From Candidatus Gastranaerophilales bacterium (GTDB lineage Bacteria; Cyanobacteriota; Vampirovibrionia; Gastranaerophilales; Gastranaerophilaceae): a stretch of 32,793 bases of DNA. Numbering within the stretch: the first letter of the stretch is position 1; the number at the start of each line of letters is the position of its first letter. Of the stretch, positions 1-32,793 are shown piece after piece. Under the pieces are notes generated by a model that saw only the letters and a program-made list of their open reading frames with translations, had not been told where the DNA came from and did no database searches. A program made the position numbers and the translations under genes. The DNA is taken from positions 1 through 32,793 of the forward strand of contig CALUTK010000020.1 in assembly GCA_944323675.1 (NCBI GenBank). Reading direction: 5' to 3'.

Positions 1-615
1 GCCAGAAACACACGTGACTTAAGACTTGTAAAAATTGTCACAGAAGGCGCAATTGCCGCAGGCACAAGACGTATTGAGCTTGTCGTTTCCAAAGCTGCGT
101 TTGAATTTATGAATGCAAAAGTCAGAGAAATGGATAAGCTTTCTCTTATGTTCAAAACCCACTTTGACGGCGTAGTTGAACGTGTCGAAAAGCTTCAGGA
201 AGAAAATAAAGAACTCCAGAAAGAACTTACACACGTCAAAGAAGAAAATGCACGCGCAAAATTTGCAAGCTTCCTATCAAAAGCGCAAGAAATAGAAGGC
301 GGCAAACTCTTTATAACAAAAGTTGAAGACATTGACGGCAACGCACTCAAAACAGGTATTGAATTTGCCTCCCAGAAACTCGGCGAAAGCATCATTGTTC
401 TCGCAACAACAAGAACGGTTGCGGTGAAAGTTTCGGACAGTTTTGTGAAAAAAGGTGTAAATGCTGGTAAAATCGTCGGTGAAATTGCACGCTTTACAGG
501 CGCAAACGGCGGCGGCCGTCCGAATTTTGCACAGGGCGGTATCAAAGACGCCTCAAAACTCGACGAAATCCTTGCAAAAGTCGAAGACGATTTAAAAAAT
601 TATCAACTCGTTTAA
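1..615 (+). CDS. alaS: alanyl-tRNA synthetase, C-terminal part (5' end outside window)
   Basis: Alanyl-tRNA synthetase charges tRNA-Ala in the cytoplasm; only its C-terminal end is in the window. The reading frame is open from base 1. The first residues include VTEGAIAAGTRRIE, the conserved end of the editing domain (family pattern EGGIAAGVRRIEA). A charged coiled-coil linker follows (VEKLQEENKELQKELTHVKE), then the DHHA1/C-Ala domain with its glycine-rich tail (EIARFTGANGGGRPNFAQGG), which contacts tRNA. About 204 residues of a normally 870-880 residue protein are present. An internal ATG at 109 is not the start, because the homologous sequence runs through it. A hairpin followed by a T-run lies just downstream. 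Identification is secure; nothing can be said about its promoter. Confidence 0.96.
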   Translation, partial: ARNTRDLRLVKIVTEGAIAAGTRRIELVVSKAAFEFMNAKVREMDKLSLMFKTHFDGVVERVEKLQEENKELQKELTHVKEENARAKFASFLSKAQEIEGGKLFITKVEDIDGNALKTGIEFASQKLGESIIVLATTRTVAVKVSDSFVKKGVNAGKIVGEIARFTGANGGGRPNFAQGGIKDASKLDEILAKVEDDLKNYQLV

Positions 616-642
616 TGTAGTTAAATTGAAAATATTACATAG

Positions 643-687
643 ACGGTCAAGCTGTTTGAAAAAAATTTCTTCCGCCTGACCGTTTTC
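643..687 (+). terminator. probable terminator of alaS
   Basis: ACGGTCAAGC (643-652) pairs with GCCTGACCGT (674-683) with one mismatch across a 21-nt loop, and the 3' arm runs into TTTTC. It lies 28 nt after the alaS stop, as expected for an intrinsic terminator. The loop is longer than usual, so confidence is moderate. Confidence 0.5.
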
Positions 688-717
688 TAATTGCAAAACA
701 AGTTTTAAAAAAGCAGG

Positions 718-778
718 TCGGATTTACTAATCCGACAAAATCTTAATACAGTTTGTCATTCTGAACTTGTTTCAGAAT
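718..778. repeat. two small palindromes, including a CATTCTGAA..TTCAGAATC repeat
   Basis: GTCGGATT-tact-AATCCGAC (718-737) is a perfect 8-bp hairpin. It is followed by ATTCTGAA-cttgt-TTCAGAAT (758-778), another perfect 8-bp hairpin. The second resembles a CATTCTGAACTTGTTTCAGAATC motif that I recall as a common dispersed intergenic repeat in several bacterial phyla. A related motif with a different loop (cagaatgacg) lies near 19039. Confidence 0.6.
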
Positions 779-785
779 CTCATTC

Positions 786-856
786 GGAAGAGTTGTATTT
801 GTTTTCGAAACGGGAGCAGGGCGGGAGCGTGTTGAGAAAACAAATACAACTCTTCC
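786..856. repeat. 71-bp hairpin element with 21-bp perfect arms (family A, copy 1)
   Basis: The left arm 786-806 and right arm 836-856 are perfect 21-nt reverse complements, separated by a purine-rich 29-nt loop containing GGGAGCAGGGCGGGAGCG. A second copy lies inverted at 18523-18591 with the same loop core (plus a short insertion) and altered but still complementary arms. It sits between alaS and dut. It could be a miniature transposable element or a structured RNA/DNA element; no coding potential is seen. Confidence 0.75.
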
Positions 857-878
857 TGAAGTATTATGTAGTAAATAA

Positions 879-977
879 TTTTATTTAATTTGTAAAATTA
901 CCAGATTAAGTGTAAACGAATTTAAAATTATTGCCGATACAGTCGGATATAGTATAGAATTTAAGAAAGGAAAATAA
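879..977 (+). pseudogene. possible remnant of a small gene (C-terminal 32 codons only)
   Basis: A frame that opens right after a stop at 876-878 and closes at 975-977 reads like protein, with LSVNEFKIIADTVGYSIEF near its end. This resembles the tail of small helix-turn-helix proteins, although I cannot name the family. It has no ATG, GTG or TTG start and begins 22 nt after the 71-bp hairpin element. It may be the 3' stub of a gene broken by that insertion. It may equally be chance, since 32 codons is short. Confidence 0.3.
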
Positions 978-1039
978 AAAGTCGAAACCTTTCGGGCGTG
1001 GAGCAAATCCAGAACAGGGAGCAATGGAGATTTTATAAC

Positions 1040-1477
1040 ATGACAATACTAAAAATAGAACGATTGGCACACAACAGGTTTGTGCCGGAATACAAAACAG
1101 AAGGCGCTGCAGGGATGGATTTGTGCGCGGCGATTACTGAGTCTGTTACATTAAAGCCATTAGAGAGGGCGCTAATTCCGACAGGTTTGAAAATAGAACT
1201 TGAACATGGCTATGAGGCTCAGGTACGGCCTCGCTCCGGACTTTCGATTAAGCATGGGATTACATTAATCAACTGTGTCGGTACAATCGACGAGGATTAC
1301 CGCGGAGAAGTCTGCATTCCTGTTGTTAACCTTTCCAACGAAACCTATACAATCCAGCCGGATGAAAGAATTGCGCAGATGATTATAGCGCGTGTTGAAC
1401 AGGCAAAAGTAGAGGTTGTGACAGAACTCACAGAAACCCTGAGAGGGACAGGTGGATTTGGTTCTACAGGCAAGTAA
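1040..1477 (+). CDS. dut: deoxyuridine 5'-triphosphate nucleotidohydrolase (dUTPase)
   Basis: dUTPase hydrolyses dUTP to dUMP and pyrophosphate, keeping uracil out of DNA and feeding dTMP synthesis; the family is a cytoplasmic homotrimer. From the start at 1040 the protein is 145 residues, the normal length. All family motifs are visible: AAGMDLCA (about 23-30), PRSGLS (64-69), GTIDEDYRGE (81-90, with the catalytic Asp) and the C-terminal lid RGTGGFGSTGK (135-145). An in-frame ATG at 998 would add 14 residues unlike the family. The ATG at 1040 has a GGAG at 1026-1029 ten bases upstream and is preferred. The 3' end overlaps the next gene by 26 bp, so the two are probably translationally coupled. 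Confidence 0.95.
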   Translation: MTILKIERLAHNRFVPEYKTEGAAGMDLCAAITESVTLKPLERALIPTGLKIELEHGYEAQVRPRSGLSIKHGITLINCVGTIDEDYRGEVCIPVVNLSNETYTIQPDERIAQMIIARVEQAKVEVVTELTETLRGTGGFGSTGK

Positions 1478-1742
1478 AATAAAATTTATTTTAATATTAC
1501 TTTTGCCGCTGTTTTTTGCTGCTGCCGTCATTTTGGCATCGCATTTTCATATATTTAACTGTGTTTTTAAAACAGTGACGGGACACCACTGTCCCGGCTG
1601 CGGAATGACACGGGCTTTTTATTCTTTAATTCACGGGGATTTTCATTCCGCCTATGAATATAATCACTCAATTATTATTGTTGCACCGTTATTAATTTAC
1701 ATTTGGATAAAAATGTTACTGCAAAATACAACAAATAAATGA
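1452..1742 (+). CDS. DUF2752 family small membrane protein
   Basis: A 96-residue protein starts at GTG 1452 inside the end of dut, in another frame, with a good AGAGGG site at 1442-1447. It has two hydrophobic segments: residues about 11-32 (FILILLLPLFFAAAVILASH) and about 72-90 (HSIIIVAPLLIYIWIKML). Between them is the DUF2752 signature CPGCGMTRAFYSLIHGDF. The family is an inner-membrane protein of unknown function with a conserved CPGCG..R motif whose cysteines may bind metal. Overlap with dut suggests an operon, but no functional link is evident. Family assignment is confident; the role is unknown. Confidence 0.85.
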   Translation: MDLVLQASKIKFILILLLPLFFAAAVILASHFHIFNCVFKTVTGHHCPGCGMTRAFYSLIHGDFHSAYEYNHSIIIVAPLLIYIWIKMLLQNTTNK

Positions 1743-1809
1743 CTCAACAACTCTCAAAAAATGATAGAATTCGGCTGTACATTTTATTTTACGGAAAGGA
1801 TTTATCATT

Positions 1810-2130
1810 ATGGAAAACAACGGTGTAGAACAAATCATTTATGATAAGCCTCAAAAAAGCTATGTAGTAACTTTATTATTAAGCTTTTTTCTGGGTTTTC
1901 TCGGCATACACAGATTTTATACAGGCTATATCGTAATAGGTATTGTTCAGTTACTCACTCTTGGCGGATGCGGTATCTGGTCATTGATAGATTACATTAT
2001 GCTTGTAGCTAACAAATATCAGGACAGTGACGGACGTGAACTTGCTAATTACAGCAAAAATCTTGCAATCGGTTCTTTAATAGTAGTTGTACTTTTAATG
2101 TTAATTTGTACATGCACAGCCAGCTTGTAA
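1810..2130 (+). CDS. TM2 domain-containing membrane protein (copy 1)
   Basis: This 106-residue protein contains a TM2 domain: a charged N-terminus, then SYVVTLLLSFFLGFLGIHRF (about 17-36), a YTGY turn, IGIVQLLTLGGCGIWSLIDY, and the DxxxL/ANKY tail typical of TM2. A third hydrophobic stretch ends the protein. TM2 proteins are small membrane proteins of unknown function. A GGAAAGGA site lies 10 nt before the ATG. The next gene encodes a close paralogue with an almost identical leader, so the pair arose by tandem duplication. Confidence 0.88.
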   Translation: MENNGVEQIIYDKPQKSYVVTLLLSFFLGFLGIHRFYTGYIVIGIVQLLTLGGCGIWSLIDYIMLVANKYQDSDGRELANYSKNLAIGSLIVVVLLMLICTCTASL

Positions 2131-2179
2131 CAAATAAATTTAAATGTTGGAAAATAAACAAGGAAAGGAATTAAGTATT

Positions 2180-2533
2180 ATGACAATGTACAGAGACACA
2201 CTTGCAGGACAGCAAGCCCAAAATCAGCCGCAGGGTATTCCCGGCGAGAAGAGAAAAAATTGGATTGCAGCAACACTTTTATGCGCATTTCTAGGGCCTT
2301 TAGGTATTCATAGATTCTATACAGGATATCCTGTAATAGGCGTTGTACAGCTTTTGACATTCGGCGGCTGCTGCATTTGGACATTGATTGATTATATCAT
2401 GCTGATTCTCAATAAATACAAAGACGCAAACGGACAGGAACTTGAGGAATACAACGGAACACTTGCACTTGTACTTATTGTTCTTTTGGTTATTGGAGTA
2501 TTGATTGGTATTTTCACTCCTGCAGGTTCATAA
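2180..2533 (+). CDS. TM2 domain-containing membrane protein (copy 2)
   Basis: A second TM2 protein of 117 residues. Core motifs match copy 1: LLCAFLGPLGIHRFYTGYPV, QLLTFGGCCIWTLIDYIML and LNKYKDANGQELEEY. It has a longer polar N-terminus (QAQNQPQGIPGEKRKNW) and a final hydrophobic helix. An upstream in-frame ATG at 2144 exists. The ATG at 2180 has GGAAAGGA at 2162-2169 with 10-nt spacing, the same arrangement as copy 1, so it is preferred. The two genes are 49 nt apart and a strong hairpin terminator follows immediately. Function unknown. Confidence 0.87.
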   Translation: MTMYRDTLAGQQAQNQPQGIPGEKRKNWIAATLLCAFLGPLGIHRFYTGYPVIGVVQLLTFGGCCIWTLIDYIMLILNKYKDANGQELEEYNGTLALVLIVLLVIGVLIGIFTPAGS

Positions 2534-2539
2534 AAATAA

Positions 2540-2570
2540 AAAAAGCCTCCTTAAAAAGGAGGCTTTTTTA
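2540..2570. terminator. bidirectional intrinsic terminator
   Basis: AAAAAGCCTCCTT pairs perfectly with AAGGAGGCTTTTT around a 3-nt AAA loop, with A-tracts and T-tracts on both sides. It lies between the convergent TM2 gene (ends 2533) and the minus-strand small gene (ends 2593), and can serve both. Confidence 0.9.
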
Positions 2571-2592
2571 TGTATTATAAGAAGGAGGAAAT

Positions 2593-2778
2593 TTATTTTT
2601 CTTTTGATGTGAATACCGAAATTCCTTTCAGATTATCAACATCAAAATTAGTTCTTATTAAGTTATCAAATAAATTCGGTTCCTGTTGTTTATCAACCTG
2701 ATTTTGATTTTTCCAGTAATCTTTGTCAAGCTGCGGAAGTCCGTGCGGTTCAGGTATATTACTATTGAATTCAACCAT
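2593..2778 (-). CDS. hypothetical small polar protein, 61 aa
   Basis: I do not recognise this gene. It is a polar 61-residue protein rich in Asn, Asp and Lys (start MVEFNSNIPEPHGLPQLDKD), with no signal peptide, membrane helix or cysteines. It is probably expressed. An AAGGA site sits 8 nt before the ATG, a TATAAT box (minus strand 2808-2803) lies 24 nt upstream, and the bidirectional terminator follows the stop. Confidence 0.6.
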   Translation of the reverse strand: MVEFNSNIPEPHGLPQLDKDYWKNQNQVDKQQEPNLFDNLIRTNFDVDNLKGISVFTSKEK

Positions 2779-2866
2779 TTTTCAATCCTTATTTTTATGT
2801 GTATTATAACGTCCCTAATTCCAAAATTCTTTAGATTTTTCTGTTAAACTTTTACAAATTTTTACA

Positions 2867-5101
2867 TCAATCACGTTTTATATTTAATAACATTTCGTTC
2901 GGGATGAAAACTTCATTAACCCCTACACGAGCATTTACAAAAACAAATTCCAAAATTTCGTTATATGCAACATCCAGAGAATTAAACGGAATTTTTAAAT
3001 CAATAACTTTGTCAAACACTGCCTCAATATCACGCGGATCCTGCAGAACCCAGAGGTTGTTCGGAATAGCTTTTATTAATCGCAGAAACCGGAGTTTCCC
3101 CTCACTTATTGAAATCTGAATCTCGTTATGAAATTTTTCTTTTGCTACAGGTAGAATTTTTTCTGTTTTATTGATTAAGCGCACAGGAGAAAGCGAATGT
3201 TTTTTGTTGGAATTTCTTGTATAAATATACATTTGATAAGTTTTTTTCAAAAATTCCGGATTATTTTTTATATAATCATTCACAAAAAATCTCAGGTAGA
3301 GATTATCTCTGTCATAACCGAAACAGATTTTATCAAAGAATTTATTTTCTTTTAACACAGGGCCGTCAGGGATAGATATACATCCTGCGTTAAGCCACGA
3401 ATTATCATCCGGTTTATCTTTGCCGTCGAGGACAGGAGTTATTTCGCCTTTCGGATAGCGGGAAGGTCTTGCGGCAGTTGCCGATAAAGGACTATCTAGA
3501 TACTCAGGAGCCTCCAGACCAAGATAAACATAAATATTTTTCAGATGTTCTCTGAATAAATAATCGAAAATATTATCGCGGCCGGAGTCGTTCGGTTCAC
3601 CATACCACCAGAACCAGTCGCTGCCTTCCGCGATGAAAAGTTCGCGGCGGGCAAGTTCTATATTCGGATTAAAAGGATTTTTCTTCACGTAATGTGCAAA
3701 GTCATCCCGCACCTGTTTAAGATAACTCCACGCAAGATTTTTTAAAGGTTCATCTATCCAGAGTTTAAAGTTTCTGTTTATCCATGAGCCTGATGCAATC
3801 GTTTTCAGGGATTTATGATTTTTTTCTTTTTCCATATAATCGCTGATTAAAACTGTTTCCAGAGAATCATCTTTTTCAATAAGTTCATAGAGAGTTTTCA
3901 GGAAAGTGATCCCGTCATTCGGATAATTTTCCCAGCAGTTTTCTCCGTCCATAGCGATTGTAAGAATGTGGTTTTCATCCGGTGATGAAAGAAGCTTGCT
4001 CTGCATTACTTTTATTCTGTCATACAAATCATTAGCCGCAAAAACAGAATCATAATTCGGATACTCAAAACTCAAAAGGTTTGAAATAAGCGAATTTCTG
4101 AAAATCATTTTCAATCCGTTTTTATATTCATAAGACTTTAAAAGGTGGTAAGGATCTTCCAGATACCCTTTGAAATCTCTTACAAATTCAAAGTTAATAG
4201 ATTCCGCGAGAATTCCCTCATCAGAAATAGACCACTCCGCCCCTGCTTTTTTAAACAAATCCAATTCTTTCGGGCTGACACAGTGTTCAGAAGGCCAGAT
4301 TCCGCGCGGCCGTTTCCCGATGAGTTCTTCAATCCTATCGAGTGCGGAAACTGTCTGTATTTTTGCATCCAGCGGCATTTTTAAATCAACAGGCAGCCCC
4401 TCTTTATCCGATATTTTAATACTTTTTATATCAAGCATAATCGGGACTATCGGATGATAATAGGGACTGGTTGTAATCTCTATTTTGCCTTCTTCCGCAT
4501 ATCTTCTGTAGGCAGGGATAATTCGTCTTATGATATCGCGCTGAATTTCAATAATTTTTTCCCGGTCTTTAAGAGTATAGCCTTTGCCTTTTTTGAATAA
4601 TTTTTTCAATTCAATATATTCATTTTTATAAGAAGGATCAAACCATGCGAGATTGAAAAGCGCCATTAAATCAGAATATTCTTCATCGGAAAAAGCGTTA
4701 ATATCAGCCTCTGCCATAGTCTGTCGTTTCTGAAAAAGCCTGTTGTACTCTTCATACGGATAAATCATTGTGCGGTAATTTGAATCGAAAAAGTTATTCA
4801 AAATAAATTCTTTATCGTCCGCGGTCAAATCTTTTATATCGGTTACAGTGAGTCTTGAATGCAAATCGTGCATGCCTTTTTCTCCGTAATCAATAAACGC
4901 ATCAAGAAGCACCGGTACAACGTTGAAATTCAGTTTAATATTTTTAAAATTATCAAGGATAGTGACCATATCCAGATAATCTTTAACGGCATGGAGCCTT
5001 GTCCACGGCATTAAATAATCCCCTTCCGGAGTCAACTGATATACAGGCTGGTGCATATGCCAGTAGAATGCTATGGATAATTTTTTATTTTGGCTCATCA
5101 T
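2867..5101 (-). CDS. glycoside hydrolase family 57 protein (alpha-amylase/glucanotransferase type)
   Basis: GH57 enzymes act with retention on alpha-glucans such as starch and glycogen (amylase, 4-alpha-glucanotransferase, branching enzyme). The 744-residue protein shows the family motifs in order: HMHQP (15-19), a motif around ITTSPYYHPI (~209-218), GIWPSEHC with nucleophile Glu about 272, and TIAMDGENCWE with acid/base Asp about 385. Residues ~560-744 form an extra beta-rich C-terminal domain (CFGYDRDNLYLRFFVND), reminiscent of CBM9/DOMON-like carbohydrate-binding modules. There is no signal peptide, so it probably acts in the cytoplasm on storage glucan. The start is one of two adjacent ATGs behind a weak CGGAG. 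Exact substrate cannot be told from sequence. Confidence 0.88.
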   Translation of the reverse strand: MMSQNKKLSIAFYWHMHQPVYQLTPEGDYLMPWTRLHAVKDYLDMVTILDNFKNIKLNFNVVPVLLDAFIDYGEKGMHDLHSRLTVTDIKDLTADDKEFILNNFFDSNYRTMIYPYEEYNRLFQKRQTMAEADINAFSDEEYSDLMALFNLAWFDPSYKNEYIELKKLFKKGKGYTLKDREKIIEIQRDIIRRIIPAYRRYAEEGKIEITTSPYYHPIVPIMLDIKSIKISDKEGLPVDLKMPLDAKIQTVSALDRIEELIGKRPRGIWPSEHCVSPKELDLFKKAGAEWSISDEGILAESINFEFVRDFKGYLEDPYHLLKSYEYKNGLKMIFRNSLISNLLSFEYPNYDSVFAANDLYDRIKVMQSKLLSSPDENHILTIAMDGENCWENYPNDGITFLKTLYELIEKDDSLETVLISDYMEKEKNHKSLKTIASGSWINRNFKLWIDEPLKNLAWSYLKQVRDDFAHYVKKNPFNPNIELARRELFIAEGSDWFWWYGEPNDSGRDNIFDYLFREHLKNIYVYLGLEAPEYLDSPLSATAARPSRYPKGEITPVLDGKDKPDDNSWLNAGCISIPDGPVLKENKFFDKICFGYDRDNLYLRFFVNDYIKNNPEFLKKTYQMYIYTRNSNKKHSLSPVRLINKTEKILPVAKEKFHNEIQISISEGKLRFLRLIKAIPNNLWVLQDPRDIEAVFDKVIDLKIPFNSLDVAYNEILEFVFVNARVGVNEVFIPNEMLLNIKRD

Positions 5102-5242
5102 AAAAAATTTTACTCCGTTTGAAATAATTATATCATTTAAATAAATTTTGGGAATAATGCCATAACACCCTTATTAAACTTTTTCGTTTTTGTACGGATT
5201 TTGTAAGAGCGGTTAATGAAAATTCCGGTTTTCTCGTTCATT

Positions 5243-5260
5243 TTATGTTATAATTTTGAT
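5243..5260 (+). promoter_or_regulatory. extended -10 promoter placing the start codon near +1 (leaderless candidate)
   Basis: TGTTATAAT (extended -10; TATAAT at 5249-5254) is followed by 6 nt, TTTGAT, and then the ATG at 5261. No Shine-Dalgarno sequence precedes that ATG. Transcription would start at or within 1-2 nt of the start codon. Confidence 0.6.
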
Positions 5261-6196
5261 ATGAAAAAAATATTTTTATACTGTTTGATATTTGCCTCAA
5301 TAGTCCTGCCGCAGGCATATGCTGATGAGATGGCGGAAGATTATATGGATATTGCCAGAAGCTACGCCGTAAAAGGCGATTATAGCGGCGCAACGGCTTA
5401 TTTTAACAGGGTTCTCGGGATAGAGCCGAATAATCAGGAGGTTAAAGACAATATAAAAATGCTACAGAGGTTTGTATCGCCTGTTAAAAAATCCTATGCC
5501 GCAAGAGTGAGCGCTGCGCTGGATAATGCGATGAATTCTAAGAAAAACGGCGATATGACAGGAACTTTGAATTATATTAAAAGCGCCTCGCAAGGCAGCG
5601 GATTTTTGTATTACAACTTTTTAGGCGAATACTATAAAGAAACAAAACAGTATCATATGGCAATAGCAGCTTTTAATCAGGCACTGCAGGCAAACCCTGA
5701 TTTTACGCAGGCTCATTTGGCGGTTGCACTCTGCCATTATGAAATGGGGGATTATGAGGGTGTAATTCCGCCTGTAACAAGGTTTATATACTATAACCAG
5801 CAGGAGGATTTCGGCTACGCACTCCGAGCTAAAGCTTATATGAAAATGGGCAGATTCAACGATGCGGAACCGGAAATTGTGACGGCACTTGCACTGAATG
5901 ATGATATTGAATATAAATTTTTAAAAGGGATTATTCTATGTAACAAAAACCAGTACCGTCAGGCCATTGAAACTCTGGAGCCGCTCACCGAAACCATGCA
6001 GACTTCAGCGATTTATAAATATATAGGTTATGCGTATTACGGGCTTCAGGATTACAATAACGCACTTCTAAATCTTGATAAAGCAATCATACTCTGTGAT
6101 GATGATAAAGAATTAATTTCAAAGTATAATGAAGTAAAAATGAAACTTAATGCTCCAAAACAAGGAACTATGGAAGAGAATGAAGCAGAGGAATAA
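5261..6196 (+). CDS. secreted TPR-repeat protein
   Basis: The 311-residue protein begins with a signal peptide (KKIFLYCLIFASIVLPQAYA, cleavage likely after AYA). Tetratricopeptide repeats follow, for example ARSYAVKGDYSGATAYFNRV, YYKETKQYHMAIAAFNQALQ and IGYAYYGLQDYNNALLNLDK, making about 6-7 helical hairpins. TPRs are protein-binding scaffolds; the partner is unknown. An upstream in-frame ATG at 5216 would hide the signal peptide behind 15 extra residues and would lie upstream of the TATAAT box, so 5261 is chosen. It is the first gene of a tight cluster, and its last 17 bp overlap the phosphoesterase start. Location is likely periplasmic. Confidence 0.85.
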   Translation: MKKIFLYCLIFASIVLPQAYADEMAEDYMDIARSYAVKGDYSGATAYFNRVLGIEPNNQEVKDNIKMLQRFVSPVKKSYAARVSAALDNAMNSKKNGDMTGTLNYIKSASQGSGFLYYNFLGEYYKETKQYHMAIAAFNQALQANPDFTQAHLAVALCHYEMGDYEGVIPPVTRFIYYNQQEDFGYALRAKAYMKMGRFNDAEPEIVTALALNDDIEYKFLKGIILCNKNQYRQAIETLEPLTETMQTSAIYKYIGYAYYGLQDYNNALLNLDKAIILCDDDKELISKYNEVKMKLNAPKQGTMEENEAEE

Positions 6197-7154
6197 GAAA
6201 AAAGAACCGTTATTTATAAAATTGATGAATGCTGTAATTACGCTATCACTTGCAGGATTGATGGTTTTCGGCCTGCAGTGCTACAGCGCATCGGATTTGA
6301 AATTTGTTCAGTTGAGCGATGTCCATTTTTCTGACGCCGGAGTGAATACCACATTTAAAATGACCGGTGAATCGCCAAAGTTACTGGAGGACGCAGTTGA
6401 ACAGATTAATGAGATACCTGATTTAAATTTTGTCATGATGACGGGTGATCAGGTGAATGTTCCTTATGAAAAAGAGCTTACTGCGTTTTTAAAATACGCT
6501 GAAAAAATAAAAACGCCGTGGTATATAGTTTTTGGAAACCATGACAGATGCGTCGGCGGTTATCTTACAAAAGAACTTTACCTTGATATAGTCGGAAAAC
6601 ATAATACAAATTTCAAATTCAAAAATTCTTATTATTCATTTGTTCCGCGAAAGGGCTACAAGGTAATTGTTTTAGATACAATAATAAGTGAAAGATTGAC
6701 ATCAAACGGTTTTGTGCCGGAAGAGGAACTTTCCTGGCTCGATAAGGAGCTTGATGATGCGAAGAAGGATACCGTTTTAATCTTTATGCATGTTCCGATA
6801 ATTGAACCTTTCCCGAGCAGCGGGCATAGATTGCTTAATGCAGCGGCAGTTCAGGGCGTAATTGAAAAACATAAAAATCCTATTGCGGTTTTTGCAGGCC
6901 ATTACCATGCAGCAAAAATCACGCAGAACGGAAATGTCCTATATGTCGCATCTCCCGCTCTTGTCTCGTATCCGAATGCATTTAGAATTATTACTGTCAG
7001 AAATCAGTGGAAAAAAGTTGTATTTAATATAGAAATGCGCGAAACAAGAGAAAAAAATATTCAAAAACTTGCAAAATTACTTGTCTTTGGCTCAAATGTT
7101 TATACTGGTGAAGAAAAAGACAGAAACGGTGTTTACGAAATAAAGAAAAACTGA
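6180..7154 (+). CDS. calcineurin-like metallophosphoesterase, membrane-anchored or exported
   Basis: The five metallophosphoesterase motifs are present: QLSDVHF (Asp47, His49), TGDQVN (Gly89-Asp90), GNHD (119-122), MHVPI and AGHYHA. These ligate two metal ions in enzymes that cleave phosphodiesters or phosphomonoesters. A basic N-terminus (MKQRNKKK) precedes a hydrophobic segment at about 17-37, so the enzyme is probably anchored in or exported across the inner membrane. The ATG at 6180 overlaps the upstream TPR gene by 17 bp. An earlier ATG at 6150 is possible but would give a longer overlap. The substrate is unknown. The MBL hydrolase follows 11 nt downstream. Confidence 0.87.
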   Translation: MKQRNKKKEPLFIKLMNAVITLSLAGLMVFGLQCYSASDLKFVQLSDVHFSDAGVNTTFKMTGESPKLLEDAVEQINEIPDLNFVMMTGDQVNVPYEKELTAFLKYAEKIKTPWYIVFGNHDRCVGGYLTKELYLDIVGKHNTNFKFKNSYYSFVPRKGYKVIVLDTIISERLTSNGFVPEEELSWLDKELDDAKKDTVLIFMHVPIIEPFPSSGHRLLNAAAVQGVIEKHKNPIAVFAGHYHAAKITQNGNVLYVASPALVSYPNAFRIITVRNQWKKVVFNIEMRETREKNIQKLAKLLVFGSNVYTGEEKDRNGVYEIKKN

Positions 7155-7165
7155 GGGTTTGAAAA

Positions 7166-8098
7166 ATGAGCGAATTTAAAGTTAAGTTCAGAGGTGTCAG
7201 AGGAAGTTATCCTTTAGCAAAAAAAGAATTTTTAAAATACGGGGGGAATACTTCCTGCGTGGAGGTTAGAGTCGGCGGGCATTTGATAGTGCTTGATGCC
7301 GGAACGGGTCTGATAGATGCGGGCAACGAACTTTTACGCGACTATATTGCCTCTGCCGTCAACCCTGCAGACAGAACTCCGATTAATGCTATTGTCCTTT
7401 TGTCTCACATTCACCTTGACCACATTCAGGGATTTACGTTTTTCAGACCGCTTCATATCCCGTCGACTATCTTGAATGTCTACGGAAATGTTAATTACAA
7501 CGAAACATTGTCGGATGAACTTGCGGAGCTTTTATTCGGAAAATCCTTTCCGCTTGACTTGGGCAATATAGCAGGAAACCTTAATATCCATGATATCAGT
7601 GAGACAGAAGGAATTATCCTGCGCCACGGAGAAGCTCCTATAATAAAACGGATTGAAAAACCGGAAGATTTACAGGTCGGGGAAGATGACGTTTTAATTA
7701 CCTGCTACCGCTCTTATGCCCATCCGCAGGAAGGAGTGTTTGTTTATAAAATTTCTTATAAGGGCAAAAGCCTTGTTTATGCAACTGATAAAGAAAGCTA
7801 TCTCGGCGGAGATAAAAAACTTACAAATTTTGCCCGCGGTTGTAACCTCCTTATCCACGATGCGCAGTATACGACGGAAGATTATCTGAATTCCCTTGTT
7901 CCAAAACAGGGTTACGGGCACTCAACCTTTGATATGGCAATTGAATGCCAGAACCAGACAGGGGCTGAGAAATTGGTATTTTTCCACTTTGACCCTGAAT
8001 ACGATGATGAAAAACTTGATTCAATTGCAGAACAATACAAAGCCTTCTCTGATAGGATAATTCTTGCACACGAAGGGTTGGAAATTAATTTACTGTAA
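7166..8098 (+). CDS. MBL-fold (metallo-beta-lactamase superfamily) hydrolase
   Basis: This 310-residue cytoplasmic protein has the zinc motif SHIHLDH (His81, His83, Asp85, His86), a preceding IVLDAGTGL strand, an ATDKE segment (likely the bridging Asp) and a C-terminal GYGHST plus VFFHFDPEYDD. The N-terminal VRGSYP..KYGGNTSCVEV is typical of the ribonuclease Z/phosphodiesterase-like branch (PhnP or cyclic-nucleotide phosphodiesterase relatives). It is therefore probably a phosphodiesterase rather than a lactamase. A GAGGG site precedes the ATG. It sits between a metallophosphoesterase and a TPR lipoprotein-like gene in one tight run, so co-transcription is likely. Substrate unknown. Confidence 0.85.
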   Translation: MSEFKVKFRGVRGSYPLAKKEFLKYGGNTSCVEVRVGGHLIVLDAGTGLIDAGNELLRDYIASAVNPADRTPINAIVLLSHIHLDHIQGFTFFRPLHIPSTILNVYGNVNYNETLSDELAELLFGKSFPLDLGNIAGNLNIHDISETEGIILRHGEAPIIKRIEKPEDLQVGEDDVLITCYRSYAHPQEGVFVYKISYKGKSLVYATDKESYLGGDKKLTNFARGCNLLIHDAQYTTEDYLNSLVPKQGYGHSTFDMAIECQNQTGAEKLVFFHFDPEYDDEKLDSIAEQYKAFSDRIILAHEGLEINLL

Positions 8099-8114
8099 TT
8101 ATATATAAAGTATT

Positions 8115-8687
8115 ATGAAAAAAACTCTGATAATAACATTGTTATTTTGTGCTGTTCTCTTCTCCGGTTACAAAAAACCAGAAACCTACGTAATTGATTC
8201 GGAGAAAAACGCCGCCATGCATAATAACCGCGGACTTATGTACATGAAGGATTACTGGTGGTATCCGGCTATACAGGAATTCAAAATTGCAATAAGCCTC
8301 AGCCCTGATGTGCAGGCCTCGTCGGTTTATTACAACAACCTTGGTGAATGCTATATGAAAGTCGGTGCGGCAGATCTGGCGCAGGACTGCTTTGAACGTG
8401 CACTCGGACTTTATACTCTGAATTTTAAATACTATTTGAATTTGGCAGACTGCTATCAGGCTCTCGGGCTTGTTGATGCCAAGATTGCTCAGACTTATGA
8501 AAACGATAACCCTTTAAATATGATTATGCGCGGGCTTTTATTTGAGAAGAAAGGACAATTGCGTGATGCCATTGTTGTTCTTGATGAATTCACGGCAAAA
8601 GAACCCGATTTGATAATCACTGCAGCTGTAAAAGATTATATTAAAAAAATCGTGTCGGATATGTATAGTAAAGGCGTTGATTTGTAA
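8115..8687 (+). CDS. exported TPR-repeat protein with a degenerate lipobox
   Basis: The 190-residue protein has a signal sequence (MKKTLIITLLFCAVLFSGYKKP). TPR hairpins follow, including NNRGLMYMKDYWWYPAIQEF, YNNLGECYMKVGAADLAQDC and YLNLADCYQALGLVD. The segment LFSGY looks like a lipobox (L-x-S-G-C) whose essential Cys is Tyr, so lipidation is not expected there and the segment may act as a membrane anchor. It lies 16 nt after the MBL gene. No Shine-Dalgarno site is obvious, and a TATATAAA stretch just upstream could be a -10 box for a leaderless message. Function is unknown; a protein-binding role is inferred from the TPRs. Confidence 0.8.
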   Translation: MKKTLIITLLFCAVLFSGYKKPETYVIDSEKNAAMHNNRGLMYMKDYWWYPAIQEFKIAISLSPDVQASSVYYNNLGECYMKVGAADLAQDCFERALGLYTLNFKYYLNLADCYQALGLVDAKIAQTYENDNPLNMIMRGLLFEKKGQLRDAIVVLDEFTAKEPDLIITAAVKDYIKKIVSDMYSKGVDL

Positions 8688-8739
8688 ACTTGTATTTTAA
8701 GTATAACAGCTAAGGTGCAGAGTCTATAGCTCCATCCCG

Positions 8740-8808
8740 GGCTACGATTTGAAAAACTTGATTTCAAAAGTACTTTGCTACGCTTTCAAAATCGCGAGTT
8801 TTTAACAT
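8740..8808. repeat. degenerate fragment related to the 127-bp element
   Basis: CTACGATTTGAAAAACTTGA plus a later CTACGCTTTC match one end of the 127-bp elements at 18.6 and 26.4 kb (TTGAAAAACTTGATTTC ... CTACGCTTTC in the latter). The two halves can pair (GAAAAACTTGATT.. with ..AATCGCGAGTTTTT). The rest of this 135-bp gap between two convergent genes shows nothing else. Confidence 0.45.
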
Positions 8809-8822
8809 ATATACACAACTTA

Positions 8823-9227
8823 TTAATGAATCTGGAAAACGCACTTTGTGCAGTGGGCTTTCGGATGTAAAACGAGGTTATCTTCTAAATCATACATCTT
8901 TGCAACACGTGTAATTAAAGGGGCACCGCATTTTGGACACTTCAGTCCGCCTGCACCGTTGAGAATCAGTTCTTTCAAACTTTCAATAATTTTGTCATCT
9001 GCAAGAAAATGGGTATCAAAATCCTTTTCAAGTTTTTTGATATCGTCAGGATTGCATTTTAAGCCTTTAGCAAGCTTCTGCCGTATTGTGACAGGAAGGA
9101 AAAGCTCCTTTCCTGCCTCAATTTCTTCTATAAGGCTGACATCAAGATTACAGGCCATAGCAAGTCCCTTGGCAGACATCCCAAGGTCATCCCGTCTTTT
9201 TTGTACGAATTGCGCTAACGTTTTCAT
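8823..9227 (-). CDS. XRE-type HTH protein with C-terminal zinc ribbon
   Basis: This 134-residue protein joins two domains. The N-terminal XRE-like helix-turn-helix (about 1-65: TLAQFVQKRRDDLGMSAKGL, then ACNLDVSLIEEIEAG) suits sequence-specific DNA binding. The C-terminal zinc ribbon has CPKC (about 97-100) and CTKC (about 126-129). It starts only 5 nt after the recA stop with no clear Shine-Dalgarno site, so translation is probably coupled to recA. A regulator tied to recA is suggestive of DNA-damage control, but its targets are not visible and no LexA is encoded here. Domain calls are good; the role is inference. Confidence 0.82.
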   Translation of the reverse strand: MKTLAQFVQKRRDDLGMSAKGLAMACNLDVSLIEEIEAGKELFLPVTIRQKLAKGLKCNPDDIKKLEKDFDTHFLADDKIIESLKELILNGAGGLKCPKCGAPLITRVAKMYDLEDNLVLHPKAHCTKCVFQIH

Positions 9228-9232
9228 AACTT

Positions 9233-10258
9233 TTACTGGGCAAGTTTTTCTCTGACAAGCGCGTCTACCTGCGCAAGGATATCAGGATTTTCTGTTAAAA
9301 AATCTCTTGCCTTATCGCGTCCCTGACCGAGTTTTTCTTCATTAAAGCTGAACCATGAACCGGCTTTTTTCACAATATCAAGGTTAACCGCAACGTCAAG
9401 TATATTACCGACTTTACAGATACCTTTGCCGAAAATAATATCAAATTCAGCCGTTCTAAACGGCGGTGCCACTTTGTTTTTAACAACTCTTACTCGGACG
9501 TGGTTTCCGACGTCGCCGTCGTCACCTTTAACGCCTTCCGTACGTTTGATTTCCATACGAACTGATGCGTAATATTTTAACGCGTTGCCGCCGGTTGTTG
9601 TTTCAGGGTTGCCGTACATAACACCGATTTTCATACGCAACTGGTTAATGAAAATAACAGTCGTATTAGTTTTACCGATAATACCGGTTAATTTTCTAAG
9701 AGCCTTACTCATCAATCGAGCCTGAAGCCCCATCTGCTGATCTTCCATAGACCCTTCAATTTCAGCTTTCGGAACAAGAGCCGCAACAGAATCGACTACA
9801 ACTACATCAACTGCGCCGGAGCGAACAAGTTCTTCCGTAATATCAAGTGCCTGTTCACCGGTATCCGGCTGGGAAATAAGAAGGTCATCAATTTTTACGC
9901 CTAGAGCTTTTGCATATTCAGGGTCAAGTGCGTGTTCAGCATCGACGAATGCCGCAATTCCGCCTTTTTTCTGGCACTCTGCAACTATATGCTGCGCAAG
10001 GGTTGTTTTACCTGAACTTTCAGGGCCGTAAATTTCTATAATACGACCGCGCGGAACACCTCCGATACCGAGAGCAACATCAAGCGCCAGAGAACCTGTC
10101 GGGATTGCGTCAACATTAACAGTCGGCTTGTCCCCGAGTTTCATAATTGAACCTTTGCCGAAATCTTTTTCTATTTTTTCTATAGCGAGTTTTAATGCCT
10201 TACTTCTTTCATCAGAAGCTGATTGTGTTGTATCTGTATCTTTTTCTTTAACTGCCAT
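9233..10258 (-). CDS. recA: recombinase RecA
   Basis: RecA forms ATP-dependent filaments on single-stranded DNA, driving homologous recombination and, where present, SOS repressor cleavage. The 341-residue protein is a normal length. It has Walker A GPESSGKT (78-85), Walker [16 protein letters not shown]-binding loop L1 near [14 protein letters not shown], and L2 with [15 protein letters not shown]. The N-terminus [20 protein letters not shown] is standard. An AAAGGGA site lies upstream of the ATG. An HTH/zinc-ribbon gene follows 5 nt downstream. No consensus LexA operator was recognised in the upstream 80 bp. Confidence 0.99.
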
Positions 10259-10339
10259 TATTTTAATCCCTTTATATTAGTCAAACCAGACTTCCGGAGT
10301 ATATTTTCCTTTAGAAAAGAGTAAAGCCCCGCTCCGGTC

Positions 10340-10837
10340 TTATTCCCAAACGTGGCTGCTTTTCTTTCTGTATAACCCGAGTCCGATTGGTTTGTATGTA
10401 TTTAAATCATTTTTAAGCTGGTAAACTTCTTTATTTAAATCAACAATTTTCTGTCTTAAAGTTTCGTTGTCGGTTTTACATCTGATTAATTCGACAACGA
10501 CTTCATCCATGCCTTCAAGTTTTTCGTCAATAACTTTTGCGATTTTGTCGCTAAGTTTAGTTTCCATTTCCTGCAGTGAGGTGAGAATATTTTGAATAGC
10601 TGTAGGCGGTTTTTGAGCTTGTTGTACCATAGGAACGCTAACCCCTTTTTTCTGAGCTTGTACTTTTCTTAAATTTTTTACTTCTTCATAAGAAAAGTAA
10701 GTATGACCCTTGCTATTTTTTCTCGGCAGGATAGATGCGCGTTTGCATAACTCAACAATTTCCTTGTTGTCAGTATTTAATATTGCTCTAACTTCTTGTG
10801 GTGATAAAGTTTTCTCTCTAATTTCTTCTTTTAACAT
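10340..10837 (-). CDS. MerR-like HTH protein with C-terminal coiled coil
   Basis: From the ATG at 10837 the protein is 165 residues. The N-terminal ~60 residues (LSPQEVRAILNTDNKEIVEL ... HTYFSYEEVKNLRKVQ) resemble a MerR/HTH_17 winged helix that reads DNA. The middle and C-terminus form a long heptad-rich coiled coil (LQEMETKLSDKIAKVIDEKL; VVELIRCKTDNETLRQKIVD), probably for oligomerisation. A longer frame starts at 10912, but that start lies upstream of a TTGTCT-N17-TACAAT promoter (10899-10871), and a GAGGG site (10853-10849) sits 11 nt before 10837. It could act as a regulator or as a plasmid/phage-like segregation factor; the role is unknown. Confidence 0.75.
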   Translation of the reverse strand: MLKEEIREKTLSPQEVRAILNTDNKEIVELCKRASILPRKNSKGHTYFSYEEVKNLRKVQAQKKGVSVPMVQQAQKPPTAIQNILTSLQEMETKLSDKIAKVIDEKLEGMDEVVVELIRCKTDNETLRQKIVDLNKEVYQLKNDLNTYKPIGLGLYRKKSSHVWE

Positions 10838-10870
10838 AAATAAATAATCCCTCAAAACTTTCCCAACACT

Positions 10871-10899
10871 ATTGTATTTTATTCGTGTAAAAAAGACAA
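10871..10899 (-). promoter_or_regulatory. sigma70-type promoter of the MerR-like gene
   Basis: On the minus strand TTGTCT (10899-10894), a 17-bp spacer and TACAAT (10876-10871) form a good -35/-10 pair. The expected transcript would carry the GAGGG site and the ATG at 10837, which excludes the upstream ATG at 10912. Confidence 0.65.
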
Positions 10900-11035
10900 A
10901 TAATTTACGCATGTTGTAACATCACTTAATAATTAAAGTGAAAGGTAAACAGCAAGGAGTAAAAGGGACAGCTAAATAAGAAATGAACCATACTAATTAG
11001 AATTATGATTATGTTTTATATATAAATTCAATACA

Positions 11036-11066
11036 AAAAATCCCTCCTTTTACGGGAGGGATTTTT
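11036..11066 (-). terminator. intrinsic terminator of the LysM gene
   Basis: AAAAATCCCTCC pairs with GGGAGGGATTTTT across a 6-nt loop. On the minus strand the stem is followed by a T-run, 11 nt after the LysM gene stop. Its symmetry would also allow plus-strand termination. Confidence 0.88.
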
Positions 11067-11076
11067 ATTAATATAT

Positions 11077-12453
11077 TTACCAGAACTGCCACCATGGTTT
11101 TTGTTCTTCACGTTTTGCTTTGGCTGCATCTGACATTTCCTGAATGCTCGGCATTCCTTTTTCTTCTGTTTTTGTTGAATCTGCCTTCTGGGTATTTTGT
11201 TCAGGAACTAATCCCGGTACCTCAAAAGAAGGCTGTTCGTATGCCGGAGTTTCATCATCAGGACGTTTTATATATGGACTGATATTTTCATTATCTGCCG
11301 CTCCGGTATCAGGCTGCGGGTTTTGACTAGCAGCGGGTGTTTCTTTTTCTTCAGCCTTTTTATTCTCAGTTTCAGGCGTTTCTGCTGTGTCATCTTTCGG
11401 TCTAAAAGGAACCTGAACGTCGTCTGCAGGCTCATTCAAACCAGGAATCTCAGGTTTAAACTGCGGTATTTCCCATTTCGGAGCCTCGTATGCAGGTGTA
11501 TTTTCATCCGGTGCTAAAGGTGTCGGTCTTTCCGGAACCTTATCCGCGGCGTCTTTCTCTTTTGCTTCAGGATTTTCCTGAGCTTTCGGAGATTCTGCTT
11601 TTGGAGTTTCAGGCGCTTCTGATGTCTCATCTTTCGGTCTAAAAGGAACCTGAACGTCGTCTGCAGGCTCATTCAAACCAGGAATCTCAGGTTTAAATTG
11701 CGGTATTTCCCATTTCGGAGCCTCTACATCTGCATCTTTTTCTTCCGGACGTGCAATGTACGGATATTCTTTTCTGAATTCTTCATCCGTCATTTCAGGC
11801 GTATCACCTGTACCTTTTGGTTTTTCGTCCCCGTCCTTTGGTGTTTCATCAGCACCTTTCGGTTTCTCTGCACCGCCTTTAGGTGTTTCTTCTGCCTGTT
11901 CTTCACCATCGGCATTTCTTCCGGCTTCATATTCGCCTTTTGTTCTTATATTATGTTCTTTTCTGAAATTTTCATCCATAATTCTGTATGACTGAGTTCT
12001 GTCATCACAGAGTTTTGTATCAAGATTTTTCATGGAATCTTCATACTTTTTGCGTTCTGCTTCTGATGTTGTTTTAAGATTCTCTTCAACGGCTTTCATA
12101 TTTGCTTTGGCAGGAAGCTTAATCTTTGCACCGACAAGAAAACCTGCAACTTTTTCTCCGTCACAGTCGGTGGCGCTTTTAAAATATTTCAGTTGTTTCT
12201 GGTTCAAATCCATAATTTCCTGAACAGAAACACCGTATTTTTTCGCAATAACTGCAATTGATTCACCATTTAATACAGTAACAGAAACTGTTTCATCATC
12301 CGCTGCGGCAGGCTTGTCCTTTTTGCCTGCAAGCCCTTCTGTCAACTGCTGCTGTTCAGCCTCGGTTTTTTTCTTGTCGTAATTTTCACCATCAACCTGT
12401 CCGACCTGCTGTCCTTGATTTCCGGCAGCACCCACTTTCATTTCATCACTCAT
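11077..12453 (-). CDS. LysM-domain protein with long Pro/Glu-rich repetitive tail
   Basis: A LysM-like domain lies at about 56-116 (SVTVLNGESIAVIAKKYGVS ... LVGAKIKLPAKAN); LysM normally binds peptidoglycan or other GlcNAc polymers. The rest is low-complexity and highly charged. It has PKG/PKD-rich short repeats (EETPKGGAEKPKG), two identical 32-residue blocks (EAPKWEIPQFKPEIPGLNEP ... VPFRPKD) and related PYIARPEE and PYIKRPDDE motifs, ending in KPWWQFW. There is no signal peptide or membrane helix, so its route to the cell wall is unclear. A C-terminal targeting signal or an intracellular role are both possible. An AAAGGA site precedes the ATG and a terminator follows. Confidence 0.8.
   Translation of the reverse strand: MSDEMKVGAAGNQGQQVGQVDGENYDKKKTEAEQQQLTEGLAGKKDKPAAADDETVSVTVLNGESIAVIAKKYGVSVQEIMDLNQKQLKYFKSATDCDGEKVAGFLVGAKIKLPAKANMKAVEENLKTTSEAERKKYEDSMKNLDTKLCDDRTQSYRIMDENFRKEHNIRTKGEYEAGRNADGEEQAEETPKGGAEKPKGADETPKDGDEKPKGTGDTPEMTDEEFRKEYPYIARPEEKDADVEAPKWEIPQFKPEIPGLNEPADDVQVPFRPKDETSEAPETPKAESPKAQENPEAKEKDAADKVPERPTPLAPDENTPAYEAPKWEIPQFKPEIPGLNEPADDVQVPFRPKDDTAETPETENKKAEEKETPAASQNPQPDTGAADNENISPYIKRPDDETPAYEQPSFEVPGLVPEQNTQKADSTKTEEKGMPSIQEMSDAAKAKREEQKPWWQFW
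11390..11487 (-). repeat. 98-bp direct repeat inside the LysM gene, copy 1
   Basis: This segment matches 11627-11724 at 97 of 98 positions by eye (one C/T difference near 11461). It encodes the repeated EAPKWEIPQFKPEIPGLNEP block. Near-identity at synonymous sites points to recent duplication or gene conversion, which would allow copy-number change of the protein repeat. Confidence 0.9.
11627..11724 (-). repeat. 98-bp direct repeat inside the LysM gene, copy 2
   Basis: Second copy of the segment at 11390-11487, offset by 237 bp (79 codons), so recombination between copies would stay in frame and delete 79 residues. Confidence 0.9.
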
Positions 12454-12656
12454 CGTAATATCCTTTCAATATTAGTTAAAAGTTTCATTATATGTATTTA
12501 TAAACAATTTATATATCTAAAAATTGCCTATTTTTTATATACTTAGAATACTGCCGGATTAAATTCCAGTACTTTCAACTGTTTTATGGTTATGGCAAGT
12601 TGTAATAATACTTAACAATATATACAACCAGACATTACACATTAACTAATTTGTAG

Positions 12657-12670
12657 TGTATAATTTTTCT
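12657..12670 (+). promoter_or_regulatory. -10 box 6 nt before ATG (leaderless candidate)
   Basis: TATAAT at 12659-12664 is followed by TTTTCT and then the ATG at 12671. No Shine-Dalgarno sequence is present and no good -35 is visible. The rest of the 217-bp gap back to 12454 shows no other feature. Confidence 0.55.
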
Positions 12671-13651
12671 ATGAAAATATTGGATGTGGAAAATTTAAAC
12701 CTTGGATTTATATGCGAGAACGGGTTTAATCAGGCGTTGTTTGATGTTTCGTTTTCTGTAGAAAGAGGCGAAATGCTTGCACTTGTCGGGGAATCAGGCT
12801 GCGGAAAGACTGTGAGTGCGATGAGTGTTCTGCAGCTTTTGCCGAAAAATGCGAAAATTACATCAGGGATTATAACATTTGACGGGAAAGAACTCTTAAA
12901 ATCTTCAAAGAAAGAGTTACAGGGAATCCGCGGTGCAAAAATTGCGCTTATTCCGCAGGATCCGATGACATCTTTAAACCCGCTTTTTACAGTCGGTGAC
13001 CAGCTTTTGGAGGTTATTCATATTCATCAGCACCTTAAAGGGAAAGACGCATGGCAAAAAGCTGTGGAAGCGTTTGAGGCTGTGCAAATTCCGTGTGCCG
13101 AAGAAAGGTTAAAAGCATACCCGCATGAATTTTCAGGCGGAATGAAACAGCGTGCAATTATTGCCATGGCGCTTGCATGTAAAGCGGAAGTTTTGATTGC
13201 GGATGAACCTACAACCGCGCTGGATGTGACAATTCAGGCGCAGATAATGAATCTTCTCGAAAAAATTAAAAAAGAACGAAATACTGCAATACTTCTTATT
13301 ACGCACGACCTCGCACTTGTGAGAGAACATGCTGATAAGGTTGCGGTTATGTACGCCGGAAGAATTGTCGAAAGTGCGCCTGCAAAAGAATTTTTCGCCC
13401 GTCCTAATCATCCGTATTCAATTGCGCTTTTAAATTCAATCCCTGCAAACAGAGAAAAATCTCTGGAAACCATTACAGGCCAGCCGCCTTCCATACAGCA
13501 GATTATAGAGGGGTGCAAATTCCATCCGCGCTGTAAAAATTGTATGGAAGTTTGTAAAGAGAAAGTTCCGCCGGAATTCAATGTCGGAAAAGACCACGTG
13601 AGTGCCTGTTTTTTAAATGACAGCCTTAATGGCAAGAAGAATCAGGATTAA
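12671..13651 (+). CDS. oligopeptide/dipeptide ABC transporter ATP-binding protein (OppD/DppD type)
   Basis: This is a 326-residue ATPase with Walker A GESGCGKT (about 40-47), a Q-loop (LIPQDPMTSLNP), ABC signature FSGGMKQR, Walker B VLIADEPTTALD and the switch His in LLITHDLAL. The C-terminal GCKFHPRCKNCMEVCKEKVP is the Cys-rich oligopeptide-transporter domain, known to bind an Fe-S cluster in some DppD proteins. Its partners (permeases, a second ATPase, binding protein) are not adjacent, so it is an orphan here. The start at 12671 gives MKILDVENL. An upstream ATG at 12656 would overlap the -10 box. Its end overlaps convergent mntP by 39 bp. Confidence 0.9.
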   Translation: MKILDVENLNLGFICENGFNQALFDVSFSVERGEMLALVGESGCGKTVSAMSVLQLLPKNAKITSGIITFDGKELLKSSKKELQGIRGAKIALIPQDPMTSLNPLFTVGDQLLEVIHIHQHLKGKDAWQKAVEAFEAVQIPCAEERLKAYPHEFSGGMKQRAIIAMALACKAEVLIADEPTTALDVTIQAQIMNLLEKIKKERNTAILLITHDLALVREHADKVAVMYAGRIVESAPAKEFFARPNHPYSIALLNSIPANREKSLETITGQPPSIQQIIEGCKFHPRCKNCMEVCKEKVPPEFNVGKDHVSACFLNDSLNGKKNQD

Positions 13652-14152
13652 GCCGCCTGAGATTTCCAGTATGCGTGAGGGAAATTTTTTGAAGCAGTTC
13701 CCGAACCAGAAGCCGCAAATAGACATTAAAAATGACGCCGTACCTATGATGAGTGCAGGAAGGAGAAGTTTAGTTCCGCTGAAATTAAGGCTTACACCTG
13801 CGGCAAGCGCGTCTATACTTGTTGCAAAACCCATAGAAATCAGGCACTTGAAACCGATACAGCAAATTGTATCTTCTTTTTCCTGAAACGCTTCAATAAT
13901 AAATTTAATCCCCAGAACAAAAAAGATTGCAAAAACAAGCCAGTGAGAGAATTCCTCAACATAAGCACTCACAGCCCCCGCACAAAAGTAGCCTATAACA
14001 GGCATTAATCCCTGAAAAATCCCCATGGTAGCTGCCAGCATAAGAGAGTTTCGCGTGCGGTTTTTAGTAAAAATTAAACCCTGAGAAAACGATACCACAA
14101 GACAATCAACTCCGAGCGCAAGCGCCAGTAAAATTACCTCAAATAAGTTCAA
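13613..14152 (-). CDS. mntP: MntP-type manganese efflux pump
   Basis: MntP exports Mn2+ across the inner membrane. The hydrophobic ~179-residue protein has about six membrane segments with family motifs in both halves: ALGVDCLVVSFSQG and GIFQGLMPVIGYF in the first, and FATSIDALAAGVSL and GFWFG in the second. The Asp residues in GVD and SIDA are the conserved intramembrane acids. A TTG at 14164 opens the frame. A TTG at 14152 gives the canonical N-terminus (M)NLFEV and has GAGG (14162-14159) with 6-nt spacing, so it is preferred. It overlaps the upstream DUF4127 gene by 14 bp, implying coupled translation. No yybP-ykoY riboswitch is evident because it lies inside an operon. Confidence 0.88.
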   Translation of the reverse strand: MNLFEVILLALALGVDCLVVSFSQGLIFTKNRTRNSLMLAATMGIFQGLMPVIGYFCAGAVSAYVEEFSHWLVFAIFFVLGIKFIIEAFQEKEDTICCIGFKCLISMGFATSIDALAAGVSLNFSGTKLLLPALIIGTASFLMSICGFWFGNCFKKFPSRILEISGGLILILLAIKAVI

Positions 14153-15473
14153 TTTCCACCTCAAACAATCTGTTCCACGGGAAAGAATACTTTGCTCTTA
14201 TATCAATTCCTAAAAATTCTGCTACTCGCTTTTCATAGGGTTTCATAAGTTCCGTAATTTTTTCAGTGTCCGGCAAGGAGAGCATTTGTCTGACATTTGC
14301 CTGATATGCCCAGTCGTCAAGAAGTCTCACAGCCTGCAATCGTTTAAATGCCATATCACTATATTTTTTAGCAAGAAATTTAAATTTGGCAGCGCAAATA
14401 AGGCTCCCGAGAGAGTTTGCAGACGTATTCCATGCTGAATACCCGTAAAAATTTTCTCCTGTGCCGGCTTCCAGAAACTTTTCCACAAACGCGTTATCCG
14501 CGCCGTTTGCGAACCTCACATCCGCAATCATATAATTTCCCTCCGGACACACCCAGTTGCCTGTGAAAGGTTCTGTCGGACGCTTCATAACAATTTCCCC
14601 CTGAGCGGTTCTGAAATTATTCACAAATAATCGAATGTCGCCTTTCTCTGCAATTTTGCAGCCTGCAAGTTCAAGCTGTCCCTGTACGGATTTTTCAATC
14701 GACACATCTTCATAGTTTGAAATTAAATCCTTTTCATCAGGTTCAGAAAACACCGGTGATATGGAAATGTCACCTGACAGCACCCTTGCAAGAAGGGTGA
14801 GCGGAATTTCGTCAGCGCCGGTTTTTACAAACCCGCCAAGTTTTTCAAGCGCCTGCGCCTCCTGCACATTAAACCCGTATTCGGCACAATCGTCTTTTGA
14901 AAAAATTAAAGTTTCAAACAATCCCTCTTTCTGCCATTCAAGATAAATTTTATTTATCTCAAAATTCCGCCTGCGGGTTGCAAGATAATCATCAAGAATA
15001 TCAGATGGGATTATGTTGGAAATGCAGCTTTCCTGACCGTTTTTATGAGTCTGGTAAGAATAATCAAAAATCTTTTTGCCCCACCTGCTCCAGTATTCTT
15101 TCTCCTCTTCATTTATATTGTTATTGGAAATCCGCATTATACTTGAAAATGCATAAATTCTGGCATTCTTTTGCTTCAAAATTTCTTTAAGCCGTTCAAT
15201 GCGTGTTTTTATTTCCTCAAAACTTTCAGGAGACCTTCTTGAAGAAATAAGTCCACCGTATGCTGCAGTATCAAGCGGGATTATCAGGGCGTCAACCGGC
15301 GGAAGATTTTCAAGCCAATCAAAAATCCCTTGAACATCAGCATACTTTGTCAAATCCCCCAGAAGCCTGCGTTCCGGAATGAATAAATCCACACTGCCGT
15401 CGATTTGCGCAATCTGCTGCGGTAAAGTATAGCACACAGGGCGATTATCTATCGGTAAAAATCCTATCTTCAT
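14139..15473 (-). CDS. DUF4127 family protein
   Basis: The 444-residue protein matches DUF4127. It has N-terminal GFLPIDNRPVCYTLPQQIA, the LIIPLDTAAYGGLISSRRSP segment, a stretch around RIYAFSSIMRISNNN, and C-terminal regions GADEIPLTLLARVLSG and VRFANGADNAF. No signal peptide is seen. I know of no biochemical function for the family; conserved Asp/Arg/His-rich motifs hint at an enzyme. It overlaps mntP downstream, but a metal link is only speculation. Its ATG follows a TATAAT box by 6 nt with no Shine-Dalgarno site, so its message may be leaderless. Confidence 0.85.
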   Translation of the reverse strand: MKIGFLPIDNRPVCYTLPQQIAQIDGSVDLFIPERRLLGDLTKYADVQGIFDWLENLPPVDALIIPLDTAAYGGLISSRRSPESFEEIKTRIERLKEILKQKNARIYAFSSIMRISNNNINEEEKEYWSRWGKKIFDYSYQTHKNGQESCISNIIPSDILDDYLATRRRNFEINKIYLEWQKEGLFETLIFSKDDCAEYGFNVQEAQALEKLGGFVKTGADEIPLTLLARVLSGDISISPVFSEPDEKDLISNYEDVSIEKSVQGQLELAGCKIAEKGDIRLFVNNFRTAQGEIVMKRPTEPFTGNWVCPEGNYMIADVRFANGADNAFVEKFLEAGTGENFYGYSAWNTSANSLGSLICAAKFKFLAKKYSDMAFKRLQAVRLLDDWAYQANVRQMLSLPDTEKITELMKPYEKRVAEFLGIDIRAKYSFPWNRLFEVEIELI

Positions 15474-15488
15474 GTCACGATTATAACA
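15474..15488 (-). promoter_or_regulatory. extended -10 box 6 nt before ATG (leaderless candidate)
   Basis: On the minus strand TGTTATAAT (TATAAT at 15485-15480) is followed by CGTGAC and then the ATG at 15473. This matches the arrangement at 5261 on the other strand. No Shine-Dalgarno sequence is present. Confidence 0.6.
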
Positions 15489-15520
15489 TAAATTTTTTTT
15501 GCGTTTAGTAATGCGGATTG

Positions 15521-15538
15521 TTGGGTAAGTATGCCCAA
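15521..15538. repeat. AGTA-loop hairpin (family D, copy 1)
   Basis: TTGGGTA-AGTA-TGCCCAA, followed by TCGACAG. The 7-bp stem includes one G-T pair. Related copies lie at 15672-15697 and 19070-19089. Each carries an ATGCCC start-like triplet that can produce false short gene calls (MPNRQ or MPDRQ). Confidence 0.6.
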
Positions 15539-15603
15539 TCGACAGTTCATTTTGGAAAGTAAAGGGTCTAGCGTGAGGAATGAAGGATTCAATAATAATC
15601 AGT

Positions 15604-15654
15604 CCCTACAGCCCCCTCTTCCCTACCCCTCTCCCGCAGGACGAGGGGGAAGAA
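15604..15654. repeat. C/G-rich CCCTCTCCC-type repeat (family C)
   Basis: CCCCTCTTCCCTACCCCTCT and a following CCGCAGGACGAGGGGGA belong to a repeat family seen also at 18.45, 18.75, 18.81, 26.34, 26.58 and 26.66 kb. Here CCCCTC can pair with GAGGGG. It lies in the 289-bp gap between gyrA and the DUF4127 gene, flanked by two family-D hairpins. Confidence 0.6.
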
Positions 15655-15671
15655 GCCATTGCGAGGATTGT

Positions 15672-15697
15672 TGTCGGTCAAGTATGCCCGACCGACA
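15672..15697. repeat. AGTA-loop hairpin (family D, copy 2)
   Basis: TGTCGGTC pairs perfectly with GACCGACA around AAGTATGCCC. An alternative TCGG..AGTA..CCGA pairing matches the other copies, with C-G in place of T-A at the second pair. Confidence 0.6.
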
Positions 15698-15762
15698 GTG
15701 CCCGCTTTCAAAATTTTTCAGGGCTGATTTAAAGTTTGAAAAATCAATAGTCAATAATGATA

Positions 15763-18321
15763 TTATTCACCCTGATTGTTGTCTAAAAGACTTGTCTGGG
15801 AAACATTCTGTTCAGCTTCTGCTGCGTCAGCCGCCGCATTGTCTTTTATAATTGTTTCGTCGTTATCAGGGTTTACGATTTTGTTAACCGACACAACAAC
15901 ATCGTTATCAACAAGGTTCTGAGCACGGACGCCGGTTGCCGGTCTGCCCTGACAGCTTATTGAGCCTGCGTTCAATCTTGAAACAACTCCGTTTGCAGTA
16001 ACCATCATTATATCGTCGGAATCTTTTACGATAGTCAGTGCAACAAGTCTTGATGTATTTGATTTGAATTTTGTTGCGATTAATCCGATACCGCCTCTAT
16101 TCTGGGTTCTGAATTCGGAAAGTTTTGTACGTTTGCCGAAACCGTCTGATGTTACTACAAGCAAATCAGCGTCATAGTCGCGCGGAACAATGTCGCATCC
16201 GATAATTTCATCGCCTGTTCTGAGTTTCATTGAAGTAACCCCTCTTGCGCTTCTGCCCAGAGGTCTTAAATCTTCAATCGGGAATCTTATTGCCATACCG
16301 CAGGAGGTTCCGATGATAATTTCATCGCGTCCTGTCGCAAGTTTAACCCATTTGAGTTCGTCCCCTTCTTCCAGTCCGATTGCGATAATACCGTTGCGGC
16401 GGATGTTTACAAAGTTATCAAGTTCAATACGTTTGATGTAGCCTTTTTTCGTCAGCATAATAAGGTTTAATTCATGCGAGAAATTGCTTACAGGCACAAC
16501 TGCCGTAATCATTTCATCCTGATCTATCGGCAGAACGTTAATTATAGGTAAGCCCTTAGCCTGACGTCCGCCTTCAGGGAAGTCGTAGACATTCAGGCTG
16601 TAAACAGTTCCCTTGGATGAGAAGAACAACACTTTATCGTGCATCATTGCGGTGAAGAAGTGCTGAATATCGTCATCTTCTTTGGTCTTAATGCCTGATT
16701 TCCCGCGGGTTGCACGGTTCTGGCGTTCAAATGTATCAAGAGAAATACGTTTCAAATAGCCCTGATGGGTGATGAACACAGCCATCGGGGTGTTAGGAGT
16801 TAAGTCCTCAATCGTCACTTCACCCTGTTCCGGCAGAATTTGAGTTTTTCTGTCGTCGCCGTATTTTTCTTTATCTTCTAACAATTCTGTTTTGATAATA
16901 TCAAGTATTTTCTGGCGGCTTGAGAGAATTTCTTCGTATTCTGCGATTTTCTTCAAGAGTTCATCATATTCAGCCTTAACCTTATCCTGCTCCAATCCTG
17001 TCAATCTTCTCAATTGCATTTCAAGGATTGCGTTAGCCTGATCAGCGTCAAGCCCGAACCTCGACATCAAGCCCTCTCTTGCCTCATCAGTTGTTTTAGA
17101 TTTTTTGATAAGTTCAATAACTTCATCAATTGAACCGAGTGCAATTATTAAACCTGCCAAAATATGAGCACGTACTTTAGCTTTTTTGAGGAAGAAGATT
17201 GTTCTTCTTGTAACAATTTCAACCCTGTGTTCAACGAATTCCGAAAGGACTTCATACAAATTCATTAATCTAGGCTGTTTCCCGCAGAGTGCAAGCATAT
17301 TTACGCCGAAAGTTGTTGCAAGCTGGGTGTATTTAAATAAGTTATTTTTTACAACATCAGGTTTTGCGTCACGTTTAAGTTCAATAACAATTCTCATCCC
17401 TTCACGGTCGGATTCGTCGCGGATATCGGAAATTCCGGTAATTCTCTGGTCTTTAACAAGTTCTGCAATTTTTTCAATAAGCATGGACTTATTAACCTGA
17501 TAAGGAATTTCTGTTACGACAATTGCAGTGCGCGCCTGACGGCCTCCGCCGCCAGCAATTTCTTCAAACCCCGCAACAGCCTGCATTTTTATAGAGCCGC
17601 GGCCGGTTTCGTATGCCTGTTTAATATCATTCAGCCCGATAATTGTGGCCGCAGTCGGGAAATCAGGCCCTTTAATATATTCCATCAATTCAGAAACCGT
17701 AATATTCGGATTATCAATGAGTGCAATTGTGCCATCAACGACTTCCGCAAGGTTATGCGGCGGAATGTTGGTCGCCATGCCGACAGCAATACCGGAACAT
17801 CCGTTCAACAAAAGCATCGGCAGTCTTACCGGAAGAACTGAAGGTTCCTGCAGCGAACCGTCAAAGTTCGGTTCAAATTCAACTGTTTCACAGTCAATAT
17901 CTGCAAGCATTGAGGTGGTAATCTTGTGCATACGGGCTTCTGTATAACGCATAGCAGCAGCGCCGTCGCCGTCGACCGAGCCGAAGTTTCCATGCCCGTC
18001 AACAACAAGGTATCTGGTGTTAAAATCCTGAGCGAGACGAACCAGCGCTTCATAAACGGAACTGTCACCGTGCGGGTGGTATTTACCCAGAACTTCACCA
18101 ACGATACGGGCACATTTTTTGAACGGTTTATCCGGTGTCATTCCGAGTTCGTTCATTGCGTAAAGAATACGTCTGTGGACAGGTTTCAGCCCGTCGCGGA
18201 CATCAGGGAGCGCACGACCTACGATTACTGACATCGCGTAATCAATGTAGCAGCGCTTCATTTCTTCTCTAATATTAACCGGAACAATCTTTCCGTCCTC
18301 AAAAATATTTTGCTGGCTCAA
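15763..18321 (-). CDS. gyrA: DNA gyrase subunit A
   Basis: GyrA breaks and rejoins DNA in the gyrase A2B2 complex that introduces negative supercoils. The protein has the N-terminal [33 protein letters not shown], and the active-site Tyr in [10 protein letters not shown] (about residue 126 from this start). A six-bladed C-terminal domain begins with the GyrA box region [12 protein letters not shown]. The quinolone region reads [12 protein letters not shown]: Ser at the E. coli Ser83 position and Glu at the Asp87 position, a natural variant. A TTG at 18342 opens the frame. The TTG at 18321 has AAGGAG with 6-nt spacing and lies about 21 nt after the predicted transcription start, so it is chosen (852 residues). 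Confidence 0.97.
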
Positions 18322-18347
18322 AATCTTCTCCTTATTATCCAAGTCAT

Positions 18348-18376
18348 TCTATATCAATAGTGTAGCACAAAAACAA
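18348..18376 (-). promoter_or_regulatory. gyrA: sigma70-type promoter of gyrA
   Basis: On the minus strand TTGTTT (18376-18371), a 17-bp spacer and TATAGA (18353-18348). The expected start of transcription near 18342 leaves a ~21-nt leader containing AAGGAG before TTG 18321. Confidence 0.55.
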
Positions 18377-18445
18377 GAAAATTGGTATTTTTAAATTTTG
18401 TTAAGAGGAGAGGAGTAAAAAGTGAAAGGTTAAGTGTTTTTCTAC

Positions 18446-18516
18446 TACCCTCTTCCAAGGGGAGAGGGTAGAATTACTTAATGAACGTAGTGAATTTAGT
18501 AATTCGGGTGAGGGTA
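18446..18516. repeat. 71-bp element with TACCCTC/GAGGGTA ends and inner hairpin (family B, copy 1)
   Basis: The ends are TACCCTC and GAGGGTA. Inside, CTACCCTCT pairs with AGAGGGTAG. A second stem-loop follows: GAATTACTTAA (18471-18481) with TTTAGTAATTC (18495-18505) around TGAACGTAGTGAA. The last part reads CGGGTGAGGGTA. A second copy lies at 26657-26732 and a divergent one near 32515-32565. Confidence 0.7.
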
Positions 18517-18522
18517 CAGGAA

Positions 18523-18591
18523 CAGTAGTATTAATTTTCTCAACACGCTCCCGCTCTGCTCCCGCTATCGTTTCGAAAACAAATACTACTG
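18523..18591. repeat. hairpin element of family A, copy 2 (inverted relative to copy 1)
   Basis: The arms are 18523-18539 (CAGTAGTATTAATTTTC) and 18575-18591 (GAAAACAAATACTACTG), complementary at 15 of 17 positions. Read on the minus strand, the loop contains GCGGGAGCAGAGCGGGAGCG followed by TGTTGA, matching the loop of 786-856. Two base pairs in the outer stem differ from copy 1 on both arms, preserving pairing. Confidence 0.7.
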
Positions 18592-18610
18592 CTTCTTAAT
18601 AGTGCAGGGA

Positions 18611-18737
18611 CGTCATTGCGGGATATGACCCGCAATCGCATAATCGTTACATCCTACGGGAATGCGATTCCGCATAGCTTGAAAAACGTGATTTCGACAG
18701 TTGTCTCAATCAGTTTTTCTACGCTTCCGGAATGACG
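18611..18737. mobile_element. 127-bp MITE-like element, copy 1
   Basis: The element starts with CGTCATTGCGGG and ends with GGAATGACG, giving terminal inverted repeats CGTCATT/AATGACG. Three internal hairpins are visible: GCGGG/CCCGC, AATCGCAT/ATGCGATT, and GAAAAACGTGATT with AATCAGTTTTTC. Copy 2 (26399-26525) is exactly the same length in the opposite orientation. No open frame is present. The behaviour suggests a non-autonomous element or a structured RNA. Confidence 0.7.
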
Positions 18738-18748
18738 ACTACTTTTCT

Positions 18749-18858
18749 ACCCCTCACTCTACCCCTGTCGCGCAAGGGGAGAGCAAATAAACTAATCTTT
18801 CTTCATGATATTAACCCTCTCCTGTCCTGCGGACACCCTCTCCCAGAGGGAGAGGGGT
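18749..18858. repeat. family C palindromes (CCCTCTCCC type)
   Basis: Two or three units are joined. CCCCTCACTCTACCCCTGTC and AAGGGGAGAG come first. TGTCCTGCGGACA is a 5-bp palindromic insert. CCCTCTCC-cag-A-GGGAGAGGG follows. The run continues directly into the CATTGCGAG-type repeat. Confidence 0.6.
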
Positions 18859-18880
18859 TGTTCCCTTGTAAAACGGGGAT

Positions 18881-18910
18881 GTCATTGCGAGCGATAACGA
18901 AGCAATCCAG
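18881..18910. repeat. GTCATTGCGAGCGA..GAAGCAATCCAG dispersed repeat
   Basis: GTCATTGCGAGCGATAACGA, followed by AGCAATCCAG, resembles a motif (TCATTGCGAGCGAAGCGAAG CAATCC) that I recall from many unrelated bacterial genomes. ATTGC and GCAAT can pair. A shortened copy lies at 26794-26812, in the same relative place in the other island, before a T-run. Confidence 0.6.
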
Positions 18911-18920
18911 CCTTTTTTAT

Positions 18921-19003
18921 AGTGAAGGGTGAGGAGTGATGAGTGAGGTGTTCAATAAAAAATTAGTCACTTCACACTTCACACTTCACTTTTCACTCTT
19001 CAC
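18921..19003. repeat. degenerate GTGA/TCAC heptad array forming a long imperfect hairpin (copy 1)
   Basis: A G-rich left part (AGTGAAGGGTGAGGAGTGAT GAGTGAGG) and a C-rich right part (CACTTCACACTTCACACTTC ACTTTTCAC) flank an A/T-rich centre TTCAATAAAAAATTAGT. Each side is a run of 6-8-nt degenerate units, and the two sides can pair imperfectly. The same layout occurs at 26822-26901. Confidence 0.65.
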
Positions 19004-19069
19004 ATGAAAAGGTCCGTATTCTTTCGGGCTTCGCCCTCAGAATGACGTAACATTTTTCATAGTGCCTTA

Positions 19070-19089
19070 GTTGGGCAGGTATGCCCAAC
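19070..19089. repeat. AGTA-loop hairpin (family D, copy 3)
   Basis: GTTGGGCA-GGTA-TGCCCAAC is a perfect 8-bp stem with a 4-nt loop, followed by CGACA as in the other two copies. Confidence 0.65.
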
Positions 19090-19194
19090 CGACAAATCCT
19101 TTTGTTCGGCAGAGTCTCAAGGCGAGGACAATATCTTAAAATTCATTGCAATAAAAAGTTAACAATGCCCTCCCGAAGGGATAGAGCAGAAAGA

Positions 19195-19290
19195 AAACTC
19201 TTCAACTTTTCATCCTTTCACCTTTCATCTAAAAATTTCCTTCACCCTTTCATCTTTTTATGTTGAACTCCTCACTCCTCACCCTTCACA
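19195..19290. repeat. C-rich degenerate heptad run before the rfb promoter
   Basis: Repeated TTCA/TCAC units (CTTCAACTTTTCATCCTTTC, CTCCTCACTCCTCACCCTTC) are on the same degenerate theme as 18966-19003. The matching G-rich sequence is far away at 18405-18437. This is the right end of a ~1-kb gene-free stretch (18343-19355) that I read as entirely repeats plus promoters. Confidence 0.5.
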
Positions 19291-19299
19291 TATAAAAAA

Positions 19300-19328
19300 C
19301 TGACATATTATCAATTTTATGATATAAT
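19300..19328 (+). promoter_or_regulatory. strong sigma70-type promoter of the rfb operon
   Basis: CTGACA (19300-19305), exactly 17 bp, then TATAAT (19323-19328). An AAGGAA ribosome site (19345-19350) lies 5 nt before the rfbC ATG. It is the best -35/-10 match in the window and lies just outside the repeat island. Confidence 0.8.
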
Positions 19329-19355
19329 GGTTGTCAGAAGAATTAAGGAACCTGT

Positions 19356-19913
19356 ATGCCGTTTGAATTTGAAAGACAATTTATTCCGGATGTAATCCTT
19401 GTAAAACCGAAAGTTTTCGGCGATAACCGCGGATTTTTTATGGAAACTTATAAAAAATCAGAATTTGCCAAAAACGGAATTGATGTTGAATTTAATCAGG
19501 ATAATCACTCAAAATCCTCGGCTCATGTTCTAAGAGGGCTTCATTATCAGGCAAAACCCTACGGGCAGGCAAAACTTGTCAGATGTGTACGCGGAAAGAT
19601 TTACGATGTCGCAGTTGATATCAGACCAAATTCCAAAACCTTCGGTCAATACGTAAAAGTCGAGCTTTCTGAAGATAATAAAAACATGCTTTATATTCCG
19701 GAAGGATTTGCCCACGGGTTTGTTGTTCTCTCTGATGAAGCCGAACTCTGCTACAAAGCAAGCGGTGAATATAATAAAGAGGCGGATAGAGGCGTTTTGT
19801 GGAGTGACAGAGATATTAATATCAACTGGGAAATTAATTTTGAACCGATTCTCAGCGAAAAAGATAAAGTACAACCTACATTAAATGAAATAAATAAAGA
19901 GGAGCTTTTATGA
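19356..19913 (+). CDS. rfbC: dTDP-4-dehydrorhamnose 3,5-epimerase
   Basis: RfbC/RmlC epimerises dTDP-4-keto-6-deoxyglucose at C3 and C5, the third step of dTDP-L-rhamnose synthesis. The 185-residue cupin has the family motifs GFFMETYKKSEFAKNGI, HVLRGLHYQ (catalytic His about 63), RCVRGKIYDVAVDIRPNS, and IPEGFAHGFVVLSD. It is the first gene after a strong promoter. Its stop overlaps the rfbB start (ATGA). Confidence 0.97.
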   Translation: MPFEFERQFIPDVILVKPKVFGDNRGFFMETYKKSEFAKNGIDVEFNQDNHSKSSAHVLRGLHYQAKPYGQAKLVRCVRGKIYDVAVDIRPNSKTFGQYVKVELSEDNKNMLYIPEGFAHGFVVLSDEAELCYKASGEYNKEADRGVLWSDRDININWEINFEPILSEKDKVQPTLNEINKEELL

Positions 19914-20890
19914 AAATATTAGTCACAGGCGGCGCCGGATTTATCGGAAGCTGTTTTATCAGACATATGCTGGAACATCATCCTGATTACCATATCGTAA
20001 ACCTTGATGCGTTAACTTATGCCGGCAATCTTGAAAACCTTTATGACGTAAAAGACAACCCGAATTATGAATTTGTCTACGGGGATATCTGTGATAAACA
20101 CCTTGTAATGCAGGTTGTGTCGGGAGTTGATGCAATCGTAAACTTCGCGGCAGAAAGCCACGTTGACCGTTCAATCGCAGGGCCTGAAGTATTTATTGAA
20201 ACAAATATTAAAGGGACTTCAATACTGCTGCAGGCTGCAAAAGCATTTCATATAGAAAGATTCCTGCAGGTTTCGACTGATGAAGTTTACGGAAGCCTCG
20301 GAAAAGAAGGCTATTTCACAGAAGAAACTCCGCTTGCGCCGAACAGCCCGTATTCAGCATCAAAAGCAAGCGCTGATTTAATTGTACGGTCTTATTTTGA
20401 AACATACGGGCTTCCGACATTGATTACACGCTGTTCAAATAATTACGGACCTTATCAGTATCCGGAAAAATTAATTCCGTTCTTTATCGCAAGATTATTG
20501 AAAAATGAAAAAGTTCCGGTCTACGGCGACGGTATGAATGTCCGTGACTGGATTTATGTCTATGACCACTGCTCCGCGATAGATACGGTTCTCCACAAAG
20601 GAACACCTGGTCAGGTCTATAATATAGGCGGACATAATGAAAAAACAAATCTTGAAATTACACATCTTATTCTGGAAGCCATGAATAAAGACGACAGTTT
20701 CATTGAACATGTTGAAGACAGACTCGGGCACGACAAACGCTATGCAATATGCAACGACAAAATAACAGGCGAACTCGGCTGGAAACCTGCGGTATCATTT
20801 GAAGAAGGTATTCTTCTTACAATAGACTGGTATCTGAATAATCAGCAATGGATTAAATCTGTAGAACAAAGGAAAGGACAGATTATCTGA
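19910..20890 (+). CDS. rfbB: dTDP-glucose 4,6-dehydratase
   Basis: RfbB/RmlB is an NAD-dependent short-chain dehydrogenase-type enzyme converting dTDP-glucose to dTDP-4-keto-6-deoxyglucose. Evidence: Rossmann motif GGAGFIGS (7-14), AAESHVDRSI, the active-site triple STDEVYG (Thr123, Asp124, Glu125), YSASK (Tyr148, Lys152), and NNYGPYQYPEKLIP with VYGDGMNVRDWIYV. At 326 residues it is normal length. It overlaps rfbC by 4 bp and rfbD by 1 bp, so the operon is translationally coupled. Confidence 0.97.
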   Translation: MKILVTGGAGFIGSCFIRHMLEHHPDYHIVNLDALTYAGNLENLYDVKDNPNYEFVYGDICDKHLVMQVVSGVDAIVNFAAESHVDRSIAGPEVFIETNIKGTSILLQAAKAFHIERFLQVSTDEVYGSLGKEGYFTEETPLAPNSPYSASKASADLIVRSYFETYGLPTLITRCSNNYGPYQYPEKLIPFFIARLLKNEKVPVYGDGMNVRDWIYVYDHCSAIDTVLHKGTPGQVYNIGGHNEKTNLEITHLILEAMNKDDSFIEHVEDRLGHDKRYAICNDKITGELGWKPAVSFEEGILLTIDWYLNNQQWIKSVEQRKGQII

Positions 20891-21708
20891 TGAAAATTCT
20901 TGTAACCGGTGCTAACGGAATGCTGGGGCAGGATTTATGCCCGATACTGGAAGATATGGGGGCGTTTGTAATAGAAACAGATGTCGATACCCTTGATATT
21001 ACAAAACCTGCTGATGTTGAAAGAATTCTAACTGCAGAACATCCCGATGCGGTAATTCATTGTGCTGCATATACAAATGTTGATAAAGCGGAAGAAGATT
21101 TTGAAACTGCAAAACTTATAAATTCATCGGGAACTGAAAATATTGCTAAAGTCTGCGGCAGACTTGATATTCCGCTTGTTTATATTTCTACGGATTACGT
21201 ATTTGACGGCACGAAAAATGAACCGTATACACCGGATGACAAACCAAACCCGATTAATAATTACGGTTTGACAAAACTTATGGGAGAAGAAGCTGTAAAA
21301 AAACACTGCAAAAAATATTATGTAGCCCGTACAAGCTGGCTATACGGCCATTACGGGAAAAATTTCGTCGAAACAATGCTTTCTCTAAAGGATAAAGATG
21401 AATTAAAAGTTGTTGATGACCAGACAGGCTGCCCGACATGGACAGTGGAACTTGCAAACGGAATAGCGAAATTATTCCAAAAACCATACGGAACCTATCA
21501 CGTTTGCGGCTCAGGCTCTACAAGCTGGTACGGGTTTGCAAAAGAAATTTTTGAACAGTCAGGACTGAAGGTAAATCTGCAGCCGTGCACGACAGAGGAA
21601 TTCCCGCGGCCGGCAAAACGCCCGAAATATAGTATCATGGATAATCAAAAAATTTGCCGTGACTGGAAATTGGCGCTTGCAGATTATTTGAAACTAAGAG
21701 AGGTTTAA
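20890..21708 (+). CDS. rfbD: dTDP-4-dehydrorhamnose reductase
   Basis: RfbD/RmlD reduces the 4-keto group with NAD(P)H to give dTDP-L-rhamnose, the last step of the pathway. The 272-residue protein has the Rossmann motif GANGMLGQDL, HCAAYTNVDKAE, STDYVFDG, and the catalytic YGLTKLMGE (YxxxK). RTSWLYG and DDQTGCPTW are typical family segments. The ATG overlaps the rfbB stop (TGATG). Confidence 0.97.
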   Translation: MKILVTGANGMLGQDLCPILEDMGAFVIETDVDTLDITKPADVERILTAEHPDAVIHCAAYTNVDKAEEDFETAKLINSSGTENIAKVCGRLDIPLVYISTDYVFDGTKNEPYTPDDKPNPINNYGLTKLMGEEAVKKHCKKYYVARTSWLYGHYGKNFVETMLSLKDKDELKVVDDQTGCPTWTVELANGIAKLFQKPYGTYHVCGSGSTSWYGFAKEIFEQSGLKVNLQPCTTEEFPRPAKRPKYSIMDNQKICRDWKLALADYLKLREV

Positions 21709-21711
21709 TTT

Positions 21712-22590
21712 ATGAAAGGAATTGTCTTAGCAGGAGGCGCAGGTACAAGGCTTCACCCGAGTACAATTGCAGTATCAAAACAGTTGTTGCCCGTGTACGA
21801 TAAACCGATGATTTATCACCCGATTTCGGTTCTTATGCTGGCAGGGATAAGAGATATTCTGATAATTTCAACACCCGAAGATTTACCGAATTTTAAAAGA
21901 CTTCTCGGCAACGGTGAGCCTTTCGGGGTAAATTTTTCTTATAAAGAACAGCCTTCTCCGGACGGACTTGCGCAGGCCTTTATTCTCGGGGAAGAATTTA
22001 TTGGGAATGATAATGTCGCGCTTATTCTCGGGGATAATATCTTTTACGGCGGCGGATTTTCTGCCAGACTTAAAAATGCTGCAGAAAATACAAAATCCGG
22101 CAAAGCTACCGTTTTTGGATACAAAGTGAAAGATGCGCATAGATTCGGGGTTGTAGAATTTGATAGTAACGGCAAAGTCCTATCCATTGAAGAAAAACCT
22201 GAAAATCCAAAATCCGATTATGCCGTTACAGGTCTCTATTTCTATGATAACAAAGTGATTGAATATGCAAAAACTTTAAAACCTTCAGCCCGCGGAGAAT
22301 TGGAAATTACGGATTTAAACAATATTTATCTTGCAGAAGGCGGATTGAATGTTGAACTTTTAGGGCGCGGGTTTGCATGGCTTGATACGGGAACGCATCA
22401 TTCGCTATTGCAGGCGGCACAGTTTGTGCATACAGTGGAAGAAAATCAGGGCATAAAAATTGCCTGCCTTGAAGAAGTCGCTTTTAGAATGGGGTTTGTA
22501 GACAGAGAAACTCTCAAAAAACATATTTCCAAATATAAAAACAACGAATATTTTAATTACGTTGCAAATGTAATTAAGAAAAACGGTTAG
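21712..22590 (+). CDS. rfbA: glucose-1-phosphate thymidylyltransferase
   Basis: RfbA/RmlA joins dTTP and glucose-1-phosphate to dTDP-glucose, the first and usually feedback-regulated step of rhamnose synthesis. The 292-residue protein has the nucleotidyltransferase motif [25 protein letters not shown], a [11 protein letters not shown] loop, LGDNIFYG (metal-binding Asp), [19 protein letters not shown], and [11 protein letters not shown]. It is the last gene of rfbCBDA, 3 nt after rfbD, completing the four-step pathway. Rhamnose presumably decorates a cell-surface polysaccharide; no glycosyltransferase is adjacent. Confidence 0.97.
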
Positions 22591-22592
22591 GT

Positions 22593-22660
22593 TCCTGTAA
22601 TTTTTTTAATTGCAGTTTATAAAAGTACTCGTGGGCAGAAGTAAAAAAATGTCCGCGAGG
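22593..22660 (+). other. hairpins downstream of rfbA (possible terminator or small RNA)
   Basis: CTGTAATT/AATTGCAG makes a short hairpin around a T-run directly after rfbA. CTCGTGGGCA (22628-22637) then pairs with TGTCCGCGAG (22650-22659), 10 bp including two G-T wobbles, around an A-rich loop. The wobble pairs favour RNA rather than a plain DNA palindrome, but neither hairpin has a classic T-tail. Confidence 0.35.
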
Positions 22661-22763
22661 GGATGCTGGATTAGCTGAGAAAAATAAAACCTTTTAAAGT
22701 TTACCAATTTTACAAGTTTCGGCTTTACTTCTGTATTTTCATTCTTCAATCTTCTGTTTGGTG

Positions 22764-22775
22764 TAAAATGAAACT
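22764..22775 (+). promoter_or_regulatory. -10 box 6 nt before ATG (leaderless candidate)
   Basis: TAAAAT (22764-22769), GAAACT, then the ATG at 22776, with no Shine-Dalgarno site. This is the same spacing as at 5261, 12671 and 15473. Confidence 0.5.
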
Positions 22776-24533
22776 ATGAACAAAGTGGAACTTCTTGCAC
22801 CGGCTAAAGATAAAGAAACAGCCTTTGCTGCAATAGATTGCGGCGCGGATGCCGTTTATATCGGAGCTTCCGATTTCGGGGCGCGGCGTGCTGTGCCGAA
22901 TTCGCTTGATGATATTAAAGAAGTTGTTGAATATGCGCATAAGTTTTACGCAAAAGTCCACGTCACAATTAACACGATTTTAACTGATGAAGAACTTGAA
23001 AAGGCGCGTGTTTTAATCGAAAAACTTTACGAAATCGGGGTTGATGCGATTATAGTACAGGATATGGGAATTTTAAAGCTGGCGCTTGACGGAAAACTTC
23101 CGCCGATAGCACTCCACGCAAGCACCCAGTGCGACAACAGAACTCTTGACAAGGTTAAGTTTTTTGAAAATCTCGGCGTCACCCGTGTCATTCTTGCGCG
23201 GGAACTTTCGCTTGATGAGATTAGAAATATCTGCGCAAATATAAATGTTGAGATTGAAACTTTTATCCATGGCGCGCTGTGTGTTTCCTATAGCGGGCAA
23301 TGCTATATGAGTTATGCAATCGGCGGACGCTCCGCAAACAGGGGCGAATGCGCGCAGGCCTGCCGCAAAAAATATACCCTCATTGATGAGGGCGGTAATG
23401 TGATTGCAAAAGACAAATACCTCTTGAGTCTGCGTGATTTTAACGCCTCAAGGCATTTAGAAGAACTTATAAAAGCAGGCGTGAAATCTTTCAAAATTGA
23501 AGGCCGGTTAAAAGATATTAATTACGTAAAAAATATAGTTGCTTACTACCGCCGCGAGATTGATAAATTCGCCGGAAAAATCTCATCGGGCAGAATTTCA
23601 CCAGATTTTGAACCAGATGTAAATAAAACATTTAACCGCGGATATACGGACTACTTTCTGAGCGGGCGCAAAAGGTGCTACAACTTTGATACCCCGAAAT
23701 CTCTCGGTGAAAAGCTCGGCAAAGTAACAAAAGTTAACCGCGACAGTTTTGAAGTGGCGGCAAAAGTAAATGCGCAGGACGGGTTGTGCTGGTTTATAAA
23801 CGGCGAAATGCAAGGATGCCTTGTGAACCGAGTGGACGGAAATAAAATTTTCCCTAATAAAATGCCGCAAATAACCGTTGGAACCTTGATTTACCGCAAT
23901 CAAGACGCAGAATTTGAAAAGCAGCTGAAAACTTCCCGCACAAAACGGCAAATCGGAGTGGATTTTGAATTCGTAAACGGAATCCTGAAAGCGCAGGACG
24001 AGGACGGAAATTCCGTAACCGTCGGCGTTGAAGCGAATGAGATGCCTAAAAATCCCGACAAAATGCGCGAAACTTTTATGACACAGCTTCAAAAAACAGG
24101 GGAAAGCGATTTTTATGTACGCAAGGTTAAGATAAAAGACAATCTTCCTTTCATGCCTGTATCAGAGGTCAACAAACTACGCCGCGAAATCTTAACAAAG
24201 CTAATGGCAGAGAGGCTGAAAAATTACAAAAGAGAATTCCAAAAACCGCTCCATTATACGGAATTTTCTAAAGAAGAACTCGATTATCTTGCGAATATCC
24301 ATAACAGGTGTGCAAAATCTTTCTATGAAAATTGCGGCTGCAAGGTTTGTGAAATGTCATTAGAAAGCGGAGTTTCCCCGAAAGGTAAATGCCTTATGCA
24401 GACCAAACACTGCCTTAAATACGCTTTTAATATGTGCAAAAGTCCGAAAAAACTCTTCCTTATAGATGAAAAAGGGAAAAAATACCCACTCAAATTTGAC
24501 TGTAAAAATTGCACCATGCTAATCTTTGATTAA
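22776..24533 (+). CDS. U32 family peptidase / RlhA-like rRNA hydroxylation protein
   Basis: This is a 585-residue protein of the U32 family, whose studied members act in tRNA or 23S rRNA hydroxylation (TrhP, RlhA) rather than simple proteolysis. It shows ELLAPAKDKETAFAAIDCGA, DAVYIGASDFGARR, HASTQCDN, VILARELSLDEI, IETFIHGALCVSYSGQCYMS, and a Cys-rich GRSANRGECAQACR (likely Fe-S ligands). FKIEGRLKDINYV completes the core. A further C-terminal cysteine cluster (CGCKVCEM, KGKCLMQTKHCLKYAFNMC, FDCKNCTMLI) matches the long form of the family. The ATG lies 6 nt after a TAAAAT box without a Shine-Dalgarno site. The precise substrate is uncertain. Confidence 0.88.
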   Translation: MNKVELLAPAKDKETAFAAIDCGADAVYIGASDFGARRAVPNSLDDIKEVVEYAHKFYAKVHVTINTILTDEELEKARVLIEKLYEIGVDAIIVQDMGILKLALDGKLPPIALHASTQCDNRTLDKVKFFENLGVTRVILARELSLDEIRNICANINVEIETFIHGALCVSYSGQCYMSYAIGGRSANRGECAQACRKKYTLIDEGGNVIAKDKYLLSLRDFNASRHLEELIKAGVKSFKIEGRLKDINYVKNIVAYYRREIDKFAGKISSGRISPDFEPDVNKTFNRGYTDYFLSGRKRCYNFDTPKSLGEKLGKVTKVNRDSFEVAAKVNAQDGLCWFINGEMQGCLVNRVDGNKIFPNKMPQITVGTLIYRNQDAEFEKQLKTSRTKRQIGVDFEFVNGILKAQDEDGNSVTVGVEANEMPKNPDKMRETFMTQLQKTGESDFYVRKVKIKDNLPFMPVSEVNKLRREILTKLMAERLKNYKREFQKPLHYTEFSKEELDYLANIHNRCAKSFYENCGCKVCEMSLESGVSPKGKCLMQTKHCLKYAFNMCKSPKKLFLIDEKGKKYPLKFDCKNCTMLIFD

Positions 24534-24567
24534 TTGACTTTTTCGCAAAAATACTTAAATAAATCAT

Positions 24568-24603
24568 GCGGATTTCATACAAAAGTATGAGTACGGAAAT
24601 CGC
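24568..24603. other. nested palindrome upstream of the large TPR gene
   Basis: TCATAC-AAAA-GTATGA (24575-24590) is a 6-bp hairpin flanked by GCGGATTTC and GGAAATCGC, which can extend the pairing with a bulge. It lies ~60 nt before the ATG at 24661 and could be an operator or part of the 5' leader. Confidence 0.4.
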
Positions 24604-24660
24604 AATTTAAGATATAGTAAGTAAGTAGAAAATTAGCGGATAGAGGTAGTCAGACAGCAA

Positions 24661-26220
24661 ATGGGGTTGAATTTAACCAATATTAGCCAGCGGCCATATA
24701 TAAAAGACGACAGAAGGCTTGTTAAGAAAAAACAAGATGAAGAAGCCTCCAAGTCTGCTGCCCAAACCGAACGTGAAGAACAAGCCCAAAATCAGAATGC
24801 CAGAAGCCGCGGTTTAAGTTACATTGAACAGGAGCCCCCTAAATATCAGGAAATTAAGCCGGAACAGTGGCAGCAAATGTATGCCAAAACGCAGACTTCT
24901 TCAAGGGCTGCAAATACGTCAGTCAATCAATATTCCGCACAAAATAATGCGTCTGCTCAGCAGGCTCAAGGCGTTACGCAAGGCAGACCCGCTCAAACAA
25001 GAAGCGCTAATATTAATATCGCGCAGATTTTAAAAGATTTTAAAAATACCGCTGTCGCAATCGGCACCCCTGCCGATTTAAACGAAGAGGTGGAAGGCTA
25101 TCTCGCACTAATTGACGCTCAGGTTAAAAAAGATAATCCGAACGTTAAATTAATTAAATCAAACCTCAAAAATGCCTCTTCAATTCTTGACGCTTTTATC
25201 TCCAAAACTCTTGATAAGGATTCAAAAGTCGTAGAAAACTGGGTTGACGCCCTTTTCTTACAACAGATAGATTTCAAATACAATGAAGACGACATTAATC
25301 CGCAGTTTCTCGTAAAATTCCCTGAAGGGTCAACCGACAGAGCACAGAAAGCAGAACAAACCGCTCCGGCAGAAGAAACACCTGCCGCCGCAGCGGAAAC
25401 TACTGATGCAACGGTTCAGGAAACGGCAGAAGAAATTCCGCAGACTCCTGCTGTTAAAGTTCCGCAGGACAAGGAACTGAAATCTCTCTTTATCAAATCG
25501 AAAAAACTGGCTTATGCTAATGAGCCACAAAAAGCTATAGAAGCATTTAACAAAGCCTTGCAGCGTGCAGACGAAGTCGGTGATAAAGAAACCAAATCAA
25601 AAATTTACTACGAAATCGGACAAATTTATGACGATCAGGACAACCTGCCTGAAGCCCTGAAAAGCTACTACCTCTCTATAGAAACAACAGGCGACAACAA
25701 CGTAAAGACGAGAGCGCACTACTCTATGGCGCAAATTTACGACGACGCTAATAAAATTGAACCTGCACTCGACCATTACTTTGTTTCCGTATCTTACGGA
25801 GGCGAAAGCGACAACCTTGCCGCTCAATCTACATCATTAACAAGAATAGGGAATATTTTCGCCGATATGTACGAACAAAATGCCTTTGAATTCTTCGGGG
25901 TTGCAAACGACCTTGCCTCGGAAACCGATAACGCCAGAGTAAAAGGGTTCATTTCATCCAGCACAGGAAGAGCATACGAAAAATTCGGCGAGCCTCAGGA
26001 AGCTTTGAAATCATATTCTAATGCCGTTAAAAATTATACAGAAGCAGAATCCCCGCTCAAAGTGGCTCAAAACTACGTAAGCGCCGCTGATATTATGATT
26101 GATTATAACAGTATGGATAAAGCCCGCGGTCTATTGAAAAAGGCTCAAAAATTTGCTGAAAAAACAGATGATACCTACCTGATTAACGATATCAAAGAAC
26201 GACTCAGCCAGATTGCATAG
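24661..26220 (+). CDS. large cytoplasmic TPR-repeat protein
   Basis: I do not recognise a named family for this 519-residue protein. The N-terminus is polar and Gln/Ala-rich (about 25-120), without a signal peptide. A helical region (about 118-215: NINIAQILKDFKNTAVAIGT) and a Pro/Glu/Ala/Thr linker (about 230-275: AEETPAAAAETTDATVQETA) follow. About six TPR units run from ~280 to 519, for example KAIEAFNKALQRADEVGDKE, IGQIYDDQDNLPEALKSYYL and SSTGRAYEKFGEPQEALKSY. The architecture suggests a scaffold. The start has only a distant GAGG. Downstream lies a 777-bp repeat island. Confidence 0.78.
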   Translation: MGLNLTNISQRPYIKDDRRLVKKKQDEEASKSAAQTEREEQAQNQNARSRGLSYIEQEPPKYQEIKPEQWQQMYAKTQTSSRAANTSVNQYSAQNNASAQQAQGVTQGRPAQTRSANINIAQILKDFKNTAVAIGTPADLNEEVEGYLALIDAQVKKDNPNVKLIKSNLKNASSILDAFISKTLDKDSKVVENWVDALFLQQIDFKYNEDDINPQFLVKFPEGSTDRAQKAEQTAPAEETPAAAAETTDATVQETAEEIPQTPAVKVPQDKELKSLFIKSKKLAYANEPQKAIEAFNKALQRADEVGDKETKSKIYYEIGQIYDDQDNLPEALKSYYLSIETTGDNNVKTRAHYSMAQIYDDANKIEPALDHYFVSVSYGGESDNLAAQSTSLTRIGNIFADMYEQNAFEFFGVANDLASETDNARVKGFISSSTGRAYEKFGEPQEALKSYSNAVKNYTEAESPLKVAQNYVSAADIMIDYNSMDKARGLLKKAQKFAEKTDDTYLINDIKERLSQIA

Positions 26221-26259
26221 GCGTTAAGTGAAAAGACAATAGGACTATAAGTCTAATAA

Positions 26260-26330
26260 AGTGAGATGTGAAAAGTGAGGGGGCAGTTTAGTTGAAAGGG
26301 TGAAGGGGTGAAAGGTTGAAGGGTGAAGGT
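26260..26330. repeat. G-rich degenerate heptad run (left end of island)
   Basis: Repeated GTGA/GAAGG units (GTTGAAAGGGTGAAGGGGTG AAAGGTTGAAGGGTGAAGG). They mirror the C-rich run at 19195-19290 on the opposite strand. The whole gap 26221-26997 holds only repeats. Confidence 0.55.
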
Positions 26331-26340
26331 TTTATTTAAT

Positions 26341-26386
26341 CCCCTCTCCATTTGGGAGAGGGGAACGCGTAGTGTCGGGTGAGGGT
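26341..26386. repeat. family B/C palindrome, shortened
   Basis: CCCCTCTCC and GGAGAGGGG pair, followed by AACGCGTAGTGTCGGGTGAG. The second part keeps CGTAGTG and CGGGTGAGGGTA of the 71-bp family B element but has lost its inner stem arms. Confidence 0.55.
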
Positions 26387-26398
26387 AAAGGGAATAGA

Positions 26399-26525
26399 CG
26401 TCATTCCGAAAGCGTAGAAAAACTGATTGAGCCGTAAGGTGAAATCAAGTTTTTCAAGCTATGCGGAATCGCAAAATCGTGGAACACGGCGGTAATGCGA
26501 TTGCGGGTCGCAGCCCGCAATGACG
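26399..26525. mobile_element. 127-bp MITE-like element, copy 2 (inverted)
   Basis: CGTCATTCCG...GCAATGACG is the reverse complement, over its full length, of the type at 18611-18737. Ends, the GAAAAAC..GTTTTTC hairpin, the GCGGAATCGCA/TGCGATTGCGGG region and the CCCGC/GCGGG hairpin are all shared. Differences are concentrated in loops (for example around ATCGTGGAACACGGCGGT). Confidence 0.7.
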
Positions 26526-26561
26526 TAATACTTTATTTTTGTACCTTAGCATCTTTTAACA

Positions 26562-26600
26562 GCCCCCTCACCCTAACCCTCTCCCGTAGGGAGAGGGAAA
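26562..26600. repeat. family C palindrome
   Basis: CCCTCTCCC (26577-26585), gta, GGGAGAGGG (26589-26597): a perfect 9-bp stem preceded by CCCCCTCACCCTAA. Confidence 0.7.
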
Positions 26601-26656
26601 AAAGAAAAATCCTCAGCTCAAGACATACAGGGCTGCAAGACTCGTCACCTCACTAC

Positions 26657-26732
26657 TACCCCTCGCCCCTTGCGGGAGAGGGATGAATTTCTTAGCGAAC
26701 TTTAGTGAGCTAAGAAATTCGGGTGAGGGGTA
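26657..26732. repeat. 76-bp element with TACCCCTC/GAGGGGTA ends and inner hairpin (family B, copy 2)
   Basis: The ends TACCCCTCGCCC and GGGTGAGGGGTA match at 11 of 12 pairs. The inner stem GAATTTCTTAGC (26685-26696) pairs perfectly with GCTAAGAAATTC (26709-26720) around GAACTTTAGTGA. The loop matches copy 1 (18446-18516), while stem bases differ on both arms. Confidence 0.75.
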
Positions 26733-26793
26733 TTATGAAAATCCCTTCGGCACTGACGTGCCACCTCCCTTTATAAGAGAGGCTGAGATGGAC

Positions 26794-26901
26794 GTCGTTG
26801 CAAGCAATCCAGTCTTTTTTAAGTGAATAGTGAGTGGTGAGTAGTGAATGGTTCAACAATAATATGTCACTTCACTCTTCACACTTCACTTCTCACACTT
26901 C
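26794..26901. repeat. CAATCCAG repeat plus degenerate GTGA/TCAC heptad hairpin (copy 2)
   Basis: GTCGTTGCAAGCAATCCAG and a T-run are followed by a G-rich arm (AGTGAATAGTGAGTGGTGAG) and a centre (GTTCAACAATAATATG). A C-rich arm ends the unit (TCACTTCACTCTTCACACTT). The order is the same as at 18881-19003. Confidence 0.65.
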
Positions 26902-26997
26902 AAAAGCCGATAAAGGTCGGTTGGATATACCAGCCAGACTACAATCCTTACTCTTCACATTAAAGCCTCCACTGTCAATGGAATAGGAACACTTAAT

Positions 26998-28167
26998 TTA
27001 CAATGCTCGGATTATGGATTTTATATTTTCATCAGACACTTTTAAAAGAGCTACTGTTTTTGTTGATTCGTCAAGGTTGCCGAGTTTTTTCAGCACTTCT
27101 GCTGTTTTTAGAATAATTGTCTGGTTATTGCATTTTAAAAGTTCCCGGATTGCAAAAACATCCTCTGCAAAATCAAGCGCGGTATAGACAAACGGGCTGT
27201 TTTCACTAAGTTCTGACAGAACAGCCTGTTTTAACTGTTTCTTATTTGTTGAGCCCAGTAATTTTTTTATGTCCTGAACTTCGCTTCTGGTGTTTTTATC
27301 TTCATCAAAAAGGTATTCATCGTTTTCTGTCAGAGTATCAAAAGTTTCTGCGGCATTCAGCAATACCACGGCTGTTTTACTGTCATCAGCCTGCTTTATA
27401 ATGCGTTCAAACACGTCATAGAGTTCGTAATCAAATACACACGGCAGTCCGAGAATTTCGCCTAGTCCGTTTATTATGTAATTGATTACAAGAAGCGCAT
27501 CCTCTTTATTTTTATCAAGAAGTTCAAAAAGGTTTGTCAAATACGGGATTTCGCCGGCAATATTTTCTGCAAGCGTAGACGTTTTCATTGTTGATATAAT
27601 TTCAGGCACTGCATCTTTATTCCCGTAAAGCACCAGAAATTTAACCGCGGAAAGCTGTTCAAATTCATCTGTTGATTTAAGTTTTTCAAGCGCCTGATTA
27701 TATGAAACAGTATCTTGAAAACTCCCTAAAGTTGCTGCACAGTTTGCATTCAGGCTTTCATCATCTGTGTAGGAATTTTCTCTTAAAAGTTCAAGCGCAA
27801 GAGGATCCTGAATATAGAAAAAATACTTGGCGCAATAGGTTTTTTCATCATTTGTGCCGTTTTCAAAAATCTCCAGGATTTCATCCGTTAAATCTTCATC
27901 CGCGTATTTTGCAAGGGTAGAGATAATAAAATCGTCATAATATGGCGAATAGCAGACAAAAAATTTCAAAAGATTTTTGTAATTTGTTTCATTGCAGGCA
28001 TTTGCAAGACGTTCTGCGACATTTTGTTTGACAAAATCAAACAGAAAGTCGTCATTATTGACAAGTTCTTTGAATAATGCGACATCAGCATTATCAATCA
28101 TTTCTTTTGCGACTTGTTCGTAATCGGTTTTATTCTTGCCGCTTAATTTTTTAATTAAATCGTTCAT
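26998..28167 (-). CDS. HEAT-repeat-like alpha-helical protein
   Basis: This 389-residue, all-helical, acidic protein has no signal peptide or catalytic motif that I can see. Pairs of helices such as EQLSAVKFLVLYGNKDAVPE, DESLNANCAATLGSF and QTIILKTAEVLKKLG look like HEAT/armadillo repeats, which usually mediate protein-protein contacts. It follows the DprA-like gene by 19 nt on the same strand, so the two are probably co-transcribed. The ribosome site is weak (GGCGGAAG). Function unknown. Confidence 0.75.
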   Translation of the reverse strand: MNDLIKKLSGKNKTDYEQVAKEMIDNADVALFKELVNNDDFLFDFVKQNVAERLANACNETNYKNLLKFFVCYSPYYDDFIISTLAKYADEDLTDEILEIFENGTNDEKTYCAKYFFYIQDPLALELLRENSYTDDESLNANCAATLGSFQDTVSYNQALEKLKSTDEFEQLSAVKFLVLYGNKDAVPEIISTMKTSTLAENIAGEIPYLTNLFELLDKNKEDALLVINYIINGLGEILGLPCVFDYELYDVFERIIKQADDSKTAVVLLNAAETFDTLTENDEYLFDEDKNTRSEVQDIKKLLGSTNKKQLKQAVLSELSENSPFVYTALDFAEDVFAIRELLKCNNQTIILKTAEVLKKLGNLDESTKTVALLKVSDENIKSIIRAL

Positions 28168-28186
28168 ACGGCTTCCGCCCTGTCTG

Positions 28187-28774
28187 CTAGTCTAAATAAA
28201 AGACTGTGATAACCTTATGACCTTCTTCGGCGTATTGAACCGCGTTATGAAGGGTTTTGCTTGTGTGAGAGAGGAAACAGATAAGCTGGTTGCAATCATC
28301 AATAATTTCTCTGTTGCATACGCGGGACGCATCCGCAAGTGTCATCATAGCGCGATCAGCGTGTTCAACGATATTCGGAACCCCGATAAGCTGGTTTTGA
28401 ACATCAGACGGCTGCTGACCTATAGTTTGCGGGAGAATAACCTTTAATTTATCCGGATTAGCCTTCATAGCCCCGCGGATAGCAGCGGCGTTTGTACCTG
28501 ATGAACCACCCGAGGTAATGATTGTATTACCCTGCATAACAAGTGCGGTTGCAAGGGTTTCAATCATCTGCTGGTGCGTAATCGGAAGGTTGCGGCTCCC
28601 GATGATTGCAATTCTTTTGGCAGACTGTCTGATGGTCGCAAGTTCCTGGGCAAGTTCGTCTACCGTATGCGGAGAATCCGCTGTTACTGTATCCAAATCA
28701 TCTACCGGAACCATTATTGATTGTTGTTCTTCTTTGTTATCATCAGCACCCATAAAAATTTCGTTATCTGCCAT
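28187..28774 (-). CDS. short DprA-like (Rossmann-fold) protein
   Basis: The 195-residue protein carries the DprA/Smf-like Rossmann core. AKRIAIIGSRNLPITHQQMI and NTIITSGGSSGTNAAAIRGA correspond to the nucleotide-fold motifs, followed by LKVILPQTIGQQP and NQLICFLSHTSKTLHNAVQY. Full DprA loads RecA on single-stranded DNA during transformation and is ~300-370 residues. Here the flanking SAM-like and winged-helix domains are absent. Similar short proteins annotated as recombination-mediator protein A occur in cyanobacteria, from memory. The ATG at 28774 has AGGA 5 nt upstream; a GTG at 28795 is less likely. It is divergent from pcrA. Whether it binds DNA or a nucleotide is open. Confidence 0.8.
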   Translation of the reverse strand: MADNEIFMGADDNKEEQQSIMVPVDDLDTVTADSPHTVDELAQELATIRQSAKRIAIIGSRNLPITHQQMIETLATALVMQGNTIITSGGSSGTNAAAIRGAMKANPDKLKVILPQTIGQQPSDVQNQLIGVPNIVEHADRAMMTLADASRVCNREIIDDCNQLICFLSHTSKTLHNAVQYAEEGHKVITVFYLD

Positions 28775-28926
28775 TTTTCCTACTTTCTGTCTCACCGGTC
28801 TTTTAGTATTTTCGCAGAATTCCGGTATTGGAAAGTGCGAAAAACTTATGACTATCTAATTGCAATAAATATTTTTTTCGATTATGCTGATTATAACACA
28901 AAACTTTAATTTTGGGAATAGGGTAT

Positions 28927-31449
28927 ATGGAAAATCTATTGGAAAATCTCAATAATGAGCAAAAGGAGGCTGTGCAGACGGTAACAGGGCCTCTGTTAAT
29001 ACTGGCAGGAGCAGGGAGCGGTAAGACTAAAGTTCTTACAACAAGAATTGCCTATATGATAAAAAAAGGGGTAAAACCACAGAATATTCTTGCAGTTACA
29101 TTTACCAACAAGGCGGCAAAAGAGATGAAGGCGCGTCTTGGAAGTATGATTGGCGAAAATACGGTTAAATACATGTGGGTCGGGACTTTCCACGGAATCT
29201 GCGGAAGAATTTTGCGCGAAAATGTCGACAGATACACCTTTCCTTCTGGCAAAAAACTCGATAAGAATTTTACCATATACGATGACAACGATACAAATGC
29301 GGTTTTAAAACAGGCAATCAAAAAATTGAACCTTGATGACAAAATTTATCAGCCGAAACTCGTTAAATCCGTAATCTCTAATGCAAAAAATAAAATGCAG
29401 GACGCCTATACCTTTGCGACCTTTGCAAGAGATTTTAAATCACAAAAGATTGCGGCAATTTATGAAGAATACGAAAACACGCTCAACAACAATAACGCAA
29501 TTGATTTTGACGATATGCTTATGCTGACGGTGAAACTTCTAGACCATAATACGGAAATCAGAACCCATTACTATGAGCGATTCCGGCATATTCTTGTGGA
29601 TGAGTATCAGGATACAAACCTTGCGCAGTATAACCTTGTAAATATGCTCTATACAAATAAACTCGCAGAAGTTCCGCCTGAACGCTCACTGTGCGTTGTA
29701 GGCGATGTCGACCAATCCATCTACAGCTGGCGCGGTGCGGATTATACGATTATTATGAACTTCCAGAAGGATTTCAAAAACACAAAATTAATCAAACTTG
29801 AACAAAACTACCGCTCGACCGCAAATATTCTGAATGTTGCAAACGCCATTATTGAAAACAACACCGAGCGTGTGGATAAGGTTCTCTATTCAAATAAGGG
29901 TGAAGGGGAACTTATAGACTACTTTGAGGCACAGGATGAAGCGGACGAAGCAAACTTCATCGTAAGCCGTATAAAACAGGACAGCGGCGGGAATTACAAC
30001 CAATACGCAATCCTTTATCGTACAAATTCCCAATCCCGTTCAATAGAAGAAGCCTGTATGGCAGCAGGTGTTCCTTATAGAATTTACGGCGGGCTGAAAT
30101 TTTACGACCGTAAAGAAATTAAAGACATCATCGCTTATTTGAAATTAATTTATAATACGGATGATTCGCAGAGTTTCCGCCGTATTGTGAATGTTCCGAA
30201 ACGTTCAATCGGGGATACAACCATTAAAAGATTGCAGGACTTCGCGGACAGGGAAGATATCTCCCTCTTTGCAGCAGCACAGAGAATTGAAGAAGATACT
30301 GAAATTCCGGCGCGAACGCGTTCTAAGATTACGGATTTTGTGAATTTGATATCTAAATTCAGAAACGCGGTTCCGAATTACAATCTGCGTGAATTTGTGA
30401 CCCTTGTAATTGAAAAATCCGGCTATCTTGCAGAACTCCAGCTTCAAAATACCCCTGAAGCCGAAGCGGATATCGAAAACCTTCAGGAACTCGTGAACGT
30501 AGCGGAAGAATTTGTGCCGGAAGAGGAAGATAATGTCCTCGGGGAATTTCTGGCGCAGGTTGCGCTGGTATCTGATATTGACAATATGGATACAATTGCA
30601 AATAACGTCACACTTATGACGCTCCACGCCGCAAAAGGACTGGAATTTCCTGTCGTCTTTATGGCAGGGCTGGATGAAGGAATTTTTCCGCACCTCAGAT
30701 CTTTGAATGTTCCGTCCGAAATGGAGGAAGAACGCCGTCTTATGTATGTAGGCGTCACACGTGCGGAAGAAAAATTGTACCTCACATCCGCAAAACGCCG
30801 CCAGATGTGGGGTGAATTCAAATACTATAACCCGTCAAGGTTTATTGAAGAAATTCCGCGCCAGTTATTGAATATGATTTCATTTGAAGGAAGCACTTCA
30901 GATAATTCCACCTTCCGCAACGCTGTTTCTAAAGCAAAAACAGGAAAATCGGATTACTCATATTCAGCGGCTCAGGCTGACAGTTACGGCTATATAAAGC
31001 CGTCCTCGGGATTTGGCAAAGGTTTTGTGGCGCCGACAAAAGGGCTTTCGACAAACACCTCGCCGAAAAAATCGTCCTACGGTTACGAACCTCCGAAACG
31101 CACCCCGCAGCGCACAATTCTTGTGAAATCCAAAGCCAATAAAGAACGCGACGAACAGAAGGTTCAGGAATTCTTGAAAGATAACGCCATAAAACGTATG
31201 CTGGAGGAAAAACGTCAAAAAGAGCAGCAGCAGGCACTTGAAGCCAGTGAGCGAGAACACGCCATTGAAGGAAGTTCCACAGTCGAATACGTTTTCAATG
31301 TTGGTGAAAGAGTTTTCCACGACAAACTCGGTATAGGACACATCACGGATGTTATAAAAGTCGGCGACAGCATGATGTATACCATTGACTTTGGCAAACA
31401 GGGCAAAAAAGCCATGGACGCCGCTTACGCAAGACTCAAAAAGTTCTAG
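28927..31449 (+). CDS. pcrA: ATP-dependent DNA helicase PcrA/UvrD
   Basis: This superfamily 1A 3'-5' helicase serves repair and clearing of RecA or RNA polymerase from DNA. The 840-residue protein has Walker A AGAGSGKT (27-34), TFTNKAAKEMKAR (Ia), VDEYQDTN (II), GDVDQSIYSWRGA (III), LEQNYRS (IV), TLHAAKGLEFPVVFMAG (V) and EERRLMYVGVTRAE (VI). The C-terminus VGERVFHDKLGIGHITDVIK is the Tudor-like domain seen in PcrA/UvrD that contacts RNA polymerase. A TTG at 28912 opens the frame; the ATG at 28927 has GGGAATAGGG upstream and gives the family N-terminus LNNEQKEAV. It is divergent from the DprA-like gene across ~150 bp. Confidence 0.96.
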   Translation: MENLLENLNNEQKEAVQTVTGPLLILAGAGSGKTKVLTTRIAYMIKKGVKPQNILAVTFTNKAAKEMKARLGSMIGENTVKYMWVGTFHGICGRILRENVDRYTFPSGKKLDKNFTIYDDNDTNAVLKQAIKKLNLDDKIYQPKLVKSVISNAKNKMQDAYTFATFARDFKSQKIAAIYEEYENTLNNNNAIDFDDMLMLTVKLLDHNTEIRTHYYERFRHILVDEYQDTNLAQYNLVNMLYTNKLAEVPPERSLCVVGDVDQSIYSWRGADYTIIMNFQKDFKNTKLIKLEQNYRSTANILNVANAIIENNTERVDKVLYSNKGEGELIDYFEAQDEADEANFIVSRIKQDSGGNYNQYAILYRTNSQSRSIEEACMAAGVPYRIYGGLKFYDRKEIKDIIAYLKLIYNTDDSQSFRRIVNVPKRSIGDTTIKRLQDFADREDISLFAAAQRIEEDTEIPARTRSKITDFVNLISKFRNAVPNYNLREFVTLVIEKSGYLAELQLQNTPEAEADIENLQELVNVAEEFVPEEEDNVLGEFLAQVALVSDIDNMDTIANNVTLMTLHAAKGLEFPVVFMAGLDEGIFPHLRSLNVPSEMEEERRLMYVGVTRAEEKLYLTSAKRRQMWGEFKYYNPSRFIEEIPRQLLNMISFEGSTSDNSTFRNAVSKAKTGKSDYSYSAAQADSYGYIKPSSGFGKGFVAPTKGLSTNTSPKKSSYGYEPPKRTPQRTILVKSKANKERDEQKVQEFLKDNAIKRMLEEKRQKEQQQALEASEREHAIEGSSTVEYVFNVGERVFHDKLGIGHITDVIKVGDSMMYTIDFGKQGKKAMDAAYARLKKF

Positions 31450-31457
31450 GCGGCGGA

Positions 31458-31702
31458 GCCGCTGCACTATTTGCCACAATATTTGACGGTGCACTTTTGC
31501 AGAAATTACAACAATTTTCCACCTGGTTTGTCGTGCCGTTTTAAACGTTAAGGGTGAGAGGTTATTGCTCAGCCGCTGCACTTTTTGTCATGATATTTGA
31601 CGGGGCACTTTTGCAGAAATTACGACAATTTGTCACGTGGTTTGTCATGGCGTTTTAAACATTAATAGTGAGAAGGTTTTGCTAATCCGCTGCTTTTTAT
31701 CG
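31458..31702. repeat. 114-bp tandem repeat, two full units and a partial third
   Basis: Units start at 31458 (GCCGCTGCACTATTTG), 31572 (GCCGCTGCACTTTTTG) and 31686 (TCCGCTGCTTTTT), exactly 114 bp apart. Shared internal blocks include ATATTTGACGG, GCACTTTTGCAGAAATTAC and the end CGTTTTAAAC. Units differ by roughly 15-20 substitutions and no indel, so they are not very recent. The unit is a multiple of 3, but no convincing frame runs through it. It lies directly after pcrA. Confidence 0.85.
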
Positions 31703-31709
31703 TTACAAT

Positions 31710-31850
31710 TTAGTCTGACCCCATTGTAAGAAGCGCCGTGAATGCCCAGAAAAATATCATCACAACAGCCATAATGACCTTTCGTTTTATTCCCTTAGTC
31801 CATATTGCCGCATGGTATACCTGATATGTCCGCCTGCCTGATGAAAATAT
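31710..31850 (-). pseudogene. 46-codon open frame without a normal start, possible truncated or non-canonical small membrane protein
   Basis: On the minus strand a frame bounded by stops at 31853-31851 and 31712-31710 reads like protein. It has YQVYHAAIWTKGIKRK followed by a hydrophobic helix MAVVMIFFWAFTALLTMGSD. The only ATG is at 31772, giving a 20-residue peptide that is just the hydrophobic part. Upstream codons look coding but have no ATG, GTG or TTG, although an AGAGG lies at the 5' end. It could be a broken gene, a 20-residue membrane peptide, or chance. I do not recognise the family. Confidence 0.35.
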
Positions 31851-31865
31851 TTACCTCTTTTTTTA

Positions 31866-31883
31866 TCCTTTTCAAAAAAAGGA
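31866..31883 (+). promoter_or_regulatory. hairpin that would mask the ribosome site of the NTF2-like gene
   Basis: TCCTTTT (31866-31872), caaa, AAAAGGA (31877-31883) is a perfect 7-bp stem whose 3' arm contains part of the AAAGGAGGG ribosome site before the ATG at 31891. An alternative pairing of the upstream CCTCTTTTTTT with AAAAAAAGGAGG is also possible. Confidence 0.4.
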
Positions 31884-31890
31884 GGGCAGA

Positions 31891-32367
31891 ATGAAAAAAT
31901 TACTTTTGTTACTAATCGCAGGGATTTTACTCTTTATCGGAAGTTCAGCATTTGCAGATGAACAGCAGGAGGCAATAAAATTCTTTAAAACCTATGTTAA
32001 TGCAGCAAACAATTACAGCCCAGAGCTTATAAAAATGTATTCGCCGGACGCGAAGATTATCCGTCAGGTGGTAAAACCCGACGGGGAACTCGTTGACGTC
32101 GAAACCGATACCAACACCTATATTTCCCAAATGAAGCTAAGTCAGAAAGGCGCAAAAATGCGTAAATATAAAAATCATTACACAGATATAAAAGCCGCAA
32201 AGGTGGATAACGGATACAAAATAACCTCGCTCCGCCAGCCGTCTGGGGAAAAATATAAACTCAAAACCTATATGATTGTCCAAAAACAACCCGACGGAAA
32301 CTGGTTAATTGTTGAAGAAATGATGCAGACTAAAGTCCAAACTTTCTTAAAATATGCTAAGAAGTAA
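31891..32367 (+). CDS. secreted NTF2-like (SnoaL/DUF4440-type) protein
   Basis: The 158-residue protein begins with a clear signal peptide (MKKLLLLLIAGILLFIGSSA, cleavage after AFA). The mature part has an NTF2-like cone fold pattern: AIKFFKTYVNAANNYSPELI, a YSPDAKI turn, and the C-terminal strands KTYMIVQKQPDGNWLIVEEM. This fold serves many enzymes and binding proteins, so no specific function is assigned. A strong AAAGGAGGG site precedes the ATG and may be masked by a hairpin. It stands alone between repeat regions. Confidence 0.8.
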   Translation: MKKLLLLLIAGILLFIGSSAFADEQQEAIKFFKTYVNAANNYSPELIKMYSPDAKIIRQVVKPDGELVDVETDTNTYISQMKLSQKGAKMRKYKNHYTDIKAAKVDNGYKITSLRQPSGEKYKLKTYMIVQKQPDGNWLIVEEMMQTKVQTFLKYAKK

Positions 32368-32514
32368 CATCATATATGTTATCAGAAGAAGAAAAGTTTC
32401 TTCGCTACTGCTAGTGCGAATGTGGAAAACGAGTTTATTCTCTTTCTTCCTCTCTCTTTGTGATACAAATGGAACCGCTGAGCTTTGCGAAGCGTGTGAC
32501 TCTGTATGCCTTGT

Positions 32515-32565
32515 GCAGAGGGAAGATTTTGTTAATGAGCGTAAGCGAATTTACAAATTCGGGAG
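32515..32565. repeat. divergent family B stem-loop (copy 3)
   Basis: GCAGAGGGAA, GATTTTGTTAA, the loop TGAGCGTAAGCG, AATTTACAAATTC and CGGGAGAG follow the order of 18446-18516 and 26657-26732. Nine of 11 stem positions pair, with the same T-T mismatch position as copy 1. Open frames across this stretch cut through palindromes and are not credible genes. Confidence 0.55.
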
Positions 32566-32579
32566 AGTGTTTTATATTT

Positions 32580-32793
32580 GGGGCTTATGCAGCCCCAAAC
32601 CCTGCACTGACATTCTTTTTCTTTTTTGCGATGAAAAGAAAAAGAATGTCAGCCAAGAAAAAGAAACACGCTATAAAATAGCGCTGCTTTGCAGCGCAAG
32701 ACCGAATGGATGTCGTTAAATGCTGGCGCATTTAACCTTTCAGCCTCACTATTGCACTTCGTGCACGTTCGGCAACCTGCCGGTAGGCAGGTC
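32580..32793. repeat. run of consecutive hairpins at the window end
   Basis: In order: GGGGCT-tatgc-AGCCCC (32580-32596); a 19-bp perfect stem 32607-32625 with 32634-32652 around TTGCGATG; GCGCTGC-ttt-GCAGCGC (32681-32697); GTTAAATGC-tggc-GCATTTAAC (32715-32736); TGCAC-ttc-GTGCA; and ACCTGCC-ggta-GGCAGGT near the edge. There is almost no unpaired sequence between some of them. No T-tails mark them as terminators. Confidence 0.75.

Follow-up and report, generated by a model that had tools for sequence, protein, structure and literature searches.

C-terminal membrane-targeting sequences of the MinD/FtsA type are short, terminal, cationic and hydrophobic, and they contain no transmembrane helix. 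Another C terminus, DUF3967 (PF13152), belongs to MerR-type proteins of Bacillus plasmids and of related records, and some of its members share a terminal PWW[KR]FW. Among LysM domain proteins (PF01476), Mbg of Bacillus thuringiensis, which has been used for cell-surface display, is described as having no predicted signal peptide (PMC2754439), and the hexapeptide RRWWRF is described as a cationic, Trp-rich antimicrobial (PMC6017362).

Here we describe a LysM gene in a Gastranaerophilales MAG (a 1.81-Mb assembly in 82 contigs); "the window" denotes the whole stretch of 32,793 nucleotides that was analyzed. Gastranaerophilales are gut-dwelling relatives of cyanobacteria. The encoded protein matches PF01476 above the curated cut-off, but it differs from the usual proteins of this family in having no leader, a Cys-bearing insertion after the LysM core, a long variable spacer and an aromatic tail. 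Mbg resembles it as a leaderless LysM wall protein but hydrolyzes peptidoglycan and comes from a Gram-positive bacterium, and neither Pro-rich repeats nor a PWWKFW tail is mentioned in the part of that report drawn on here (PMC2754439). The tail shares the short, terminal, cationic-hydrophobic nature of MinD/FtsA-type sequences, and one DUF3967 relative ends in GFIARLFGRT; however, those sequences form an amphipathic helix of about 10 to 15 residues, whereas the tail is a Trp-rich heptapeptide. The carriers of DUF3967 differ in being DNA-binding coiled-coil proteins, and the Gastranaerophilaceae C termini that we tested gave no PF13152 match. RRWWRF has a composition of the same kind as the tail but, as described, is a free peptide rather than a protein terminus (PMC6017362). 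The features of the locus, in window coordinates, are as follows.

11077..12453, minus strand: leaderless LysM protein CDS, 458 aa (ORF list; start shared by orthologs)
12461..12467, minus strand: ribosome-binding site GAAAGGA, overlapping an in-frame TGA stop at 12466-12468 (sequence read)
12199..12279, minus strand: LysM domain core, residues 59-85 (Pfam PF01476)
12163..12165, minus strand: Cys97 codon, in the insertion after the LysM core (alignment of LysM relatives)
12007..12009, minus strand: Cys149 codon, the second cysteine (alignment of LysM relatives)
11158..11916, minus strand: Pro-rich acidic spacer, residues 180-432, fast evolving (composition and ortholog comparison)
11605..11724, minus strand: repeat copy 1, nearer the protein N terminus, 120 nt (repeat search)
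11368..11487, minus strand: repeat copy 2, 120 nt, 97% identical to copy 1 (repeat search)
11080..11157, minus strand: conserved C-terminal 26 residues, MPSIQEM segment plus aromatic tail (ortholog alignment)
11080..11100, minus strand: KPWWQFW terminal motif (translation, pattern scans, alignment)
11023..11079, no strand assigned: inverted repeat directly 3' of the LysM-gene stop, TCCCTCC, loop, GGAGGGA, with a T run on the minus strand (repeat search)

Gene boundaries and the missing leader

No signal peptide was found in the 458-aa protein: over its first 40 residues, the best 19-residue mean on the Kyte-Doolittle scale is -0.65; the corresponding means of three window proteins with ordinary leaders are 1.5 to 2.56. 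A leader hidden upstream was considered and rejected, because an in-frame TGA lies five codons before the ATG and the GAAAGGA ribosome-binding site precedes the start. Orthologs whose start can be read are leaderless as well, and the N-terminal signal peptide of a Sec-exported surface protein is missing from the LysM protein and its orthologs alike. The sequence-only reading had pointed to this absence and had named a signal peptide encoded upstream in relatives as evidence to the contrary; none appeared, and the hydrophilic N terminus, the upstream stop and the leaderless relatives bear the claim out. At the other end of the gene, the inverted repeat, which was absent from the output of a consensus terminator scan, is likely an intrinsic terminator.

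LysM domain and cysteine pair

The PF01476 match (residues 59 to 85, E = 1.2e-5) reaches 25.6 bits, above the cut-off of 20.9, and no catalytic domain was found in the protein in Pfam. A hydrophilic start is followed by the single LysM domain, an extension to about residue 179, the spacer (253 residues, of which 40 are Pro, with a net charge of -34) and the 26-residue end. An AlphaFold model (elements E6-10, H17-24, H28-40 and E58-63) has a mean pLDDT of 45.3, too poor for a check of the beta-alpha-alpha-beta LysM fold or of a disulfide. Cys97 and Cys149 are the only cysteines of the protein. Among 17 usable LysM relatives (14 aligned plus 6 added, 3 of the latter giving no usable LysM stretch), 12 have both cysteines, 5 have neither and none has a single one; as read from the alignment, this pattern is one clade difference, with the first Cys within an insertion, rather than repeated independent loss.

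Orthologs and the length-variable spacer

A protein search of 79 genomes, our own included, gave matches in 16, and the LysM gene with its tail is present in 6 of the 13 genomes of the genus (our own and five more). A divergent dppD-like ABC gene adjoins it in all six, and the opposite flank holds a MerR-like gene and recA in the window versus ispE and ksgA in the relatives (names assigned by eye). Three further genomes of the genus (G001, G009 and G010) encode a larger LysM protein without the tail. The three orthologs with intact frames are 88 to 97% identical in the LysM region and 77 to 92% in the tail, compared with 46 to 59% in the spacer.

Two nearly identical, in-frame 98-bp repeats 237 bp apart had been reported from the sequence alone, together with the prediction that a 79-residue segment could be gained or lost, and both claims stood up. 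The repeats, with 1 mismatch within the first 98 nt of the unit, now extend to 120 nt at 97% identity, and their offset of 237 nt equals 79 codons, so that the unit, which contains 16 prolines, is kept in frame. Full units, counted by one motif, number two in our genome and in G011 and one in G005, G012 and G002, that is, one or two depending on the species. G003 also has one unit by this motif, but its assembly is split within the repeat (L005, L018), and the LysM-gene frames of G012 and G002 are broken in their assemblies, which biology or assembly error would fit alike. Within our genome the unit cores of the two copies share 99% identity, compared with 67 to 73% when set against the units of G011 and G005, and the two copies of G011 are 76% identical to each other. 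Because the units of relatives are far more divergent, the near-identity of the window copies must be recent in the lineage, by duplication or gene conversion. Elsewhere in the window (31457-31693), a 114-nt tandem repeat of 2.1 copies directly follows a UvrD/PcrA-like helicase gene.

The aromatic tail within Gastranaerophilaceae

All six orthologs conserve the tail, and a profile search with the 26-residue end also picked up unrelated proteins ending in KPWWKFW. A scan for PWW-x-[FL]-W followed by TRR gave one match in each of 17 of 288 family genomes, versus none of the 288 for the reversed control. One match is a spurious 29-residue frame, and the remaining 16 represent six families by sequence: A (the LysM protein, 6 matches), B (6) and C, D, E and F (1 each). 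PWWKFW followed by a stop terminates the five sequence families besides A, and all six appear leaderless by eye. Family C gave no match in the family B search. Family B occurs in 7 of the 16 genomes of its genus, the seventh member, a syntenic ortholog, ending in KKWYQFWK, and family F is full length in 1 of 278 genomes. The sequence-only reading had proposed a look for other proteins of the genome with this aromatic C terminus. The motif is common to the orthologs and to other families, and the 1.81-Mb assembly itself has no second carrier by the strict pattern, KPWWQFW being its sole match to WW-x-FW followed by TRR.

In Cyanobacteriota outside Gastranaerophilaceae, 38 tag matches were found, 23 followed by TGG, which is not a stop, and 15 followed by a stop (putative genes). 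The window tail matched no Pfam family at E values up to 10, and PF13152 likewise gave no match up to E = 10 on seven Gastranaerophilaceae C termini (three of family A and one each of B, D, E and F).

The tail on phage and plasmid proteins

PWWKFW followed by a stop was found in 99 viral-contig stretches that form 19 protein clusters, one of which is just six residues long. Two composition-matched scrambles gave 0 and 8 viral stretches, and the reversed PWWxFW pattern, run as a control, matched 58 stretches across the viral collection as a whole, versus at least 120 for the true pattern. A chance origin of the tail was rejected on the basis of these controls and of the reversed one in the family genomes. 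When a scan for variants was pooled with the PWWKFW-stop scan, the matches listed comprised 50 clusters, built by BLASTP at 1e-5 alone, so that distant kinship between clusters is possible. Among these matches, K or R occupies the variable position in 25 of the 27 clusters with a protein of at least 60 aa and in 5 of the 19 clusters under 40 aa; PWW is preceded by K or R in 23 of the 27 K/R clusters of at least 40 aa.

The carriers include MerR-DUF3967 proteins, ThyX, a papain-like peptidase, a phage CII-like regulator and a structural-looking protein of 1,337 aa. Relatives of the MerR-DUF3967 protein were found in 227 plasmid records, mainly of Bacillus and Priestia, and in one phage. Among six such relatives (five from plasmids and one from a phage), five end in KKKPWWRFW, KKWWRFWEAKQR, KSWWQKLWK, KRWWHIFKKSHNSHD and the MinD-like GFIARLFGRT, and the sixth lacks a tail of this kind.

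Of 53 PWWKFW matches without an adjacent stop (best frame at least 60 aa), 23 lie within 10 residues of the C terminus and 4 no more than 30 residues from the frame start. The other 26 are located elsewhere, many of them in a single type of phage protein of 1,100 aa. In three viral contigs (L385, L414 and L428), PWWKFW lies near the N terminus (MATKQPWWKFWGG) of a phage protein with a 511-aa frame; therefore, the motif is not confined to C termini. With 26 of these matches internal and 4 near the frame start, a strictly C-terminal signal reading of PWWKFW is weakened. A literature search limited to the terms WWKFW, WWRFW and DUF3967 returned no mention, and so far we have found no name in print for the recurrent terminal PWW[KR]FW motif, apart from a fragment within DUF3967.

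What the tail may do

The tail is probably an interfacial membrane anchor rather than an export signal, because it also ends ThyX, a papain-like peptidase and MerR regulators, for which export is unexpected. On the Wimley-White interface scale, and among regions partly picked for holding tagged genes, the last seven residues of the LysM protein sum to -4.66, the lowest of 376 distinct C termini, and none of 364 untagged C termini reaches -3.5. The best clue to an action of the tail at the membrane interface comes from the DUF3967 relatives, which seem to exchange it for other aromatic-basic or MinD-like ends. The sequence-only reading had left open whether KPWWQFW is an export or a membrane-association signal; membrane association fits better, and the export half is disfavored by the tails of unrelated phage and plasmid proteins.

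A role of the tail as a C-terminal signal, for export or for chaperone docking, in a type III or other secretion system would agree with the leaderless state of all six tagged Gastranaerophilaceae families and with the tagged family F gene (L077), which is convergent to an flhB/sctU gene. Such a signal nevertheless seems quite unlikely to us, given the identical tail on unrelated phage and Bacillus plasmid proteins and the leaderless LysM relatives of the same genus that do without it; the place of family F beside flhB may moreover be chance, as this family is full length in a single genome. A different difficulty for a membrane anchor is that some carriers of the tail (ThyX, the phage structural protein) do not require a membrane, that the motif also lies inside long phage proteins, and that one of the six DUF3967 relatives lacks the tail. 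A protein-protein role is therefore possible, the tail being a short linear motif for a partner, not a lipid, widespread among bacteria. The recurrence of the exact hexamer, the K/R preference in 25 of 27 longer clusters among the matches listed and the excess over scrambles (99 versus 0 and 8 stretches) would suit such a motif, but the scans demanded the exact hexamer and thus say nothing on its strictness, and the swap for other aromatic or MinD-like tails within one family fits a lipid better; we consider a protein partner rather unlikely. The broader proposition that [KR]-P-W-W-[KR]-F-W, placed at a protein end or close to it, serves unrelated bacterial, plasmid and phage proteins as a portable tag for docking to membranes, and in Gastranaerophilaceae would anchor leaderless, type III-exported LysM tethers, is likewise doubtful as a whole.

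Probable export from the cytoplasm

Our assembly contains 6 LysM matches in 5 proteins, none of which has a Sec-type start. Besides the window protein, one carries Amidase_3, one Phage_lysozyme, one a mid-protein hydrophobic stretch and one EF-hand and RHS-repeat matches; the leaderless LysM-amidase and LysM-lysozyme genes are adjacent (L377:6117-9191 on G000:C33). A search of the literature on LysM in Gastranaerophilales found nothing related. Vampirovibrio and some Gastranaerophilales have been reported to encode flagella (PMC4451040). In our data, 114 of 117 family genomes have FlhB, and of the 13 genomes of the genus all have a full-length FlhA and none a flagellin. The own genome thus holds an export apparatus, with FliE, FliF and FliH in the FlhA operon and FlhB elsewhere (G000:C28:22921-24897, L376; G000:C3:46784-47809, L097).

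From the cysteine pair, the leaderless LysM amidase and lysozyme of the genome and the flagellin-less type III apparatus, we consider it likely that the LysM protein leaves the cytoplasm, and a non-Sec route is plausible. The LysM gene is not near the type III genes, and these genes occur in nearly every family genome; therefore, their presence gives no tie to it. The earlier suggestion of a length-variable wall-binding protein with an uncommon secretion route accordingly holds for the length variation (one or two units), with wall binding and the non-Sec route being plausible predictions.

Several other genes of this system caught our attention. A free-standing 492-aa protein (L379:9004-10482 on G000:C16) matches the C-terminal half of FHIPEP (FlhA/SctV) alone, and counterparts of it occur in all 13 genomes of the genus. 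A 560-aa protein (L377:661-2343) that starts with MGLSASQARLLTITARKSDCEYESMRLSHQKIAL has no Pfam family above threshold and might, as a guess, serve the export system as a structural protein. Read by eye, leaderless proteins conserved beside flhB (L098:7166-8758, L099:6698-8317, L100:11015-12508 and L105:7368-9023) are candidate type III substrates, and those of L098, L099 and L100 have a metallophosphatase-like FYxNDxH motif close to the N terminus.

A possible wall-to-membrane tether

We tentatively propose that the LysM protein is a wall-to-membrane tether with a length-variable spacer, exported without a Sec signal, a reading that we favor over the others but regard as possible, not as probable. 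The N-terminal LysM domain, stiffened by a Cys97-Cys149 disulfide, would bind peptidoglycan, and the acidic Pro-rich spacer, presumably disordered, would set the reach of the tether, its length shifting by recombination between the in-frame 79-residue units. The C-terminal basic segment and KPWW[KQ]FW tail would sit in the membrane interface, substituting for a lipid or transmembrane anchor. Exit from the cytoplasm would most likely be via the flagellin-less type III export apparatus of nearly the whole bacterial family.

The protein could instead stay in the cytoplasm, docked by its tail to the inner membrane face, with the LysM fold binding something other than peptidoglycan. Cytoplasmic LysM proteins are known (Kbp/YgaU, SpoVID), the window protein has no leader, and the same tail is found on MerR-DUF3967 proteins, which as DNA-binding proteins are necessarily cytoplasmic. 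Against this, its only two cysteines co-occur among relatives, and the substrate of the leaderless sister LysM proteins with amidase and lysozyme domains lies outside, and we judge a cytoplasmic location rather unlikely. Still less probable, in our view, is a delivery of the LysM proteins into other cells as effectors, in the manner of the type VI LysM amidases of Acinetobacter: leaderless LysM-hydrolase architectures are described among type VI effectors (PMC6833914), and EF-hand and RHS-repeat matches accompany LysM in one relative from the own genome, but Pfam gave no catalytic domain for the window protein.

If the tail of the proposed tether is a portable anchor, its six-residue ending would predict membrane localization for many uncharacterized bacterial and phage proteins. 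If the leaderless LysM proteins exit via the flagellin-less type III apparatus, they would be concrete substrate candidates for a near-universal export machine of this gut lineage.
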